Source of the DNA: Chloroflexota bacterium
GTDB taxonomy: Bacteria > Chloroflexota > Dehalococcoidia > Lucifugimonadales > UBA3495
Length of the DNA: 64,000 nucleotides
Assembly (NCBI GenBank): GCA_009837355.1
Contig: VXTR01000068.1
Location: 124,001-188,000 of the forward strand
Direction of reading: 5' to 3'
Part shown: piece after piece, positions 1 to 64,000 of the stretch
Layout of the letters: each line of letters starts with the position of its first letter
Position numbering within the stretch: position 1 is the stretch's first letter
Translations under genes and position numbers: made by a program
The notes under the pieces: model-generated
The model's database searches: none
What the model was told of the DNA's origin: nothing
Seen by the model: the letters and a program-made list of their open reading frames with translations, nothing else

Positions 1-1
1 C

Positions 2-169
2 CACGAGGCGGTGAACCGCATCAAGACCATCGTGCCCATTTGGAAGAAGGAATGGTTTGCCGACGGCTCCCGATGGGTCGCCTGCGAAGACCACGAATTT
101 ACCGACGAAGCTGAGCGCCGGCACGCTCACGCTGGGCGGCGGCACGCGGTTGGCGCGGCGGATGATTAG
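2..169 (+). CDS. moaE: Molybdopterin synthase catalytic subunit MoaE, C-terminal part
   Basis: The window opens inside a reading frame that encodes the last 55 residues and stops with TAG at 167-169. It contains RIKTIVPIWKKEWF, the C-terminal MoaE signature with the lysines that form the active site in the family. MoaE transfers sulfur from MoaD thiocarboxylate to precursor Z to make molybdopterin in the cytosol. After the conserved core there is a His/Arg/Asp-rich tail of about 25 residues that is not part of the family core. The gene meets rimM tail to tail with 6 bases between the stops. The 5' end lies outside the window, so length and operon partners cannot be judged. Confidence 0.85.
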   Translation, partial: HEAVNRIKTIVPIWKKEWFADGSRWVACEDHEFTDEAERRHAHAGRRHAVGAADD

Positions 170-175
170 GGTCGC

Positions 176-766
176 TCAGCGTAGGCCATCCAGCAAGTGC
201 ACCAGTACCCTGCCTGATGTCAGGTCAATCTCTCTGACCACCTGCGAGATGGCGGGCAGAAGCAGTTCGCCGCCGGACTCCGACTTCACCACGTACACGT
301 CGTTGCTGCCGGTAACCAGCACCTCTTCAACCCGTCCCAGGCTCTCACCCTGGTCGCTGACCACCGTCAGCCCGACCAGTTGGTAGTGGTAATATTCCCC
401 CGGCTGCAGTTCAGACTCGGCGCCGGTGGCAGCGTACAGCCATTCGCCGGTGAACTCGCGGGCGGAGACGCCGTCGTTCAAACCTTCCAGTCCCAGGATG
501 GCGTACCCGTCAGGCAGAGGTCGGTAAGAATCAACGGTTCTTGATTCGCCGGCCAGGGTCAGCGAACTGCCGGACCGGAACCGGCTGGGATTGTCGGAAT
601 AAGGCTGAATTCTGAGGGAGCCGTCTAGCCCGTGGGCTCGAATCACGCGGCCTACTACAACACTCCCCTCGGGAGGTTTTGGGTCGTCCGTGGTGGCGGC
701 GTTGACGAATCTGGCCCGGCCACCAACTGGCCTGCGGTAACGCCGGACGCGCTGACGCTCAGACAA
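176..766 (-). CDS. rimM: Ribosome maturation factor RimM
   Basis: 196 residues. After a basic, non-conserved N-terminal stretch of about 33 residues comes the RimM N-terminal domain (VVVGRVIRAHGLDGSLRI, the G-x-I-x-x-x-H-G-x-x-G pattern), then a C-terminal PRC-barrel with GEYYHYQLVGLTV and SNDVYVV. RimM binds the 30S subunit head through uS19 and assists 16S rRNA 3'-domain maturation. The start overlaps the end of the KH gene by 8 bases, so it is translationally coupled as the third gene of an rpsP-khpA-rimM unit. In most bacteria trmD and rplS follow; here the unit ends and moaE lies opposite. The exact start is uncertain because of the long N-terminal stretch. Confidence 0.9.
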   Translation of the reverse strand: MSERQRVRRYRRPVGGRARFVNAATTDDPKPPEGSVVVGRVIRAHGLDGSLRIQPYSDNPSRFRSGSSLTLAGESRTVDSYRPLPDGYAILGLEGLNDGVSAREFTGEWLYAATGAESELQPGEYYHYQLVGLTVVSDQGESLGRVEEVLVTGSNDVYVVKSESGGELLLPAISQVVREIDLTSGRVLVHLLDGLR

Positions 767-986
767 TCTCCAGGACTGCCCGGGTGCCGTCCTTGACGGC
801 AGCGACCCTGAGTAGAACTCGCATCGCTTGGGCCACCCGGCCCTGACGCCCGATGACCTTGCCCTTGTCTTCCGGGGCTACTTCCAGGCGAATTACAATC
901 TGATCGCCTTCGTCGGACTCGGTAACCCGAACCGCTTCGGGGTTAGACGTGAGCGACTGGGCGATGAACTCAATCAGCTCTTTCAT
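759..986 (-). CDS. khpA: KH-domain RNA-binding protein KhpA
   Basis: 75 residues starting MKELIEFIAQ and ending with the single KH domain typical of KhpA (formerly YlqC); the GKVIGRQGR loop is the GxxG RNA-binding signature. The frame is open further upstream to 1091, but family length and the conserved MKELIEFI start support 986. The start lies inside rpsP (17-base overlap) and the stop overlaps rimM, so expression is coupled to both. KhpA forms a dimer with KhpB in Gram-positive bacteria and binds many RNAs; position between rpsP and rimM is the classic location. Confidence 0.9.
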   Translation of the reverse strand: MKELIEFIAQSLTSNPEAVRVTESDEGDQIVIRLEVAPEDKGKVIGRQGRVAQAMRVLLRVAAVKDGTRAVLEIV

Positions 987-1239
987 CGGCGTGTACCTTG
1001 TCGAAAATGCCGTTGAAATCGAAGATGCGGCGTACCGGATCGGATGGCTGAGCGCCCTTGCGCAGCCAATCGACTGCTCGTTGTTCATCAAGCGTTACTG
1101 CCGGCGGGTCCGCCATGGGGTCGTAGTGGCCGATGCCATCAATGTAAGCGCCGTCGCGAGGGTTGCGTTTTTCTGTGACGACGATCCGGTAGTAGGGGCG
1201 ACCTTTCTTCCCCACTCTCCGCAGGCGAATCCGTAGCAT
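970..1239 (-). CDS. rpsP: 30S ribosomal protein bS16
   Basis: 89 residues with the diagnostic start MLRIRLRRVGKKGRPYYRIV and the YIDGIGHYDP motif of bS16. It is a primary binder of 16S rRNA needed for 30S assembly. GGAG lies 7-8 bases before the ATG on the minus strand. A sigma70-type promoter sits just upstream (1278-1306). It is the first gene of rpsP-khpA-rimM, with the downstream start embedded in its 3' end. Confidence 0.97.
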   Translation of the reverse strand: MLRIRLRRVGKKGRPYYRIVVTEKRNPRDGAYIDGIGHYDPMADPPAVTLDEQRAVDWLRKGAQPSDPVRRIFDFNGIFDKVHADERAD

Positions 1240-1277
1240 TTCAACTCCGTCTGATAATTTACGATTCTGACACTATC

Positions 1278-1306
1278 AATTTAGGGTTTTGTGCCGATTT
1301 TGTCAA
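1278..1306 (-). promoter_or_regulatory. Sigma70-type promoter of rpsP
   Basis: On the minus strand a perfect TTGACA (plus positions 1301-1306) is followed after 17 bases by TAAATT (1278-1283). Predicted start is near 1271, about 30 bases before the rpsP ATG at 1239. Spacing and hexamers fit a strong housekeeping promoter. Confidence 0.65.
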
Positions 1307-1379
1307 ACGACGGATGGAATCCGGGTCAAGGTTCTCGAAATAGACTGCTTGGACAGCGCTGACCCGGACACCGGTGCAG

Positions 1380-1625
1380 ATTAAAAGGGTATCGGGCCCA
1401 GACTGGACCTTTGGCTTGCCGCCCGATGCTCCCAAAACCTTGGGGCGACGGTAGACACTGGTCTGGGCCCGACTAACGGGCTAATTACCGTGTTTGAAAA
1501 AGCGTTGACGCTAAGCGGTGCTCACCCCGTCGTGTCCAGACTGGTGCCTACCATCGCCCCAGCATGTTAAACTGTGTTCCATTAGCCATCACCTCCTTTC
1601 TCAAAGTTCCGCACTGCGGTTGGGG
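1380..1625 (-). ncRNA. Structured leader/sRNA-like transcription unit upstream of rpsP
   Basis: A minus-strand promoter at 1628-1657 would start RNA near 1621. The RNA contains an unusually perfect Shine-Dalgarno (AGAAAGGAGGTGAT, near 1588-1601), a 23-codon ORF (1511-1582), and three mutually complementary segments: 1534-1560, 1442-1468 and 1392-1403. Segment 1442-1468 can pair either with the ORF segment 1534-1560 (27 positions, five non-Watson-Crick) or, through 1461-1472, with 1392-1403 (12 bp perfect, extendable by GU). A short T run (CCCTTTTAAT) follows the second hairpin. The organisation resembles a leader-peptide attenuator. I do not recognise an RNA family; it could also be a stand-alone sRNA. 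The 459-base gap 1240-1698 holds this unit, the rpsP promoter and nothing else I can identify. Confidence 0.45.
1511..1582 (-). CDS. Possible 23-residue leader peptide
   Basis: ATG at 1580-1582 on the minus strand lies 8 bases after GGAGGT (AAAGGAGGT at plus positions 1591-1599), the strongest ribosome binding site in the window. The peptide begins MEHSLTCWGD and ends VSTA before TAG at 1511-1513. No homology is recognised. Codons 6-16 overlap the RNA segment that pairs with 1442-1468, so a translating ribosome would change the downstream fold. An alternative start at the ATG immediately after the SD (MANGTQF...) is too close to it to be efficient. Confidence 0.4.
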   Translation of the reverse strand: MEHSLTCWGDGRHQSGHDGVSTA

Positions 1626-1627
1626 CA

Positions 1628-1657
1628 AATTTATCAGGCGGTGTACTGCGTTGTCAA
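1628..1657 (-). promoter_or_regulatory. Sigma70-type promoter of the leader unit
   Basis: Minus-strand TTGACA (1652-1657), 18-base spacer, TAAATT (1628-1633). It has the same hexamers as the rpsP promoter. Predicted start near 1621, directed toward the leader ORF at 1582. Confidence 0.55.
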
Positions 1658-1698
1658 GCCATCCTCAGCACGAGTACGAAGCGCGTTCGGTAGAATCC

Positions 1699-2634
1699 AT
1701 GCCTTGGCGCGTCGTATTCATGGGCACGCCGGCTTTCGTAGTACCGACGCTGGATGCGTTGTGGGCTGACCCATCGGTCGAAGTGGTGGCCGCTTACACT
1801 CCGCCGGACCGCCGGCGGGGACGCGGCCAGGTTTTTGAGGCCACGCCTGTAAAACAGCGTGCCCTGGAGCTGGACATTCCGGTTGAGCAGCCGGCCACCT
1901 TGCGAAACTCCGACGCAGTAGGACGGCTGGCGTCATACACGCCGGACGTTATCGTGGTGGCCGCATACGGCCGGCTGCTGCCTGCGGACGCGCTGGCGAT
2001 TCCTCCCTTCGGCTGCCTGAACCTGCATCCGTCACTGCTTCCCCGGCATCGGGGGCCGTCGCCGGTGACCGGAGCGATTCTGGCCGGCGACGACGTTACG
2101 GGTATCACCATAATGCTGCTGGACGAGGGTATGGACACCGGGCCGATTGTCGCGCTGCGCCAGCGTAGGGTTGGCCCTGAGTCGGATGCGGCGCAGTTGA
2201 CCGAGACACTGTTCATTGATGGCGCTGCGCTGCTGGCGGAAACGTTGCCCAAATGGATGGATGGTTCCGTGTCGGCGGTTGAACAGGATAGCAATCTGGC
2301 AACCTATACCAGCAAACTGGAACGAGCCGACGGATTCGCGGACTGGGCGCTTTCCGCTGGGGAACTGGCTCGACGACTGCGTGCCTACACACCCTGGCCG
2401 GGGCTCCATACTCAGTGGGATGGTAAGGAAGTTAAGCTGTTGGAAGTGGAGCCGGTCCCCGGGGCGGGAGAAGTAGGAACAGTAACAACCTCGACTGGAG
2501 GAGCGCCGATTGTCGTCGGCACAGGCGAAGGACTACTCGTAGTACGACGGCTGCAACTGGAAGGGCGGCGGGTGGCTGACGCCGAAGACTTTGTGCGCGG
2601 GTATCCTCAGTTTATTGGAGCTCGTTTAGGGTGA
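1699..2634 (+). CDS. fmt: Methionyl-tRNA formyltransferase
   Basis: 311 residues, normal family length, from ATG at 1699 (MPWRVVFMGTPAF). The frame is open further upstream, but the conserved RVVFMGTP strand begins right after this ATG. Catalytic residues fall at the E. coli positions: N108 and H110 in NLHPSLLP, D146 in DEGMDTGPI. The YTPPDRRRGRG loop and the C-terminal OB-type domain (LRAYTPWPG) are present. It formylates initiator Met-tRNA using 10-formyl-THF. There is no clear Shine-Dalgarno; a weak TTGTCA (1651) / TACGAA (1675) pair could be the promoter. Confidence 0.95.
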   Translation: MPWRVVFMGTPAFVVPTLDALWADPSVEVVAAYTPPDRRRGRGQVFEATPVKQRALELDIPVEQPATLRNSDAVGRLASYTPDVIVVAAYGRLLPADALAIPPFGCLNLHPSLLPRHRGPSPVTGAILAGDDVTGITIMLLDEGMDTGPIVALRQRRVGPESDAAQLTETLFIDGAALLAETLPKWMDGSVSAVEQDSNLATYTSKLERADGFADWALSAGELARRLRAYTPWPGLHTQWDGKEVKLLEVEPVPGAGEVGTVTTSTGGAPIVVGTGEGLLVVRRLQLEGRRVADAEDFVRGYPQFIGARLG

Positions 2635-2699
2635 TGCGGAGGTAGTGTAGAATGCGTAGCATGGTTCGCGTTGAGCAGGACGAATCAGTGGAGGGAAAC

Positions 2700-3650
2700 A
2701 TGGCATTCGCAGGTGTGCCTACCGAGGCCGAAGTGCTGGAATGGTATCGGAACGAAAACAACTGGGGCCGCTGGGGTCAGCAGGACCAGCTGGGGGCGCT
2801 GAACCTGATTACCCCTGCCAAGCGGAAGCAGGCCGCGGCCTTGGTGCAGACCGGAGAAACGGTGAGTTGTGCCCGTCCCATCACCACTGATATGGCGCCG
2901 GACATAAGCCACCAGGTGCAGCGGTTCATGGTTGACAGTGGCGAAGGGCGTGATACCGACCCTCTAGAACGTCGCAACTCCCGGCGCGGCGCGGCTGAGT
3001 TCATCGGGATGGTGTTCCACGGGCAGACCATTACGCACATTGACGCCCTATCACATTACTCCTACGACGGTCTGATGTACAACGGAGCGCCGGCAGCCGT
3101 GGTTACGTCGCGGGAAGGGGCGCAGAGCCACGCCATCGACCTGACGGCTCAGGGACTGGTGAGCCGGGGCATCCTCCTGGACATTGCCAAAGTGCGCGGC
3201 GTGGACTGGCTGCCTCCGGAAGCGCCGGTGATGCCGGAGGACCTGGACGCTGCAGAGCGCGACCACGGGGTTACCGTGGAATCGGGCGACATCCTGTTGG
3301 TGCGGACGGGGAATTACCGTCGCCGCCTGGTGGAAGGACCGTTGCCGCCGACGGAGCCGAGCGTAGCGTGCCACGTGGCCTGTGCGCCCTGGTTCAAGGA
3401 GCGAGGAATCGCCATGCTGGGCACTGACACCTCCAACGACATCAGGCCCAACGAATACGAGAACATAGTCTCACCCCTGCACATCGCTTGCCTGGTTTAC
3501 CTGGGCGTATGGCTGATTGACAACGCCAATCTGGAGGACGTAGTGGAAGCATCGGCACGGCACGGACGCTACGAGTTCATGCTGTCCATTGGCGCGTTGC
3601 GTCTGCGCAACGTTACCGGCAGCCCGGTGAATCCCATCGCGATTTTCTAG
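2700..3650 (+). CDS. Cyclase-family metal-dependent hydrolase (kynurenine-formamidase-like)
   Basis: 316 residues from ATG 2700, preceded by GGAGGG. A start at 2652, also with a GGAGGT ahead of it, would add 16 non-conserved residues. HGQTITHID at residues 107-115 matches the HxGTHxD metal motif of the cyclase superfamily (Pfam Cyclase), with later GDILLVRTGNY and a C-terminal histidine region. Members hydrolyse amides, lactones or isatin-like compounds; the substrate here is unknown. It follows fmt by a short gap and its stop overlaps the stop of htpX tail to tail (CTAG). Kynurenine formamidase itself cannot be assumed because no kynurenine genes are nearby. Confidence 0.8.
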   Translation: MAFAGVPTEAEVLEWYRNENNWGRWGQQDQLGALNLITPAKRKQAAALVQTGETVSCARPITTDMAPDISHQVQRFMVDSGEGRDTDPLERRNSRRGAAEFIGMVFHGQTITHIDALSHYSYDGLMYNGAPAAVVTSREGAQSHAIDLTAQGLVSRGILLDIAKVRGVDWLPPEAPVMPEDLDAAERDHGVTVESGDILLVRTGNYRRRLVEGPLPPTEPSVACHVACAPWFKERGIAMLGTDTSNDIRPNEYENIVSPLHIACLVYLGVWLIDNANLEDVVEASARHGRYEFMLSIGALRLRNVTGSPVNPIAIF

Positions 3651-4600
3651 AAGTTGGGCCGTTCGTTGCTGTCGGGGATCTCGTAGTTTGGGGCATCGCC
3701 GCCGGGGATGTCTAAATTAGAGCCTTCAACGGCGTCGAAGTTAGGCCGGACAGTCATCGAGCGCAGGCGACGAACGCGCTCCTCAATGGGTGGGTGCGTT
3801 GAGAAGAGGCGTGACATGGACTTCCCGCTCAGCGGGTTCACTATGAACAGATGGGAAGCGGCCTCGTTGACTTTCATGGGCCGCATTTCTGAACCCATTT
3901 CCAGCTTTTCCAATGCTCTGGCCAGGGCGTCCGGGTCGCCACAGTTGTGAGCCCCCGTCTGGTCGGCTTGGTACTCGCGGGCGCGTGAGATGGCCAGGCG
4001 GATAATGGTAGCGGCGATGGGCATCACGATGGCGATTATGAGCAGACCGATGATGTTGGTGCCACCACCTTCGTCATCGTCGCTATGCCCGCCGAAGCTG
4101 CCGAAAATAGCGGCGAACTGCGCCATAAACGCCAGCATCGAGATAGCGCCGGCGATGGTGGCGACGGTGGCCATAATCAGGGTGTCGCGATTGCCTACGT
4201 GGGCCATTTCATGTGCCATTACGCCGGCCAGTTCGTCACGGGTCAGGATGCGGCGGATGCCGGTGGTGACGGCCACGGCAGCGTTCTGTGGATTGCGTCC
4301 AGTGGCAAATGCGTTGGGCGAAGGGTCGTCGATTTCGTACACCTTGGGCATGGGCATATTGGCCAAGCGGGCCTGCTCCTCTACTAGTTCGTAGAGCTGC
4401 GGGTCGTCCTCCCGAGTGACGGGCTTGGCGTGGGCCATGCTTAGGGCGATTTTATCGCTGAACCAATAGGCCCCGAAGTTCATCGCTAGGGCAAAGAACA
4501 GGGCAATAATGATGCCAGCCTGGCCACCGATGGCGCCGCCAATCAGTAGCAGCATTCCGCTCAGCACCATCAACAGGAAGAAGGTCTTCAGAGTGTTCAT
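3647..4600 (-). CDS. htpX: Zinc metalloprotease HtpX
   Basis: 317 residues from ATG 4600, with GGAGA 8 bases upstream. The open frame runs far upstream but only as antisense of the next gene. Two N-terminal membrane segments (about 7-25 and 27-45), HEMAH zinc motif at 130-134, two more membrane segments near 146-170 and 185-205, then AREYQAD supplying the third zinc ligand. HtpX is an inner-membrane peptidase that clears misfolded membrane proteins. A hydrophilic DDDEGGG insertion lies between the third and fourth membrane segments. It is transcribed divergently from the enolase-superfamily gene. Confidence 0.93.
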   Translation of the reverse strand: MNTLKTFFLLMVLSGMLLLIGGAIGGQAGIIIALFFALAMNFGAYWFSDKIALSMAHAKPVTREDDPQLYELVEEQARLANMPMPKVYEIDDPSPNAFATGRNPQNAAVAVTTGIRRILTRDELAGVMAHEMAHVGNRDTLIMATVATIAGAISMLAFMAQFAAIFGSFGGHSDDDEGGGTNIIGLLIIAIVMPIAATIIRLAISRAREYQADQTGAHNCGDPDALARALEKLEMGSEMRPMKVNEAASHLFIVNPLSGKSMSRLFSTHPPIEERVRRLRSMTVRPNFDAVEGSNLDIPGGDAPNYEIPDSNERPNF

Positions 4601-4637
4601 AGCCGCGTCTCCAAGCAGGGCAGGATGATTAGCCGGG

Positions 4638-4675
4638 TTGCCACGTTTATTGTACCATTGCAGGTATAATTGCAA
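4638..4675. promoter_or_regulatory. Divergent promoter region htpX / enolase-superfamily gene
   Basis: On the plus strand a perfect TATAAT lies at 4665-4670, about 36 bases before the ATG at 4706; no good -35 is at optimal spacing (TTGCCA at 4638 is 21 bases away). On the minus strand TACAAT (4649-4654) has TTGCAA (4670-4675) 15 bases upstream. The two -10 elements overlap in opposite directions between the divergent genes. Confidence 0.4.
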
Positions 4676-4705
4676 CCTAATCCGGCCACCGGAGGCGACT
4701 CGACC

Positions 4706-5809
4706 ATGCGTATCACCGGCGTAGAGGCGGACATCGTTCGCATCCCATTGAGCACTCGATTCAGCGGCAGCGTTTATCAAATTGAATCGCGCTGCACCAT
4801 CGTTGTCCGCGTGCATACTGACGAGGGTTTGGTCAGCGAGGTCTATTCCGGCGACGAGCGCACCGGCTACCAGTTGCTGAAAGACCTGGTGGTAGGTCCC
4901 ATGGCGGAGGCGGTGATTGGCGAAGACCCGATGACCATAGAACGCTGCTGGCAGAAAATGTTTGCCTTGACGCCCCACGTCGGCAACAAGGCGATTGCCA
5001 TGCGTGCCATCGCCGCGATTGACATCGCGCTTTGGGACATCGCCGGTAAGGCGTTGGGCGTTCCGGTGCGCACACTGCTCGGCGGATATGCCGAGCGATC
5101 GCCGGTAGTACGGTTCGCCTACTACCTGCAGGGCCGGGATACGGCGTACATGGTAGAGGACCTGTTGCACCAGCGAGAGCGAGGCATTGGTGGCGTGAAG
5201 CTCAAGGTCGGCGGCGTAGCAGTGGCCGACGACCTGTTGCGGGTGCGGGCCATACGCGACACACTGGGCGACGACTTTATCATCGTGTGCGATGCCAACC
5301 AGGCGTGGACGCTGGATGAAGCCCTGGAGTTCGCCCAACCGGCTAAAGAGATGGGACTGGCCTGGCTGGAGGAGCCGTGCCGTTGGCAAGACGCCGACAA
5401 CGATATGCGCCAGGTGCGCCTGCGGACGGGTATTCCGGTGGCCGCCGGCCAGGGCGAGAGCAGTTCGTGGGGCGGGCAGCGACTGTTGGATACCGAGGCG
5501 GTGGACATTCTGAACATCGATGCTGCCATCTGCGGCGGCATCTCCGAGTGGCGTCGGGTGGCCGGCGCGGCCCAGATGCGCGGCGTGCGGATGGCTCACC
5601 ACGAAGAGCCTCAACTGGCGGTGCAGCTGCTGCCGGCCCACTCCCACGGCCTGTTTGTGGAGGTGTTTGAGGAGGAACGGGACCCGGTTTACTACCAGCT
5701 GAACAGCGTGCTGCCGGCGTGGGATAACGGCGAAATCATAGCGCCGACAGAGCCCGGCATGGGGTTGCACCTGGACGCTGCAGTGTTGGAGGAGTACAAG
5801 GTCTATTAG
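4706..5809 (+). CDS. Mandelate racemase/muconate lactonizing enzyme family protein
   Basis: 367 residues from ATG 4706 with GGAGG at 4691-4695. Enolase-superfamily layout: N-terminal capping domain, then a TIM barrel with K165-x-K167 (GGVKLKVGG), D197 (DANQAW), E222/E223 (LEEP), the glutamate in AGQGESS and a late histidine pair (MAHHEEP, near 298). These match the acid/base lysine, three metal ligands and catalytic His of the mandelate racemase subgroup. It probably racemises or dehydrates a hydroxy acid or sugar acid; the substrate cannot be read from sequence. It stands alone, 46 bases before the next gene. Confidence 0.88.
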   Translation: MRITGVEADIVRIPLSTRFSGSVYQIESRCTIVVRVHTDEGLVSEVYSGDERTGYQLLKDLVVGPMAEAVIGEDPMTIERCWQKMFALTPHVGNKAIAMRAIAAIDIALWDIAGKALGVPVRTLLGGYAERSPVVRFAYYLQGRDTAYMVEDLLHQRERGIGGVKLKVGGVAVADDLLRVRAIRDTLGDDFIIVCDANQAWTLDEALEFAQPAKEMGLAWLEEPCRWQDADNDMRQVRLRTGIPVAAGQGESSSWGGQRLLDTEAVDILNIDAAICGGISEWRRVAGAAQMRGVRMAHHEEPQLAVQLLPAHSHGLFVEVFEEERDPVYYQLNSVLPAWDNGEIIAPTEPGMGLHLDAAVLEEYKVY

Positions 5810-5855
5810 AGAACGAGGAGCGCGGAAACCCTACGGTTGTGTGAGGTATGAGACT

Positions 5856-6809
5856 ATGGCGGATTTAGGAAACATTGAGCGGGCTGACCTGCGGGAAGTT
5901 TGGCCTGATGAAGCGGAGGATTTCACGCCGTGGCTGGCGCAGAATCTCGATCGTCTAGGCGACGCTTTGGGGCTGGATTTGGAACTGCGGACTGCGGAGG
6001 CGGCGGTGGGTTCGTTTTCGCTGGATATCTTGGCTTACGACCGAGGAGGCGACCGCCCGGTCATTATCGAAAACCAACTGGACACTACTAATAACGACCA
6101 TCTCGGGAAGCTGTTGACGTACGCCGCGGGCTACGACGCCTACGCGGTAGTGTGGGTGACGCGAGAATTCCGCGATGAACATCGTCAGACTTTGGACTGG
6201 CTGAATCAGAGGACCGATGAAGACACACAATTCTTTGGTGTGGTGGTTGAAGCATGGAGAATAGACCAGTCTCGACCGGCGCCCCACTTCAAAGCGGTAG
6301 CCATGCCTAATGACTGGTACAAGCTCATCGGAGGGGTCAGCCACAGCGAAGGTCGCCGGAATATTAGAGGCCGGAGGAGCCGTTACCTGGCCTATTGGCC
6401 AACTTTGGGCATTGCGCTGGAAAGGTATGGCTTTTCCGGAAACTGGGCCAACCGAACGCAAAACTGGATGGTATGCAATTCGGACTTTCCGGGAGCCACG
6501 TGGAACTTCAGCTTCCAGGGGTCAAGAAAAAGCTTCTTCGTGGAACTGTACATTGCCACCGGCAACCCCGACAAGAATGATAAATGGTTCAACTATCTTC
6601 TGGAGCGAAAAGGCAGCATTGAATCGGAGTTGGCCGAGTCGTTGCACTGGGACCGGCATTTGCGGGAGAACTACCGGATTTCATCGGAGAGGCCCGGTAC
6701 CATTGACGACAATCCCGAAGAGCTCGACGGGTTGCGGTCATGGATGGTGGACCGGGCTTTGGCGTTCAAGCGCGTATTTACCCCACACCTGCAAGAGTTG
6801 TCGGAGTAG
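5856..6809 (+). CDS. DUF4268 domain protein, restriction-endonuclease-like
   Basis: 317 residues from ATG 5856 (GTG 5841 is an alternative start). Residues about 50-100 contain SLDILAYD then VIIENQL: an Asp followed 15 residues later by E-x-Q, which resembles the D...(D/E)-x-K core of PD-(D/E)XK nucleases, with the usual lysine as glutamine (D57, E72, Q74). The C-terminal half (from about residue 180) matches the DUF4268 pattern (WxNYLLERKxxIE). DUF4268 proteins are often near defence genes, but no methyltransferase or other defence gene is here. Function unproven. Confidence 0.75.
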   Translation: MADLGNIERADLREVWPDEAEDFTPWLAQNLDRLGDALGLDLELRTAEAAVGSFSLDILAYDRGGDRPVIIENQLDTTNNDHLGKLLTYAAGYDAYAVVWVTREFRDEHRQTLDWLNQRTDEDTQFFGVVVEAWRIDQSRPAPHFKAVAMPNDWYKLIGGVSHSEGRRNIRGRRSRYLAYWPTLGIALERYGFSGNWANRTQNWMVCNSDFPGATWNFSFQGSRKSFFVELYIATGNPDKNDKWFNYLLERKGSIESELAESLHWDRHLRENYRISSERPGTIDDNPEELDGLRSWMVDRALAFKRVFTPHLQELSE

Positions 6810-6814
6810 CGTGC

Positions 6815-7852
6815 ATGGCCGTTACTAAGGCGAATCAGTATGACGAAGCCCTAGCCTTGGCCCACGAGGCAGGCTGGACGGATGGTCTCCCCATCGTGCC
6901 GCCTACCGCCGAGCGTGTTCGGGAGTTTGTGGAGGAGTCGGGGCGATCGGCGCTGGAGGTGGTGGGCGAGATTCCACCACGCGGCGGGCGTGCTACGGTG
7001 GAGAAGCTGGCGGCCAACGCCGTGATGGCGGGTTGCCTGCCGGAATATTTCCCCGTGGTCGTCGCTGCTATCGAGGCGCTGCTGCTCCCCCGGTTCAACT
7101 TGGCCTCGGTGCAATGTTCGACCCACATCGCCACGCCGCTAGTGGTGGTGAACGGGCCGATTGCCGGTGAACTGAATATGAATTCCGGCGGAAACTGTTT
7201 CGGGCAAGGTAACCGGGCCAACGCCACCATTGGCCGGGCGGTCAAGTTGGCCCTCACTAACCTGGGCGGCGCGCTGCCCGGCGACGAAGACCGGGCAACC
7301 TTTGGGCATCCCGGAAAATACACCTATTGCATCTCCGAAAACGAAGCCACCAACCCCTGGCAGCCCTACCACGTTGAGCATGGATACCGGTCGGACGAAT
7401 CCGTGGTTACCGTGCATCCGGCGGAAGCGCCCCACAACCTGAACAATCACGGCGCCGACAATCCCAGAGACCTGCTGACCACTTTCGCTGTGTCCATGGC
7501 GATCCCGGGGTGCAACAACATCAACGTTATGGGCGACGTGTTGTTGGTGTTGGGGCCGGAGCATGCTGAGATTATCGCCAGCGCTGGGTGGAGCAAGAAC
7601 GACGCGCGTTCGTACCTGTACGAACTGGCGCGGCAGCCCCTGTCGCTGCTGAAGCTGGGCGGTATCCACGGACGGCACACGCATCGCAACACCCTGTGGC
7701 CACGCTGGATTGACCGCAACAATGACGACGCCATGGTGCCGGTAGTGCGCCGTCCGGAGGATATCCATATAATGGTGGCCGGCGGGCCGGGCCGTCACTC
7801 GGTGTACATTCCAGGTTGGGGTTCGCGCATTACCTCGGCGCCGGTAACCTAG
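6815..7852 (+). CDS. Conserved protein, partner of the UGSC selenoprotein
   Basis: 345 residues from ATG 6815 with GGAG 8 bases upstream (the frame is open from 6740 inside the previous gene). No catalytic domain is named with confidence. Visible features are a conserved-looking N-terminus (EAGWTDGLPIVPPT), FNLASVQCSTH near residue 100, LNMNSGGNCFGQGNRANATIGRA, and PGCNNINVMGDVLLVLG. The cysteines in SVQCST, GNCFG and PGCNN could be catalytic or metal-binding, but this is inference. It ends about 20 bases before the UGSC gene and is probably co-transcribed, suggesting the two act on the same substrate or as a redox pair. Confidence 0.6.
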   Translation: MAVTKANQYDEALALAHEAGWTDGLPIVPPTAERVREFVEESGRSALEVVGEIPPRGGRATVEKLAANAVMAGCLPEYFPVVVAAIEALLLPRFNLASVQCSTHIATPLVVVNGPIAGELNMNSGGNCFGQGNRANATIGRAVKLALTNLGGALPGDEDRATFGHPGKYTYCISENEATNPWQPYHVEHGYRSDESVVTVHPAEAPHNLNNHGADNPRDLLTTFAVSMAIPGCNNINVMGDVLLVLGPEHAEIIASAGWSKNDARSYLYELARQPLSLLKLGGIHGRHTHRNTLWPRWIDRNNDDAMVPVVRRPEDIHIMVAGGPGRHSVYIPGWGSRITSAPVT

Positions 7853-7876
7853 CTGACATTGATGAACAGGATGGAC

Positions 7877-8440
7877 ATGATGGTTGATTTGGAGACGCGC
7901 ATCGCCGAGTTGGGATTGATCGACCCTACTGACCGGCAGGAAGAGCCGGAACGCCGAGCAGCCACGCCGCTGGAAACTCTGGATGGACTGACCGGCGGGT
8001 TCCTGGACAACCGGAAAGGCAACGCCGACGTAATCCTCGACGCCATCCGCCAGCGGCTGGCCGACGGCTACGGGATGACCGCCTCTGTTGTGCGTTCCAA
8101 GTGGGTATTTTCGGCGCCAGCCGCCCCTGAGATTATCGACGAACTGGCGCAATGTGATTTCGTAGTTACAGCAGTGGGAGATTGAGGGAGTTGCGTGGCG
8201 CGCAGTTTGCGCGATGCAGTGGAACTGGAAGACCGGGGTGTGCGGACGGTGGTCGTGCACACGCAAGCCTTTTGCTCGGCGGCGGAGCAGCACATCGTGT
8301 CCCTAGGCCGGCCGGACTACACGGGATCGGTGTACCTGCAGCATCCGGTGGCGGCGTTGGATTCGGCGGGGATTGAGAGCCGGGTGGACATGGTAATCCC
8401 GGACATAGTGGCGGCATTGCAGGGGCACAGGCGCGAGTAG
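7877..8440 (+). CDS. UGSC family selenoprotein (in-frame UGA = selenocysteine)
   Basis: The frame runs through TGA at 8183-8185 without a shift and ends at TAG 8440, giving 187 residues from ATG 7877 (AGGA 6 bases upstream; ATG 7862 and 7880 are alternatives). TGA codon 103 sits in V-T-A-V-G-D-U-G-S-C, exactly the motif that names the UGSC family, in which some members have cysteine at this place. The part before (LDGLTGGFLDNRKGNADVIL) and after (TVVVHTQAFCSAAEQ, YLQHPVAALD) belongs to one domain. A stem-loop at 8199-8213 fits a bacterial SECIS. U103/C106 would form a redox-active selenenylsulfide. Gene callers would split it at 8185 and 8195. Confidence 0.88.
8192..8218 (+). promoter_or_regulatory. 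SECIS element of the UGSC gene
   Basis: CGCGCA (8199-8204), loop GTT (8205-8207), TGCGCG (8208-8213): a perfect 6-bp stem, with an outer TGC/GCA pairing (8192-8194 with 8216-8218) across an internal loop. The loop G is 20 nt after the UGA. Bacterial SECIS elements lie inside the coding region just after the UGA with a G/U in the apical loop, to be bound by SelB. The same GUU loop with an A-U closing pair recurs after the other in-frame UGA in this window. Confidence 0.7.
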
Positions 8441-8448
8441 ATGATTCG

Positions 8449-9910
<1,462 letters not shown>

Positions 9911-9911
9911 C

Positions 9912-11027
9912 GTGTACTTTCCCATAGCCGACGCTACGGTTTCGCCATTGCTGCTGGCGTTGTTGGGCGTTGTCGTTGGCACCATGACCGGCTTCTTCGG
10001 AGTCGGCGGCGGCTTTCTCATCACGGGCGGGCTCTTGGTGCTAGGCGTACCTACTATCTACGCTGTAGGCACCGGGCTGTTGATGGTGATGGGGACTGCA
10101 ATCACCAGCACGTTGCGGCACCGACGGCTGGGGAACGTCGACCTCCGCCTTGCGATGCTGATTGTTTCCGGTACGATACCCGGCGTCTTTGCCGGGGAGC
10201 GAGTCAATGCCACCTTGGCCGAGGCCGGCATTGCGGGGCCCGTGATCGGCGCGGTTTATTTCGTCCTGCTGCTGAGCCTGGGTTCGCTAATGGTGGGGAA
10301 CTGGCTGCGGCGGCTGCGCTACAGTCCCGGTCCCAGGCTCAGCGGCGGCCTGCCGGGCTGGTTTCAAGCCGTGCGGTTGGGCCCGAGCAAGTTGTCCCTT
10401 CCGAGAGTAGGGGAGATCAACCTGCGCCCCGCGTTTGCCAACGCCGGCATCGCTGAGATGTCGGTGCTGGTGCCGATGTTGGCCGGTCTGTTTATTGGGT
10501 TCATCGCCGCGCTGCTGGGGGCTGGCGGCGGGTTCCTGCTGATGCCCTTCCTGGTGTACGGGTTGGGGATACCCCCGGCGGTGGCAATCGGCACCGACCT
10601 GTTTCAGATAATCATCACCGGGACCTTGGGCGCCTTCCTGTATTCGCTGAGTGGAAACGTGGACCCGGTGATCGCCGTCATCATGTTTGCGGCGGCGTCG
10701 GTGGGTACGCAGATGGGCGCGTTGGCGACGCGGTTCGTCAATGCCGCCCGCATACTGGGCCTGTTCGGGTTGACGGTGCTGAACGCGGGAGTGGCGGTGG
10801 GTTTGGGACAACTGGCCCGCGCGATAGGGTCTGACACCCTGGCCCTGGTGGGGCAACTGCTGCTCCTGGGAGTATCCGGGATGGTGGCCCTGACCATACT
10901 GGCGCTGCTTGGCCTGGCGATTGTGGTACAGGCCAGGCGCGGCCGGCGGCTGGCGCATTTGCGTCGGATGCGCCGGGCGGGGCGGATGATGGAAGGGCAG
11001 AGGACACCGGCCAGTTCAGGCGGTTAG
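9912..11027 (+). CDS. TauE/SafE family sulfite/organosulfonate exporter-like membrane protein
   Basis: 371 residues from GTG 9912 (TTG 9885 is an alternative overlapping the previous gene). Two homologous halves carry the family repeat: VGTMTGFFGVGGGFLITGG in the first and IGFIAALLGAGGGFLLMPF in the second. About eight membrane segments; a hydrophilic loop (residues about 135-180, YSPGPRLSGG...) separates the halves, and the C-terminus is a basic cytosolic tail. Members export sulfite, sulfoacetate or taurine-derived anions; the substrate is unknown and no sulfur genes are adjacent. Converges on aroB with a 12-base overlap of the 3' ends. Confidence 0.88.
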   Translation: MYFPIADATVSPLLLALLGVVVGTMTGFFGVGGGFLITGGLLVLGVPTIYAVGTGLLMVMGTAITSTLRHRRLGNVDLRLAMLIVSGTIPGVFAGERVNATLAEAGIAGPVIGAVYFVLLLSLGSLMVGNWLRRLRYSPGPRLSGGLPGWFQAVRLGPSKLSLPRVGEINLRPAFANAGIAEMSVLVPMLAGLFIGFIAALLGAGGGFLLMPFLVYGLGIPPAVAIGTDLFQIIITGTLGAFLYSLSGNVDPVIAVIMFAAASVGTQMGALATRFVNAARILGLFGLTVLNAGVAVGLGQLARAIGSDTLALVGQLLLLGVSGMVALTILALLGLAIVVQARRGRRLAHLRRMRRAGRMMEGQRTPASSGG

Positions 11028-12116
11028 CCAGGCCAAGGTGTCATCTACAATCTCGGTGGGTACGTCGCGGCGGACGGTAGCGCGGCCCACGTCCTCCAGC
11101 AGCACCCAGCGGTTGGCGCCGCCGACGGTTTTCTTGTCCAGGGACATGGCAGCTCTGATGCCGTCCAGATCGACATCCCGGGCGGTAATGGGCAGGTTGA
11201 ATCGCTGGAGCAGGACGCGCTGGCGCTCGAGGATGTCGTCGCCAATCATTCCCATCTCACGGGCGATGCGGCCGGCGCCCATCATGCCCACGGACACGCC
11301 TTCGCCGTGCATGAACCGGCCGTACTCGGTGGAGGCTTCCAGCGCGTGGCCGATGGTGTGCCCGTAGTTGAGCAGGATGCGGATGTCCAGGGTCTCACGT
11401 TCGTCCTGGCTGACGATGTCGGCCTTGATGGCCATGCTGCGGCGAATGACTTCAGTGGAGATTTCCGGTTCTACTTCCATGAGAGCCTCGGCGTGTTCCT
11501 CGAATACGTCCACCAGTGACGGGTCCAGAATAAGGCCGTGCTTGATAGCTTCTGCCCAGCCCTCGGACAGTTCGCGCTTGCCCAGTGTGGAGAGGGCTTG
11601 CACGTCGGCCAGGACAGCTCTGGGCTGGTAGAAGGCGCCTACCATGTTCTTGGCCTGCGGCAGGTTGACGGCAACCTTGCCGCCGATGGATGCGTCCACC
11701 ATAGCGGCCATGCTGGTGGGAACCTGGACGAAGGGCACGCCGCGCAGGAAGGTGCTGGCGATGAATCCGCCCAGGTCGCCGGAGACGCCACCGCCTATGG
11801 CGATGATGGGCTGCCCGCGTTCGGCTCTGAGGCTCACCAGCCACTCGTAGATTTCCTGGGCCTGTTGGAAGGACTTGCTGGTTTCGCCGGCAGGAATGAC
11901 GAAGCAGTGGGCGGCGATGCCGGCGCGTTGCAAGGCCCATTGGGCGTTGCGTCCATAGGGGCGCATCACGTTTTCGTCGGTGATGATGTAGGCGGTACTG
12001 CCCAGGCCGAGCTCGTTGATGTGCTCGCCGAGGCGGTCAATTACGCCCCATCCGGCAATGACGGGATAGCTGCCGCCTGAGTGGTGAACGGTTGCGGCGA
12101 GGTCAGGGTTGGTCAT
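11016..12116 (-). CDS. aroB: 3-dehydroquinate synthase
   Basis: 366 residues from ATG 12116, with GGAGGA in the aroK 3' end. NAD-binding GGGVSGDLGGFIASTFLRG, VQVPTSMAAMVDASIGGK, and zinc ligands in EGWAEAIKHG, LNYGHTIGHALE and MHGEGVSVGM. It converts DAHP to 3-dehydroquinate in the shikimate pathway. Start overlaps the aroK stop (ATGA at 12113-12116), so the two are translationally coupled. A longer frame upstream is the antisense/alternate frame of aroK and is not conserved. Confidence 0.96.
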   Translation of the reverse strand: MTNPDLAATVHHSGGSYPVIAGWGVIDRLGEHINELGLGSTAYIITDENVMRPYGRNAQWALQRAGIAAHCFVIPAGETSKSFQQAQEIYEWLVSLRAERGQPIIAIGGGVSGDLGGFIASTFLRGVPFVQVPTSMAAMVDASIGGKVAVNLPQAKNMVGAFYQPRAVLADVQALSTLGKRELSEGWAEAIKHGLILDPSLVDVFEEHAEALMEVEPEISTEVIRRSMAIKADIVSQDERETLDIRILLNYGHTIGHALEASTEYGRFMHGEGVSVGMMGAGRIAREMGMIGDDILERQRVLLQRFNLPITARDVDLDGIRAAMSLDKKTVGGANRWVLLEDVGRATVRRDVPTEIVDDTLAWLTA

Positions 12117-12685
12117 CGGGTTCCTCCGGGTTGCTGGACGGGGGTTTGGCCCTGGCCTTCTGCCCCGTGGTGATAGATATTCAAAATGGTTTCGGCCACC
12201 TGGTCCGGCGTGCGCTCGTCGGTGGCCACGGCGTGGTGAGCATAGGCGTAGGCGGGAGCCCGCTCGTCCAGGAGCTGGCGGATGCGTTCCAGCGGGTCGC
12301 CGCTGGCAAGCATGGGACGCACGGCGGCGCTGGGACTGCCGCGGCTGATGCGGTAGTGAATAGTTTCGGGACGGGCGGTGAGGCAAAACACCGTTCCGCT
12401 GTCCAGCAGCACCTGGCGGGTGAGTTCCTGGGCGAAGGCGCCTCCGCCGGCGGCGATGACCTTGTTGCCACCCTCGCAAAGCGTGAAGGCAGCATGGCGT
12501 TCCATGGCGCGAAAGACGGCTTCGCCGTCTTCGCTGAAGATGCGATGGATGGGCTTGCGGGCCCGGCGGACGATTTCCTCGTCGAGGTCGGCCATGCGCC
12601 GGCTGGAGGTGCGGGCGATGATGCGCCCAACATGGCTTTTGCCGGTGGCCATGAAGCCTACGAGAATGATGTTGTCGGATGGCAT
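12113..12685 (-). CDS. aroK: Shikimate kinase
   Basis: 190 residues. Walker A is GFMATGKSHVG, followed by ADLDEEI (magnesium/shikimate aspartate) and VIAAGGGAF (the shikimate-binding GGG), with a lid region near RGSPSAAVRP. Phosphorylates shikimate with ATP. It is the first gene of aroK-aroB. On the minus strand an extended -10 (TGG-CATAAT, hexamer at plus 12692-12697) lies only 6 bases before the ATG, so the transcript may be leaderless; no Shine-Dalgarno is visible. Confidence 0.94.
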   Translation of the reverse strand: MPSDNIILVGFMATGKSHVGRIIARTSSRRMADLDEEIVRRARKPIHRIFSEDGEAVFRAMERHAAFTLCEGGNKVIAAGGGAFAQELTRQVLLDSGTVFCLTARPETIHYRISRGSPSAAVRPMLASGDPLERIRQLLDERAPAYAYAHHAVATDERTPDQVAETILNIYHHGAEGQGQTPVQQPGGTR

Positions 12686-12703
12686 GGCGGCATTATGCCA
12701 TAA

Positions 12704-13372
12704 TCAGGCGGCCGGTGGGTTGCCGCCGGACGGCCAGGCTTCCGGGCCGACCAGGGGGACAAACTGGCACTGGGTGAGCTGTCGGATGACCGGTCGGTTG
12801 TCTAGGACACGAACCAGGGTCAGCACTTGACGTCCCAAGCTGCCGACCGGGATGACCAAACGGCCCAGGGGTTTGAGTTGGGCGATGAGGGCATGGGGTA
12901 CGGTTGGCGCGGCAGCGGACACCAGGATGGAGTCGTATGGTCCGGCGTCGGGCGCGCCGAGAACGTCGGTGGCGCATTGGACGTCAACGTTGGAAATACG
13001 GCAGGCTGCCAGGTTCCGGCGGGCGGTTTGGACGAGTTCGGGAATGCGTTCAACGGCAATGACGTGGCCAAAGGGCAACAGCTCTCCTAGGATAGCGGCC
13101 TGATAACCGGAGCCGGCGCCGACCTCGAGCACGCGTTCGTCGCCGCGCAGCGAGAGGGCCAGGGTCATCCGGACCACCATAGCGGGTTGCGAAATGGTCT
13201 GGCCGTGGCCGATGGCGAGAGCCGTGTTGCGATAGGCCAGATGTCGGAGTTGCGTGGGGACGAATAACTCGCGCGGTACGCTGCGCATCGCCTCCAGAAC
13301 CGGGCTTTGGCCCATGGCTGAAGCCAGTTGATCGTACAGGCGGTTGCGGTCGGCTTCCCAGGAAACGGTCAT
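12704..13372 (-). CDS. pcm: Protein-L-isoaspartate O-methyltransferase
   Basis: 222 residues from ATG 13372 (MTVSWEADRNRLYDQLAS); an ATG at 13423 in frame would add 17 residues and lies within a short repeat (13403-13432). SAM-binding motif I is VLEVGAGSGYQAAILGEL, preceded by GHGQTISQPAMVVRM, a PIMT hallmark, and followed by VSAAAPTVPHALIAQLKPLGRLVIPVG. It repairs isoaspartyl residues in aged proteins. It lies upstream of aroK in the same direction with an 18-base gap. Confidence 0.92.
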   Translation of the reverse strand: MTVSWEADRNRLYDQLASAMGQSPVLEAMRSVPRELFVPTQLRHLAYRNTALAIGHGQTISQPAMVVRMTLALSLRGDERVLEVGAGSGYQAAILGELLPFGHVIAVERIPELVQTARRNLAACRISNVDVQCATDVLGAPDAGPYDSILVSAAAPTVPHALIAQLKPLGRLVIPVGSLGRQVLTLVRVLDNRPVIRQLTQCQFVPLVGPEAWPSGGNPPAA

Positions 13373-13402
13373 GTAAGCGGCGAGGTGGAGGAAAAGGGCG
13401 AT

Positions 13403-13432
13403 TTTCCTCTCATTTCCTCTCATTTTCTATCA
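13403..13432. repeat. Three imperfect 10-bp tandem units
   Basis: Plus strand reads TTTCCTCTCA twice and then TTTTCTATCA (10-bp period). On the minus strand the units give ATGAGAGGAA, which looks like ATG plus a Shine-Dalgarno-like AGAGGA and makes the start of pcm ambiguous. Confidence 0.6.
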
Positions 13433-13682
13433 TTTGAGTAGGGCGTGGAGTAGGTCGTAGGGGGTGAATGGGAGTGGATTGAGAGGGTTTTGGGGGCGAC
13501 TTGAGTGGGTTTGGGGGGCGGTGAGGGAGTTTGGGAGAACGGTGCTTGCGATGTTTGGAAATGGGCATGAAGGCCCGGAGCCTGGATGGCCGGTTAACAT
13601 GGTACAGATGTGCGAAGGGTATGGGCAAGGGGGAAGCGTCAGTGGATGGTCATCCGGTGGACTAGGAGATAAGGCAAAAATT
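13433..13682. other. Gene-poor, G-rich intergenic stretch
   Basis: The 367 bases between pcm (13372) and the anchored protein (13740) contain no convincing gene. From 13440 to 13535 the plus strand is a run of G tracts (including GGGGG at 13492 and GGGGGG at 13513) separated by 3-14 bases, compatible with a G-quadruplex. A 91-codon plus-strand frame here is low-complexity Gly/Trp and is not believed. A terminator closes the region at 13676-13711. Confidence 0.5.
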
Positions 13683-13711
13683 GGCGGGGGCGAATCATCG
13701 TTCGCCCCCGC
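13676..13711 (-). terminator. Rho-independent terminator
   Basis: Perfect 11-bp inverted repeat GCGGGGGCGAA (13684-13694) / TTCGCCCCCGC (13701-13711) with a 6-base loop. On the minus strand it is followed by C-C-AATTTTT (plus AAAAA at 13676-13680), so it terminates the gene at 13740-14429. Confidence 0.85.
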
Positions 13712-13739
13712 TTTGCGTCGGAATAATCTGGTGTTGTGA

Positions 13740-14429
13740 CTACCAGGTAACGCGACGGCGGTACACCAGCAGAGACGCGCCGATGGCAGTCAGGAGCAGA
13801 CCCAGGAGTATGACGAAGCCGGGCAGCAACGGCGTACCGGCATAGCGGACGCTGTTCACGTAGGTCCGCGGTGATTCTGCAGGCGTCAAACTGGCCTGGT
13901 CAACCGGCGGGACGCTCAATTGAGTTGTTACGCTGGTAACGTGCGTGGCCGAAGTGTCGTTAACCGGAATGACGTTGACAGGAACCGGCTCGGGGGGAAG
14001 GCTCTCAAAGTTAAGGTCCAGCACTCGCGTTTCGCCATGGCCCCGGAACAGCACGTCCTGGGCGGACTCAACCCGCTCGTTGTCGTTCACCAGCCAGAAA
14101 GTTACCATCCGTCCCTCGGGCGGCGATTGACCGGGGGCAACTTTCACCCGGTAAATGCCGTCCCAGCCAGTGACCGCCGGAGCGGAGGCGTATCCCAAGT
14201 CGCAGCCGCCGAGGCAGGCTACCACCGAAATGCCGGCCGGAGCGGCTTGGTTGTCGGCATATACGTGGCCCTCAAAGATCTCCCAGTCATTGTTGAGGTT
14301 GGAAGCGCTGGGTTCATCCGGCCCGGTCCCCATAGCTGCCAGCATTGTGACCAGCAGCAGGGTTGCGGAGATCAAGGCGATGGCCGTGCGTTTGACGCCG
14401 CCATTCAAAGGAGTGAGGTTCATTGCCAT
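13740..14429 (-). CDS. Membrane-anchored secreted protein with a transthyretin-like fold
   Basis: 229 residues. N-terminal signal/membrane segment (about 13-34, RTAIALISATLLLVTMLAAM), an extracellular region with WEIFEGHVYADNQAAPAG and YRVKVAPG that looks like a carboxypeptidase-regulatory/prealbumin-type beta-sandwich including a C-x-x-x-C pair (CLGGC), then a Thr/Ser/Pro/Val-rich linker and a C-terminal membrane segment (LLPGFVILLGLLLTAIGASL) ending YRRRVTW. This is the layout of a cell-surface protein anchored by its C-terminus. ATG 14423 is an alternative start. Closed by its own terminator; monocistronic. No specific function. Confidence 0.65.
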   Translation of the reverse strand: MAMNLTPLNGGVKRTAIALISATLLLVTMLAAMGTGPDEPSASNLNNDWEIFEGHVYADNQAAPAGISVVACLGGCDLGYASAPAVTGWDGIYRVKVAPGQSPPEGRMVTFWLVNDNERVESAQDVLFRGHGETRVLDLNFESLPPEPVPVNVIPVNDTSATHVTSVTTQLSVPPVDQASLTPAESPRTYVNSVRYAGTPLLPGFVILLGLLLTAIGASLLVYRRRVTW

Positions 14430-14611
14430 GCCCCCGTTGGTTTAGTTGCAGTCAAGCGTTCCCGAACGCATCGAGACGGCAACCTGATAGTATTGGAAAC
14501 GCCTCGGGGCTTGCCGTGGCAAATGCCGGCCAATTTTAGGCAATTTTTTAGATTGTCGCCCTTGCCACGCCGACCGCTTTACGTTACGCTACCGAAACCA
14601 TTGGGGGGATC

Positions 14612-15625
14612 ATGGCCACTGCCGCTACTCAACCGATATTGGAGGTTAAAGACCTCCGCACTTACTTCCATACCCGCACCGGGGTGGTCAAAGCCGTTGA
14701 CGGGGTGAACTTTGAGCTCTTCCCGGGCGAAACCCTGGGCGTGGTGGGCGAGTCCGGCTCCGGCAAGAGCATGACCTCGCTTTCGATTATGGGCCTGGTG
14801 CCACAGCCGGCCGGTCGCATTGAGGACGGTTCACAGATTCTATACAAAGGCGAGAACCTGCTGGAGAAGTCCCCCGCCGAGATGCGGCAGATACGTGGAA
14901 AAGAAATCTGCATGATTTTGCAGGACCCGATGACCTCGTTGAATCCGGTGTACACCGTTGGCAACCAGGTCATCGAAACGCTCCGTCAAAACGACGACGA
15001 TCAGAGAAGCACCAGCCTTAAAGAACGAGCCATTGAGCTGCTGTCCAAGGTAAAAATCCCGGCGCCCGATTCCCGTTTCACCAACTTTCCGCATCAGATG
15101 TCCGGTGGGATGCGGCAGCGGGTAGTTGGCGCCATAGCCATGGCCGGGGCGCCAAACGTCCTCATCGCGGACGAGGCCACCACGTCCCTGGACGCTACAA
15201 TCCAGTACCAGTACCTGGCCCTGTTGAAGGAACTGCAGCAGGATACCGGCATGGCCATCATTTTCATCACACACGACTTTGGCATCGTCGCCAAGATGTG
15301 CGACCGAGTGGCCGTGATGTACGCCGGGCGCGTGGCTGAAATCGCCGACGTGCGTGAGCTGTTCAACAATCCACAGCACCCATACACCGAGGCGCTGATG
15401 CGCTCGGTGCCCAACGTGGACGAGGACGTCGATTTCCTGTACTCCATCGAGGGGCAGCCACCGGCCCTGGACAACCTGCCTCCCGGATGTTCCTTTGCCG
15501 ACCGGTGTCCGTACGTGTTTGACAGATGTTACGACGAGTTCCCACCGGCGGTGGCCGCCGGAGACAGGCATATCGCCACCTGCTGGCGCCTGGCCCCCGA
15601 ATTTGCTAATCAGGAGGCTCGCTGA
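14612..15625 (+). CDS. Oligopeptide/dipeptide ABC transporter ATPase, OppD type
   Basis: 337 residues. Walker A GESGSGKS, Q-loop LQDPMTSLNP, signature MSGGMRQRV, Walker B VLIADEATTSLD, switch His in FITHDFG, and the C-terminal oligopeptide-ABC extension with PPGCSFADRCPYVFDRC. It energises peptide or related solute import together with the next gene, which starts inside its stop codon (TGATG). No permease or binding protein gene is in the window. Confidence 0.9.
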   Translation: MATAATQPILEVKDLRTYFHTRTGVVKAVDGVNFELFPGETLGVVGESGSGKSMTSLSIMGLVPQPAGRIEDGSQILYKGENLLEKSPAEMRQIRGKEICMILQDPMTSLNPVYTVGNQVIETLRQNDDDQRSTSLKERAIELLSKVKIPAPDSRFTNFPHQMSGGMRQRVVGAIAMAGAPNVLIADEATTSLDATIQYQYLALLKELQQDTGMAIIFITHDFGIVAKMCDRVAVMYAGRVAEIADVRELFNNPQHPYTEALMRSVPNVDEDVDFLYSIEGQPPALDNLPPGCSFADRCPYVFDRCYDEFPPAVAAGDRHIATCWRLAPEFANQEAR

Positions 15626-16635
15626 TGACACAGGCGGTTACCGATGCTGCCGCCGCCGCCAATGGCAACGGCACAGCTATCGTCGAGCTGGACAATATCC
15701 GCAAGTATTTCCCTATCACCCGGGGCGTTCTGCTGCGCCGGCTGGTGGGAGAAGTGAAGGCGGTTGACGGTGTGTCCTTCCAGATACGGGAGGGCGAAAC
15801 CTACAGCCTGGTCGGCGAGTCCGGCTGCGGCAAAACAACCACGGCACGCATGGTGTTGCAGGTTGAAACGCCCACTGAGGGCGTGATGCGTTTCAATGGC
15901 AAGGATGCCAGCCGGTTCACCGGCCCTGAACGGCGGGAATATCGCGCTTCGGTTCAGGCGGTATTTCAGGACCCGTGGAGTTCCCTCAATCCGCGGATGC
16001 GGGTCGGTTCTATCATCCTGGAGCCGCTGCTTACCAATCACCCGATGGGCAAGAACGAAGCCCGGGAGAATCTGGAGACTCTACTTAACGACGTGGGGCT
16101 GCGCCAGGCGCAAGGCGAGTATTATCCCCACGAGTTCAGCGGCGGCCAGCGACAGCGCATCGCCATCGCACGGGCCCTATCCCTGCGTCCCAAGCTGATT
16201 GTGCTGGACGAGCCGGTATCCGCGTTGGACGTTTCCATCCGTGCCCAGATAATGAACCTGCTGCGCCAGCTCCAGGACCAATACGGAGTCAGCTACCTGT
16301 TGATTGCCCACAACCTGGCCACGGTGCGGTATATGAGCCACCAGGTTGGCGTGATGTACCTGGGGCGAATGGTGGAACAGGCGCCCACCAGGGAGTTGTT
16401 CGCCAACCCCAGTCACCCATACACCAAAGCGCTGATAGCCGCTTCACTGCCCTCACATCCTGACATCCAGCGGGAGGAGATGGTCATATCGGGCGAGGTG
16501 CCGTCGCCGTTGAATCCACCCTCGGGCTGCCACTTCCATCCCCGTTGCCCGATGGTGATGGAGCGCTGTTCGGTGGATGACCCAGAACTCAGGCAGTTGA
16601 GTCCAGTGCACGAAGTTGCCTGCCACCTGTTCTAA
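15625..16635 (+). CDS. Oligopeptide/dipeptide ABC transporter ATPase, OppF type
   Basis: 336 residues. Walker A GESGCGKTT, Q-loop FQDPWSSLNPRM, signature FSGGQRQRIAIARAL, Walker B LIVLDEPVSALDVS, His in LIAHNLATV, and the C-terminal PPSGCHFHPRCP motif with Cys residues as in OppF/DppF. A short Ala/Asn-rich N-terminus precedes the ATPase. Overlaps the stop of the OppD-type gene by one base, so the two are stoichiometric partners. The 3' end faces the PIG-L gene tail to tail, 4 bases apart. Confidence 0.9.
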   Translation: MTQAVTDAAAAANGNGTAIVELDNIRKYFPITRGVLLRRLVGEVKAVDGVSFQIREGETYSLVGESGCGKTTTARMVLQVETPTEGVMRFNGKDASRFTGPERREYRASVQAVFQDPWSSLNPRMRVGSIILEPLLTNHPMGKNEARENLETLLNDVGLRQAQGEYYPHEFSGGQRQRIAIARALSLRPKLIVLDEPVSALDVSIRAQIMNLLRQLQDQYGVSYLLIAHNLATVRYMSHQVGVMYLGRMVEQAPTRELFANPSHPYTKALIAASLPSHPDIQREEMVISGEVPSPLNPPSGCHFHPRCPMVMERCSVDDPELRQLSPVHEVACHLF

Positions 16636-16639
16636 GGCG

Positions 16640-17371
16640 CTAGGTTCGGAAGGTAACCCGTCGGAAGGCCTCGGCCAGGGTCAGGCCGCTAACGTCCTCT
16701 TCCGCTGAAGAGTTGCCCGCCGCCGCCGCTGCTTCGGCGTGGGCACGGATGAACGCCCGCACTTCATCGTTGGTGCGGTAGCCGGTTTGGGTCCGGTGCG
16801 CCAGCACCGCTTCGACCTTGGTGTCGAAGTTGCCGGCTATATCCACAAAGGTATTGGGGTTTTCGGAACCCCAGAACATGATGGCGGCGGTTTTGTGGGG
16901 CTCGATGCCTTCGTTGGTGAACAGATCTCCAAAGTGCAAGTGGTCCCGGGCGTAAGGGAAAACCGCGTCCAGCGCCACCTGCCCGGCAATTCGATAGTCG
17001 CGGTGCCACTGCATATTGCGGCGGTATGGTTCGGCGGTCAGCACAACGTCGGGTTTTACCAGCCGGATCTGGCGTACTAGGTCTTTACGGAAGTCGGCGG
17101 TGTCTTCCAGTTCTCCGTCGGTGCGTCCCAGCATTACCAGGTTGGTTATGCCGAGGATTTCGGCGGCGGCCAGTTGCTCCCGGCTGCGGATGGCGGCCAG
17201 CTCCGTCGAGTCCAACTCCGGGTTGTCGGAGCCTTTGCTTCCGTCGGTGCACAGCACGTAGTGGACTTCGGCGCCGGCGCGCACCCATTTGGCGATTGCC
17301 CCACCGGCCCACATCTCGGCATCATCGGGATGTGGCGTAACCACCAGAGCGCGTTCCGGGGTGAAATCCAT
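16640..17371 (-). CDS. PIG-L family deacetylase
   Basis: 243 residues from ATG 17371 with GGAGG 8 bases upstream (the open frame continues upstream without support). TPHPDDAEMWAGG at residues 12-24 is the PIG-L/LmbE zinc motif (H14, D16, D17), and the later MQWHRDYRIAG supplies the third ligand. Family members remove acetyl groups from GlcNAc-linked substrates, as in mycothiol (MshB), bacillithiol (BshB) and GPI synthesis. Upstream in the same direction lie DUF502, a GT4 glycosyltransferase and a GNAT protein, so a role in a small glycoconjugate or thiol is possible but unproven. Confidence 0.88.
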   Translation of the reverse strand: MDFTPERALVVTPHPDDAEMWAGGAIAKWVRAGAEVHYVLCTDGSKGSDNPELDSTELAAIRSREQLAAAEILGITNLVMLGRTDGELEDTADFRKDLVRQIRLVKPDVVLTAEPYRRNMQWHRDYRIAGQVALDAVFPYARDHLHFGDLFTNEGIEPHKTAAIMFWGSENPNTFVDIAGNFDTKVEAVLAHRTQTGYRTNDEVRAFIRAHAEAAAAAGNSSAEEDVSGLTLAEAFRRVTFRT

Positions 17372-17445
17372 GGGAGCTTCCTCCTGAGTTGATCGTAGCG
17401 TTGATGAGTCAAGAGTCGTTGCTGGCGATTTGGGAAACGGCGGCG

Positions 17446-18300
17446 CTAATCCTGGGTTTCGTGGGATGCCGCCTGCTCGCGCTCCATTATTAGAGCGCCA
17501 TCGCTGTCCCGCTCCGCTGTTGCGGCCCTGGCATACTTGCCCACCACCCACTCCCGGCCGGGCCAGGATGATGAATCCAGGCGAATGGCGCGGGCCTTGA
17601 AGATGTCGCCGGCGAGGATTCCGCCCGAGATAATCATCCGCATCGCCTCGTCCACCGAGATATCGGTGGGCGTAACCTGGTCGGAGGGAACCACCACCAA
17701 GTAACCTGAGGAAGGCACCGGCGTAGTTGGCACATACACTGACAGGTATTCCTCGACCCCGTCAATTTTGCCCAGATTTGACGTAATCAGGCCCATTGAC
17801 AGCACGCCCAGCCGGGGGAATTCCAGCAGGACGACGCCGCGGTAGTTGTATGTCTGAGTATCGGAGAGGAAATCTATGCCATGTCGGGTGGTGTTGTACA
17901 CCGGGCCGATAATCGGTACTCGCCCGATGGTGTCATGCACCCGGTCAATCAGCAGACGGGTTACCGCCCAGCCGATGAGCAGGCCCATACAGTACAGGAT
18001 GAAGATGATGATGATGATTTCCCCAACATCGGCGATGTCCACGCCCGGGCCGTGGGGAATGCCCAGCTGACGAATGAAGGGGTCCAGCAGCGAGTCAACG
18101 ATCCCGTAGAAAAAATCCACCACGAAATACGTAACGAATATGGGCAGGAACACCAATACGCCAGCCACCAGCCGACGCTGCACGTGTCCCATCGCACCCG
18201 CGATCACGTGGCGACGCACCCGCTCTGTTCGCAAGATCCTGTCGTGCAGATCGGGAGGCGGTTCGTTGCCTCCCGCTCGCCGGCGGAACATTCCACGCAT
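17446..18300 (-). CDS. DUF502 family membrane protein
   Basis: 284 residues. A basic N-terminal region is followed by membrane segments (about 45-66, LVAGVLVFLPIFVTYFVVDFF, and about 94-115, IIIIIFILYCMGLLIGW). Then come GRVPIIGPVYNTTRHGIDFL, GVVLLEFPRLGVLSMGLIT and YVPTTPVPSSGYLVVVPSDQV, which together define DUF502. The function of the family is unknown. The start overlaps the glycosyltransferase stop by one base (TAATG). The last 40 residues are charged and not conserved. Confidence 0.88.
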   Translation of the reverse strand: MRGMFRRRAGGNEPPPDLHDRILRTERVRRHVIAGAMGHVQRRLVAGVLVFLPIFVTYFVVDFFYGIVDSLLDPFIRQLGIPHGPGVDIADVGEIIIIIFILYCMGLLIGWAVTRLLIDRVHDTIGRVPIIGPVYNTTRHGIDFLSDTQTYNYRGVVLLEFPRLGVLSMGLITSNLGKIDGVEEYLSVYVPTTPVPSSGYLVVVPSDQVTPTDISVDEAMRMIISGGILAGDIFKARAIRLDSSSWPGREWVVGKYARAATAERDSDGALIMEREQAASHETQD

Positions 18301-19532
18301 TATGCTTCGGCGCGCCCCCCGGTCCCCGGCGTCAGTCCTTCGTAGATGTCAAACAGCCGGCCGGCCACTTCCTCCCAACTCAGACCTTCGGCCCTCCGTC
18401 TCCCTGCCCTTCCCATGCTGTCCCGCAGGCTGTCGTTGACCAAAATCATCTCCAGCGAGTTGGCAAAGGCTTCCGGGCAGCGCCAGGACTTGAGGTATCC
18501 GGTTCGCCCGTGCTGCACCACGGTGGATAACCCTCCCACCCGCGACGCTACCACCGGAGTGCCGCAGGCCATGCTCTCCAGCGCGGCGAGGCCGAAGCTT
18601 TCGTAGAACGACGGCACGACGCATACGTCGGCGGCCGAGTAGTACCAGGCCAATTGCTCTTGAGGCACCCGTCCCACGAATTCGAAGGCTTCACTCACGT
18701 TGAGTTCTTCCGCCATCTGCTTCAGGCGGGCGATTTCCCCGCTGCCGTCGGCGTCTGCGCCCACCACCAGGACCTGCACGTTCTCAGTGGGCAGATGGGT
18801 GGCGGTGTGAATCAGCAAGTCCACGCCTTTCAGCGCCTCAATGCGGCCCACATAGAGCAGGACTTTGTGACCGTTCAGGCCCAGTTCGTTCCGCGCTTCG
18901 GCACGTCCCAGGGGTCGAAAGCGCGCCAGGTCAACGCCACAAGGCACCAGATGTATGCGCGATGGGTCGCCATCGTACAGCCTCACCATGGCGTCCCGCT
19001 CGTGAGCGCTGAACGCGACGATGCAGTCGGCGTCGGCAATGATTTGGCACTCGGACTCCTGACGAACCGGCGGTTCCCATTCGCCCGAGCGAGACTGCAT
19101 CTTGATGCGGGAAAGCGTGTGAAAAGTTACGACGTGGGGTACACCGATGGCAGCTGCCAGCCGGCGGCCGGCCCAGGCGCTCATCCAGTAATGGGAATGT
19201 ACGGCTCGGTATTGCGCGTCCTCGCCGCGCTGATGTTCCAACACTCCGGCGACGAACTCATCCAGATGCTCAAATTGCTGCGCCAGAAGCGCATTGGGCG
19301 GGCCTGCCGGAAGGTGAACGACGTTGACGTTATCGGCGATGGCCGGGGCATCCGATTCCTGGTCTTCGTGCTGGCGGGTGAAAATATCAACGGTAGCGCC
19401 CTGGGCCGCCATTGCCCGGGCCAGTTCGCGCACGTGTACGTTCATGCCTCCGGCCTTGCCGCGGCCGGGCGCAGCCAACGGACAGGCGTGATAGGTCAGC
19501 AGAGCGACGCGCCGGGCGCTGTCTCGACGCAC
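18300..19532 (-). CDS. GT4-family glycosyltransferase (MshA/sucrose-phosphate-synthase-like)
   Basis: 410 residues. GT-B fold: N-terminal GKAGGMNVHVRELARAMAAQG, HSHYWMSAWAG, VVTFHTLSRIK, then LLYVGRIEALKGVDLLI and the nucleotide-sugar E-x7-E motif in PSFYESFGLAALES with GTPVVASRVGG. The GMNVHVREL and HSHYW patterns are shared with MshA (inositol-phosphate GlcNAc transferase) and sucrose-phosphate synthases. Start is 2 bases from the GNAT stop and its stop overlaps DUF502. The donor and acceptor are unknown. Confidence 0.88.
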   Translation of the reverse strand: MRRDSARRVALLTYHACPLAAPGRGKAGGMNVHVRELARAMAAQGATVDIFTRQHEDQESDAPAIADNVNVVHLPAGPPNALLAQQFEHLDEFVAGVLEHQRGEDAQYRAVHSHYWMSAWAGRRLAAAIGVPHVVTFHTLSRIKMQSRSGEWEPPVRQESECQIIADADCIVAFSAHERDAMVRLYDGDPSRIHLVPCGVDLARFRPLGRAEARNELGLNGHKVLLYVGRIEALKGVDLLIHTATHLPTENVQVLVVGADADGSGEIARLKQMAEELNVSEAFEFVGRVPQEQLAWYYSAADVCVVPSFYESFGLAALESMACGTPVVASRVGGLSTVVQHGRTGYLKSWRCPEAFANSLEMILVNDSLRDSMGRAGRRRAEGLSWEEVAGRLFDIYEGLTPGTGGRAEA

Positions 19533-19534
19533 GG

Positions 19535-20539
19535 TTATCTACCATCCCCGGATCGCTCCAGGCTGATGCGATACAAATGATGGTCGCTGCCGCCCAGACG
19601 ATACTTGTAGGACTCGTTCCCGCGCAGAAAATCGAAATGGCGATAACCCCGTTCCAGCGCATCCCGCAGGCACAGTGAGTGGAGCAGCAGCCCCACGCTG
19701 TAGTAGCGATATTCCGGGTTGTGGCCACTGTTGTACAGCATACGCGCGTTGTCATAATCGAAGCATAACGATGACGCCACAGGCTGGTCGTCCATCTCCA
19801 TGAAAAACAACCGCAGAAGACCCTCCGCGGCGGTGGCTGTCATCATTCGACGGAAGAAGTCTTCGCGCTCGTCGGTAAGGAATGCAGCTTTGGCCTGGTC
19901 GCTCAGGCGCATCAGGTAGAAGAAGGTGTCTGTCCTCTCGGCCACTTCGTCAGGGTCGGAAACGCAATACCACCGCCAGTTGCCGTGGCCATCCAGCCGC
20001 CGAAGCTTGCGACGCAGTTCGTGACGGTCTTTCTTGGTCAATCCTGACAGGTACTCATCCCAGGTGTCGGCGAGAGAGATGCGGGGCGCAACGTCCTCCT
20101 CGGCTACTTCTACCAGGTAGCCGCGTTCGCGAGCCAGTTCGGGCAGCAGCGCCAGCGTCGGAGAATCTTCGCCGATGGAGTACAACTCGAGCCGGCGGCC
20201 TCCGCTGTCGCCGATGGCATCCAGCAGTGTGGGATAAAAGGCTGCTTCAGCGCCGGCCGCGACGACGAAGTCGTTGTAGTCGAAGGTGTCGCTGTTGCCG
20301 ACCAGAGAATAATCATCGCCGGCCCGCGACAGCGGGGCGATAGCAGTAACGTCACCGGAGTCGTCGGTCAAGTAGAAGCCGGACAGAGCGCGCCCGTCCT
20401 GGAACAGCCCCCACCACAGTTCCTGCCATGCCGGGGTGATGTAGAGGTTGTTCACCGCAGAGCGTCCCAGGAGTTCCTGCCACTGGGGGCGAATCTGGTC
20501 GAAGGACGTCAGAGGCTTCGGGGTTTGCGACCCAGGCAT
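19535..20539 (-). CDS. GNAT-family acetyltransferase (BioF2-like/FemAB-related)
   Basis: 334 residues. The protein has two acetyltransferase-like lobes; the C-terminal lobe (residues about 160-310) shows KKDRHELRRKLRRL, FFRRMM, LRLFFMEMDDQPVASSLCFDYDNARMLYNSGHNPEY and HFDFLRGNESYK, the pattern of the Acetyltransf_6 group. These enzymes transfer acyl or aminoacyl groups in cell-envelope or small-molecule pathways. It sits between folE (12 bases upstream) and the glycosyltransferase (2 bases downstream). Substrate unknown. Confidence 0.82.
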   Translation of the reverse strand: MPGSQTPKPLTSFDQIRPQWQELLGRSAVNNLYITPAWQELWWGLFQDGRALSGFYLTDDSGDVTAIAPLSRAGDDYSLVGNSDTFDYNDFVVAAGAEAAFYPTLLDAIGDSGGRRLELYSIGEDSPTLALLPELARERGYLVEVAEEDVAPRISLADTWDEYLSGLTKKDRHELRRKLRRLDGHGNWRWYCVSDPDEVAERTDTFFYLMRLSDQAKAAFLTDEREDFFRRMMTATAAEGLLRLFFMEMDDQPVASSLCFDYDNARMLYNSGHNPEYRYYSVGLLLHSLCLRDALERGYRHFDFLRGNESYKYRLGGSDHHLYRISLERSGDGR

Positions 20540-20551
20540 CGGCAGTACCCC

Positions 20552-21127
20552 TCACTCCGGCAGCATTGCCAGCAGGTCGCGGCCGGTATAGCCGCCGGTT
20601 TCGCCGCACTGGCGCACCGCGGTAGTTACCACCCTATGGCCGGGCTTTTGCACACCGCGCATGGACATACAGAGGTGCTCGGCTTCAATTCGACAGGCCA
20701 GTGCAATGGGCTGCACTCGTCGGAGCATGGCGTCGGCCAGTTGAGCGGTCAGCCGTTCCTGCACCTGGAGCCGTCGAGCTGCGGTGTCCAGCGCTCGGGC
20801 GATTTTGCTGATGCCGGCGATGTGCCGGTTCGGTACGTACACCAGGCTGGCCTGCCCAAAGAACGGCAATAGATGATGCTCGCACATGGAATAGAAAGGG
20901 AGGTCGCGCACCAGTACCGGGTCCTGGCTCACGTCCTCGGAAAATATGGCGTCAATTTCGTCCGCCGGGTCCTTGCCCACACCAGCGAACAGCTCGCTGT
21001 ACATCTCGGCGACCCGTTCCGGCGTTCGCCATAGTCCCTCGCGCCCGCTGTCCTCGTCGATGTACTTGAGCACGGTTCCAATCGCTATTTCAATAGCGGC
21101 CAAGTTTATTTCAGGGACAGGGTTCAT
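20552..21127 (-). CDS. folE: GTP cyclohydrolase I
   Basis: 191 residues. Motifs: GLWRTPERVAEMYSELFAG, PFYSMCEHHLLPFFGQ (zinc Cys and His), RHIAGISKIARALDTAARRLQVQERL, and IEAEHLCMSMRGVQKPG (second zinc Cys). It converts GTP to dihydroneopterin triphosphate for folate and, in many bacteria, for the preQ0 pathway; tgt is encoded at 8449-9630. Lies 21 bases after thrC in the same direction within a long minus-strand run. Confidence 0.96.
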   Translation of the reverse strand: MNPVPEINLAAIEIAIGTVLKYIDEDSGREGLWRTPERVAEMYSELFAGVGKDPADEIDAIFSEDVSQDPVLVRDLPFYSMCEHHLLPFFGQASLVYVPNRHIAGISKIARALDTAARRLQVQERLTAQLADAMLRRVQPIALACRIEAEHLCMSMRGVQKPGHRVVTTAVRQCGETGGYTGRDLLAMLPE

Positions 21128-21148
21128 GCTTGGAGCGCAACGTTTACG

Positions 21149-22213
21149 TTATGCCTCCCCGATACCGGTCAGAATGGCAGACTCGATGGCCTCCAGATTG
21201 GGCTGTACTTCCACAGTATGCGCCTGCGCGCTGCTCACCGCCATGTCCGGGTCTTTCAGGCCCGTGCCGGTGATGATGCAGACCACGCGCTTGCCGTCCA
21301 GCTTCAGCCCGTTCTGCTGCATTTTCAGCAGGCCGGCTACGGAGGCGGCCGATGCCGGCTCTCCGAAAATGCCTTCCTGGGAGGCCAGCAGGCGATATGC
21401 CTCCAAAATTTCGTCGTCGCTCACAGCATCAATAACACCACCCGACTGATCTCGCGCCCGCTCCGCAAGTTTCCAACTGGCCGGGTTCCCGATCCGAATT
21501 GCCGAGGCGATGGTCTGAGGGTAGGGCACGGGTTCGCCGCGGACGATGGGAGCTGCTCCTTCGGCCTGGAACCCCATCATGCGGGGGAGGGCGTCGTTAC
21601 GGCCCAGTTGGTGGTACTCAACGAATCCCCGCCAGTAGGCAGTAATGTTGCCGGCATTGCCCACCGGAATGAACAGGTAGTCCGGTGCGTTGCCCAGCAC
21701 GTCGGAGATCTCGAAGGAAGCCGTTTTTTGTCCCTCAATGCGGTGCTGGTTCACGGAGTTCACGAGGGTAATGGGGTTGGTTTCAGTGAACTGACGCACC
21801 AGCGCCAGGGCAGCGTCGAAATTGCCGTCCACCAGCAGGATACGGGCACCGTAAGCCATGGCCTGGGCCAGTTTCCCCAGCGCTACCTCGCCTTTGGGAA
21901 TCAGCACCCAGCAGGTCAGCCCGCAGTAAGCGGAGTAGGCCGCCGCCGACGCGCTGGTGTTGCCGGTGGAGGCGCACATCACTCCTAGGCAGTTTTCCTC
22001 CATGGCCTTGGCGATGGCGACCACCATTCCGCGGTCTTTGAACGAACCCGTGGGGTTGCAACCCTCGAGCTTGAAGAACAGTTCGCAACCCAGCCGGGGG
22101 CCCAGGTTCCGCGAACGCACCAGCGGCGTATCGCCCTCACCCATGGAAAAGATGGGGGTTTCTTCGTTGACCGGCAGCAGTTCGCGATACCGTTGTAAAA
22201 CGCCGATGCCCAT
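21149..22213 (-). CDS. thrC: Threonine synthase
   Basis: 354 residues, the short type I-like form. The PLP lysine is in NPTGSFKDRGM; the phosphate-binding CASTGNTSASAAAYSAYCG and VGNAGNITAYWRGF follow. It converts O-phosphohomoserine to threonine. The ATG overlaps the hom stop by one base (TAATG), giving translational coupling of two steps of the same pathway; thrB (homoserine kinase) is not present here. Confidence 0.94.
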   Translation of the reverse strand: MGIGVLQRYRELLPVNEETPIFSMGEGDTPLVRSRNLGPRLGCELFFKLEGCNPTGSFKDRGMVVAIAKAMEENCLGVMCASTGNTSASAAAYSAYCGLTCWVLIPKGEVALGKLAQAMAYGARILLVDGNFDAALALVRQFTETNPITLVNSVNQHRIEGQKTASFEISDVLGNAPDYLFIPVGNAGNITAYWRGFVEYHQLGRNDALPRMMGFQAEGAAPIVRGEPVPYPQTIASAIRIGNPASWKLAERARDQSGGVIDAVSDDEILEAYRLLASQEGIFGEPASAASVAGLLKMQQNGLKLDGKRVVCIITGTGLKDPDMAVSSAQAHTVEVQPNLEAIESAILTGIGEA

Positions 22214-23535
22214 TACTCTTCAATGCGAATCAGGTTGTTCACGCTGATCACTACCCCCAGTTGGGCGACGGCGGCCAGCGCAGTCTGCACGTTGGCTTCG
22301 CGGGACGGGTAAGTGGTGATGACCAATTGCGCGGTGCCGCTGCCCGGGTCGGTGTCCTTTTGAATGACCGTGGCGATGGAAATGTTGCCCTCCCCGAGGA
22401 TGCGTGCAATCTGCGCCAGCACACCGGCCTGGTCGGCGCAGGTAAGACGCATATAGTAGGCGCTGGACAACTCGTCAATGGGCTGCACTGCAAACTGGGT
22501 TCCCTCCGCCGGCCCGTTGGAAAACGGCAGCGGCGGCGGCCCTTCGGCGTTGTCGATGCCCCGCACGATGTTGAGAAGGTCCCCCATCACGGCGCTGGTG
22601 GTGGCGTCGCGGCCGGCTCCCTGCCCGTGCAGGATGATTTGGCCGCATAAGTCCCCCGTAACCTCAACTGCATTATACACGCCTTCAACCTTGGCCAGCA
22701 GATGGTCTTCGGACACCAGCGCCGGATGTACCCGGGCGCGCACGGCTCCACCGGGTTCGGCGGTGGCGATGGCCAGGGATTTGATAGCGTAGCCCAGCTC
22801 GGCGGCGTAGCGAAAATCCTCCGGCGCCAGGCGGCTGATTCCCTCGGTGTAAATTGCGCCGTGGGGGATGGGACGGTGAAAAGCCAGGCCGCCGAGCACC
22901 GACAGTTTGTAGGCGGCGTCGATGCCGTCGATGTCATTGGTGGGGTCGGCCTCGGCGTAGCCTCGGGCCTGGGCTTCGGCCAGGGCGTCGGCGAAGGGGG
23001 TCTGCTGCCGAGCCATTCGGGTCAGTATGTAGTTGGTAGTGCCGTTGATGATGGAGCGGATAGAGCGGATCTCGTTGGCGAGCAGCTGGGACATCAAACA
23101 GCCGACGATGGGAATGCCACCGCCGGCTGATGCCTCGAAAAGCAGGTTGACGTGTTGGGACTGGGCCAGCTCCAGCAGAGCCGGCCCGCGACGGGACATC
23201 ACTTCCTTGTTGGCCGTAACCACGTGCTTGCCAGCTGCCAGCGCCCGCTCCAGGTACTCGCCGGCGGGCGAATCGCCGCCCATCACCTCGACCACGATGT
23301 GAACGTCAGGGTCGGCCAGGATATCCTCCGGGTTAGCGGTCAACGCTCCCGCCGGCAGCTCGGGCGTGCGCGGTCGGGCAATGTCCCGCACCAACGCCCG
23401 GCGCAGGCATACCGTGCGGCCGGTTTTGCGCTTGATGTCTGCTGCGTGTTCCAGCAAGGCGTCGGCCACTCCGCCGCCTACCGTGCCCAGGCCCATCAAG
23501 CCGACGTTGATTGACTGCCCAATCTCGCTCGTCAC
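22213..23535 (-). CDS. hom: Homoserine dehydrogenase
   Basis: 440 residues from GTG 23535. Rossmann motif GLMGLGTVGGGVADALL, NKEVMSRRGP, INGTTNYILTRM (homoserine dehydrogenase signature), GYAEADPTNDIDGIDAAYKL, and a C-terminal ACT domain (YYMRLTCADQAGVLAQIARILGE...). Reduces aspartate semialdehyde to homoserine; the ACT domain implies feedback control, commonly by threonine. Start overlaps the SurA-like gene stop (GTGA). Confidence 0.95.
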   Translation of the reverse strand: MTSEIGQSINVGLMGLGTVGGGVADALLEHAADIKRKTGRTVCLRRALVRDIARPRTPELPAGALTANPEDILADPDVHIVVEVMGGDSPAGEYLERALAAGKHVVTANKEVMSRRGPALLELAQSQHVNLLFEASAGGGIPIVGCLMSQLLANEIRSIRSIINGTTNYILTRMARQQTPFADALAEAQARGYAEADPTNDIDGIDAAYKLSVLGGLAFHRPIPHGAIYTEGISRLAPEDFRYAAELGYAIKSLAIATAEPGGAVRARVHPALVSEDHLLAKVEGVYNAVEVTGDLCGQIILHGQGAGRDATTSAVMGDLLNIVRGIDNAEGPPPLPFSNGPAEGTQFAVQPIDELSSAYYMRLTCADQAGVLAQIARILGEGNISIATVIQKDTDPGSGTAQLVITTYPSREANVQTALAAVAQLGVVISVNNLIRIEE

Positions 23536-24746
23536 GGCAGCAAACCTCCCCCCTGTTGCTGCGGCTCCGGCGTAACCCGTGGCCGCGTCAACCTCACCTG
23601 TTCGGTTACCCAGGCGTAGCGATTGCTGTCAAAGTTGATTTTCACCCAGCCTTCTTCCGAGCCGAGAGCCAACTGGTCATCCTTCCACTCATCTACCCGG
23701 GTACCGGCCATTTGAAACAGCATCGCCGGCTCGATTTCCCTGGTTTCGACGGCGCCAATTGGCTGGATCAGGAATATGGTTTGCTCTGCGTAAATCGGGT
23801 CGGAGATTTCACCCGGCTCCAGTAACGCCGGGTTGCTGACCGTTTGGCCGCCGGCATCGACTCTCTCTTCACCGAAAAGGTAGCGGTCGAATTCTGGAAA
23901 TGCTCCCAGGGGAACCCAGCCGATGTATCCATCCCGGCCCGATAGTTCCCGGGCGACCGTGGCGAAATCCTCACCCAGTTCCAGTCGTTCCTTGACGGCC
24001 TCGGGCGCGGCGGAGGAATCTACGCCTAGGGAGATGGCTTGCAGTTCGACCTGTGGGGCTTCCTCGGGCAGGGATGCCAGCATACGGGCGAACAGTTCTC
24101 GCTGCTGTAGTTGCTCTTCCACGATGCGGCGATAATCGCCGTCGTCAAGGTTGACCTGCGTTAGAAAATCGATGTACGTGTCCTGATACTCGGCATCCAA
24201 CTGCGCATCATCCACTTCCTGCCCCGGCTGCGGTTCCGGCCGGAAGCGGCTGCGGATGGTTTCCTCAATATCATCGTCGGTGACGTTGATGCCCAGGCCA
24301 GGCGCTGCCTGGCGCAGTATTTCAGCGTGGAGCAGGTCGGTGAGCAGCTGGAACGGGATGGTGCTCAGATCAACCTGGCCTCCCTGATAGCGATCGATAC
24401 CCTGCAAGACACGGATGCGCTCCACCAGGTCGCCCATGGTGAATCGCTCGCCGCGCACTTCTCCGGCCATCACGCGCGGCGGCAGGATGTAGGCCCGATA
24501 AACGCCGGCCATAACCACGCCGACGATAACCAGGATCAGAACTGCCCCTACGATGATAGCGATGCGCTGGCGGCGACGTTCTGCTGAGCGTCGGGCACTG
24601 GCAGCGTTGGCGGCGGACTCGTCGGTAGTTCCCAGGCGTCGGTTGCGTCCGCCACGCCGGCGCGCCGGTGTCCGTCCGGAGGATTCCGGCGGTTCTTCAG
24701 CCACGGTCTCGGCGCCGCGTTTCCAGGGCAGCGGCAGGTTTAGCAT
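23532..24746 (-). CDS. SurA/PrsA-like membrane-anchored foldase
   Basis: 404 residues. A basic cytosolic N-terminus (Arg/Ala-rich, about 60 residues) leads into one membrane segment (about 63-87, IAIIVGAVLILVIVGVVMAG). A SurA-N-like helical domain follows, then a degraded parvulin-type rotamase domain (EEAPQVELQAISL ... GEDFATVARELSGRDGYIGWV ... LEPGEISDPI). It probably assists folding of exported proteins outside the membrane. Located between rpsR and hom, overlapping hom by four bases. The PPIase active site is not clearly intact, so it may act as a chaperone. Confidence 0.75.
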   Translation of the reverse strand: MLNLPLPWKRGAETVAEEPPESSGRTPARRRGGRNRRLGTTDESAANAASARRSAERRRQRIAIIVGAVLILVIVGVVMAGVYRAYILPPRVMAGEVRGERFTMGDLVERIRVLQGIDRYQGGQVDLSTIPFQLLTDLLHAEILRQAAPGLGINVTDDDIEETIRSRFRPEPQPGQEVDDAQLDAEYQDTYIDFLTQVNLDDGDYRRIVEEQLQQRELFARMLASLPEEAPQVELQAISLGVDSSAAPEAVKERLELGEDFATVARELSGRDGYIGWVPLGAFPEFDRYLFGEERVDAGGQTVSNPALLEPGEISDPIYAEQTIFLIQPIGAVETREIEPAMLFQMAGTRVDEWKDDQLALGSEEGWVKINFDSNRYAWVTEQVRLTRPRVTPEPQQQGGGLLP

Positions 24747-24760
24747 TTTGAGATGGCCGG

Positions 24761-25255
24761 CTAGCGGCCGGAGCGCATACCGATGTTGATGCTGTGTTCC
24801 GGCGCATAGGGCAGCAGGGCCAGGTAGCGGGCGCGCTTGATGGCTTGCGCCAAAAGCCGCTGGTTCTTGGCCGAGGTGCCGGTTTTTCGCGTCGGCTCAA
24901 TCTTGCCTTGCTCGGAGATGTACCGGCGCAGGCGGTCAACATCCTTGTAGTCGGGGGTTACTCCCTCGACGGTGAAGGCGCAGACCCGCCGCCGGGGGCC
25001 GTAGCGCCGTCCGCCGCGTCCGCCGCCGCCCCTCGGCCCTCCCCGTCCGGGAGGTCGTCCGCCGGGGCCGCCGGGTCGTCCGCCAGGGCCGGGAGGCCGT
25101 CCACCGGGCCCGCCTGAGTATGGCCGTGGTCCGGAGCCGGGCGCACCTTCGGAAGCGCTGGGGCTTGTCGTGGGCGCTGCAGCCGGGGCCGGTGAGGGCG
25201 CGGCTTGAGGGGAGTCGGCCGGTGTAGGAGAGGACGGAGCGGCTGGGGTAGTCAT
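24761..25255 (-). CDS. rpsR: 30S ribosomal protein bS18 with long N-terminal extension
   Basis: 164 residues, about twice the normal 75-80. Residues 1-40 are Ala/Pro/Ser-rich and 41-88 are Gly/Pro/Arg-rich (GGRPPGPGG repeats). The true bS18 domain starts near 89 ([11 protein letters not shown]) and includes [47 protein letters not shown]. bS18 binds the 30S platform beside bS6, whose gene is two upstream. The extension is encoded by unbroken frame with the same base composition as the rest and an ATG at 25255, so it appears genuine rather than a start-call artefact. Confidence 0.93.
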
Positions 25256-25309
25256 TGAGCAAGTTCCTCCGAGTCTGCCTGGGAAGGCTTGAATTAGGTC
25301 GATTCTGAT

Positions 25310-25804
25310 TCAGAAGGGCAAGTCGTCAACATCGGTCATCGGGTCTCCGGAGCTGCCGCCACCGTAGTCGCCGTAACCGCCGCCTTGCTGGCTGCCGTAG
25401 CCGCCGTCCTGTTGGCCACCGTAGCCGCCACTCTGCTGGCCGCCGTAGCCGCCGCGCTGGTCATCATAGCCACCATCTTCCCCGCGCCGGCCCAGCATCT
25501 GCATTTCGGTGATGGTAACGTCCAACGAGAAGCCTGGACTTCCATCCCGACGATCATACTGGCGGGAGCGCAGCCGTCCCTCAATGTAGACCTGCTGGCC
25601 ACGGGTAAGGTACTGGTTGCAGGTGTCCGCAAGGCGTCCAAAGGCAGTGCAGTTGAACCACTCCGTTTCCTCGCGTCGCTCGCCTGAGGCGGTGGTATAG
25701 CTGCGATTGCTGGCGATGCTGAACGACGTCATCGGATTTCCCGAGGCGGAATACCGCATCTCCGGATCCCGGCCCAAGTTGCCGATGATGATTATCTTGT
25801 TCAC
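25310..25804 (-). CDS. ssb: Single-stranded DNA-binding protein
   Basis: 164 residues. OB-fold: NKIIIIGNLGRDPEMRYSASG, SFSIASNRSY, EEWFNCTAFGRLADTCNQYLTRGQQVYIEGRL. Residues about 112-153 form a Gly/Gln/Tyr linker with GGYGGQQ repeats, and the C-terminal tip DVDDLPF is the acidic peptide that recruits replication and repair partners. Standard place between rpsF and rpsR; 54 bases separate it from rpsR. Confidence 0.96.
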   Translation of the reverse strand: MNKIIIIGNLGRDPEMRYSASGNPMTSFSIASNRSYTTASGERREETEWFNCTAFGRLADTCNQYLTRGQQVYIEGRLRSRQYDRRDGSPGFSLDVTITEMQMLGRRGEDGGYDDQRGGYGGQQSGGYGGQQDGGYGSQQGGGYGDYGGGSSGDPMTDVDDLPF

Positions 25805-25810
25805 GATAAC

Positions 25811-26509
25811 CTACGCTTCAGGTTCGCCGGTGGATTCTTCCGCGGGGGCGGGCGCAGCCTCGGCAGCCGGTTCTACGGCGGGTTCCGGAGTTGCGGGAGG
25901 GGCAGGAGTCTCAGCCGCGGCTTCCACCACCGGGGCAGGGGCGGCAGGTTCGGGCGTAGGCTCGGCTGCTGTTGGCGCTTCGGCGGGGGCTTCCGGTGAT
26001 GACGATGGCGCCGGTTCCGCAGCGGCTGTGCCAACGGGCGCTGCGGCAGGGGCCGGGGGCGCAGCGTCGGGTGTCCGAGCGGGGCCTCTGTCGGCGAAGC
26101 CGCCCGCCGCTTCAGGTATCGGGCCGCCGCCATCGTTGCGCCGGCCGCGTCCGGGCGGGATGTAGCGGGAGGGCGCGGTCAGCGGGCCGGGGGCAGGCCG
26201 GTCGGCCAGCGGGCCATCGCAGCGCACCACCAGGGAGCGCAGCACGTTGTCATGCAGCCGCAGGTAGTTCTCCAGTTCCCGGTTGAACGAGTTGTCCGAG
26301 GTAAAGGAGCTCAGGTAGTACGCACCTTCGAGGAAATTGTAGTTACCCTTGCGTATGGGATAGGCCAAACGCCGGGTTCCCCAAGTCTGCTCGGCGGTTA
26401 TCTCGCCGTCGCGGCCGGTGATGAAGGACTTTATCTCCTCCCAGGTGGCCGATGCGTCATCCTGGTTGAGCATCGGGCTGAGGATGGTTACGAGTTCGTA
26501 GTGGCGCAA
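25811..26509 (-). CDS. rpsF: 30S ribosomal protein bS6 with long C-terminal extension
   Basis: 232 residues, start TTG 26509 with AGGAG 8 bases upstream. The bS6 domain is residues 1-97 (RHYELVTILSPML, LAYPIRKGNYNFLEGAYYL, LHDNVLRSLVVRC). From about 100 to 232 there is an extension: first basic (YIPPGRGRR), then almost entirely Ala/Pro/Glu. Normal bS6 is about 100 residues. Forms a heterodimer with bS18 on the 30S platform, and both proteins in this operon are extended. First gene of a long minus-strand run; an extended -10 lies upstream. Confidence 0.93.
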   Translation of the reverse strand: MRHYELVTILSPMLNQDDASATWEEIKSFITGRDGEITAEQTWGTRRLAYPIRKGNYNFLEGAYYLSSFTSDNSFNRELENYLRLHDNVLRSLVVRCDGPLADRPAPGPLTAPSRYIPPGRGRRNDGGGPIPEAAGGFADRGPARTPDAAPPAPAAAPVGTAAAEPAPSSSPEAPAEAPTAAEPTPEPAAPAPVVEAAAETPAPPATPEPAVEPAAEAAPAPAEESTGEPEA

Positions 26510-26543
26510 GTTGCAATCTCCTGAATTGGTAAAAGCGTTGATG

Positions 26544-26552
26544 ATTATAGCA
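26544..26552 (-). promoter_or_regulatory. Extended -10 promoter of rpsF
   Basis: Minus strand TGC-TATAAT (hexamer at 26544-26549): perfect -10 with the TGn extension, no clear -35. Predicted start near 26537, giving a leader of about 28 bases with AGGAG before the TTG start. Confidence 0.6.
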
Positions 26553-26562
26553 CAAGTTCGGG

Positions 26563-27285
26563 CTATTCCGCCGCCAACTCGTTCAGCACCGATTCAATCA
26601 GCTGCACGCCCCGGGCGCCGGAACTGCGATGGGCGATGCGTCCCTCTTTGTCCAGGAACACGTAGCTGGGCACGCCCCGGATGTTGTAGGCGATGGCCAC
26701 TGCCGCGTTGGGGTCGTAGAAGTTGGGGAAAGTGAGCTCGTTGCGCTCGACGAACGCTATGGTATCGGCCCTGGTGGTGTTGAACTGGGACACGCCGATG
26801 ACGTTCACGCCGGCGTCATGCAGCTTTTCGCGATACAGCCCCTCGAGGGCGGGAAACTCCCGCCCACAGTGTGGTCACCAGGGCGCCCAGAACGCCAGCA
26901 GGGTCGGCGTGCCGAAGGTTTCAGAAAGCGTAATTTCCGTTCCGTCCAGCAGTTCGGCCTGGAAAGGCGTGGCCGCAATACGCTCGCCATCGCCTTCTCG
27001 CGTCGGCACCGGCCGGGGCGTGTACGTGGGCCGGGGACGGGGCGTGTAGGTCGGAGGGGCCGGAGTATCTGTGGGCATGACCGTCGGATCTGCCATTGCA
27101 GTTGGCGGTTCCGTAGGCGCGGCGGTTGGCAGCATTGCGTCCACCGTGGCCCCGTGGTCAATGACCGCCGGCGCGCCGGACGAGGGCGAGGTGCATCCGA
27201 GCAGCAGCCCGCCGAGCATCGCCACGATGGCCAGCGTCGCCATTGCTATCGAAATCGGTGAAGGCACCCGGCTAATATAGCACAA
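26563..27285 (-). CDS. Selenocysteine-containing TlpA/thioredoxin-like lipoprotein (UxxC)
   Basis: The frame continues through TGA at 26875-26877 to the stop at 26563, 240 residues from ATG 27285 (GTG 27267 is an alternative). Lipobox LLLGC follows a signal peptide, then a Thr/Pro linker with a PTYTPRP repeat. The redoxin domain begins near 110. The active site reads LLAFWAPW-U-PHC-GREF, where the usual protein has WAPWCPHC, so UGA replaces the attacking cysteine (residue 137; C140 resolves). The fold is complete downstream: VIGVSQFN, IAYNIRGVPSYVFLDKEGRI. A perfect 8-bp SECIS-like hairpin follows. It would reduce or oxidise extracytoplasmic thiols. Confidence 0.88.
26847..26865 (-). promoter_or_regulatory. 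SECIS element of the selenocysteine thioredoxin gene
   Basis: On the minus strand GGGCGGGA (plus 26858-26865), loop GTT (26855-26857), TCCCGCCC (26847-26854): perfect 8-bp stem with the loop G 18 nt after the UGA. Position inside the coding region and a G/U apical loop fit a bacterial SECIS; loop and closing A-U pair match those of the UGSC gene. Confidence 0.75.
27274..27282 (-). promoter_or_regulatory. Extended -10 promoter of the selenocysteine thioredoxin gene
   Basis: Minus strand TGC-TATATT (hexamer at 27274-27279). Six bases separate the hexamer from the in-frame GTG at 27267, so transcription would start at or beside that GTG, implying a leaderless mRNA and favouring GTG 27267 over ATG 27285. 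Confidence 0.45.
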
Positions 27286-27312
27286 CCGCCTGACGTCGCC
27301 GTCGCCGGTGCG

Positions 27313-27341
27313 TTGACGGGAGGGGCGGCGTAGGGCAAAAT
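27313..27341 (+). promoter_or_regulatory. Possible sucC promoter
   Basis: TTGACG (27313-27318), 17 bases, CAAAAT (27336-27341), placing the start within a few bases of the sucC ATG at 27351. No Shine-Dalgarno precedes the ATG, which fits a leaderless transcript. Confidence 0.35.
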
Positions 27342-27350
27342 ACTCCGGCG

Positions 27351-28520
27351 ATGAAGTTGCACGAATACCAAGCCAAAGCCATTTTCGCTGAGCAGGGCAT
27401 TCCGGTTCCCAATGGGAAAGTGGCTCGCACTCCTGACGAAGCGGCGGATGCCCTGGAATCTTTCGGAGGCAGAGGTGTGGTCAAGGCGCAGGTTCACGCT
27501 GGAGGTCGGGGTCTGGCCGGTGGCGTCAAGGTAGTCGGTTCACCCGAAGAGGGACGGGATTTCGCGGCCGGCCTGCTGGGCTCACGGCTGGTAACGCACC
27601 AGACGGACTCCGGCGGCGTGCCCGTGGACAGTGTCCTGGTAGAAGAGTTGGCGGATATTGACCGCGAGATGTACGTCGCGCTGACCATGGACCGCGACCA
27701 CCGAGGGCCGGTGCTCATAGCCAGTGCCGCCGGTGGAATGTCGATCGAGGAGGTTGCCGCCGACGACCCGGACGCCATCATTACGGAAGCAGTGGAGCCG
27801 GGCCTGGGCCTGATGCCCTACCAATGCCGGCGAGTGGCGGCACGGTTGGGCCTGACCGACGTGGCGGCGCGTCAGGGTGCGGATATTCTCGGCGCGCTGT
27901 ACCGCGTGTTCATGGCTAACGACTGCACGCTGGTGGAAGTGAACCCCCTCATCGCGACGGGCGACGGCGGCGTGGTGGCCCTGGACGCCAAGATGGACGT
28001 TGAGGACGACGCCCTGTTCCGCCACGCTCAGCTCCACGAATTACGCGACCGCAGCCAGGAAGACCCGTTGGAAGCGCGGGCGGCGGACGATGACATCGCC
28101 TACGTCAGCCTGGATGGCAGCGTAGGCTGCCTGGTGAACGGGGCAGGGCTGGCCATGGCCACGCTGGACGTGGCCAACGCGGCCGGCGCAGCTCCCGCCA
28201 ACTTCCTGGACGTGGGCGGCGGAGCCTCTGAAGAGAAGGTGGCCACCGCCGTGGGCATTATCCTGTCCGACCCCAAGGTTGACCGGGTGCTGGTCAACAT
28301 CTTCGGCGGCATTCTCCGCTGCGACATTGCGGCGCGAGGCATCGTAATGGCGTATGAAGAGCGCGGGGCGACGCAACCGTTGGTCGTGCGGATGCTGGGC
28401 ACCAACCTGGAAGAAGGCAAGGCTATCCTGGCGCAGTCAGGCCTTGACGTAACTTTCACCGACACGCTGACCGAAGCGGCGGCGGCCCTTGCGCCCGGAC
28501 CTTCGGTGCGGAGCGCGTAA
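27351..28520 (+). CDS. sucC: Succinate-CoA ligase, beta subunit
   Basis: 389 residues. N-terminal ATP-grasp domain ([38 protein letters not shown]), [20 protein letters not shown] for magnesium-nucleotide, and the C-terminal CoA-ligase half with [47 protein letters not shown]. Works with SucD in the TCA cycle, interconverting succinyl-CoA and succinate with ATP/GTP formation. SucD begins 4 bases after its stop. Confidence 0.97.
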
Positions 28521-28524
28521 CGTC

Positions 28525-29421
28525 ATGGGAATCTTGCTGAATGAGCAATCCCGGATTCTGGTGCAGGGCATAACGGGGCGGGAAGGGAGTTTTCACGCCC
28601 GCGCCTGCAAAGACTACGGTACGCAGGTGGTGGCTGGAGTAACGCCGGGCCGAGGCGGGCAAACGTTTGACGACACCGTTCCCGTTTTCGACTCGGTGGG
28701 CGAAGCCGTGGCGACGACCCAGGCCAACGTGTCGCTGATTTTCGTACCGCCGCCCTTCGCCGGCGACGCTATCGCGGAGTCGGTGGATGCCGGCATCCCG
28801 CTGATTGCCTGCATCACCGAGGGCATTCCGGTTCACGATATGGTGGGGCTGTATCGTTACGTGCACGCCCACGGAGTCCGGTTGATTGGGCCGAACTGTC
28901 CCGGAATGATTAACCCGGGCGCGCGCTGCAAGGTCGGCATAATGCCCGGAAGCATCCACGCGCCGGGACGGGTGGGCGTCGTTTCCCGCAGCGGAACGCT
29001 GACTTACGAGGCGGTGGGCCAGTTGACCGACCTGGGCATCGGCCAGTCCTCCTGCGTGGGCATCGGCGGCGACCCGATCATCGGTACCAGTTTCGTGGAC
29101 ATTCTGCGTCTCTACAACGACGACCCGGACACCGACATGGTGGTGTTCATCGGTGAGATCGGCGGCACCATGGAGCAGGAAGCTGCGGAATACATCGGCT
29201 CGGCCGAGTTCACCAAGCCCATCTGCTCGCTGATTGTCGGCGCCACCGCCCCATCCGGCAAGCGCATGGGACATGCCGGCGCCATCATCACCGGGGAGAG
29301 CGCTACTGCCGAAGCGAAAACCCGCGCCCTGGAAACGGCCGGCGCGGTCATCATCCCGACGCCGGCGGATATTGGAGCGACGGCGCAGCGGACGTTGCGC
29401 GAAGCGGGGCTGGCCGGTTAA
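28525..29421 (+). CDS. sucD: Succinate-CoA ligase, alpha subunit
   Basis: 298 residues from ATG 28525. CoA-binding Rossmann start ([24 protein letters not shown]), [47 protein letters not shown] and the phosphohistidine in [13 protein letters not shown]. Completes the SucCD heteromer. Its TAA overlaps the stop of the convergent HlyD-like gene (4 bases shared). Confidence 0.97.
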
Positions 29422-31307
29422 GGCAGAACCGTTGTGGTCACCAGGCCGGGATTCGGCGGAATCGACATACCGTCCGGTACGGTTACGCTGAAAACCACCG
29501 GAAAGCTGATTACGCCGCGCTCGGTGCGAGCCTCGTCGCTGACTTCGGTGACTTTGGCATCAAAGACAATGTCGGGGATGGCGGCCAAAGCAACGTTCGC
29601 TGGCGTGCCAATCTTGATGCGCTCGATGTAGTTGGTTTCCACCAACCCCTCAACCGATATATCCGCCGGGTCAACCAGCTGGATGACACGGGCATCGACC
29701 TTGATCACGTCGCCGGGAGCGATGGTAACCACTCTGACCACGCCGTCGAAAGGCGCGCGCAGCACCCCGTCATCCAGGTCTTCCTGCGCTTCTGCGTATT
29801 TCAGAGCCGCTGTGTCGATGCGGAATTGAGCCTGCTCGATGTTTATTTCATCGGGTCCGCCAGCCAGGTCGTCCCGGAACGTCCGGGCGGTATCTACCGC
29901 CTGCTGCGCCGTATCAACTGCGGTTCTGAGACTGTCCAGTACGACCTCGTCGGGGCCGTCTTCCAGTTTCTCCAAGTCCTTCAGCTTCGAATCCAGGTCC
30001 AGACGTCGGCTTTCAACTATGGCCTCCAGGCGAGCGAGTTCCAGCCGATCAACGCCGGCTTCAGCTTCGGCCAAGTCACGCTCGGTTCTCTGCAAAACCT
30101 CGCGGGCACTTTGCACCCTGGCCTCCAGCAGCCTGATCTCATCCTGATCGGGGCCGTCCTGCAGGTCGGCTATTTCCCGATTCAAGCGGGCCAGCCTTTC
30201 TTCCAGTACGCTAATGCTATCGCGGAGTGGGGCCAGGTCGATTTCCTTGGGGCCGGCTTCCAGTTCCTCGATATCCTCCTCTAACTTCGCTACTTTCCGT
30301 TCGCCGGCCTCGACTGCGGCGCGCAAAGCGTTCAGTTGAACGACGTCGAAGACTTCACCTTCATCAAGGTTCAAGAACGTTCCATCAATGGCCTGCACCG
30401 AAAACGCAGTGTATCTTGCGCGTGCTTCCCTTAACTCATCCTCGGCAGTGGCCAGTTCTCCTCGGGCGTCGCTCAACAGATCGGCGTGGTTGGCGTCGAC
30501 GTCAGTTAAATCTTCGCGAGCTCGGTCCAACGCCTGCTCGGTCTGGGATATCCGGTTTCGCAACTCGATAACGTCCTGATTGTAGTCAGGGAGGAAATCG
30601 GCCAACTCATCCTCGGCCTTTTCCAGGGCAACCTTGGCGGCGGAGCGGTCTTCCAGGGCTTTGGCGAACCGCTCGCTATGGCCGTCGGCAAAATCGGCCA
30701 GGTCTTCTTCGGCTTGGTCAAGGGCGGTTATGGCTGAGGCCCGGGCCTGTCGCGCCTGCCCTAGGCTCAGGTCGTGATTAAATTGGAAGTCGGCCAGCCT
30801 CTCCTCTGCCTGGTCCAGGGTAACCTGAGCCTGGGCCAGAGCACTTTCGGCTCTTGCCAGCCTGTCTTCCGCCTGGTCTTTCACCAGGTCGTCATTGGAT
30901 TGCAGGCCCAACACGGCGTCCAGGGCATCCTGCGCCGCTTTCAATTCCAGTTCCAGCTGCGAGACGGTTTGTTCCAGGTTGGTCATGGTTGTTTCGTCCA
31001 GCGTGGCCAAAATGTCGCCGGCGGATACGGTATCGCCCACCGAGACGTTGACCGCGCCGACTTCGCCGGGTATCTCGAATGCCAGATTCTCGCTAATGTC
31101 GAAGCGCAGCGAGCCGCGAACGCGAAACTCGGCGCTGGTGATGGCGGCGTCGGACGCCCCGGCAGCGGGCGTGCCATTGGAGTCTGAAGCGTCGGAGGCG
31201 CCCCCGCAAGCGAGTAGCGTCGGAATGACGATTGCGGGCACTAGGACTGAAATGAACCGTCTCGGATGAGCGAACAATGGCAGTGAGCGAAGGAACATAG
31301 TGTTCAA
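29418..31307 (-). CDS. HlyD-type RND efflux adaptor, lipoprotein with very long coiled coil
   Basis: 629 residues (ATG at 31298 is an alternative start). Lipobox in TLLACGG. A biotinyl-lipoyl half motif ([38 protein letters not shown], about 65-105) leads into roughly 360 residues of heptad-rich coiled coil punctuated by turns of the type GPDE/GPKE ([40 protein letters not shown]). The second lipoyl half ([18 protein letters not shown]) and a beta-barrel follow. It stops right after [11 protein letters not shown], without the membrane-proximal domain seen in many adaptors. Serves the RND pump encoded 35 bases downstream in transcription. Confidence 0.88.
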
Positions 31308-31342
31308 TTAACAGCCTCGCAAAATGGTTGAAGTCTGAGCGG

Positions 31343-34300
31343 TCAGTCAGCCGCTGGAGTCGGCTGGGAAGCCGGCTGGCGGGTGATCAAGCGGGTGATG
31401 CGCCCCGGCAGGCTGGGTATGGTTTCGTGCAGCAGCATGTAGGTTACGGGCACCGCAACCAGCGTCAGGAACGTGGAGCTGACGAGTCCGCCGATAACTA
31501 CGGTAGCCAACTCCGCGCCGACCAATCCGCTGTCGTCGCTGAACGCCAATGGGAAAATTGCCAGTATGGTGGTGAAGGCGGTCATCAAGATCGGGCGCAG
31601 GCGGGTGCGGCCGGCCTCCACTACGGCATCAAAAGCGTCGTATCCCTGCGCACGCAGCTGGCGGACGAAAGTGAGCAGCACGATGGCGTTGGTAACCACG
31701 ATGCCAATGAGAAACAGGAATCCCATCATGGCGGGCAGGCTCAGGGTGCGGTCGGTGATGACCAGGGCAACCAGGGCCCCAACGATGGCCAGGGGCATAT
31801 TCAGCACCACGATGAACGGGTCGCGCAGAGAACCCATGCTGGCTACCATTACCAGATAAACCAGCGAAACGCCGATAATCATGGCGACATAGACGTTCTG
31901 AAACTGCTCCTCAATATCGCTGGCGAATCCTCCCTGCGCGGCGTTGACTCCCGCCGGAAGCTCGGCGCCGTCAATGACGCCGTCCACCCGAGCGGCGATG
32001 GCCTGACGGTCGCGACCTTGAAATTCCCCGGTAATGGTGGCGGAGCGGGTACCGTCGTAGTGGGTGATTACCGATGGCCCCAGGGAGGCTTTGACTTCAC
32101 TGATGGCGCCCAGTTCAGCGCTGCCGACCACCCCGCCAATGGGAAGTTGCTGCAGTTCGGTTATCTCGTCGACGCTCTCGCTGCGCCCCCGCACGATGAT
32201 GTCGTAGGAATCGCCCATAAGGTTAACGTCGCCGACGTCGGAACCATACACCCAGGCGCGAACCTGGCCGGCAACGGCCTGGGTAGTGAGGCCGTAGCGG
32301 GCGGCGGCGGCCGGGTCAACCGTAAAAGTCAGTTCTTCGGAGGTATCGCTGATGTTGGTCTTCAGGTTGATCACGCCGGGAACCTCGCCAAGACGTTGAA
32401 CCAGGCTCTGCGTTCCGGCCTGCACGTCGGCGAACTCGTCGCCCCTGACGGTTACCTCCAGGTCGGCCTGCGGCGGGCCGCCTCGGTCAACGAACAACTG
32501 GATGCGAGCGTTTTCCCGCTGGGGCAGTTCGGCGCGGAGCCGTTCCGGGAAGTCCGACGGCGTATCGGGGGTAACCGGAATCAAAAAGCCCGCCACGTCA
32601 TAACCCGTTTCCGCCGTGCTGGGGCCAAATTCATCGCTGAGCGCGCCCATGGTTACCTGATAGGTTTCAATGTCTCCCTGGGACACGAAGGTGGCGAGAA
32701 TTTGCTCGATTTCCCTCACCTGCCGGAACATAGTGGATGCGTCCGTGTTTTCAGGCATCGTAACGTCAACGCGCACCGAGATGGTCTCTCCTTCGGAAAA
32801 GAGCGTGATGGGTAGCACCGTGATGAGGGATAGGCTGGCAGCCACGACAATGATGCAAGCCCCCACTACGATGAAGCGGCGGCGTAGTGCCCAGAGCAAT
32901 GGCGGTGTGTAAATGCGCTGCAGCCAGGTGTCGCCGCCGGCGGCTCCGTCGCTTTCGCTGGCCATGTCGTTCTCGCGCAGCAGCAGGGAGCCAAGGGCCG
33001 GCACAGCGGTCAACGCCACCAAGGTCGAAGCCACCAGGGATACGCACACCGTTTGCGCGAAGGGCAGGAAAAACTGACCGACGATGCCGGGTATGAAGGC
33101 CAGGGGCAGAAAAACGGCGACGGTGGTGAGGGTCGAGGCAATGATGGCAGGGCCCACTTCACGGGCGCCGCGCAGGGCGGCAGTAGCGCGGGGCTCCCCG
33201 GCCTGAACGTGTCGATAGGTGTTTTCCAGGACGACGATGCTGTCGTCAACGATGCGGCCTACCGAGATGGCCAGGCCGGCCAGGCTCATAAAGTTGATCG
33301 CCCAGTCAAAGACCGCCATCACCAGCAGCGTTATCATTATGCTCATCGGGATGGATATGGCGATGATGGCCGTGGGCCGCAGCGTATGCAGTATGCCCAC
33401 GACGGCGGTGGGACGAATCTGCAGCAGGAACAGGAATATCGCCAGCACGGCGATGCCGAAACCCTGGACGCCCTGGCTGGCGACGTTGGACAGCTGTTTC
33501 TCCAGTTCCGGGCCGTCGTTGTAGATCACTTCCAGGTTGACGTCCGGCGGCAGCGGCAGTTCGTCGATAAGCGCCAGAATCTCGTTGGTGATATCAATGG
33601 TATTGGCTTCCGGCAAGCGCAGCACTCTCAAGGATATGCTGGGATTGTCGTTGGTGCGGACGACGGTGTCAGCCTCGGGAGTGTCTATGGCAACGGAGGC
33701 GACGGCGGATAGCGGCACGGGTGTGCCGGCCGCGTCGCCGGTGGGCGGGCCGGGGCTGCGAGTGTAACCCACCGGGATGCTGCGAATGGTATCCAGGTCG
33801 GAATAGCCGAAGTAGGTGCGCAGGACGACGGATTTGTCGTCGTGGCTGATGGAGCCGGCGCTGATGTCGGCTGCGTTGGCCGATACCGAGCTGATAACGT
33901 GCTGGATGGTGAGGTCGTGCTGGGCCAGCAGTTCGGGGTCAACGATAATGGATACGCGCTCGCTGATGCCGCCGCGCACCTCCACGTTGTACACGCCGTT
34001 GACTGCCTCCAGCCGGGGAACGATTTGGTCATCCACCACCCGCTGCAGCGAGGGAATATCTCTTTCGCCGGAAACGCTGAGATACATCACCGGAAAAATG
34101 TCGGACGTGAGGCGTATGACGACGGGACCCCAATCAACGTCGGGCAGATTGAGAGCGCTGACCTCCGTGCGGATTTCCTGTTCGATTTCCTCGATGTCGG
34201 CGTCGGTTTCGAAATTGGCCACCACCTGGGATTGGTTGGAGGTGGATATTGAGGTAACCTCCCGCAGGTGGGCCATGCCGAGGATGCTGTCCTCAATAGG

Positions 34301-34495
34301 CGTGGTGATTTCGTCGGCGACGGTGTTGGGGTCCTGCTGGTAACCGGTGATGACAAAGATAGTGCCGAAGCTGATCTCGGGGAAAAGCTCCTGGGACAGC
34401 CGGTCATAGGAGTAGAGGCCGGCGGCCAGCAGCAGAACCATCACCATTATGGTGACCGGCTTGCGGCGTAGGGCCAATTCGGTCAGAAAGCTCAA
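31343..34495 (-). CDS. RND (AcrB/HAE1-type) efflux transporter
   Basis: 1050 residues, usual length. Twelve membrane segments in the 1+5, 1+5 arrangement, with two large extracytoplasmic loops. N-terminus RKPVTIMVMVLLLAAGLYSY, the proton-relay region ISVGRIVDDSIVVLENTYRHVQ in the fourth segment, and the second-half LIGIVVTNAIVLLTFVRQLR. It is transcribed before the adaptor gene in the same direction. Probably exports lipophilic compounds. No TolC-type outer membrane channel is nearby, as expected if the cell has a single membrane. Confidence 0.93.
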   Translation of the reverse strand: MSFLTELALRRKPVTIMVMVLLLAAGLYSYDRLSQELFPEISFGTIFVITGYQQDPNTVADEITTPIEDSILGMAHLREVTSISTSNQSQVVANFETDADIEEIEQEIRTEVSALNLPDVDWGPVVIRLTSDIFPVMYLSVSGERDIPSLQRVVDDQIVPRLEAVNGVYNVEVRGGISERVSIIVDPELLAQHDLTIQHVISSVSANAADISAGSISHDDKSVVLRTYFGYSDLDTIRSIPVGYTRSPGPPTGDAAGTPVPLSAVASVAIDTPEADTVVRTNDNPSISLRVLRLPEANTIDITNEILALIDELPLPPDVNLEVIYNDGPELEKQLSNVASQGVQGFGIAVLAIFLFLLQIRPTAVVGILHTLRPTAIIAISIPMSIMITLLVMAVFDWAINFMSLAGLAISVGRIVDDSIVVLENTYRHVQAGEPRATAALRGAREVGPAIIASTLTTVAVFLPLAFIPGIVGQFFLPFAQTVCVSLVASTLVALTAVPALGSLLLRENDMASESDGAAGGDTWLQRIYTPPLLWALRRRFIVVGACIIVVAASLSLITVLPITLFSEGETISVRVDVTMPENTDASTMFRQVREIEQILATFVSQGDIETYQVTMGALSDEFGPSTAETGYDVAGFLIPVTPDTPSDFPERLRAELPQRENARIQLFVDRGGPPQADLEVTVRGDEFADVQAGTQSLVQRLGEVPGVINLKTNISDTSEELTFTVDPAAAARYGLTTQAVAGQVRAWVYGSDVGDVNLMGDSYDIIVRGRSESVDEITELQQLPIGGVVGSAELGAISEVKASLGPSVITHYDGTRSATITGEFQGRDRQAIAARVDGVIDGAELPAGVNAAQGGFASDIEEQFQNVYVAMIIGVSLVYLVMVASMGSLRDPFIVVLNMPLAIVGALVALVITDRTLSLPAMMGFLFLIGIVVTNAIVLLTFVRQLRAQGYDAFDAVVEAGRTRLRPILMTAFTTILAIFPLAFSDDSGLVGAELATVVIGGLVSSTFLTLVAVPVTYMLLHETIPSLPGRITRLITRQPASQPTPAAD

Positions 34496-34606
34496 AATCT
34501 CTCCCGGCAGGTTGGCTTGGAACGTGCTAACATTCGTCCGGCCCCAATGTTGACGCCGGCGTCAACTTGAGGCCCGTTAATGATACCAGACAGCAAGGAA
34601 CGCAAA

Positions 34607-35653
34607 ATGGATTTTGCTCTTTTTTCCCACATGCCCTGGCCTGAAGAATATACGCCCCGGGGCCTGTATTTGGATTTGACCGAGCAGGCCACCGCCGGAG
34701 AGGAACTTGGATTCAAAGCAATCTGGCTGGCGGAACACCACTTCACCCGGTACGGTCTGGGCGCGTCTTCGCTCATCATCGCCAGCAACATCGCGGCCCG
34801 CACGGAACGCATCCGCCTGGGGACGGCGGTGCTCATTCCGCCCCTGCACCATCCGGTGCGGCTGGCCGAGGACACGGCGACCCTGGACGTGCTCAGCGAC
34901 GGACGGCTGGACGTGGGATTCGGACGAGGCGCGTCGTCGTCGGAGTACGGAAACTTTGGCATCGACCACGAGGAGAGCCAGGCCCGCTATCGTGAAACCA
35001 TCGAGATGGTGGAAGCCCTCTGGACCACCAGGGACTACTCCCACGAGGGCAAGTTCCATACGGTCGAGCACGCGAATCTGGTTCCCACGCCCTTGCAGGC
35101 GCCGCATCCGCCGGTGTACGTGGCGGCCACGCGCAGCGCGGAATCGCTGGACTTTGTGGCCTCAACCGGCCGGCGACTCATCGTCGGCGTGGTGCTGGAT
35201 ACGGACGATGCCGTTGACCTGATGCAGCGGTTCCTGCAGATGTCCGCAGTGTCGGGGCACAACGTGAGCGCCGCGGATGTGCCCTTCTTCCGCTATTTCT
35301 ACGTCGCCGAAACCGAAGAACAGGCGCACAAGGAGGCCCGGGCCGCGCTGAACTGGACGCTGGACCTGAACACCTGGCGCCGGGAGTTCACCGTCGGCAG
35401 CGAGGTGTACCAGCCGATGGCCGACTACCTCCGGAGGCGCACCACACTCCCGCCTACCTATGAATACCTGGCAGAACACCGGGCGTTCATTGGGACGCCC
35501 GACCAGTGCGCGGCGAAAATCCAGGCGCTGCACGACGCCGGGGTTCGCTACTTCGGCTGCAACTTCGCCTTCGGGGGCCTGGAGCAGAGCAAGCAGCTGA
35601 AGTCCATGGAACTGTTTGCCAGGGAAGTAATGCCGCGCTTTCGCGTGATGTGA
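34607..35653 (+). CDS. LLM class flavin-dependent oxidoreductase
   Basis: 348 residues from ATG 34607 with AAGGA upstream (ATG 34580 adds nine residues). Bacterial-luciferase-like TIM barrel: MDFALFSHMPWPEEYTPRGL, GFKAIWLAEHHFTRYGLG, RLGTAVLIPPLHHPVRLAED, LDVLSDGRLDVGFGRGASSSEYGNFG, IEMVEALWTT. Close in style to alkanal-monooxygenase-like LLM proteins. Uses FMN or F420; the cofactor and substrate cannot be assigned. Divergent from the RND pump, with 111 bases between the starts. Confidence 0.9.
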   Translation: MDFALFSHMPWPEEYTPRGLYLDLTEQATAGEELGFKAIWLAEHHFTRYGLGASSLIIASNIAARTERIRLGTAVLIPPLHHPVRLAEDTATLDVLSDGRLDVGFGRGASSSEYGNFGIDHEESQARYRETIEMVEALWTTRDYSHEGKFHTVEHANLVPTPLQAPHPPVYVAATRSAESLDFVASTGRRLIVGVVLDTDDAVDLMQRFLQMSAVSGHNVSAADVPFFRYFYVAETEEQAHKEARAALNWTLDLNTWRREFTVGSEVYQPMADYLRRRTTLPPTYEYLAEHRAFIGTPDQCAAKIQALHDAGVRYFGCNFAFGGLEQSKQLKSMELFAREVMPRFRVM

Positions 35654-35660
35654 AGTTGGG

Positions 35661-37160
35661 CTAATTGTCGCTGGCTCCGGTAGTGGCCGGAACGTCGCCG
35701 CTCTGGGGAGGAATTGCCGGCCGCCGGTTACCGATGGCGCGGTAGATTGAGATTGCCACGCCCGTAGCCAGGGCGCATCCCATTGCCAAGAAGGCCCAGC
35801 GCAGCCCAGCTACGAAGGCTGTCGCTACCTCTGGGTTCACCGCTTCCAGCTTTGGCTCGACGCCGTAGGTGGCCATGGTGGACACTACTATAGTGGTGGC
35901 CACGGCCACGCTGACTACGTTGGCGGAGTTGCGAATCAGCTGGGTCAGGGCGGACACCACGCCGTAGCGGCTGCGGTCAACCACGCTGATGATGCTGCTG
36001 CTGTTGGGCGAGTTGAACAGGCCGGTGCCGGAACTCTGCATCATCATGGTGGCGATCACGAACCACACGGGAGAGCGTTCCTGCAGGGCGAAGGCGAGTA
36101 CGAAAGCGCCGGCCGCCGTCAGCGCCAAGCCACCCACCGTGAGCGCCTGCCAGCCGATACGGTCGGAAAGCCGGCCGCTCAACGGCCCCAGGATGACCAT
36201 GCACAGGGCGGCGGGTATCATCATCAGGCCGACCTGCTCCGGTTGGTATCCCAATACCCGTTGCAGGTAGAAGGGCATCATAAAGCGCGCGGCGGAGGAG
36301 CCAAAGAAGGAAAGCCACGCGGCGGCGGCCCCGATGCCAAAGATACGGTTGGCGAACAGACGCAAGTCCAGCATCGGCGCACGCACCCGCAGCTCCCACC
36401 AGACGAACACCGCCATCAGGAGGACGACCGCCGACCCGCCAACGATTACCGGAGCTGACCGCCAGCCCAGCCCATTGCCGTTGCCCACCACTACCAACAG
36501 CACCAGCAGGATGGCGCCGGAAACGGCGGCGCCCGTCCAGTCAAATGCGTCGTTGCGGCCCTGTCGGTACTCCCCGGCGCCGGCGCCGCGCTCCAGCAAC
36601 AGCCATGACAGCACCAGCACCAGGCAGCCGGCCGGAACGTTGACGAAGAAAACAGACTGCCAGCCAAACCATGCCACCAGGAATCCCCCCATGGCGGGCC
36701 CGGCAATGGCGCCCAATCCGACCACGCTCAAGTGCGTTCCCAGCGCTTTCCCGCGCTCGGAGTCAGGGAAGGAGGCCAGCATCATGCCCATGCCGCAGCC
36801 CTGCACCATCCCGGCGCCGATGCCCTGCAACACGCGCATCGCAATCAGCACCCCCAGGCTGGGCGAGAAGGTCGCGCCCAGGGAACCGGCGACGAAGATC
36901 GCAGTGCCAAGTATGTACACCTGACGCCGTCCGATGACGTCGCCCAGGCGGCCCATCGGCAGCAGCAGGACGCTGATGACTAGGGCGTAGGCGACTACGA
37001 CCCACTGGACGGATTCCAGCGTGGCGTCGAAATGCGATTCGATACCGGGCAGGGCAATCAGCACGCTGCCGTGGTCAACGACGGAGAAGAAGGTGCCGGT
37101 GGCGATGGTCCAGAAGTTCCACCATTTGAAGCCCCGGCTGGATGTGATGCGTTGGATCAA
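35661..37160 (-). CDS. MFS drug:H+ antiporter, DHA2 (14-TMS EmrB/QacA) family
   Basis: 499 residues, about 14 membrane segments. Family motifs: MGRLGDVIGRRQVYILG (motif A), LGTHLSVVGLGAIAGPAMGGFLVAWFGWQSVFFVNVPAG (motif C region), and IRNSANVVSVAVATTIV. An exporter of small hydrophobic compounds is likely. It converges with the LLM gene, 7 bases between the stops. Ends in a hydrophilic tail. Confidence 0.92.
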   Translation of the reverse strand: MIQRITSSRGFKWWNFWTIATGTFFSVVDHGSVLIALPGIESHFDATLESVQWVVVAYALVISVLLLPMGRLGDVIGRRQVYILGTAIFVAGSLGATFSPSLGVLIAMRVLQGIGAGMVQGCGMGMMLASFPDSERGKALGTHLSVVGLGAIAGPAMGGFLVAWFGWQSVFFVNVPAGCLVLVLSWLLLERGAGAGEYRQGRNDAFDWTGAAVSGAILLVLLVVVGNGNGLGWRSAPVIVGGSAVVLLMAVFVWWELRVRAPMLDLRLFANRIFGIGAAAAWLSFFGSSAARFMMPFYLQRVLGYQPEQVGLMMIPAALCMVILGPLSGRLSDRIGWQALTVGGLALTAAGAFVLAFALQERSPVWFVIATMMMQSSGTGLFNSPNSSSIISVVDRSRYGVVSALTQLIRNSANVVSVAVATTIVVSTMATYGVEPKLEAVNPEVATAFVAGLRWAFLAMGCALATGVAISIYRAIGNRRPAIPPQSGDVPATTGASDN

Positions 37161-37265
37161 AGTGAGATATGCGGATAATCAGTAGCGGCGAAAATTAGAG
37201 CGGCGACTTACTATCATACTCCATAAGGATGAATTGTGCCTCAGGTCAGCGGCGGCGCTTCGCCG

Positions 37266-38507
37266 TCAAGGCAATCGCCGCACGCGCCCTAAAGCGACGC
37301 AGCAAACTATCGCCAGAACCAGGCCCACCACGCCCACGATGGCGATGGCCGTTACCGGCGACGTGGCGTCGGACAGCGCGCCCACCCCCAGGCTGGCAAC
37401 GACTAGAAAACCCCGGTCAAAGCTTTGTAGGCTGGTCAACCTGCCCCGTAAACGGTCGGGAGCCAGGGTCTGAATCAGCGTGCCGCGAGTGGTGCGGAAG
37501 ACCGCCTGGCTGAAGGCCATGGCCGCGATAACGACGAAGGCCAGCGCCATCCAGTGCGAGTAGGCGAACAGCAGGCAGGTAATGGAACTGGCCACCGCGG
37601 CTCCCAGGACCACCTTGCCCTTGTCGAAAACGAAGCCGAAGGATGCCATGAACAGCGCGGCCAGGAATCCGCCTACCCCGGTAACGGCCAGCAGGTACCC
37701 GCCCACGTCGGCGTCCCGCATCAGCACGTCTGTGGTGAAAACCGGAAAGAGGAACCACGCCGGATGCAGGATGATGTTTGGGATTACCGATAACAGTATC
37801 ATCTGGAAGATGGCGCGCTCGCCGCTCCAGATATAGCGCAGTCCCTCCACCATGTTTGCCAGCGCGTTGCCACGCTGCCTGGCGTCGCCCTGACGGTAGT
37901 AGGGCGTGCGCATCGGCCACAGCATCATGACGTTGGCCAGGTACAGCGCCGCCTCCATAGTGAAGTTCCAGAAGAACCCCAGGGTGAAAATCAGAATGCC
38001 GCCGATGAAGGGTCCGAAGATGCGGGTGCCGGTAATTGTAAGCACGTTGGTCGCCAGCGCGTTGCCCAGCATCTCCCTGGGGACGGTGGCAGCGATAAGA
38101 GCCTGACGCATGGGCTGCGCAACGGAGTGGCAAACGCCGGCCATAATCACGTAGAGATAAGCGTGCCAGACGGTTACGCGGTCGGACAGCACCAACAGAG
38201 CGAAGCTGAAGGCCAGGGCGGCCATAATCAACTGGAACGTTATGACCAGCTTGCGTCGGTCGAAACGGTCGCTGAGCACGCCGCCCCAGGGACCCGTAAT
38301 CAGCCCCGGCAGGGTGTTGATCCCCCCTACCGTAACTACCAGTAGTCCAGCGACGTTGGACTCGCCGGCCAGCTCGCGCACCAGCCAGCCCACGCTGAGC
38401 AACTGCAGCCATTGCGCGCTGTTGGCAAAGAAGTTGCCGCACCACAGCAGGCGATAATTGCGATAGGCCAGCCAGGCGTCCAGGGTATGCAGGCGAGGCA
38501 GACGCAA
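37266..38507 (-). CDS. MFS transporter, EntS/DitE-like (copy 1)
   Basis: 413 residues, about 12 membrane segments. MFS motif A variant GGVLSDRFDRRKLVI, then FGPFIGGILIFTLGFFWNF and SFDRGFLVVASLGVGALSDATSP. It belongs to the group that includes the enterobactin exporter EntS. Clearly paralogous to the next gene (LPRLxTLDxWxAYxxxRLLW start, LTITGTRIFGPF core), indicating a tandem duplication; 11 bases separate them. Substrate unknown. Confidence 0.9.
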   Translation of the reverse strand: MRLPRLHTLDAWLAYRNYRLLWCGNFFANSAQWLQLLSVGWLVRELAGESNVAGLLVVTVGGINTLPGLITGPWGGVLSDRFDRRKLVITFQLIMAALAFSFALLVLSDRVTVWHAYLYVIMAGVCHSVAQPMRQALIAATVPREMLGNALATNVLTITGTRIFGPFIGGILIFTLGFFWNFTMEAALYLANVMMLWPMRTPYYRQGDARQRGNALANMVEGLRYIWSGERAIFQMILLSVIPNIILHPAWFLFPVFTTDVLMRDADVGGYLLAVTGVGGFLAALFMASFGFVFDKGKVVLGAAVASSITCLLFAYSHWMALAFVVIAAMAFSQAVFRTTRGTLIQTLAPDRLRGRLTSLQSFDRGFLVVASLGVGALSDATSPVTAIAIVGVVGLVLAIVCCVALGRVRRLP

Positions 38508-38518
38508 GACAGTTTCCC

Positions 38519-39775
38519 CTAGTGCAGGGCGCGGACGCGGCGCAGCGTGGCCAGGCAGCCCAGGGACAGGCTCAGCCCGACGGCGCCGATGGCCAGGATG
38601 GCCATGGCTGCGGAGGTGAAGTCGGCCAGGATGCCGACCAGCACGCTGACGCCGATGAGGAAGGAACGCTCGTAGGCCAGCAGCGCCATCGTGCGAGCGC
38701 GGAACCGGTCAGGAACTATGGTCAGCACCAGGGTCCCGGCAGTGGTGCGGAAATATGCCTGGAAGAAGGACATTACGGCCAGCACGGTGAACGCCGCCCA
38801 GAGCCACGAGCTTTGCGAGAACAACATCGTGCTGAGGGAGCCGAGGATGCAGGTGGCGATCAAGATGCGCCCGCGCCGGAACGGGAAGCCCCAGGTGGCG
38901 ATGCACAGCGTAGAAATCAGCCCGCCCACTCCGGTGATGGCCAGCAGGTAGCCGCCCATGTCGGCGTGGGCTTGCAATACTTCCACAGTGAATAGCGGCA
39001 GCAGAAACCACAAGGGATGCAAAATGGTGTTGGGAATCACTGAGATCAGGGCTATTTCGAGGACTTCCCTCTGTTGTCGCCAGAGATGCAGCAGGCCGTC
39101 GCGGATGTCAGCGATAGGAGTGAACCGCGTGCTCAAACCGGTCGGCCCTTCGGATACGTAGCGGGTTCGCATGGGAATCAGCATCAGCACCACGCCCAGA
39201 TACAGAGCAGCCTCCAGCGCGAAGTTCCAGAAGAACCCGATGCTGGCGATGAGAATGCCACCGACGAAGGGGCCGAAGATGCGAGTGCCGGTTATCGTCA
39301 AGGTGTTGATGGCATAGGCATTGACCATGGCTTCCCGGGGCACGGTGTTGGAAATCAGCACCTGCTGCATCGGCTGGGTGATGGCCAGGCAGCTGCCCGA
39401 AATCAGCACGTAGGCATAGGCGTGCCAGGGGCGGATGTAATCGCTGGCGACCAGGAAGGCAAAACCCAGGGCCATCAGGCCGGCAACGGCCTGCACGCCG
39501 ATGACCAGCTTGCGGCGGTCAAGGCGGTCGCCCAACACGCCGGTCAACGGGTTCACTACCAGGCCGGGCAGCGTGTTGATGGCGCTGGCCGACACCACCA
39601 GCAGTCCGCCGATGGCCAGCCCCTCCGACAACTCTTTAACCAGCCAGCCGATGCTCAACAGCTGCAGCCATTGCGCGGTAAAAGCGAAAAAATTGGCGAA
39701 CCACAGCAGGCGGAAGTCGCCATAGGCGAACCACGAGTCCAGGGTGCGCAGCCGGGGAAGTTTGATGCCGAAAAT
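38519..39775 (-). CDS. MFS transporter, EntS/DitE-like (copy 2), start codon unusual
   Basis: 418 residues if translation begins at ATT 39775. Motifs mirror the neighbour: TGVLGDRLDRRKLVI, TITGTRIFGPFVGGIL, ALEAALYLGVVLMLIPMRT. The conserved N-terminus (LPRLRTLDSWFAYGDFRLLW) has no ATG, GTG or TTG in frame just before it; the paralogue begins MRLPRLHTLD where this one has ATC-AAA-CTT-CCC. ATT at 39773-39775 is preceded by GAGAG 7 bases upstream. The frame stays open to 40012, but that part overlaps the divergent promoter and gene. A non-canonical start or an assembly/base error are the alternatives. Confidence 0.8.
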   Translation of the reverse strand: MFGIKLPRLRTLDSWFAYGDFRLLWFANFFAFTAQWLQLLSIGWLVKELSEGLAIGGLLVVSASAINTLPGLVVNPLTGVLGDRLDRRKLVIGVQAVAGLMALGFAFLVASDYIRPWHAYAYVLISGSCLAITQPMQQVLISNTVPREAMVNAYAINTLTITGTRIFGPFVGGILIASIGFFWNFALEAALYLGVVLMLIPMRTRYVSEGPTGLSTRFTPIADIRDGLLHLWRQQREVLEIALISVIPNTILHPLWFLLPLFTVEVLQAHADMGGYLLAITGVGGLISTLCIATWGFPFRRGRILIATCILGSLSTMLFSQSSWLWAAFTVLAVMSFFQAYFRTTAGTLVLTIVPDRFRARTMALLAYERSFLIGVSVLVGILADFTSAAMAILAIGAVGLSLSLGCLATLRRVRALH

Positions 39776-39878
39776 GAGCGTACTCTCGAAACAACCGGGA
39801 CGGCGTATTGAAGCGCGTCCCAGCGCGGGGAGAGAGGCGGGGACGGAGGCGGCAATATAGTGCGCCGGCCAATAACCG

Positions 39879-39910
39879 TTGTCAATGGCGGGTGAGCGCT
39901 GTGGTATGAT
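39879..39910 (+). promoter_or_regulatory. Extended -10 promoter of the DUF1800 gene
   Basis: TGG-TATGAT (hexamer 39905-39910) with TTGTCA at 39879-39884, 20 bases away. Predicted start near 39917, 67 bases before the ATG. On the other strand TTGACA (39880-39885) and TATATT (39854-39859), also 20 bases apart, could serve the MFS gene, so the -35 elements overlap. Confidence 0.45.
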
Positions 39911-39983
39911 TGCGCTGTGGGCAATCTCTACGGGTTTTGTTCGCTCAATTCCGCGCTGCTGCGCCGTGCCGAGGCTGATTCCG

Positions 39984-41441
39984 ATGACTACCGTAAGCGC
40001 CGAAACGACCAACCCAACGACGACGAATCCCCAACATTCACAGCGGGCTTTGCTGGCTCACCTGATGCGGCGGGGCGGGTTTGGAGCCACGCCGGCCGAG
40101 CTGGACAAATACTCCGGCTGGGGCTACGGCGCCACCGTAGAGTGGCTGCTCCACCCCGAGGCGCAGCCTGGTCTGGACGAGGACATCATCGAGCGGTACT
40201 ACATCGACTGGAAAGAGAGCCGTAACATCGAGGGCGCGCTGACCGAAACGGTGTACCGGATGAACGGCAACGCCGCCACCAGGCCGTTGCAGGAAAAGGT
40301 TGCGCTGTTCTGGCACGGCGTCTTCGCCACCGGGCTGGCCAAGGTACTGCACGAGAAGACGATGCTCAACCAGATTGATATGCTGCGGCAGTACGGGCTG
40401 GGCAGCTTCCGTACACTGCTGGAGCGGCTGGCCCGCGACCCGGCGATGATTTTCTGGCTGGACAACAACTTCAACCACAAGGACGCCATCAACGAAAACT
40501 GGGGCCGGGAACTGCTGGAGCTCTTCAGCATGGGCGTCGGTATGGACGGCGAGGAAAACTACACCGAAGACGACGTGCAGGAAGCAGCCCGCGCCTTCAC
40601 CGGCTGGACCATCGACGACGACAACGTCGCCAGCATCCCCTTCGGCAAGACGCCCTGGCTGTTCCGCTACGACCCGGCCGACCACGACGACGGCATCAAG
40701 ACCTTCCAGGGCGAAACCGGCAACTTCAACGGCGACGACATCATCGAGATAATTTGCCGACAGCCATCCACCGCCCGGTTCGTCAGCCGGCACATGTACA
40801 ACTTCTTCGTCGCCGACGACGTGCAGGTGCCCGCCTGGCAAAACACGCCGCCGGCCGACCCTGAGGCCATCGCCCTGCTCGAAGCAGAATACTTCCGCTC
40901 CGGCTACGACATCCGCTCCATGCTGGGCGTTCTGTTCACCTCGGATTTCTTCAAGTCGGAAGAGGCACGCTTCGCTCGGGTGAAAAGCCCCGCCGAGGTC
41001 GTGGTTGGCACGCTGCACCTGGTGGGCGACTTAAAGTTCCCGCGAGTGGGCGTGATGAACACCGCCCTGGAGTGCCGGTACATGAATCAGGACCTGCTCA
41101 ACCCGCCGTCGGTGGAGGGTTGGCATACCGGCAAGGAATGGATTGACAGCGGCAGCATGGTGGAGCGCATTAACTTCGTCGCCGACGAACTGGGCAACCC
41201 GGCGCATCGCGGAGTACGCAGCATCGTCGACGCGCTGCTGGAGCGTGGGACAGAATTGGACGCCGGCGCTATCGTGGACGGCTGCCTGGAACTGCTGGGC
41301 TGCGTCGTCCTCCGCGATGACAACCACGCCGCTCTTGTCTCTCAGGCGGCGGAGCTGCTGGAAAACGGCGCCGACACCGAATCAGTCATCCTCAACGCCC
41401 TGCGCATGATTGGCTCAACGCGAGAGTACCAGTTCGCTTAA
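39984..41441 (+). CDS. DUF1800 family protein
   Basis: 485 residues from ATG 39984. Characteristic strings: LLAHLMRRGGFGATPAELD, LQEKVALFWHGVF, NWGRELLELFSMGVG, EDDVQEAARAFTGWTI, LFTSDFFKSEEARFARVKSPAEVVVGTLHLVG, LLNPPSVEGWHTGKEWI. DUF1800 genes usually sit beside a DUF1501 gene; none is here. No signal peptide is evident. Molecular function unknown. The next gene begins 34 bases downstream. Confidence 0.92.
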   Translation: MTTVSAETTNPTTTNPQHSQRALLAHLMRRGGFGATPAELDKYSGWGYGATVEWLLHPEAQPGLDEDIIERYYIDWKESRNIEGALTETVYRMNGNAATRPLQEKVALFWHGVFATGLAKVLHEKTMLNQIDMLRQYGLGSFRTLLERLARDPAMIFWLDNNFNHKDAINENWGRELLELFSMGVGMDGEENYTEDDVQEAARAFTGWTIDDDNVASIPFGKTPWLFRYDPADHDDGIKTFQGETGNFNGDDIIEIICRQPSTARFVSRHMYNFFVADDVQVPAWQNTPPADPEAIALLEAEYFRSGYDIRSMLGVLFTSDFFKSEEARFARVKSPAEVVVGTLHLVGDLKFPRVGVMNTALECRYMNQDLLNPPSVEGWHTGKEWIDSGSMVERINFVADELGNPAHRGVRSIVDALLERGTELDAGAIVDGCLELLGCVVLRDDNHAALVSQAAELLENGADTESVILNALRMIGSTREYQFA

Positions 41442-41475
41442 AGTTTTACACGGATGAAGGGGATGGGGTGATTGC

Positions 41476-42462
41476 ATGACTACCGTTGTTGAACATCCGC
41501 TATCTGCCGCTGGGCTGCACCAGTACCACAACGTCATCGGGTTATTGTCGGCCAGCGGGCCGGGGTTCAGCGGGCCGGTGTCCGTAGCCTTGGGGTCGGA
41601 CGGTCTGCTGCACGTTGCCAGCCGGGCCAACCCCAACCAACCGGAAGGAGTGCGCGTCACCCGCTGCACCTTTGACGGCGATTACGTAGGCGAGTTCAAC
41701 GGCTGGGGCGAAGCGCCGGGCCAGTTCATCTGGGTTACCGCCATCGCCTTCGGCCCGGACGGCAACCTTTACCTGTCGGACGAGAACACCCACCGCATCA
41801 GCGTATTCACGCCGGAAGGCGAGTTCCTGCGCTGCTGGGGCGAGTTGGGCGACGGACCGGGGCAACTCAACCGTCCGTCAGGCTTGGCCTTTGCGCCGGA
41901 CGGCACGTTGTTAGTAACCGATTCCCTCAACAACCGGATGCAGCGATTCGCGGCAGACGGCACTGCGCTGGCCACATGGGGCGAGGCCGGCGATGGGTCG
42001 GGCCAGTTCAATATGCCCTGGGGCGTGGCCGTTGACGCCACCGGCCAAGTGTACGTTGCCGACTGGCGCAACGACCGGGTGCAGAAGTTTGATTCCGCTG
42101 GCGGCTATATCACCGAGTTTGACGGCAAGGACGGCGGCGACGGGTTCGCCCGCCCCAACGGGCTGACCGTGGACGGCGACGGGCGGATTTACGTTTGCGA
42201 CTGGCAGAATGACCGGGTGCAGGTGCTGGACGCCAGCGGTAAAGTGATTGATACGCTCATCGGCCACTCCGGTACGTCCAGGTGGGCGCGCACGTTCCTG
42301 AACGCCAATCCTGACATTGAGGAAAAGCTCAACCTGGCCACGCAGAACATTGAACTGAAGCGCCGCTTTTATCGTCCAACCGCGGTTGCCGTCAGCGACG
42401 ACGGCCTGGTGTTCGTGGCCGACTGCTACCGGCACCGGGTGCAGATTTACCGACGCTTGTGA
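41476..42462 (+). CDS. NHL-repeat beta-propeller protein
   Basis: 328 residues with about five to six NHL repeats of the type GQFxxPxGLAFAPDGTLLVTDSLNNRMQRF: visible near residues 65-95, 120-155, 167-205, 215-250 and 295-325. The repeats form a six-bladed propeller. No signal peptide, so likely cytosolic; function probably binding or lactonase-like but no catalytic set is evident. Follows DUF1800 and precedes the EthD-like gene by 31 bases in the same direction. Confidence 0.88.
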   Translation: MTTVVEHPLSAAGLHQYHNVIGLLSASGPGFSGPVSVALGSDGLLHVASRANPNQPEGVRVTRCTFDGDYVGEFNGWGEAPGQFIWVTAIAFGPDGNLYLSDENTHRISVFTPEGEFLRCWGELGDGPGQLNRPSGLAFAPDGTLLVTDSLNNRMQRFAADGTALATWGEAGDGSGQFNMPWGVAVDATGQVYVADWRNDRVQKFDSAGGYITEFDGKDGGDGFARPNGLTVDGDGRIYVCDWQNDRVQVLDASGKVIDTLIGHSGTSRWARTFLNANPDIEEKLNLATQNIELKRRFYRPTAVAVSDDGLVFVADCYRHRVQIYRRL

Positions 42463-42493
42463 ACGGAAACGAGATTTCCCAGCGGGAGGCACT

Positions 42494-42919
42494 ATGACCA
42501 GCAGGAACGGCAGCAAAGTCAGCACGCAGCAGGTTGGGACCACGGTGCTGGTAGTGATGATGGAGGTTGACGAGGCCGACGACGCAGTATTCAACAAGTG
42601 GTACAACGAAGAACACCTGCCGGAGCGTATGTCCATCCCCGGCTATATCAGCGCGCGGCGGTTCATGCTGGACCCGGAGGACGGGCAGGCCAACAACGTG
42701 ATGCGTTACCTGTGCATCTGGGAGATGGAGGACGACAGCCCACTGCAATCGCAGTTCTACCAGGACCAGAACGCCAAGCCGACCCCGACCAAGGACGCGG
42801 CCGGGGCAGTGGTCAAGCAGCGAGCGCGGGGGTTGTACCGGCAGATATTCCCGGCTGCCGGCGGGTACAGCGACCGCGTAGGCTACACGTACCCCGACGG
42901 AACGCGCATCGGAGCGTAA
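42494..42919 (+). CDS. EthD-like dimeric alpha/beta-barrel protein
   Basis: 141 residues from ATG 42494 with GGGAGG just upstream. TTVLVVMMEVDEADDAVFNKWYNEEHLPERMSIPGYISARRF is the ferredoxin-like fold found in EthD/DUF4286-type proteins (W-Y-N-x-E-H-L). Such proteins act as small isomerases, monooxygenase accessories or decarboxylases of aromatic or polyketide intermediates. Stops one base from the convergent PrpD stop. Specific role unknown. Confidence 0.75.
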   Translation: MTSRNGSKVSTQQVGTTVLVVMMEVDEADDAVFNKWYNEEHLPERMSIPGYISARRFMLDPEDGQANNVMRYLCIWEMEDDSPLQSQFYQDQNAKPTPTKDAAGAVVKQRARGLYRQIFPAAGGYSDRVGYTYPDGTRIGA

Positions 42920-42920
42920 C

Positions 42921-44294
42921 TTAGATCCGCGTCAGGCGCAGCAGGGCGCCGATGTCGTCCTCTTCTTCCAGGCGCCAGAGGCGAGCCAGCAGTTCCTCGG
43001 TCTGGTCGGGCGTCAGCAGTTCTTCGCACAGACTGCGGAACTTGTCCTCCACTTCGGCGTCGGTCATCGGGTTCTGGTGGTGGCCGCGGAAGTGGCCTAC
43101 TTCGGCGCTGTAAGTCTGTCCGTCGTTCATCCGCAGGTCCAGGTTGCAAAGCATGGCGTCTGGGAACCGGCGGGCGGCTTCGTCGGATGCCTCGATGCGG
43201 GTATGGCCGATGAGGGTTGCGATGGCCGGGTCGTTAATGTGCTCGTCGGAGAAATGGCTCTGGTTCAGCGTGTTGTGCTTGAGGGCGATGGCCGTGGCGT
43301 AGGGCATACTGTGGTCGGCGCTCTCGCGCGTAGTGGGATGGTACTTTTCCTCGTCGCCGGCCATGATGTCGATGGCCTTTTGCAGGGTGCGGATGTGCAC
43401 GTCGGCAACGTTGGCTTCGTTGAAGCTGGGCACCTGCTCACGTGCGGCAAGGGCGGCCTCAACTACAGTCTGCGAATACAACCCCAGGGCGAAGTGCTTG
43501 ATGTTGCACTCATGCACCTTGAAAGGCTGGCCCTGGTCGCCGCCGAAGGGTTCCAGTTGGTAGGTTTCCTTGGTAACGGCGGTGAAGAAGCCCAATTCGC
43601 CCTCAAAAACCGGCGTAGGGCCGGTGAGACCGCGCTGGGCCAGCAGTGCGGCGAAAACCGCGTTGCGGCTGGCGTTGGCGTAAGCGCAGCCCTTCCAGTG
43701 CGACAGCTCGCCGACGCGGGTCTGGCCCAGGGCTACGTTGGGAGTGGTGCCCAGGTTCAATGCCTGCTCAGTCTGGGTGACCGACAGGCCCATGGCCCGG
43801 GCCGCGCCCACGGAGCTGGCGATGGCCCCGTTGGTAACGTGGTCGAACCCCAAAGCCCTGATGTTGAAGGCGTCGCCGAACCGGCAAAAGGCCTCGTAGG
43901 CTACGGCGGTGGCGGTGAGGAAACGCCGGCCGCCGGCCCCGGCCATCTCTGCCCCGGCCAGGGTGGCGGCGATGCTGTCGCTGGGATGGCCGGATTCCAG
44001 GGTGGTGTAGCCGTCGTTGAAATCCAGGTAGCGAATCATCACCCCGTTGGCGAAAGTGGCCAGTTCGGGGCTGCTGACGAGGCCACTGCCGATGATGGTA
44101 ACCGGCCGGCGATGGCCGATTACGTCGCCGGCCAAGTCCCGGGCGATTTTGGCCGGTTCCGAAGTGTAGCCTCCGATGGCGCAGCCGATAGTGTCAATGG
44201 TCATCCGCTTGAGCAGATGGACGGTATCGGCGGGCAGGTCCCGGTAGTGCAGGTTGGCGGAGTAGTTGGCGACGTATTCGGCGATGGTCGGCAT
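42921..44294 (-). CDS. MmgE/PrpD family protein (copy 1)
   Basis: 457 residues. MmgE/PrpD hallmarks: IDTIGCAIGGYTSEPAKIARDLA, FANGVMIRYLDFNDGY, HPSDSIAATLAGAEMAGAGG, WKGCAYANASRNAVFAALLAQRGLTGP, and a C-terminal lid with KYHPTTRESADHSMPYATAIAL. PrpD is 2-methylcitrate dehydratase; other members act on itaconate, citrate or iminodisuccinate. No prpB/prpC lies next to it. A second family member is at 48879-50213. Substrate unassigned. Confidence 0.92.
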   Translation of the reverse strand: MPTIAEYVANYSANLHYRDLPADTVHLLKRMTIDTIGCAIGGYTSEPAKIARDLAGDVIGHRRPVTIIGSGLVSSPELATFANGVMIRYLDFNDGYTTLESGHPSDSIAATLAGAEMAGAGGRRFLTATAVAYEAFCRFGDAFNIRALGFDHVTNGAIASSVGAARAMGLSVTQTEQALNLGTTPNVALGQTRVGELSHWKGCAYANASRNAVFAALLAQRGLTGPTPVFEGELGFFTAVTKETYQLEPFGGDQGQPFKVHECNIKHFALGLYSQTVVEAALAAREQVPSFNEANVADVHIRTLQKAIDIMAGDEEKYHPTTRESADHSMPYATAIALKHNTLNQSHFSDEHINDPAIATLIGHTRIEASDEAARRFPDAMLCNLDLRMNDGQTYSAEVGHFRGHHQNPMTDAEVEDKFRSLCEELLTPDQTEELLARLWRLEEEDDIGALLRLTRI

Positions 44295-44312
44295 GGTAGA
44301 ACCTCGCGTTGT

Positions 44313-44861
44313 TTACCTGCACACCACGTTGCGCAAGATTTGGAGTTGCTCAATGGACATACCGCCGTCTTCAATATCTTGCCATGTCATCTTTTCCGAC
44401 TCAGGAATCATTGCGGCAATGGTCGCGTCATCGGTGCCTGCCGCTTTCATGGTACATTCCAGGAAGTCGCGGACCAGTTTCCGGTCTTCCTCCGAGGCAG
44501 CGTCGTAAGCGGCGCCCAGGCCCGAAGGAGCGGCTTCGGTCATTGCAGCGCCGGTCATGCCCGCGCCGGCCATGCTGGTTATCCCTTCCAGGACCGCGAT
44601 ACGGTGCGTCAGTTGCTGGTTCTCCGCCTCCAGGGCGGCAATGCGGTCGGAAAGCGCGTTGTTGGCCTCTGCCTCTTCCATCTGTTCTAGGCGAGCCTGA
44701 ATCACTTCCAGTTCCACCAGGTTTTTGGTGGCAATGCCTTCAATTCGAGCCAAGTCGTCCTCTTCATCACCATCACCGCTTCCGCAGGCCAGCGCGCCGA
44801 CCAGCAGGACGGAACAGGCGAGGATGACAATCAGGGCGCGCAGGATGTGGCGTTTGTGCAT
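44313..44861 (-). CDS. Lipoprotein with a coiled-coil segment
   Basis: 182 residues from ATG 44861 with AAGGAGA upstream. Signal peptide and lipobox (VGALACGSG), an acidic patch (DGDEEDD), a coiled coil from about 40 to 90 (LARIEGIATKNLVELEVIQ... LSDRIAALEAENQQLTHRIAVLEG), a Met/Ala/Gly linker, and a helical C-terminal region with two cysteines (FLECTMKAAG and the last CR) that could form a disulfide. Cell-surface, probably oligomeric. No family recognised. Monocistronic. Confidence 0.65.
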   Translation of the reverse strand: MHKRHILRALIVILACSVLLVGALACGSGDGDEEDDLARIEGIATKNLVELEVIQARLEQMEEAEANNALSDRIAALEAENQQLTHRIAVLEGITSMAGAGMTGAAMTEAAPSGLGAAYDAASEEDRKLVRDFLECTMKAAGTDDATIAAMIPESEKMTWQDIEDGGMSIEQLQILRNVVCR

Positions 44862-44896
44862 TGGGGAATCTCCTTGAGATAGTTGAATATTCACCG

Positions 44897-44905
44897 AATA
44901 TAGCA
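44897..44905 (-). promoter_or_regulatory. Extended -10 promoter of the lipoprotein gene
   Basis: Minus strand TGC-TATATT (hexamer 44897-44902), about 36 bases before the ATG at 44861. A second similar element, TGC-TATACT, lies farther upstream (hexamer 44959-44964). Confidence 0.45.
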
Positions 44906-44985
44906 GAGACAGTCAATGGACCGAGCAAGCCGGCAGCGGCGAATTTGCGGCCTTTTCAGTATAGCACCCGGTATTGGGTATTCGA

Positions 44986-45576
44986 TCAGCTGCTGCCGCT
45001 GTGAAACTCCTCCACCTGCCGCAGGTAGTTGCGCAGCAGGTCGTGGCCCACGGCGGTCATTATGGATTCGGGGTGGAACTGAACTCCCTCCACCGGAAGC
45101 TCCTTGTGGCGGACGCCCATAATCAGGCCGTTGTCCGTCCAGGCGGTTACTTCGAGGAAGTCGGGCACGGTTTCGGGGTAGATGACCAGGCTATGGTAGC
45201 GAATGGCCTCAAATGGGTTGGGCAGTCCCTCGAAAACGCCCTTGCCGTCGTGGTGGATGGGAGAGGTTTTACCGTGCCGGATCTCCCCGGCCCGGTCAAC
45301 GGTTGCGCCGTAAGCGTCGCCGATGCACTGATGGCCCAGGCAGACGCCGAGGACGGGCAGCTTGGGGCCGAAATGCCGGATGACGTCGTTGGAGATGCCG
45401 GCTTCCCGGGGCGAGCAGGGGCCCGGCGATACCACGATTCCCTCGGGCTGCATGGCTTCGATGTCCTCCACGGTAGTCTTGTCGTTGCGGATTACCTCAA
45501 CCTCGGCCCCCAGTTCGCAGAGGTACTGGTAGAGGTTCCAGGTGAAGCTGTCGTAGTTGTCGATTAGGAGAATCAT
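44986..45576 (-). CDS. trpG: Anthranilate synthase component II (glutamine amidotransferase)
   Basis: 196 residues. [35 protein letters not shown], nucleophile in [15 protein letters not shown], and the His/Glu pair in [10 protein letters not shown] complete the class I amidotransferase triad. Delivers ammonia to TrpE. The ATG overlaps the VOC gene stop (TAATG). In some bacteria the same subunit also serves PabB; only trpE is in this cluster. Confidence 0.95.
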
Positions 45577-46016
45577 TAGTACAGCTCCACCAGTTCCAGC
45601 CAGTTGCCGTCGGGGTCCTGGCAGTAGGACGCCTTGCGAACCATGTTGCCGGCGTCGTCGTACATGGGCACGGGCGGCGTGGGATATGTCAGGCCTCGAC
45701 TGCGGGTGTTTTCGTAGAAGGCGTCGATGTCCTCCACGAAAAAGGCCAGGTGCGCGGCGCGCACGTCGTTTTTGTCAAAGTCGGCGTAGTCGCCCTCCGG
45801 GTTGATGTACTGGATCAGCTCCAACTGGTGGCCGTCGCCCATGTCGAAGAACGCGCCCTTGATGTGAGTGTCCGGGAATCCCAGCAGCGTCGTGGGAAAC
45901 TCTCCGGTGCGTTCCGTGCGCATGGTGAGGGTGAGGCCCAGCACGTCGGAGTAGAAGTCGATGGCGGCTTCCAGGTCCTTGACGATAAAACCGGTGTGGA
46001 AGAAGGATTTGAGCAT
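45576..46016 (-). CDS. VOC (glyoxalase) family protein within the trp operon
   Basis: 146 residues. [26 protein letters not shown] is the first beta-alpha-beta-beta-beta module, and [23 protein letters not shown] ... [16 protein letters not shown] the second, with His, His, Glu metal-ligand positions (H7 in FFHTG, the His in AAHLAF, and E in WLELVE). It resembles lactoylglutathione lyase or methylmalonyl-CoA epimerase type enzymes but the substrate is unknown. It lies between trpE and trpG (9 bases and 1-base overlap), so it is expressed under Trp control. Confidence 0.85.
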
Positions 46017-46025
46017 TTCGGCCTC

Positions 46026-47492
46026 CTATGCAATGCCTTCAGCAGTGTCGATGGCGCGCATCATGGCGCCGGACTTGTGCCGGGTTTCCATGTATTCGTC
46101 CTCGGCCACGCTGTCGGCAACCACGCCGCCGCCAGCCTGGACGTACATCACGCCATCCTTGAAGATGCCGGTGCGCAGCACCAGGGCAGTGTCCATGTTG
46201 CCGTTGTAGCTGAAGTACGCCACTGCGCCTCCGTAAGGCCCCCGCCGTTCCTGCTCAACCTCGGCGATGATTTCCATGGCGCGGATTTTTGGAGCGCCGG
46301 ACACGGTGCCGGCCGGGAAGCAGGCGCGCAGGGCGTCGTAGGTGGTCATATCGGGGCGCAGCTCCCCCTCCACGTGGGACACCAGGTGCATGACGTGAGA
46401 GAACCGTTCCACGTCCATGTACTGGGTGACCTTGACCGTGCCGGGGACACTGACCCGGCCGATGTCGTTACGCCCAAGGTCCAGCAGCATGATGTGCTCG
46501 GCCTGCTGCTTTTCGCTGCCTTTCAGTTCCTCTTCCAGGGCAGCGTCTTCCGCCGGCGTCCGGCCGCGGGGACGGGTGCCGGCGATGGGATGGGTGTTGA
46601 CGATGCCGTCGTGAACCGTGGCTACGGTCTCGATGGCAGCGCCGACAATCTGAAAGCCGTTGAGGTCAAGGTAGTACATATAGGGCGAAGGATTGCTGCC
46701 CCGCAGGGCGCGGTACACCTGGAAGGGATGAGCGTCGGTCTTCCGGCTGAAACGCTGGGAGTTGACCACCTGGATAATGTCGCCCGCGTAGATGTACTCG
46801 ATGCACTTCTCAATCACGGCCTCGTATTCCGCGACGGTGAAGTTGGAGACGGCTTCACTGCCGCCGGGCATGCCGGGCGGGTCCATCAACTCCGCCCGCA
46901 TTTGTAGCGGCCTTGCGAGGCGGTCAACCATCCGCTCGATTTTTGCGGTGGCCGCGTTGTAGGCGCCTTCAACGTCGCCATTGTCCAGGCGAACGTGGCT
47001 GACCACCTTGATCTCGTGGCGCAGGTGGTCGAACACCAACAAAGTATCGGTGAACATAAAAACCGACTCGGGCAGACCCTGGGGGTCGGCGTCCAGCATC
47101 GGTACCCGCGGCTCAAAGTAGTGCACCGCGTCGTAGGCCACGTAGCCGACACCGCCGCCGTGGAATGGTGGCAGACCGTCCACCGGTATCAGTCGGAACG
47201 AATCCATTTCCTGCTGCACCAAGGTCAGCGGGTCAACTTGGCCTGAGGGCTGGTCGGCGCCGGTGCTAAACACGTCGTAGGGTTCGGTGCCGATGAAGCT
47301 GTAGCGTCCGATGCGTTCGCCGCCGGCCACCGATTCCAGCAGGAAGGAGTAGGGCGGGCGAGCCACTTTCAGGTAGGCCGAAACGGGAGTTTCCAGGTCG
47401 GCGTTGATGGTGCAGTACACCGGACAGAGGTTGCCCTGGCCCGCCAGTGCGCGGACTTGTTCTAACGTTGGTTGGTACATATTCACAGACAC
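46026..47492 (-). CDS. trpE: Anthranilate synthase component I
   Basis: 488 residues from ATG 47492. The tryptophan feedback motif is present (SFLLESVAGGERIGRYSFIG), as is the chorismate-binding core (IVNSQRFSRKT, THPIAGTRPRGRTPAEDAALEEEL, LLDLGRNDIGRV, GTVSGAPKIRAMEII, AYFSYNGNMDTALVLRT, QAGGGVVADSV). Makes anthranilate from chorismate. First gene of trpE-VOC-trpG; transcription is controlled by a T-box leader upstream. Confidence 0.96.
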   Translation of the reverse strand: MSVNMYQPTLEQVRALAGQGNLCPVYCTINADLETPVSAYLKVARPPYSFLLESVAGGERIGRYSFIGTEPYDVFSTGADQPSGQVDPLTLVQQEMDSFRLIPVDGLPPFHGGGVGYVAYDAVHYFEPRVPMLDADPQGLPESVFMFTDTLLVFDHLRHEIKVVSHVRLDNGDVEGAYNAATAKIERMVDRLARPLQMRAELMDPPGMPGGSEAVSNFTVAEYEAVIEKCIEYIYAGDIIQVVNSQRFSRKTDAHPFQVYRALRGSNPSPYMYYLDLNGFQIVGAAIETVATVHDGIVNTHPIAGTRPRGRTPAEDAALEEELKGSEKQQAEHIMLLDLGRNDIGRVSVPGTVKVTQYMDVERFSHVMHLVSHVEGELRPDMTTYDALRACFPAGTVSGAPKIRAMEIIAEVEQERRGPYGGAVAYFSYNGNMDTALVLRTGIFKDGVMYVQAGGGVVADSVAEDEYMETRHKSGAMMRAIDTAEGIA

Positions 47493-47547
47493 TTACTCTG
47501 GTGATTTCGGCAATTTTTCCGTCAGTAGTGTGGGCGATTTTTTCGTC

Positions 47548-47567
47548 ATTCCGGCGAAAGCCGGAAT
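47548..47567. repeat. REP-like palindrome ATTCCGGC-GAAA-GCCGGAAT
   Basis: Perfect 8-bp inverted repeat with a GAAA loop, flanked by CGTC and CCAG, in the trpE 5' leader between the T-box terminator and the ATG. This palindrome type is dispersed in many bacterial genomes; only one copy is in this window. Confidence 0.55.
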
Positions 47568-47590
47568 CCAGGCGAGTGGCGATGGCAAGC

Positions 47591-47617
47591 AAAAACCCGC
47601 CCCCGGTAGGGACGGGC
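47591..47617 (-). terminator. T-box intrinsic terminator
   Basis: On the minus strand CCCGTCCC-TACC-(G)GGGGCGGG forms an 8-bp stem with one G-U pair and is followed by TTTTT (plus 47591-47595). The 5' arm (CGTCCCT) is also used by the T-box antiterminator. Confidence 0.8.
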
Positions 47618-47847
47618 GCGATGCCGTTATGCCACCCTGCGTTTGCGGTTGGTATGGGTACGGACGTTAACGCAGTCCGGGCGTCCGCGCCTACTTGGCC
47701 GGCCATAGCTCCGACGGTTCAGCGGGCGGCTCCGGGGGCCATTCAACGCCTGCGCCTGGCGCCGGTTCGCAGCTACTCCGGCTCTCTGGGCCTCGCTGGG
47801 CGGATACTATTCCCCTTCACAGCCTTTAGGGTATTCAGATTTTAGCG
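47591..47847 (-). promoter_or_regulatory. T-box leader responding to uncharged tRNA-Trp
   Basis: Minus-strand RNA from about 47847 shows the T-box features in order: AGTA of the specifier-loop E motif (plus 47805-47808), AGAGAGCCGG of the stem I distal bulge (47778-47787), GAA followed directly by specifier TGG (47739-47744; TGG at 47739-47741), AGTAGGCGCGGACG of the stem II/III region, the T-box AGGGTGG (47632-47638), and the terminator. UGG is the Trp codon and the downstream gene is trpE, so uncharged tRNA-Trp should stabilise the antiterminator. This fills most of the 413-base gap 47493-47905. Confidence 0.85.
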
Positions 47848-47853
47848 GGATTC

Positions 47854-47882
47854 AGTATATGGTGGCACGCCGGGTGCGTCAA
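47854..47882 (-). promoter_or_regulatory. Sigma70-type promoter of the trp T-box transcript
   Basis: Minus strand TTGACG (47877-47882), 17 bases, TATACT (47854-47859). Predicted start near 47847, just before the T-box stem I. Confidence 0.65.
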
Positions 47883-47905
47883 TCAGTTCAGGCTTCAGTA
47901 GCCGG

Positions 47906-48874
47906 CTACGGCGTCAGCAGTATCTTCCCCGTGGTCTCCCGGCCCTCCAACCGGCGGTGCGCTTCCGCAGCTTCGGATAGCGGCAGGTTAAGACTGACGT
48001 TCAGCTTGATTTCGCCGGACTGCACCCAGGACAGGCACTCTTCCGCCCGTTGCAGCAGCTCGGGCCGGGTCGCCGTGTAGTCGCCCAGGGTTGGCCGGGT
48101 CAGGAACAGCGATCCGTTGCGCAGCATTCCGGAGTCCACCATCCCCACCGGCCCGCCGGCCTGTCCATACAGCGCCATGCAGCCGCGCCGGCCCAGGATG
48201 CGCAGGCCCTTGTCAAAGGTGGTTGCGCCAACGGCGTCGTAAATGATTTTAACGCCCTCGCCGTCGGTCATCCGCCGGATTTCCTCCTCAAAGTCCTGCT
48301 GCGTGTACAGGATGACGTCGTCGGCCCCGGCATCGCGGGACAGCGCCGCCTTCTCGTCGGTTGACACCGTGGTGTACACGTGCAGCCCACGCCGTTTGAG
48401 CATCTGTATTAGCAGCAGACCCATGCCACCGGCGCCGGCGTGAACCAGCGCCCTCTGTCCGGCCTGCAGCGGAACGATGTCGTGCACCAGGAAGTGGGCC
48501 GTCATGCACTGGAGTAGCGTGGCCGCACCGGTCTCAAAGTCCATGTCGTCGGGGATGCGTACCAGCAACCACGCCGGGACGGCCTGCTCCTCGGCGTAGG
48601 AGCCGGTGTGCATGGCGTAGGCCACCCGGTCGCCCACGGCCACCTCGGTTACGCCATCCCCCACGGAGGTTACGACGCCCGAAGCTTCACGGCCCGGCGT
48701 CCAGGGAAACGCGGCCGGCGGGTTGGTGCCCTTGCGGCCGGACACGTCGGTGTAGTTGACGCCGATGTTGCGGATGGACACTACCGCCTGGCCGGGGCCG
48801 GCAACGGGTTCGGGCATATCCTCGTATTTCAGGACGTCGGGGCCGCCGATTTCGTAGGCGCGGATGCCTTTCAT
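47906..48874 (-). CDS. Quinone oxidoreductase-like MDR protein
   Basis: 322 residues. Zinc-free medium-chain reductase of the quinone oxidoreductase type: GIRAYEIGGPDVLKYEDMP, GVNYTDVSGRKG, PGREASGVVTSVGDGV, NADPH-binding VHAGAGGMGLLLIQMLKRRG, YDAVGATTFDKGLRIL. No structural-zinc cysteine cluster. Reduces quinones or enones with NADPH. Separated by 4 bases from the upstream PrpD gene, so the two are probably one unit. Confidence 0.92.
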   Translation of the reverse strand: MKGIRAYEIGGPDVLKYEDMPEPVAGPGQAVVSIRNIGVNYTDVSGRKGTNPPAAFPWTPGREASGVVTSVGDGVTEVAVGDRVAYAMHTGSYAEEQAVPAWLLVRIPDDMDFETGAATLLQCMTAHFLVHDIVPLQAGQRALVHAGAGGMGLLLIQMLKRRGLHVYTTVSTDEKAALSRDAGADDVILYTQQDFEEEIRRMTDGEGVKIIYDAVGATTFDKGLRILGRRGCMALYGQAGGPVGMVDSGMLRNGSLFLTRPTLGDYTATRPELLQRAEECLSWVQSGEIKLNVSLNLPLSEAAEAHRRLEGRETTGKILLTP

Positions 48875-48878
48875 ATCT

Positions 48879-50213
48879 TTATCCTCCCAGTACGGAAACC
48901 ATTCCGGTTACGTTTTCAATTTCGGCTATGTCGCGAAAGCTGCCGATGGCTTCCTCGATGTGGTCTTCAGGCAAGATGTAGCGGGTGCAGTAGAGGAACT
49001 TGGCTTCCAGCTCTTCGGCGTCCAGGGGCATGGCCGGCGTACCGCGGGCGTGGTCAACCCGATGCCGCAGGGTTTGGCCGTCGTTGAGGGTTACGGCTAC
49101 TTCGGCGGGATGGACGGACATTGGAGAAGCGGTCAGGGTCGCCTCAACGGAGACCCGCTCCATCATCGCGCGAACGCCCTCGTCCCGGACGGCGGCGTCG
49201 GAGAAAAAGTTGATCAGCGGCTGGCCGTGGCACAGCGTGGCGGCGGCGATGAACCCGATGCTGGCCCGAGCCTGCCATCCGTCAACGGGCAGGACGTTGG
49301 ACAGTTGCTCCAGTGTCTCCTTGGCAACGCCTACGTGTGCGGCGGCAACGTCGCTGGGGCCGAATCGGTGTAGTTGAGACAGTCCCAGGACGGCATCAAT
49401 GACGCCGTGGCTGGCGGGATGGCAGGGATACATGCGGACGGTTACGCCGGGGTCGGTCAGACGCCAGTCGCGCCCCAATCCGGCCAGCTGACTCGCCCCA
49501 GCGCCCGACTGGTGAGACAATTCGCCCACCGCTCCAACGATCTCCTCCGACGCCATCAGCGCGGCCATCACCCCGTGCATCGCCGCGTTGCCTCCGGTCA
49601 AAGCCGCGGCGCTGGCCGAGGAGTAACCCACGTCGGCGTTGCCAGCCGACGCGGCCAGCCCCACTGCGCTGGCTATGGACTCGGCGTCCGGCGTCAGCAG
49701 CATTGACGCAGCGGTAGCCGCGCCCATGGAGCCGGCCGCCGTCGCCGCATCCGCCTCGCTGGACAGACGAGCGATTACCTCGCAGCCGACCGCGAATGCG
49801 TTGAGCACGGAGTGGCCGGTGAACCCGTGCATCTCCCCCAGGGCCATCACTGCCGGAAATACGGCAGCGGTAGGGTTGGCCGCCGGCGCGTTGATCAAGA
49901 GATCGTCGGGCAGATTGTCGTCAAAGTCAAGCAGGCGAATCAGCATACCGTTGACCAGGGCGGCGTACACCGGTGAAGTACGCTGGCCCATCCCGATGAT
50001 GGTGCTGCGCCCATTCCCGCCCATGGCCCGAACCACCCGCGTCAGCGCGATGGCGTCCGGATGGGCGGCGCCGGCCAGCGCGGCGGCGGCGGCGTTGAGC
50101 ATCATATCCCGGCACACGTCGGCGACGGTGGCCGGCAAAGGCTCCCCGCTCTGCGCCATCTCGGCGGCGAATTGGGCGATCTGCCAAGTATAGTCGGCTA
50201 TTTGGTCACTCAT
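48879..50213 (-). CDS. MmgE/PrpD family protein (copy 2)
   Basis: 444 residues from ATG 50213; the frame stays open to 51734 but that part is antisense to lhgO. Family strings: NGMLIRLLDFDDNLPDDLL, NPTAAVFPAVMALGEMHGFTG, a helical Ala-rich core, and VTVRMYPCHPASHGVIDAVLGL (the conserved YPxCxxxH-like site). Only modestly similar to the copy at 42921-44294. Likely a dehydratase or isomerase of a carboxylic acid; substrate unknown. Confidence 0.9.
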   Translation of the reverse strand: MSDQIADYTWQIAQFAAEMAQSGEPLPATVADVCRDMMLNAAAAALAGAAHPDAIALTRVVRAMGGNGRSTIIGMGQRTSPVYAALVNGMLIRLLDFDDNLPDDLLINAPAANPTAAVFPAVMALGEMHGFTGHSVLNAFAVGCEVIARLSSEADAATAAGSMGAATAASMLLTPDAESIASAVGLAASAGNADVGYSSASAAALTGGNAAMHGVMAALMASEEIVGAVGELSHQSGAGASQLAGLGRDWRLTDPGVTVRMYPCHPASHGVIDAVLGLSQLHRFGPSDVAAAHVGVAKETLEQLSNVLPVDGWQARASIGFIAAATLCHGQPLINFFSDAAVRDEGVRAMMERVSVEATLTASPMSVHPAEVAVTLNDGQTLRHRVDHARGTPAMPLDAEELEAKFLYCTRYILPEDHIEEAIGSFRDIAEIENVTGMVSVLGG

Positions 50214-50274
50214 AATGTGGCAAGGATACCGGCGGCCGGCCCGCGGCGCAACGGCGTCGCCGGGACGCTGCGTG

Positions 50275-50280
50275 TATAAT
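50275..50280 (+). promoter_or_regulatory. -10 element upstream of lhgO
   Basis: Perfect TATAAT in the 123-base gap before lhgO, without a clear -35. Predicted start near 50287, 50 bases before the lhgO ATG. A six-codon ORF (ATG 50288) would begin at the transcript 5' end. Confidence 0.4.
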
Positions 50281-50336
50281 GCCGGCCATGAGCAGGTCGG
50301 GCCCGTGAAACGGACGGACCGGATTCGGGGGTAACC

Positions 50337-51584
50337 ATGGCAACCAACGGCAACACTACTTCGGTGGAATCGCGCCTCTATGACGTGGCTATCGTGGGCG
50401 GCGGCATCATCGGCCTGTCCACGGCAATGCAGTTGCTGGAACGTTCGCCCGACTTGAACGTGGCGGTGATTGAGAAGGAGGAACTGCTGGCCCAGCACCA
50501 GACCGGCCACAACAGCGGCGTGATTCACTCCGGCATCTACTACCGTCCCGGTTCCTGGAAAGCCCGTTTCTGCGTGGGCGGCAAAGACCGGCTGATCGCC
50601 TTCTGCGACGAGAACGAGATTGAATACGACCCCTGCGGCAAGGTAATCGTGGCGACCCACGAGAGCGAGTTGGGCCGTTTGCAAGACCTGTACGAGCGTG
50701 GCGTCGCCAACGGCGTTCCCGACCTGCAAATCGTGGAGCCGGAACGTCTGGCGGAGATTGAGCCGCACACCCAGGGCGTGCGCGCGCTGTGGGCGCCCCA
50801 TACCGGCATCGTGGACTACGTCCGCGTCGCCAACGCCTACGCCGGCAAGTTCCAGTCGGCCGGCGGAGACGTTTTCACCGGAGCGGCGGTGCAGCAGGCG
50901 CGGCAGACGGCCGGCGAGACTGCGCTGGAAACCGAGCGGGGCGCGCTCCAGGCGAAACACGTCATCAACTGCGCCGGGCTGTACGCCGACAAGCTTGCGC
51001 GGATGATGGGAGAAGAGACCGACGTGCGCATCATCCCCTTCCGTGGCGAGTATTACAAGCTGGCCGAATCGAGCCACCATCTGGTGAAAGGGCTGATTTA
51101 CCCGGTCCCCGACCCGCGCTTTCCGTTCTTGGGGGTGCACTACACGCGCAACATCCACGGCTACGTTGAGGCCGGCCCCAATGCCGTGCTGGCCTGGGCC
51201 CGGGAAGGCTACCGCAAGAGCAACGTCAGCCTGAGTGAGACGGCCGGCGCGCTCACTTTTCCCGGCTTCTGGAAGATGACGGCCCGGCACTGGCGCACCG
51301 GAATGCAGGAAATGCACCGCTCCTACCGCAAATCGGTGTTCGTGGGCGACCTGCAAAAGCTGATACCCGAGATCCAGGCGTCGGACCTGGAACCGGGCGG
51401 CAGTGGCGTGCGGGCGCAGGCCGTAGCGTCCTCGGGAGCCATCTTGGACGACTTTCACATCCTGCGTGGCCAGAAGGCGCTGCACGTGTTGAACGCGCCC
51501 TCGCCGGGGGCGACGTCGTCGCTGGCCATCGGCGAGTATCTGTCGGACATGGCGATGGAGGATTTCGGGCTGGCCCGGCCCTGA
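50337..51584 (+). CDS. lhgO: L-2-hydroxyglutarate oxidase
   Basis: 415 residues. FAD-binding VAIVGGGIIGLSTAMQLLE, IEKEELLAQHQTGHNSGVIHSGIYYRPGS (LhgO signature), HVINCAGLYADKLARM, FRGEYYKL, LIYPVPDPRFPFLGVHYTRNIHG and LNAPSPGATSSLAIGEYL. Oxidises L-2-hydroxyglutarate to 2-oxoglutarate, passing electrons to quinone or oxygen at the membrane face. The MaoC-like genes follow in the same direction. Confidence 0.93.
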   Translation: MATNGNTTSVESRLYDVAIVGGGIIGLSTAMQLLERSPDLNVAVIEKEELLAQHQTGHNSGVIHSGIYYRPGSWKARFCVGGKDRLIAFCDENEIEYDPCGKVIVATHESELGRLQDLYERGVANGVPDLQIVEPERLAEIEPHTQGVRALWAPHTGIVDYVRVANAYAGKFQSAGGDVFTGAAVQQARQTAGETALETERGALQAKHVINCAGLYADKLARMMGEETDVRIIPFRGEYYKLAESSHHLVKGLIYPVPDPRFPFLGVHYTRNIHGYVEAGPNAVLAWAREGYRKSNVSLSETAGALTFPGFWKMTARHWRTGMQEMHRSYRKSVFVGDLQKLIPEIQASDLEPGGSGVRAQAVASSGAILDDFHILRGQKALHVLNAPSPGATSSLAIGEYLSDMAMEDFGLARP

Positions 51585-51651
51585 CCAGGCGATGGTGTAT
51601 AGTGTAGCGAGGCGCGCGGCTGAATATGTCAAGTGCGCCTCAGGACAGAAC

Positions 51652-52065
51652 GTGCAAGACGCTGCGATAGATTTGGGCAGTTGGCAAATCACCGCCGACG
51701 GTGTACGGGAGTATCTGGATGCAGTCGGCGACACGTCGCCGGTGTACTTGGAAACCCGAACTCCACCGCCGCTGATGCTGACGGCCAGGGTGGTCGGCCT
51801 GCTGCTGGAACGCCTGTCCTTGCCCGACGGCGCTATACACAGCCTTCAGGACGTGGAAACCGTGAATGCTCCTCCAATTGGCGGCGAGGTATCGGCAACG
51901 GCACGGTTGGAGCCGGCGCGTGAAAGGGTCGGGATGCGGTTCCTGACGGTGCATTACAGCGTCGCCGACGCCAATAGAGGGTGCCCGTTGCAGCGCGGAA
52001 AAACCACGGTGCTGCTGCCGGCGGCGGCAGACGGTGGAGACGGCAGCGCCGATGACAGCCGCTAG
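51652..52065 (+). CDS. MaoC-like hotdog protein, N-terminal dehydratase type
   Basis: 137 residues from GTG 51652 with AGGA 6 bases upstream (ATG 51592 would add 20 residues without a ribosome site). Hotdog fold: ITADGVREYLDAVGDTSPVYLE, PPPLMLTARVVGLLLERLSLPDGAIHSLQDVETVNAPPIGGEVSATARL. This matches the FAS1-dehydratase-like half that pairs with a MaoC catalytic half to form a hydratase heterodimer. The next gene, which overlaps its end, supplies the second half. Ends in a Gly/Asp-rich tail. Confidence 0.8.
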   Translation: MQDAAIDLGSWQITADGVREYLDAVGDTSPVYLETRTPPPLMLTARVVGLLLERLSLPDGAIHSLQDVETVNAPPIGGEVSATARLEPARERVGMRFLTVHYSVADANRGCPLQRGKTTVLLPAAADGGDGSADDSR

Positions 52066-52516
52066 TCAAACGACAGTCAATCGTCCACTTACAGTCGGCG
52101 ATGCTCTGCCCTCGGTCCGGCGAGTCATCACCCGCGAGTCGATTAATGCCTACCGGGCCGCCTCGGGCGACAACAACCCCATACACTACGACGACGCTTT
52201 TGCCGCCACTACGCGGTTCGGAGGAGTCATTGCCCACGGTATGCTGACCCTCGCTTTGGTGTCGGAGATGATGACTCAGGCTTACGGAGCCGACTGGCCG
52301 GTTGCCGGAAGTCTGCGTGTCAGGTTCCGGGGTGCGGCCTATCCCGGCGACACGCTGGAATCCACGGGCATGGTTGCGAAAAGTAATGCGGACGATAGCG
52401 TAGGGGTGGTAACCTGTAACGTCGAAGTGCGTAATGCAGAAACCGGCGAACGGATAATCACGGGGACGGCTACGTTGCCGACACGCCCCGCATCAGGAGA
52501 GGTATCGCAGGGATGA
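52052..52516 (+). CDS. MaoC-like (R)-specific enoyl hydratase/dehydratase
   Basis: 154 residues from ATG 52052, overlapping the previous gene by 14 bases. The hydratase 2 motif is YRAASGDNNPIHYDDAFAATTRFGGVIAHGML: the D-x-N-P-x-H dyad (Asp and His catalytic) is intact. SLRVRFRGAAYPGDTLES completes the hotdog. With its partner it probably dehydrates 3-hydroxyacyl thioesters. PlsX and FabG follow, which points to fatty-acid synthesis rather than degradation. Stop overlaps the plsX start (ATGA). Confidence 0.9.
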   Translation: MTAASQTTVNRPLTVGDALPSVRRVITRESINAYRAASGDNNPIHYDDAFAATTRFGGVIAHGMLTLALVSEMMTQAYGADWPVAGSLRVRFRGAAYPGDTLESTGMVAKSNADDSVGVVTCNVEVRNAETGERIITGTATLPTRPASGEVSQG

Positions 52517-53559
52517 GCAGCAACGGCAGCATGGCAAGGGTACGCATTGCGCTGGATGCCATGGGCGGCGATTTCGGGCCGCCGGCAACAGTTCCCGGTG
52601 CGCTGGCCGCCCTGGAGGCGAACCCTGAGCTGGACATATCGCTGGTGGGCGATGCGGACGCGGTGACTGCGGAACTGTCCAAGCACCCTGCCGCGATGCA
52701 GGAACAGGCGATTACCGTCGTGCCGTCGGAAGGAAAGATTGAGGACGACGAACATCCCATATCGGCCCTGCGGCGCAAGCCCCGTTCTTCAATCGCCACC
52801 GCCATGGGGTTGCTCAAGGCCGGCGAAGCCGATATGGCCGTTTCCGTCGGTTCCACCGGCGCGACCATGGTAACGGCAGCCATGACGCTGGGGTTGCTTG
52901 AAGGCCTGGAGCGCCCCTGCATCGGAGGGAACTTCCTCGGTCTGGCGCCCAACACCACCGTCGTTGACCTGGGCAGCAACGTGGATTGCCGCCCGTCGCT
53001 TCTCCTTAGCTTCGCCGCCCTGGGCGTCGTCTTTTCCCGCCTTCGGCTCGGCATCGAAAACCCCAGGGTCGCCCTGTTGAGCGTGGGCGAGGAATCAGCC
53101 AAGGGCAACCGCCAGGTCCAGGAAAGCCATGCGCTGCTCCGGGACAGCCACCTGAACTTTGTGGGCAACGTGGAGGGAATGGACTTTTTCACCGACAAAG
53201 CGGACGTGATTGTGTGCGACGGCTTCATCGGAAACATACTGATTAAGTTTGCGGAGGGCTTGGGTTCCGCTCTCGCCCCGTATCTGAGCCGTCAGTTGGC
53301 TGAGTTCTTGCCGGAAGACCAACTGCGTCAGATTGCCGGCGCGCTTTGGACCAACATGAACCTGCCCCGCACCATGGGCGGCCCGTTGTTCGGCGTGGAC
53401 GGCCTGGTGATGATTGGACATGGCTCGTCCACGGCGGAGGGGATCGCCGGGGCAATCAACACGGGTTTGATGTGCCGGCGTGTTGAGCTGGTGGAAGGGT
53501 TCCGGCAGGAGCTGTCCGAGTTGCATACCGCCGGAGTGGGAACACGGGCCGAAGTATGA
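52513..53559 (+). CDS. plsX: Phosphate acyltransferase PlsX
   Basis: 348 residues. IALDAMGGDFGPPATVPGAL, SSIATAMGLLKAGEADMAVSVGSTGATM, LGSNVDCRPSLLLSFAALGVV, RVALLSVGEESAKGN, DVIVCDGFIGNILIKFAEG, GGPLFGVDGLVMIGHGSS. Converts acyl-ACP to acyl-phosphate for PlsY in phospholipid synthesis. Coupled to the MaoC gene by a 4-base overlap; fabG is 24 bases downstream. Confidence 0.95.
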   Translation: MSSNGSMARVRIALDAMGGDFGPPATVPGALAALEANPELDISLVGDADAVTAELSKHPAAMQEQAITVVPSEGKIEDDEHPISALRRKPRSSIATAMGLLKAGEADMAVSVGSTGATMVTAAMTLGLLEGLERPCIGGNFLGLAPNTTVVDLGSNVDCRPSLLLSFAALGVVFSRLRLGIENPRVALLSVGEESAKGNRQVQESHALLRDSHLNFVGNVEGMDFFTDKADVIVCDGFIGNILIKFAEGLGSALAPYLSRQLAEFLPEDQLRQIAGALWTNMNLPRTMGGPLFGVDGLVMIGHGSSTAEGIAGAINTGLMCRRVELVEGFRQELSELHTAGVGTRAEV

Positions 53560-53583
53560 ACAGGAGATAAATAAGGCGCTGCT

Positions 53584-54348
53584 ATGTACACCATTGATTT
53601 GACCGGACAGGTTGCCCTGGTAACCGGGTCGTCCCGAGGCATCGGTGCGGAGATTGCCAAGTCTCTGGCCGCAGCTGGGGCGTCGGTGGGCATCAATTAT
53701 CGCAGCAATGCCGACGCGGCGGACGTGGTGATTGACGAAATCAGGGCCGCCGGCGGCGAAGCGCTGCGGGTGCCCGGCGACGTTTCTGATGAGAACTCCG
53801 CCGAGGCCGTGGTCAAGACTACCGCTGACCGGCTGGGCCGGCTGGACATCCTGGTCAACAACGCTGGCATCAACCGCGACCGCCTGGTGATGCGTATGAC
53901 GGCGGAGGACTGGGACGAAGTGCTGACAGTGAACCTGCGCGGCACGTTCCTCCCCACGCGGTTCGCCATTCCGCTGATGGTTCGGCAACGCTACGGGCGC
54001 GTCGTGAATATATCCTCGGTGGTGGGTCTCTCGGGCAACCCAGGCCAGGCCAACTACGCAGCCTCCAAAGCCGGCCAGATTGGGATGACCAAAGCCATTG
54101 CCCGCGAAGTGGCCAGCCGCAACATTACCGTCAACGCGGTGGCGCCGGGTTTCATCGAGGTCGGCGCCGCCGGCGGGATGACCGGCGAGCTGAATGAAGA
54201 ACAGCGCAGCCAGGTGCTATCCCGGGTGCCGGCCGGACGGTTCGGCGCGGCCGGCGACGTGGCGTCGGCGGTGCTCTATCTGGCCAGCCCGGAGGCCGGC
54301 TACATCACCGGGCAGACGCTGACCATTGACGGCGGCATGACTGCCTAG
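53584..54348 (+). CDS. fabG: 3-oxoacyl-[acyl-carrier-protein] reductase FabG
   Basis: 254 residues, SDR family. TGSSRGIGAEIAK cofactor loop, LVNNAGINRD, catalytic Ser-Tyr-Lys in NISSVVGLSGNPGQANYAASK, and the C-terminal YITGQTLTIDGGM typical of FabG. Reduces 3-oxoacyl-ACP with NADPH. Its place after two dehydratases and plsX makes a fatty-acid biosynthesis unit. Confidence 0.93.
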   Translation: MYTIDLTGQVALVTGSSRGIGAEIAKSLAAAGASVGINYRSNADAADVVIDEIRAAGGEALRVPGDVSDENSAEAVVKTTADRLGRLDILVNNAGINRDRLVMRMTAEDWDEVLTVNLRGTFLPTRFAIPLMVRQRYGRVVNISSVVGLSGNPGQANYAASKAGQIGMTKAIAREVASRNITVNAVAPGFIEVGAAGGMTGELNEEQRSQVLSRVPAGRFGAAGDVASAVLYLASPEAGYITGQTLTIDGGMTA

Positions 54349-54363
54349 ACGGAGAACTGCACT

Positions 54364-55245
54364 ATGCGCGCTACCCAACGATTCCGCCAATTGCTGAGCG
54401 AACCGGGGATCATCACCGCGCCGGGAGCGTACGATTGCCTCACGGCGGCCATTATCCAGCGCACCGGGTTCCCGGCCGTGTACATGACCGGGGCCGGCAC
54501 TTCCGTGGCCCGCATCGGCTATCCCGACCTGGCCCTGGCTACCGCCACCGAGATGCTGGCCAACGCCGCCGCCATCGCCGGCGCCGTGGACATCCCGGTC
54601 ATCGCCGACGCCGATACCGGCTACGGCGGCACCATGAACGTCCGCCGGACAATACGCGAGTACGAGCGCACCGGAGTCGCTGCCGTCCACATCGAAGACC
54701 AGCAATTTCCCAAGCGCTGCGGCCACCTGGACGATAAGCGGGTGGTGCCCATCGACGAGATGGTGCAGAAAATCCGCGCCGCCGTGGACGCCCGCACCGA
54801 CGACGACTTCACCATCATCGTCCGCACCGACGCGCTGGCCGTTACCGGATGGGACGACACCATGCGCCGCTGCGACGCCTTCACCGAGGCCGGCGCCGAC
54901 GCCCTGTTCGTTGAGGCGATTCGCTCGGCGGAAGAAGCCGCGGAGGTGGTGGCGCGTACCAGCGTTCCCCTGCTCTACAACTTCGTGGAAACGGGCAAGT
55001 CCCCGCTGCTCAACGTGTCCGAACTCGAACGGCTGGGTTTCAAAATGGTGATTTTCCCCGGCAGCGCCTTCATGTCGGTAGCCTATACCGTTGGCAAGGT
55101 GATGGCCGAGCTGAAAGCCCAAGGCACCACTGAGCACCTGACCGGCCAGATGACGCCCCTCACCGATGCTTTCGAGCTGATGGGCCTCACCGAAATGCTG
55201 GATCGGGACGCGACGTATGCGGTCACCGAAAGCGCCGCCGACTGA
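54364..55245 (+). CDS. Isocitrate lyase/PEP mutase family protein
   Basis: 293 residues. TIM barrel with IITAPGAYDCLTAAIIQRTGFPAVYMTGAG, VIADADTGYGGTMNVRRTIREYE, HIEDQQFPKRCGHLDDKRVV and RTDALAVTGWDD. The KRCGH loop corresponds to the catalytic KKCGH of methylisocitrate lyase/PEP mutase enzymes. Candidates are methylisocitrate lyase, oxaloacetate decarboxylase or carboxyphosphonoenolpyruvate mutase; sequence alone does not decide. With two PrpD-family proteins in the window, a methylcitrate-type activity is worth considering, but they are not adjacent. Confidence 0.88.
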   Translation: MRATQRFRQLLSEPGIITAPGAYDCLTAAIIQRTGFPAVYMTGAGTSVARIGYPDLALATATEMLANAAAIAGAVDIPVIADADTGYGGTMNVRRTIREYERTGVAAVHIEDQQFPKRCGHLDDKRVVPIDEMVQKIRAAVDARTDDDFTIIVRTDALAVTGWDDTMRRCDAFTEAGADALFVEAIRSAEEAAEVVARTSVPLLYNFVETGKSPLLNVSELERLGFKMVIFPGSAFMSVAYTVGKVMAELKAQGTTEHLTGQMTPLTDAFELMGLTEMLDRDATYAVTESAAD

Positions 55246-56489
55246 TGGCCGGAGACGCTTTCACCAGCCGGCTCCGGGATGAAGTCGGCCACTGGCAGGC
55301 CGACGGACTCATCACGGATGAGCAGGCCGCCGCCATCCTGGAACGGTACACGACGGCGGACGCGACAGAGCCTGCGGAACCGGCCGGCGGCAGCGCCATC
55401 GGCAACCGGGTGGTCAGCGTCATCGCCATCATGGGCGCGGCGCTCATCGGGCTGGGCATCATCGCCTTCATCGCGGCCAACTGGTCTGAAATCCCCACCC
55501 TCGCCAAGCTGGCGCTGATGGTGGTGGGTACACCCGTCATTTACATCGTTGGCTGGCTCCTGTCCTACCGATTCGGCTATTCGCGGATTGGCACGGCGGT
55601 GATTCTGCTGGGTGCCATCGCCTTCGGCGCGTCCATCCATCTGGTGGCGCAGACCTATCACGTGCCGGTGAATCACCCGAACTTGGTGCCCCTCTGGTTC
55701 CTGGGCGTAGTTCCCCTCGCCTACATCACCCGCTCGCAGGCCGTGCTGGGATTGTCCATCATCCTGTTCCTGGCCGCGGCGTGTTTCCGTGCCCAGGAAT
55801 GGCTGCCCGAACTCGGTTCCGAGGATACCATCCTGTTGCTGCCGGGCCTGCTCCCCTTGGGGGCATTCCTGTTTGCCGCCGGACGAGTGCAGGCGCGCTT
55901 TGCGGACACGCGCCGGTTCGCCCGCCTCTGCGACATCGCCGGCCTGCTGGTGGTCGCTGCCGGAATCTACTTCTTGAGCTTCGACGAGGTGTGGTGGGAT
56001 ATTGGGAGAGGTGAACTTTCATTCGGCGCGGTGGCCGTTGAATACTGGGTGGTGGTCGCCGTCTCAGCCCTCGCCATCGCCGCCATGCTAACCGTTGCCG
56101 CCTGGAAAGCCGCCGGGCGAGACCCCGCACAGATTTGGTGGGAGGCCGGCGCCGTCGGCGCCATGGCCCTCATCGCCGCCGTGATGTGGCTGGGACTGGC
56201 CTTCGGCGGCCAATGGCTCTGGTGGGTGTTCAATCTGGTGATGCTGGCCGGCGTGCTGGCGATGATTGCCGCCGGCTATCGCTGGAACCGTGCCTGGCTC
56301 GTCAATCTGGCAGTGCCCATCTTCGCCATTACCCTGTTCACCCGCTACTTCGAGTTCGGGTTAAGCCTGTTGGGGCAGTCGGTGGCGTTCATCGTCGCCG
56401 GCATCATCCTGCTGGCCGGCGGGTTCGGGCTTGAGTACCTGCGCCGCCGCCTGGTGGCCCGGATACGCCGGGAGGGGGCGGGCGCATGA
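55245..56489 (+). CDS. DUF2157 multi-pass membrane protein
   Basis: 414 residues. The N-terminal cytosolic part (FTSRLRDEVGHWQADGLITDEQAAAIL) is the DUF2157 signature. About ten hydrophobic segments follow from residue 50, beginning VVSVIAIMGAALIGLGIIAFIAANW. Starts inside the previous stop (TGATG) and its stop overlaps the next gene. DUF2157 proteins are commonly encoded with GDYXXLXY proteins, as here; function unknown. Confidence 0.9.
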   Translation: MAGDAFTSRLRDEVGHWQADGLITDEQAAAILERYTTADATEPAEPAGGSAIGNRVVSVIAIMGAALIGLGIIAFIAANWSEIPTLAKLALMVVGTPVIYIVGWLLSYRFGYSRIGTAVILLGAIAFGASIHLVAQTYHVPVNHPNLVPLWFLGVVPLAYITRSQAVLGLSIILFLAAACFRAQEWLPELGSEDTILLLPGLLPLGAFLFAAGRVQARFADTRRFARLCDIAGLLVVAAGIYFLSFDEVWWDIGRGELSFGAVAVEYWVVVAVSALAIAAMLTVAAWKAAGRDPAQIWWEAGAVGAMALIAAVMWLGLAFGGQWLWWVFNLVMLAGVLAMIAAGYRWNRAWLVNLAVPIFAITLFTRYFEFGLSLLGQSVAFIVAGIILLAGGFGLEYLRRRLVARIRREGAGA

Positions 56490-56983
56490 GCCGGCGGGTG
56501 ATGATACTGTTCTTCGCAGTGGTGGCCGCCCAGGTTATCGGCTTGGTGGTGTTCGCCAGCGTGCGCCAGATTGCCTTGACGGAGGGCCGCGAGGTCACCC
56601 TGCAAACCGTTCCCGTTGACCCCCGCTCCCTGCTGCAGGGCGATTACGCTATCCTGGACTATGAAATCGCGGACGTGCCGCCCTGGTTGGACGACCGCGG
56701 CCTCATCGTGTACGTCGTCCTGCGCCAGTGCGGGCAAGTCTGGTGCGCCGACTGGCACGCTAACCATCGCCCCGACTCCAACGAGGTCTATATTCGCGGC
56801 GTGGTGAACGACCGGGGCCGGCTGGACTTCGGCATCGGCACGTTCTTCGTTCCTGAAGGCACGGGCCACATCGTTGAAAACGCGTCGGACGTCAAGGTGG
56901 TGGTGTCCCTGAGTTCGTCTGGCAACGCGGTCATCAAGGAAGTGCTGGTTGACGGCCGCCCCTTTGAGCCCGCCGGGAGATAA
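56486..56983 (+). CDS. GDYXXLXY domain protein
   Basis: 165 residues. One N-terminal membrane segment (VMILFFAVVAAQVIGLVVFASV) followed by an extracytoplasmic domain that begins RSLLQGDYAILDYEI, an exact GDYxxLxY match, and later NEVYIRGVVNDRGRLDFGIGTFFVPEG. It overlaps the DUF2157 gene by 4 bases, so the two probably form one membrane complex. Confidence 0.9.
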   Translation: MSRRVMILFFAVVAAQVIGLVVFASVRQIALTEGREVTLQTVPVDPRSLLQGDYAILDYEIADVPPWLDDRGLIVYVVLRQCGQVWCADWHANHRPDSNEVYIRGVVNDRGRLDFGIGTFFVPEGTGHIVENASDVKVVVSLSSSGNAVIKEVLVDGRPFEPAGR

Positions 56984-56985
56984 GC

Positions 56986-58710
56986 CTATTCCACCGCCAC
57001 TTGCACGGTAATCACGTCGGTATCATGATACTGTCGGTGGCTGACTGAACTCGCCAGGTGCCGCAGCATCCGCATCGGCATATCGTCCGCCGACAGCATC
57101 CCCTCAATCTCCGGCGGCGGGTCGCCCAGCAACGAGAACCGGTCCTCCAGGTTCCCGCCGTCGCTGGGCCCGGTAATAAACTCCAGTTCAGCGCCCCGTC
57201 CCGACCTGACGGCAGAAATGCGGAGCTGCCGTTGCCGGTCGGAATCTTCACCTTCCACCAGCACCAACAAGGTCTCCTCGGCAACTGCCCATAGCCGGTT
57301 AGTCGTCCGCTCGTTCCAGCCGTTACGCGCCGAAAACTCCTCAAGAAACTGGTTAATCCGTGGCAATGCGTCCAGGTTCAGCGGCAAGCGCAACCTGCGA
57401 CGGCGCGGCCCCATAATCTCCAGGGCCAAAGTCAGCACGATAACCGAAATTCCGCCGGCGATGATCGCCTTCGACAGGGTCGCTTGCCAGAGCGGTCCGA
57501 TGGGCAGGCTAAGCAATTCATACTGGAACCCAATCCCAATGGCCAGCGAAGTGCCCACAATCAAGCTCCTGGAGTAGTCCGGCTCGCTCTGCACGATGGC
57601 TTTCATGCCCTCAACAAACATCGGCGCCAGCACCACTACCATGTACGCGGCCATCACGGGTAGAGGAATGACCAGCAGCAGTGCCCATGCTTTGGGGAAG
57701 AACGCCAGCGCGATGAGCAAAACCCCCACCAGGATGCCAACGTCTCTTGAAGCGCATCCCGTCTGTTGGACGAACATGCTGGACCTGGGCGTGGTCATAA
57801 CCGGCATCGCGCCGGCCAAACCCGCCAGAACGTTGCCCACGCAGTTGCCGACCACACCCCCTTGCACCGAGCGAAAATCCACCGAGCTGCTGCCGGGCTG
57901 GGACACCCGGTACGCTACGAAGGACAGCGAATTCGTCTGCACCACCGTCAGCGCCGATATGAACAAGAAGGCCGGAACCAGGGCCCAGAAGGCGCTTCCG
58001 AAGTCGTACCCGGGACCTTCCCATCCGGCCAGCGGCACGCCGAACCACAGCGCCTGCTTCAGCGCGTCCAGGTCCAGAACGCCCAGGGCGGCGCCGGCGA
58101 TGCATCCCAATGCCAAACCGAACAGCGTCCCCCAGGTCCGCCAGAAGCCGGGTTTTCTCAGCAGGAACGCCAGCGTGCTGATCAGTGTAATCGCGCCGCA
58201 CAGCAGCCCGGCCGAATTCAGCCAACCCTCCGGAATGTCGCCCGCCTTTTCCAGCGCCACCGAAACGACCGTAATTACCACCAGCATGGAAATAGTCCCG
58301 GTCACCGTGGGACTGAAGATGCGCCGCAGCACTGCCAGGCGCAGCCCTATCACGAGCGCGAACAGCCCCGAAAACAACACCAGCGCCGCCAGCGTCTTGG
58401 GTCCGCCCTCCACCAGCGCCAGGGCGCAGAACGGTATTGACGCCGCCGAAGGGCAGGCACTCAAGTGGCATCCGCTGCCCACAATGCCGACCCGGAAGGT
58501 CTGCAAGATCATCGTTACGCCGGCTGCTGCCAACGAGATGAATACCAGCCAGTCGGCCAGCGCCGAACCCCCGCCGGCGATTTGGACCGCCAGTGCTGGA
58601 AAGAGCACCATCGGCGGCACGTTCAGCAGCGCGCTTTGCGCCCCCAGGCCCAACGCCGTCAACGGCGGCGGCCTTTCGTCTATGCCGTAACGATGTTGCG
58701 TAGCCTGCAT
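56986..58710 (-). CDS. NCS2 xanthine/uracil-type permease with C-terminal cytosolic ATPase-like domain
   Basis: 574 residues from ATG 58710. Residues 1 to about 430 are a 14-segment NCS2 (SLC23) transporter: PPPLTALGLGAQSALLNVPPMVLFP, VTGTISMLVVITVVSVALE, QGGVVGNCVGNVLAGLAGAMPVMTTPRSS (usually the NxGxxxxTxxxS substrate motif). From about 451 a soluble domain (INQFLEEFSARNGWNERTTNRLWAVAEETLLVLVEG) resembles the start of an RsbW/GHKL-type ATPase, but the N-box asparagine is not evident. Permeases normally end at about 450 residues. The fused part may regulate transport; that is inference. Confidence 0.82.
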   Translation of the reverse strand: MQATQHRYGIDERPPPLTALGLGAQSALLNVPPMVLFPALAVQIAGGGSALADWLVFISLAAAGVTMILQTFRVGIVGSGCHLSACPSAASIPFCALALVEGGPKTLAALVLFSGLFALVIGLRLAVLRRIFSPTVTGTISMLVVITVVSVALEKAGDIPEGWLNSAGLLCGAITLISTLAFLLRKPGFWRTWGTLFGLALGCIAGAALGVLDLDALKQALWFGVPLAGWEGPGYDFGSAFWALVPAFLFISALTVVQTNSLSFVAYRVSQPGSSSVDFRSVQGGVVGNCVGNVLAGLAGAMPVMTTPRSSMFVQQTGCASRDVGILVGVLLIALAFFPKAWALLLVIPLPVMAAYMVVVLAPMFVEGMKAIVQSEPDYSRSLIVGTSLAIGIGFQYELLSLPIGPLWQATLSKAIIAGGISVIVLTLALEIMGPRRRRLRLPLNLDALPRINQFLEEFSARNGWNERTTNRLWAVAEETLLVLVEGEDSDRQRQLRISAVRSGRGAELEFITGPSDGGNLEDRFSLLGDPPPEIEGMLSADDMPMRMLRHLASSVSHRQYHDTDVITVQVAVE

Positions 58711-58732
58711 ACCATAACGCAGGGTCGGTGCT

Positions 58733-59023
58733 CTACACGCCGGCGACCACCACCACGTTGCGGTTGCTGGTGCACCTGGAGCGCATCTCTTGCAACCCCG
58801 TGAATTCCGGCGAGTTGATGAATTCCCTCGCCCGCTCCGCGCTGGCAAACTCCATTATCACTACTGAAGAGGGATTCCAACTCCCTTCCAGCACTTCAGG
58901 CTGCCCGCCCCTCACCACGTGCTTGCCGCTGTAAGCGGACATTGCGATGTCAACCTGGTCGCGGAACTGTGCATGCAGCTCCGGGTCCGTAACTTCCACG
59001 TCGATTATCACGTATCCCGCCAT
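58733..59023 (-). CDS. DUF1330 family protein
   Basis: 96 residues from ATG 59023 with GGAGG 7 bases upstream. AGYVIIDVEVTDPELHAQFRDQV, YSGKHVVRGGQPEVLEGSWNPSSVVIMEFASAERAREFINSPEF are the DUF1330 pattern, a ferredoxin-like dimeric alpha/beta barrel. Function unknown. It lies 22 bases upstream of the permease in the same direction. Confidence 0.9.
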   Translation of the reverse strand: MAGYVIIDVEVTDPELHAQFRDQVDIAMSAYSGKHVVRGGQPEVLEGSWNPSSVVIMEFASAERAREFINSPEFTGLQEMRSRCTSNRNVVVVAGV

Positions 59024-59099
59024 GTTTGACCTCCATTTTGTCATTGGGCTTATACTATCAGCCAACGCCGACAGCAGTCCACACGGGAGGTGATCCGGA

Positions 59100-59621
59100 A
59101 TGCCCAACGCAGTCCTCGTCGTTGACATGGTGCGCGGCTTCCTGGAGCCGGGCCACAACCTCTACTGCGGCGATGACGCCCGCCGTATCATCGACCCCGT
59201 GCGCCAGCTCCTCCACCGCGAATCCGCCGCCGGCTCAGCCGTCCTGTTCGTCTCCGACCACCACCTGCCCGACGACCTGGAGTTCCGGATGTTCCCGGTG
59301 CACTGCGTCATCGGCACCGAAGAGCCGGAGGTCATACCGGAACTGGCCCAGTGGGTCGCCGAGGGCAACGTCATCCCCAAGAACCGTTACAGCGGCTTCT
59401 TCAATACCGACCTCGAAGAACGGCTGGCCGCCCTGAATCCCGACAAGGTCATCATCTGCGGCGTCTGCACCGACATCTGCGTGATGCACACCGCCTCCGA
59501 CGCCCGCAACCGCGACTACACCGTGGAAATCCCCACCGACTGCGTAGCCTCCTTCGACCCCGACGCCCACCGCTGGGCCCTCGACCACATCACCAAAATC
59601 CTGGGCGCCCAGGTAGTGTAG
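59100..59621 (+). CDS. Isochorismatase-family cysteine hydrolase
   Basis: 173 residues from ATG 59100 with GGGAGGTGAT upstream. Catalytic Asp in LVVDMVRGFLEPG, Lys in NVIPKNRYSGFF, and Cys in ICGVCTDICVMHTASDARNRDY, with the cis-peptide region preceding the Cys. Metal ligands of nicotinamidases (D-x-H) appear as SDHHLP. It is therefore nicotinamidase-like, though other amidohydrolases share the triad. The family's nearest-function calls need phylogeny. Confidence 0.88.
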   Translation: MPNAVLVVDMVRGFLEPGHNLYCGDDARRIIDPVRQLLHRESAAGSAVLFVSDHHLPDDLEFRMFPVHCVIGTEEPEVIPELAQWVAEGNVIPKNRYSGFFNTDLEERLAALNPDKVIICGVCTDICVMHTASDARNRDYTVEIPTDCVASFDPDAHRWALDHITKILGAQVV

Positions 59622-59706
59622 GCGGCCGGTTTCCCTATCTAGGCTGTGTTATCATCCGCCCATCGCCGCCGCCACGCGCGCCGGCCCGGCCGGAGGTAGG
59701 TCGCCT

Positions 59707-61752
59707 ATGCTGTACCAACGCTACCGCTATTCCCAGTGGGATGGCACCCAGCAGATTTTTGACGTCGATGCCAGCGAGCTCATGGACGCGCTGTCCGACG
59801 ACCTGCTCCAGCACGGCGACCTCTCCCGCGCCCTGCGCGACCTCTTCCGCAACGGTATGCAGAACCGCGACGGCTCCCAGATGCCCAACCTGCGCCAACT
59901 CATGGAGCAGCTCAAAAACCAGCGCCGCCAGCAGCTGCAGCAAAGCAACCTGGACTCGGTGGTGGACGACCTCAAGGAACGCCTGGACAACATCCTGCGC
60001 ACCGAACGGGAGGGCATCCAGCGCCGCCTCGACGAAGCCGACGGTCAGCCCGAGCCGGATGATCCGAGCTCCTTAACAATGGAAGGCAAGGAGCAGCAGC
60101 GTGCCCTTAACCGCCTGCTCCACGAACGCGCCCAGCGCAACCTGGACAAGCTCGACGAACTGCCCGACAGCATCGGCGGCCAAATTCAGGGCCTCATGGA
60201 CTACGACTTCATGGACCCGGACGCCCAGCAGCAGTTCCAGGAACTCCTGGATCTGCTCAAAGGCCAGATGGCGCAGAACGTCTCCCAGCAGATGCAGGAG
60301 CAGATGCAGAACATGACCCCGGAGCAGATGGAGGCCATGCGCGAAATGATGCGCGACCTCAACCAGATGCTCCGCGACCGCATGGAGGGCCGCGACCCCA
60401 ACTTCGAAGGCTTCATGCAGAAGTGGGGCCCCATGTTCGGCGACGACCCGCCCCAAAGCCTCGACGAGCTCATGGAACGCATCCAGCAGCAGATGGCGCA
60501 GATGCAATCCCTCATGGACAGCCTGTCCCCCGACGCCCGCCGCGAGCTGGAGGAGGCCATGCAGTCGGCCATGGACCCCCGCCTGATGGACGAAATGGCC
60601 GAGTTCTCCGCCCTGATGCAGTCCCTGCTGCCGCCCGACGACCTGGCCCGCCAGTATCCCTTCCTCGGCGACGACAGCATGACGCTGGAGCAGGCCATGG
60701 AGGCCATGCAGCAGATGCAGTCCCTGGACCAGCTGGAACAGTCCTTGCAGCAGGCCATGCGCACCGGCAACCTGGACGACGTTGACCCTGAGCAGCTGGC
60801 CGAGTTGCTGGGCGAAGAAGCCCGCCGCGCCTGGGAGGAAATGGACCGCCTGCGTCAGATGCTGAAAGACGCCGGCTACATCACCGGCGACGATGACCTG
60901 TCGCTAACCGCACGGGGAATCCGCCGCATTGGCCAGAAGGCCATGCGCGAGGTTTTCCAGCAGTTGAAGAAAGACCGCATCGGCAACCACGAGTTGGACA
61001 CCCGCGGCGCTGGCGGCGACCTCCTCGGCGACACCAAGACCTACGAGTTCGGCGACCCCCTCCAGCTCGACCTGCAAACCACCGTCAAGAACGCCATCGT
61101 CCGGGGCGGCCCCCAGGTTCCCGTCCAACTCCGCCCCGACGACTTTGAAATCTACCGCAACGAGCACATGACCCGCGCCGCCACCATCGTCCTCCTCGAC
61201 CAGAGCCGTTCCATGGGCCTGTTCAACAACTGGGCCGCCGCCAAGAAGGTTACCCTGGCGCTGTTCGCCCTGATACGCCAGCAGTACCCTCGCGATACCC
61301 TGCACGTGGTGGGCTTCTCCGACTACGCCCGCGAGCTGGAGGAAGAAGACCTGGCCGGCCTGACTTGGAACAACTGGGTCTCCGGCACCAACCTGCACCA
61401 CGCCCTGATGCTCTCCCGCAAGCTGCTCTCCCGCGAAAAGGGCGGCACCCGCCAGATTCTGGTAATCACCGACGGCGAGCCCACCGCTCACCTGGAGGGC
61501 GATCAGGCCTATTTCGCCTACCCGCCCAGCTACCGTACCGAGCTGGAAACCCTGAAGGAGGTGCGCCGCTGCACCCAGGAAGGCATCGTCATCAACACCT
61601 TCATGCTGGAAAACAGCTACCAGCTGGTCAATTTCGTCGACCGCATGACCCGCATCAACCGGGGCCGGGCCTTCTACAGCAGCAGCGAAAACCTGGGCGA
61701 ATACGTGCTGGTGGATTACATCACCAACCGACGCAAGCGCGTGGCCGGCTGA
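59707..61752 (+). CDS. VWA domain protein with Gln/Met-rich helical N-terminus
   Basis: 681 residues. Residues about 1-430 are helical and low-complexity, very rich in Gln, Met, Leu, Asp and Glu (QMQEQMQNMTPEQMEAM and similar). The C-terminal VWA domain has an intact MIDAS: D498-x-S-x-S in LLDQSRSMG, the Thr in SGTNLHHAL, and ITDGEPT. This CoxE/VWA arrangement is often partnered with a MoxR ATPase, which is absent here. Cytosolic, no signal peptide. Function unknown; metal-dependent protein binding is likely. Confidence 0.85.
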   Translation: MLYQRYRYSQWDGTQQIFDVDASELMDALSDDLLQHGDLSRALRDLFRNGMQNRDGSQMPNLRQLMEQLKNQRRQQLQQSNLDSVVDDLKERLDNILRTEREGIQRRLDEADGQPEPDDPSSLTMEGKEQQRALNRLLHERAQRNLDKLDELPDSIGGQIQGLMDYDFMDPDAQQQFQELLDLLKGQMAQNVSQQMQEQMQNMTPEQMEAMREMMRDLNQMLRDRMEGRDPNFEGFMQKWGPMFGDDPPQSLDELMERIQQQMAQMQSLMDSLSPDARRELEEAMQSAMDPRLMDEMAEFSALMQSLLPPDDLARQYPFLGDDSMTLEQAMEAMQQMQSLDQLEQSLQQAMRTGNLDDVDPEQLAELLGEEARRAWEEMDRLRQMLKDAGYITGDDDLSLTARGIRRIGQKAMREVFQQLKKDRIGNHELDTRGAGGDLLGDTKTYEFGDPLQLDLQTTVKNAIVRGGPQVPVQLRPDDFEIYRNEHMTRAATIVLLDQSRSMGLFNNWAAAKKVTLALFALIRQQYPRDTLHVVGFSDYARELEEEDLAGLTWNNWVSGTNLHHALMLSRKLLSREKGGTRQILVITDGEPTAHLEGDQAYFAYPPSYRTELETLKEVRRCTQEGIVINTFMLENSYQLVNFVDRMTRINRGRAFYSSSENLGEYVLVDYITNRRKRVAG

Positions 61753-61792
61753 CCGTGTTACGCATTCCGCAACAACCTTACGGATTCGGTAA

Positions 61793-62580
<788 letters not shown>

Positions 62581-62581
<1 letters not shown>

Positions 62582-63618
62582 TGGTTGTTGCAGCTACAGG
62601 CGACACCCGAATACTCCAAAGTGATCCTCCGCCGGTTCAAGGCCGACGCCGGCACGTGCTTGACCTGGACGATTTCACCGCCGAAGAGCTTACGGCGACG
62701 CTTGACAACGCTGATGCCATGCGCGGCGTTCTCGAACGCGACGTCAAGAAGGTTCCTGCCCTGCGCGGCCGCGTGGTGATCACCCTGTTCTACGAGGCCA
62801 GCACCCGCACCCGCATCTCCTTTGAAGAAGCCGGCAAGATTCTCAGCGCCGACGTAATCAACATGACCGCCAGCGCCAGCAGCGTCGAGAAAGGCGAATC
62901 GCTGCTCAACACCGGGCTGACCCTGCAGGCCATGGGTGTCGATGTCATCGTCATCCGCCATCCCCATGCCGGAGCGCCCCATTTCCTGGCCCGCAACCTC
63001 GCCAACGTCGCCGTCATCAACGCCGGCGACGGAGCCCACGCGCACCCCACCCAGGGACTGCTGGACCTTTACACGGCCCGCGCTCATCTCGGCGGTATTG
63101 CCGGGCGCAAGGTAGTGATTGTCGGCGACGTGCTGCATAGTCGGGTTGCCCGCTCCGCAGTGTGGGGATTTGCCGGTCTCGGCGCCAGCGTGGTCCTGTG
63201 CGGCCCGCCCACGCTGATGCCCGATCCGCTCGTGCCCCAGGGTTGGGGGACGGGAACCGGCGGCAACGGCGCACCCAATCCACTGGCTGATGTTACGGTA
63301 CAACCGGACCTCGACGCCGCAATCGAGGGAGCCGACCTGGTGATGGCGCTGCGACTGCAAACGGAACGACAGCAGCGCGGCTTTTTCCCCAGCGTGCGCG
63401 AGTACATCCGCCGCTGGCAGGTCAACGACGACCGGATGGCACGGGCCAACACCAACGCCCTTCTGATGCACCCCGGACCGATGAACGAGGGCATTGAGGT
63501 GAGCAGCCGGCTGGCCCACGGCGAACGCTCCCTGATTGAAGAACAGGTTACCAACGGGGTGGCGATTCGCATGGCCCTGCTTTACCAGCTGGCCGGCGCC
63601 ACTGTGGTTGAGGACTGA
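62581..63618 (+). CDS. pyrB: Aspartate carbamoyltransferase catalytic subunit
   Basis: 345 residues. Carbamoyl-phosphate site FYEASTRTRISFEEAG, AHPTQGLLDLYTARAHL, RVARSAVWGFAGLGASV and HPGPMNEGIEVSSRLA (usually HPGPxNRG; the Arg here is Glu). An N-terminal extension of about 25 residues precedes the domain (LDLDDFTAEEL). It starts the committed step of pyrimidine synthesis; the catalytic chain is of the type that works without PyrI. One-base overlap with pyrR and 3 bases before the pyrC GTG. Confidence 0.95.
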
Positions 63619-63621
63619 GCC

Positions 63622-64000
63622 GTGGCCGCCAAAGCACATATCGGGCAAACGCTGATCTCTGGCGGAAGAGTCATCGATCCGGCCAACGGCCTGGATGCTG
63701 TCACTGACGTGCTCATTGCCGACGGAGTAATCAAGGCCGTTAACCCCTCGATACCCGCCGAATCGCTGGACGGCGAAGTGCAGGTTATCCGGGCCGACGG
63801 CATGGTGGTCTGTCCCGGATTTATTGACATCCACACCCACCTGCGAGAACCGGGGTTTGAGTACAAGGAAACCATCGCCACCGGCGCGGCAGCGGCGGTG
63901 CGCGGCGGATTCACTACCATATGCGCGATGCCCAACACCGAACCGTCCATTGATAACGGAGCGATGGTTGACTACGTCTTGAGCCGAGGGGCTACAACGC
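63622..64000 (+). CDS. pyrC: Dihydroorotase PyrC, N-terminal part
   Basis: The frame begins GTG 63622 and runs off the window after 126 codons. ISGGRVIDPANGLDAVTDVLIADG and CPGFIDIHTHLREPGFEYKETIATG contain the metal-binding H-x-H-x-R of the amidohydrolase superfamily in the dihydroorotase context; GFTTICAMPNTEPSID is typical for class I PyrC. Third gene of pyrR-pyrB-pyrC. The C-terminal half is outside the window. Confidence 0.93.
   Translation, partial: MAAKAHIGQTLISGGRVIDPANGLDAVTDVLIADGVIKAVNPSIPAESLDGEVQVIRADGMVVCPGFIDIHTHLREPGFEYKETIATGAAAAVRGGFTTICAMPNTEPSIDNGAMVDYVLSRGATT

Follow-up and report, generated by a model that had tools for sequence, protein, structure and literature searches.

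The window, i.e. the whole stretch of 64,000 nucleotides analysed here (G000:C46:124001-188000), belongs to a genome of 3.25 Mb in 89 contigs with 96.6% completeness. Its minus strand possesses a gene at 26563..27285 that, according to translation, orthologues and Pfam, encodes a predicted selenoprotein: a lipoprotein with a ResA/TlpA-like domain whose frame is read through a UGA codon. Translated from 27285 to 26563 with TGA as selenocysteine (Sec, U), the frame comprises 240 amino acids with just a single recoded codon, U137, in the motif FWAPWUPHCGRE, and terminates with TAG (26565-26563, minus strand). Translation, orthologues and alignment place the UGA codon (26875..26877, minus strand) at the first position of U-P-H-C. 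A preliminary description of this DNA, which named no strand, had a TGA at 26877-26875 replacing the first Cys of W-A-P-W-C-P-H-C, which the minus-strand translation bears out. The resolving cysteine of the motif, Cys140 (26866..26868, minus strand), is invariant in an alignment of 20 Sec proteins. The plus-strand reading of 26563-27285 was rejected, as its product is not gene-like.

The codon TTG at 27285, from which the gene had been described, probably precedes the true start, because it directly adjoins a putative -10-like box, TGCTATATT (27274..27282, minus strand), and because several orthologues possess in-frame stop codons at this place, upstream of their own ATG. Boxes resembling TGCTA[CG]GGT occur near the start region of many orthologues; a consensus scan did not pick up TGCTATATT at 27282-27274. 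Comparison with the orthologue starts suggests that translation probably begins at GTG (27265..27267, minus strand), possibly leaderless, or alternatively at ATG (27243-27241, minus strand).

Downstream, the gene is followed by those of ribosomal protein S6 (25811..26509, minus strand), SSB (25310-25804) and S18 (24761-25255). S6 adjoins the orthologue in four relatives, with the order S6-SSB-S18 kept as far as the contigs reach, and in the remaining relatives the orthologue is located elsewhere, not beside S6. The divergent neighbour (27351..28520, plus strand), an ATP-grasp/CoA-ligase protein of the succinyl-CoA ligase beta subunit type, is not seen beside the orthologues in relatives. No redox partner gene is seen near the window gene or its orthologues in the neighbourhoods compared.

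A predicted lipoprotein with a thioredoxin fold

By sequence, the protein possesses a hydrophobic segment and the lipobox LLGC (27193..27204, minus strand), in which C31 is the predicted lipidated residue of the mature protein. The lipobox of the orthologues follows the pattern [LIVT]x[GA]C, and its Cys column (C32 in A1 numbering) is invariant in the 20 aligned Sec proteins, as are U137, C140 and the cis-proline. A low-complexity, Pro/Thr-rich linker (26974..27192, minus strand; AF2 pLDDT 48-65 over most of it) connects the lipid anchor with the domain.

Residues 105-240 (26566..26973, minus strand) form a predicted thioredoxin fold of the ResA/TlpA-like type, as indicated by Pfam (AhpC-TSA 8.2e-22, Redoxin 1.5e-18), the AF2 model (pLDDT 91-98 from residue 101 on) and the match of this model to ResA (rmsd 1.5-1.6). 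Among solved structures, ResA, StoA and the Etrx lipoproteins of pneumococcus belong to the nearest in sequence. The predicted cis-proline, residue 206 in GVP (26668..26670, minus strand; P207 in A1 numbering), faces the active site. Both the TlpA-like domain behind an N-terminal lipobox and the cis-proline region GVPSYVF downstream of the active site, features of the preliminary description, are therefore present, and the protein combines the thioredoxin fold, UxxC motif and cis-proline of TlpA/ResA-like redoxins (cd02966 type). We infer a protein lipidated at C31, extracytoplasmic and engaged in thiol-exchange chemistry; any function beyond thiol/selenol redox chemistry is predicted from the fold alone.

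ResA of Bacillus (1st9, 2f9s, 4nmu; CPHC variant 3c71), with Z 23.4 and 25% identity, is likewise a membrane-tethered extracytoplasmic redoxin, but with Cys and the partners CcdA and ResB, whereas the window protein has Sec and neither partner was detected in the source genome; the ResA model NF002854 yields 79.4 bits, under its cut-off of 170. Etrx1 and Etrx2 of Streptococcus pneumoniae (4hqs, 4hqz; Z 19.5) are lipid-anchored, TlpA-like surface redoxins that carry Cys where the window protein has Sec; they are fed by CcdA1/2 and reduce MsrAB2 (PMC3914529). NCBIfam NF041054 (WAxxUGC_long) shares the ResA-like domain and Sec in a WAxxU motif, but this 354-position model has UGC in place of UPHC, and the window protein reaches 44.5 bits, far below the cut-off of 300. 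The model NF053656 (TUGYCR-motif thioredoxin-fold (seleno)protein) weakly matches two of the 20 aligned members (best 1.9e-8) and does not match the window protein. The latter stays below the cut-off of every NCBIfam model, including those for ResA and WAxxUGC.

Selenoproteins of the UxxC type, similar to thiol-disulfide isomerases, received their name in 2005 from four Sargasso Sea sequences (PMC1088965), and a catalogue of 2026 lists both a UxxC family, under cd02966, and a TlpA family of the UGC type (PMC13188914, Table 1). This family shares with the window protein the TlpA-like domain, Sec as first residue of UxxC and an origin from marine bacteria; it is defined at domain level, and the comparison of the window protein with it was made by description. 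Since such proteins are catalogued and four related copies occur in the source genome, its earlier description as uncommon is not supported with regard to its kind. The type of selenoprotein is already known; what is new is the expansion of the family here, together with the absence of a detected electron donor of the usual sort. Its lipoprotein nature, clade and paralogue expansion are not described in the literature searched: a search on selenoproteins of SAR202 and sponge Dehalococcoidia returned nothing on the window gene, and the deep-Sep paper makes no mention of this family.

Predicted selenocysteine at codon 137

An orthologue is present in all 13 other genomes of the genus examined (56-69% identical, one of them cut by a contig end). 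Each has a single in-frame stop, namely a TGA that coincides with the UGA codon of the window gene and lies within UPHC or UPYC; the same UGA accordingly occurs in 14 of 14 genus genomes, and no Cys version was found among their matches at E 1e-30 or better. Behind the UGA the frame is stop-free, with 103 open codons in every complete orthologue, and the other two frames are not. Over the 13 orthologues, median dN/dS is 0.20 for the 32 codons that precede the UGA and 0.19 for the 103 codons that follow. Alignment to TlpA/ResA proteins matches residue 137 with the catalytic Cys of the homologues, and independent assemblies agree on TGA at this codon.

Such conservation, with equal dN/dS on both sides, is predicted for a translated read-through product and not for a pseudogene. 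Were the UGA a real stop, in line with the standard ORF call that finishes at 26875, the locus would hold a pseudogene or a short lipoprotein without active site; the recurrence of the codon in 14 genomes, the open frame and balanced selection behind it, a SECIS element with compensatory changes and the presence of Sec machinery (both below) render this highly improbable. The gene is a clear example of a conserved gene split in two by ordinary gene callers.

The bacterial SECIS hairpin GGGCGGGA-GUU-UCCCGCCC (26847..26865, minus strand), predicted from folding, covariation and the comparison of Sec with Cys sequences, comprises 8 perfect base pairs and the loop GUU (26857-26855, minus strand). 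It is the hairpin of the preliminary description, found at 26865-26847. According to a published rule, a bacterial SECIS possesses a loop of 3-9 nt with G in the first two places, a stem of 4-16 bp, a spacing of 16-37 nt and an MFE of -7.5 or lower (PMC13188914); the window hairpin agrees in every respect, with 17 nt from UGA to loop and an MFE of -17.6 kcal/mol. Hairpins of this strength (stem of at least 8 with at least 7 G-C, loop of 3-9, G within the first two loop bases, 16-37 nt from the TGA) follow 0.3% of the 1703 TGA triplets on both strands of the window, and 1.35% of these triplets possess at least 100 open codons on each side. The evidence from conservation outweighs both chance figures by far.

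The folding z-score of the hairpin alone is modest (-1.5), and the weight of the hairpin evidence rests on sequence comparison, not on folding of the single copy. In 25 aligned post-UGA stretches, a 7-bp stem with G-U in the loop is kept; 80% of the stem cells pair, and 26 are changed on both sides versus 7.9 in shuffles. The covariation score is 0.417 versus 0.118 in shuffles, none of 500 being as high, and at most 0.22 when the stem is slid; the shuffles do not correct for relatedness, but the slid-stem control retains it. Under a single scoring rule for both sets, a strong hairpin is located at this place in 85% of 27 Sec sequences versus 10% of 42 Cys homologues. The compared sequences indicate that pairing is maintained through compensatory changes and is mostly missing from the Cys homologues. 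A covariance model of the hairpin (R1), built from an alignment that contains the window sequence itself, detects no further Sec gene in the window (next best E 0.53). Rfam has no match at gathering score over the window and is thus uninformative on the SECIS.

All components of Sec insertion that were searched, the lack of which would have spoken against the preliminary description, are present in the source genome: SelA (556 bits, cut-off 268), SelB (355 bits, cut-off 242), SelD (382 bits, cut-off 125) and a tRNA-Sec above the Rfam gathering score with the anticodon TCA (ARAGORN). SelD itself contains Sec, with an in-frame TGA at AGUAAK. As an ordinary stop, TGA ends 12 of the 32 long ORFs of the window, and many orthologues of the window gene end in TGA. 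With the machinery present and TGA a normal stop, the codon is explained neither by a different genetic code nor by the lack of a Sec pathway. Insertion of another amino acid (e.g. Trp under a changed code) or a sequencing error behind the TGA has a very low probability as well, considering the ordinary use of TGA, the alignment of the codon with the catalytic Cys and the concordant assemblies.

Because of conservation, purifying selection, SECIS, Sec machinery and the ordinary use of TGA elsewhere, the UGA of the window gene is almost certainly read as selenocysteine. Comparative sequence evidence establishes read-through, machinery, SECIS, fold and purifying selection, and supports Sec as the attacking residue of a lipoprotein redoxin similar to TlpA/ResA, as first described.

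Redox chemistry and electron supply

In the mechanism proposed, SelB would bind the SECIS hairpin that immediately follows the UGA and insert selenocysteine at U137. The protein would be exported and lipidated at C31, with its ResA/TlpA-fold domain outside the membrane on a flexible linker. The selenolate of Sec137 would attack a client disulfide, other oxidised sulfur or a peroxide, Cys140 would resolve the mixed bond into a Se-S bridge, and an electron donor would restore the selenol. We assign a probability of roughly 85% to the window gene encoding such a membrane-anchored extracytoplasmic selenoprotein with Sec137/Cys140 thiol-selenol exchange.

Lipoproteins of the ResA type usually receive their electrons from DsbD/CcdA, and ResA works with CcdA and ResB. 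A search for PF02683 (DsbD_TM), the family that includes CcdA, yielded no match in the 14 genus genomes, three single-contig relatives among them, but did match 10 of 14 control genomes; a divergent CcdA could be missed, some members of the order scoring only 19-24 bits. A profile search for ResB (PF05140) had no match in the source genome. Furthermore, the dipeptide PH of the active site is that of the oxidant DsbA. In one thioredoxin, the swap to CPHC shifted the potential from about -287 to -221 mV, still outside the DsbA range (PMC4395160). With the DsbA dipeptide and no DsbD/CcdA detected in the genus, the strong reductase of the preliminary description is not established.

The same selenoprotein might instead act as a surface Sec peroxidase or a DsbA-like oxidant or isomerase, a proposal based on UPHC and the missing DsbD/CcdA match, and to which the missing ResB match, AhpC-TSA as best Pfam hit, PrxQ/AhpE structures matching at Z 18-19 and the rise of tens of mV with CPHC (PMC4395160) add. 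We regard this as the less probable function, since the reductases ResA, StoA and Etrx are closest in sequence and structure, the cis-proline of disulfide exchangers is retained, CPHC alone left the thioredoxin unlike DsbA and a divergent CcdA may evade PF02683. Disulfide reduction is slightly favoured as main function, ahead of a peroxidase or oxidant role, with neither established.

More tentatively still, the genus might run a Sec-based surface redox system independent of DsbD/CcdA, in place of the usual CcdA-fed Cys redoxins, with several paralogous Sec lipoproteins either fed by an unrecognised donor or acting as peroxidases or oxidants. The missing DsbD/CcdA match leads to a testable question, namely how, or whether, an extracytoplasmic selenol stays reduced. 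Yet the 14 genus genomes that show no PF02683 match abound in TlpA-like redoxins of both the Cys and the Sec kind.

Related selenoproteins in the genome and order

The source genome possesses at least four such Sec redoxins according to the UGA+SECIS covariance model and translations. A paralogue on another contig (L185, G000:C27; UGA 7066-7068, SECIS model score 55 bits) is a UPHC Sec lipoprotein 42% identical to the window protein; its surroundings, only proteins without Pfam match or with LRR/CARDB, offer no functional clue. Two tandem Sec redoxin genes with the motifs WUPLC and WUPHC (9409-10305 and 10337-10963, both minus strand; L184, G000:C73:12000-29887) are oriented divergently to a gene (11078-13150) that encodes a thioredoxin-domain protein of the DsbH type (DUF255). 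A Prx-like protein (L149, G000:C70:8091) contains an in-frame UGA in WUPYC, open on both sides; this copy has a weak SECIS model match (E 0.21) and was judged by translation. A search of a plasmid collection returned only TlpA/ResA matches with about 33% identity over the domain.

The UGA+SECIS model matches in 24 of 60 relatives' genomes, including all 14 of the genus, and SelA lies above cut-off in 55 of the 60; Sec use is therefore general in the order, and the window-type Sec redoxin is a feature of the genus. The genus consists of uncultured marine bacteria, partly sponge-associated, and to these marine Dehalococcoidia the present data add a genus-wide, multi-copy group of predicted exported Sec redoxins. 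The relatives that bear names are MAGs of Dehalococcoidia/Chloroflexota; one of them, 'SAR202 cluster bacterium bin87', stems from the sponge Aplysina aerophoba (PMC5649159). SelA and SelB are reported to be enriched in sponge symbionts, co-occurring in most symbiont bins and missing in most of the free-living references (PMC5649159). In a tree of Sec and Cys forms, the Sec forms group together, though on few columns, and long branches (the Prx-like copy) are unsafe.

In another relative (L055, G008:C144), tandem paralogues have diverged to the motifs UGYC and UERC; their hairpins are weaker, and under the simple rule one of the paralogues lacks a SECIS. More distant relatives contain a second, order-wide Sec group, in which, by eye, QSS, QST, QAS or a similar sequence stands where the cis-proline (GVPS) would be (L147, L148, L165, L167, L168, L169, L170, L172, L173, L057, L059); by these sequences, the cis-proline typical of disulfide exchangers seems to be lost beside Sec in this group. 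Some proteins of this group carry two Sec domains within a single frame: L059 (G045) and L060 (G057) possess two Trx-like domains each, every domain with its own in-frame UGA, and appear to be double-Sec fused redoxins with the motifs WUPTC (L059) and WUTYC (L060), each present twice.
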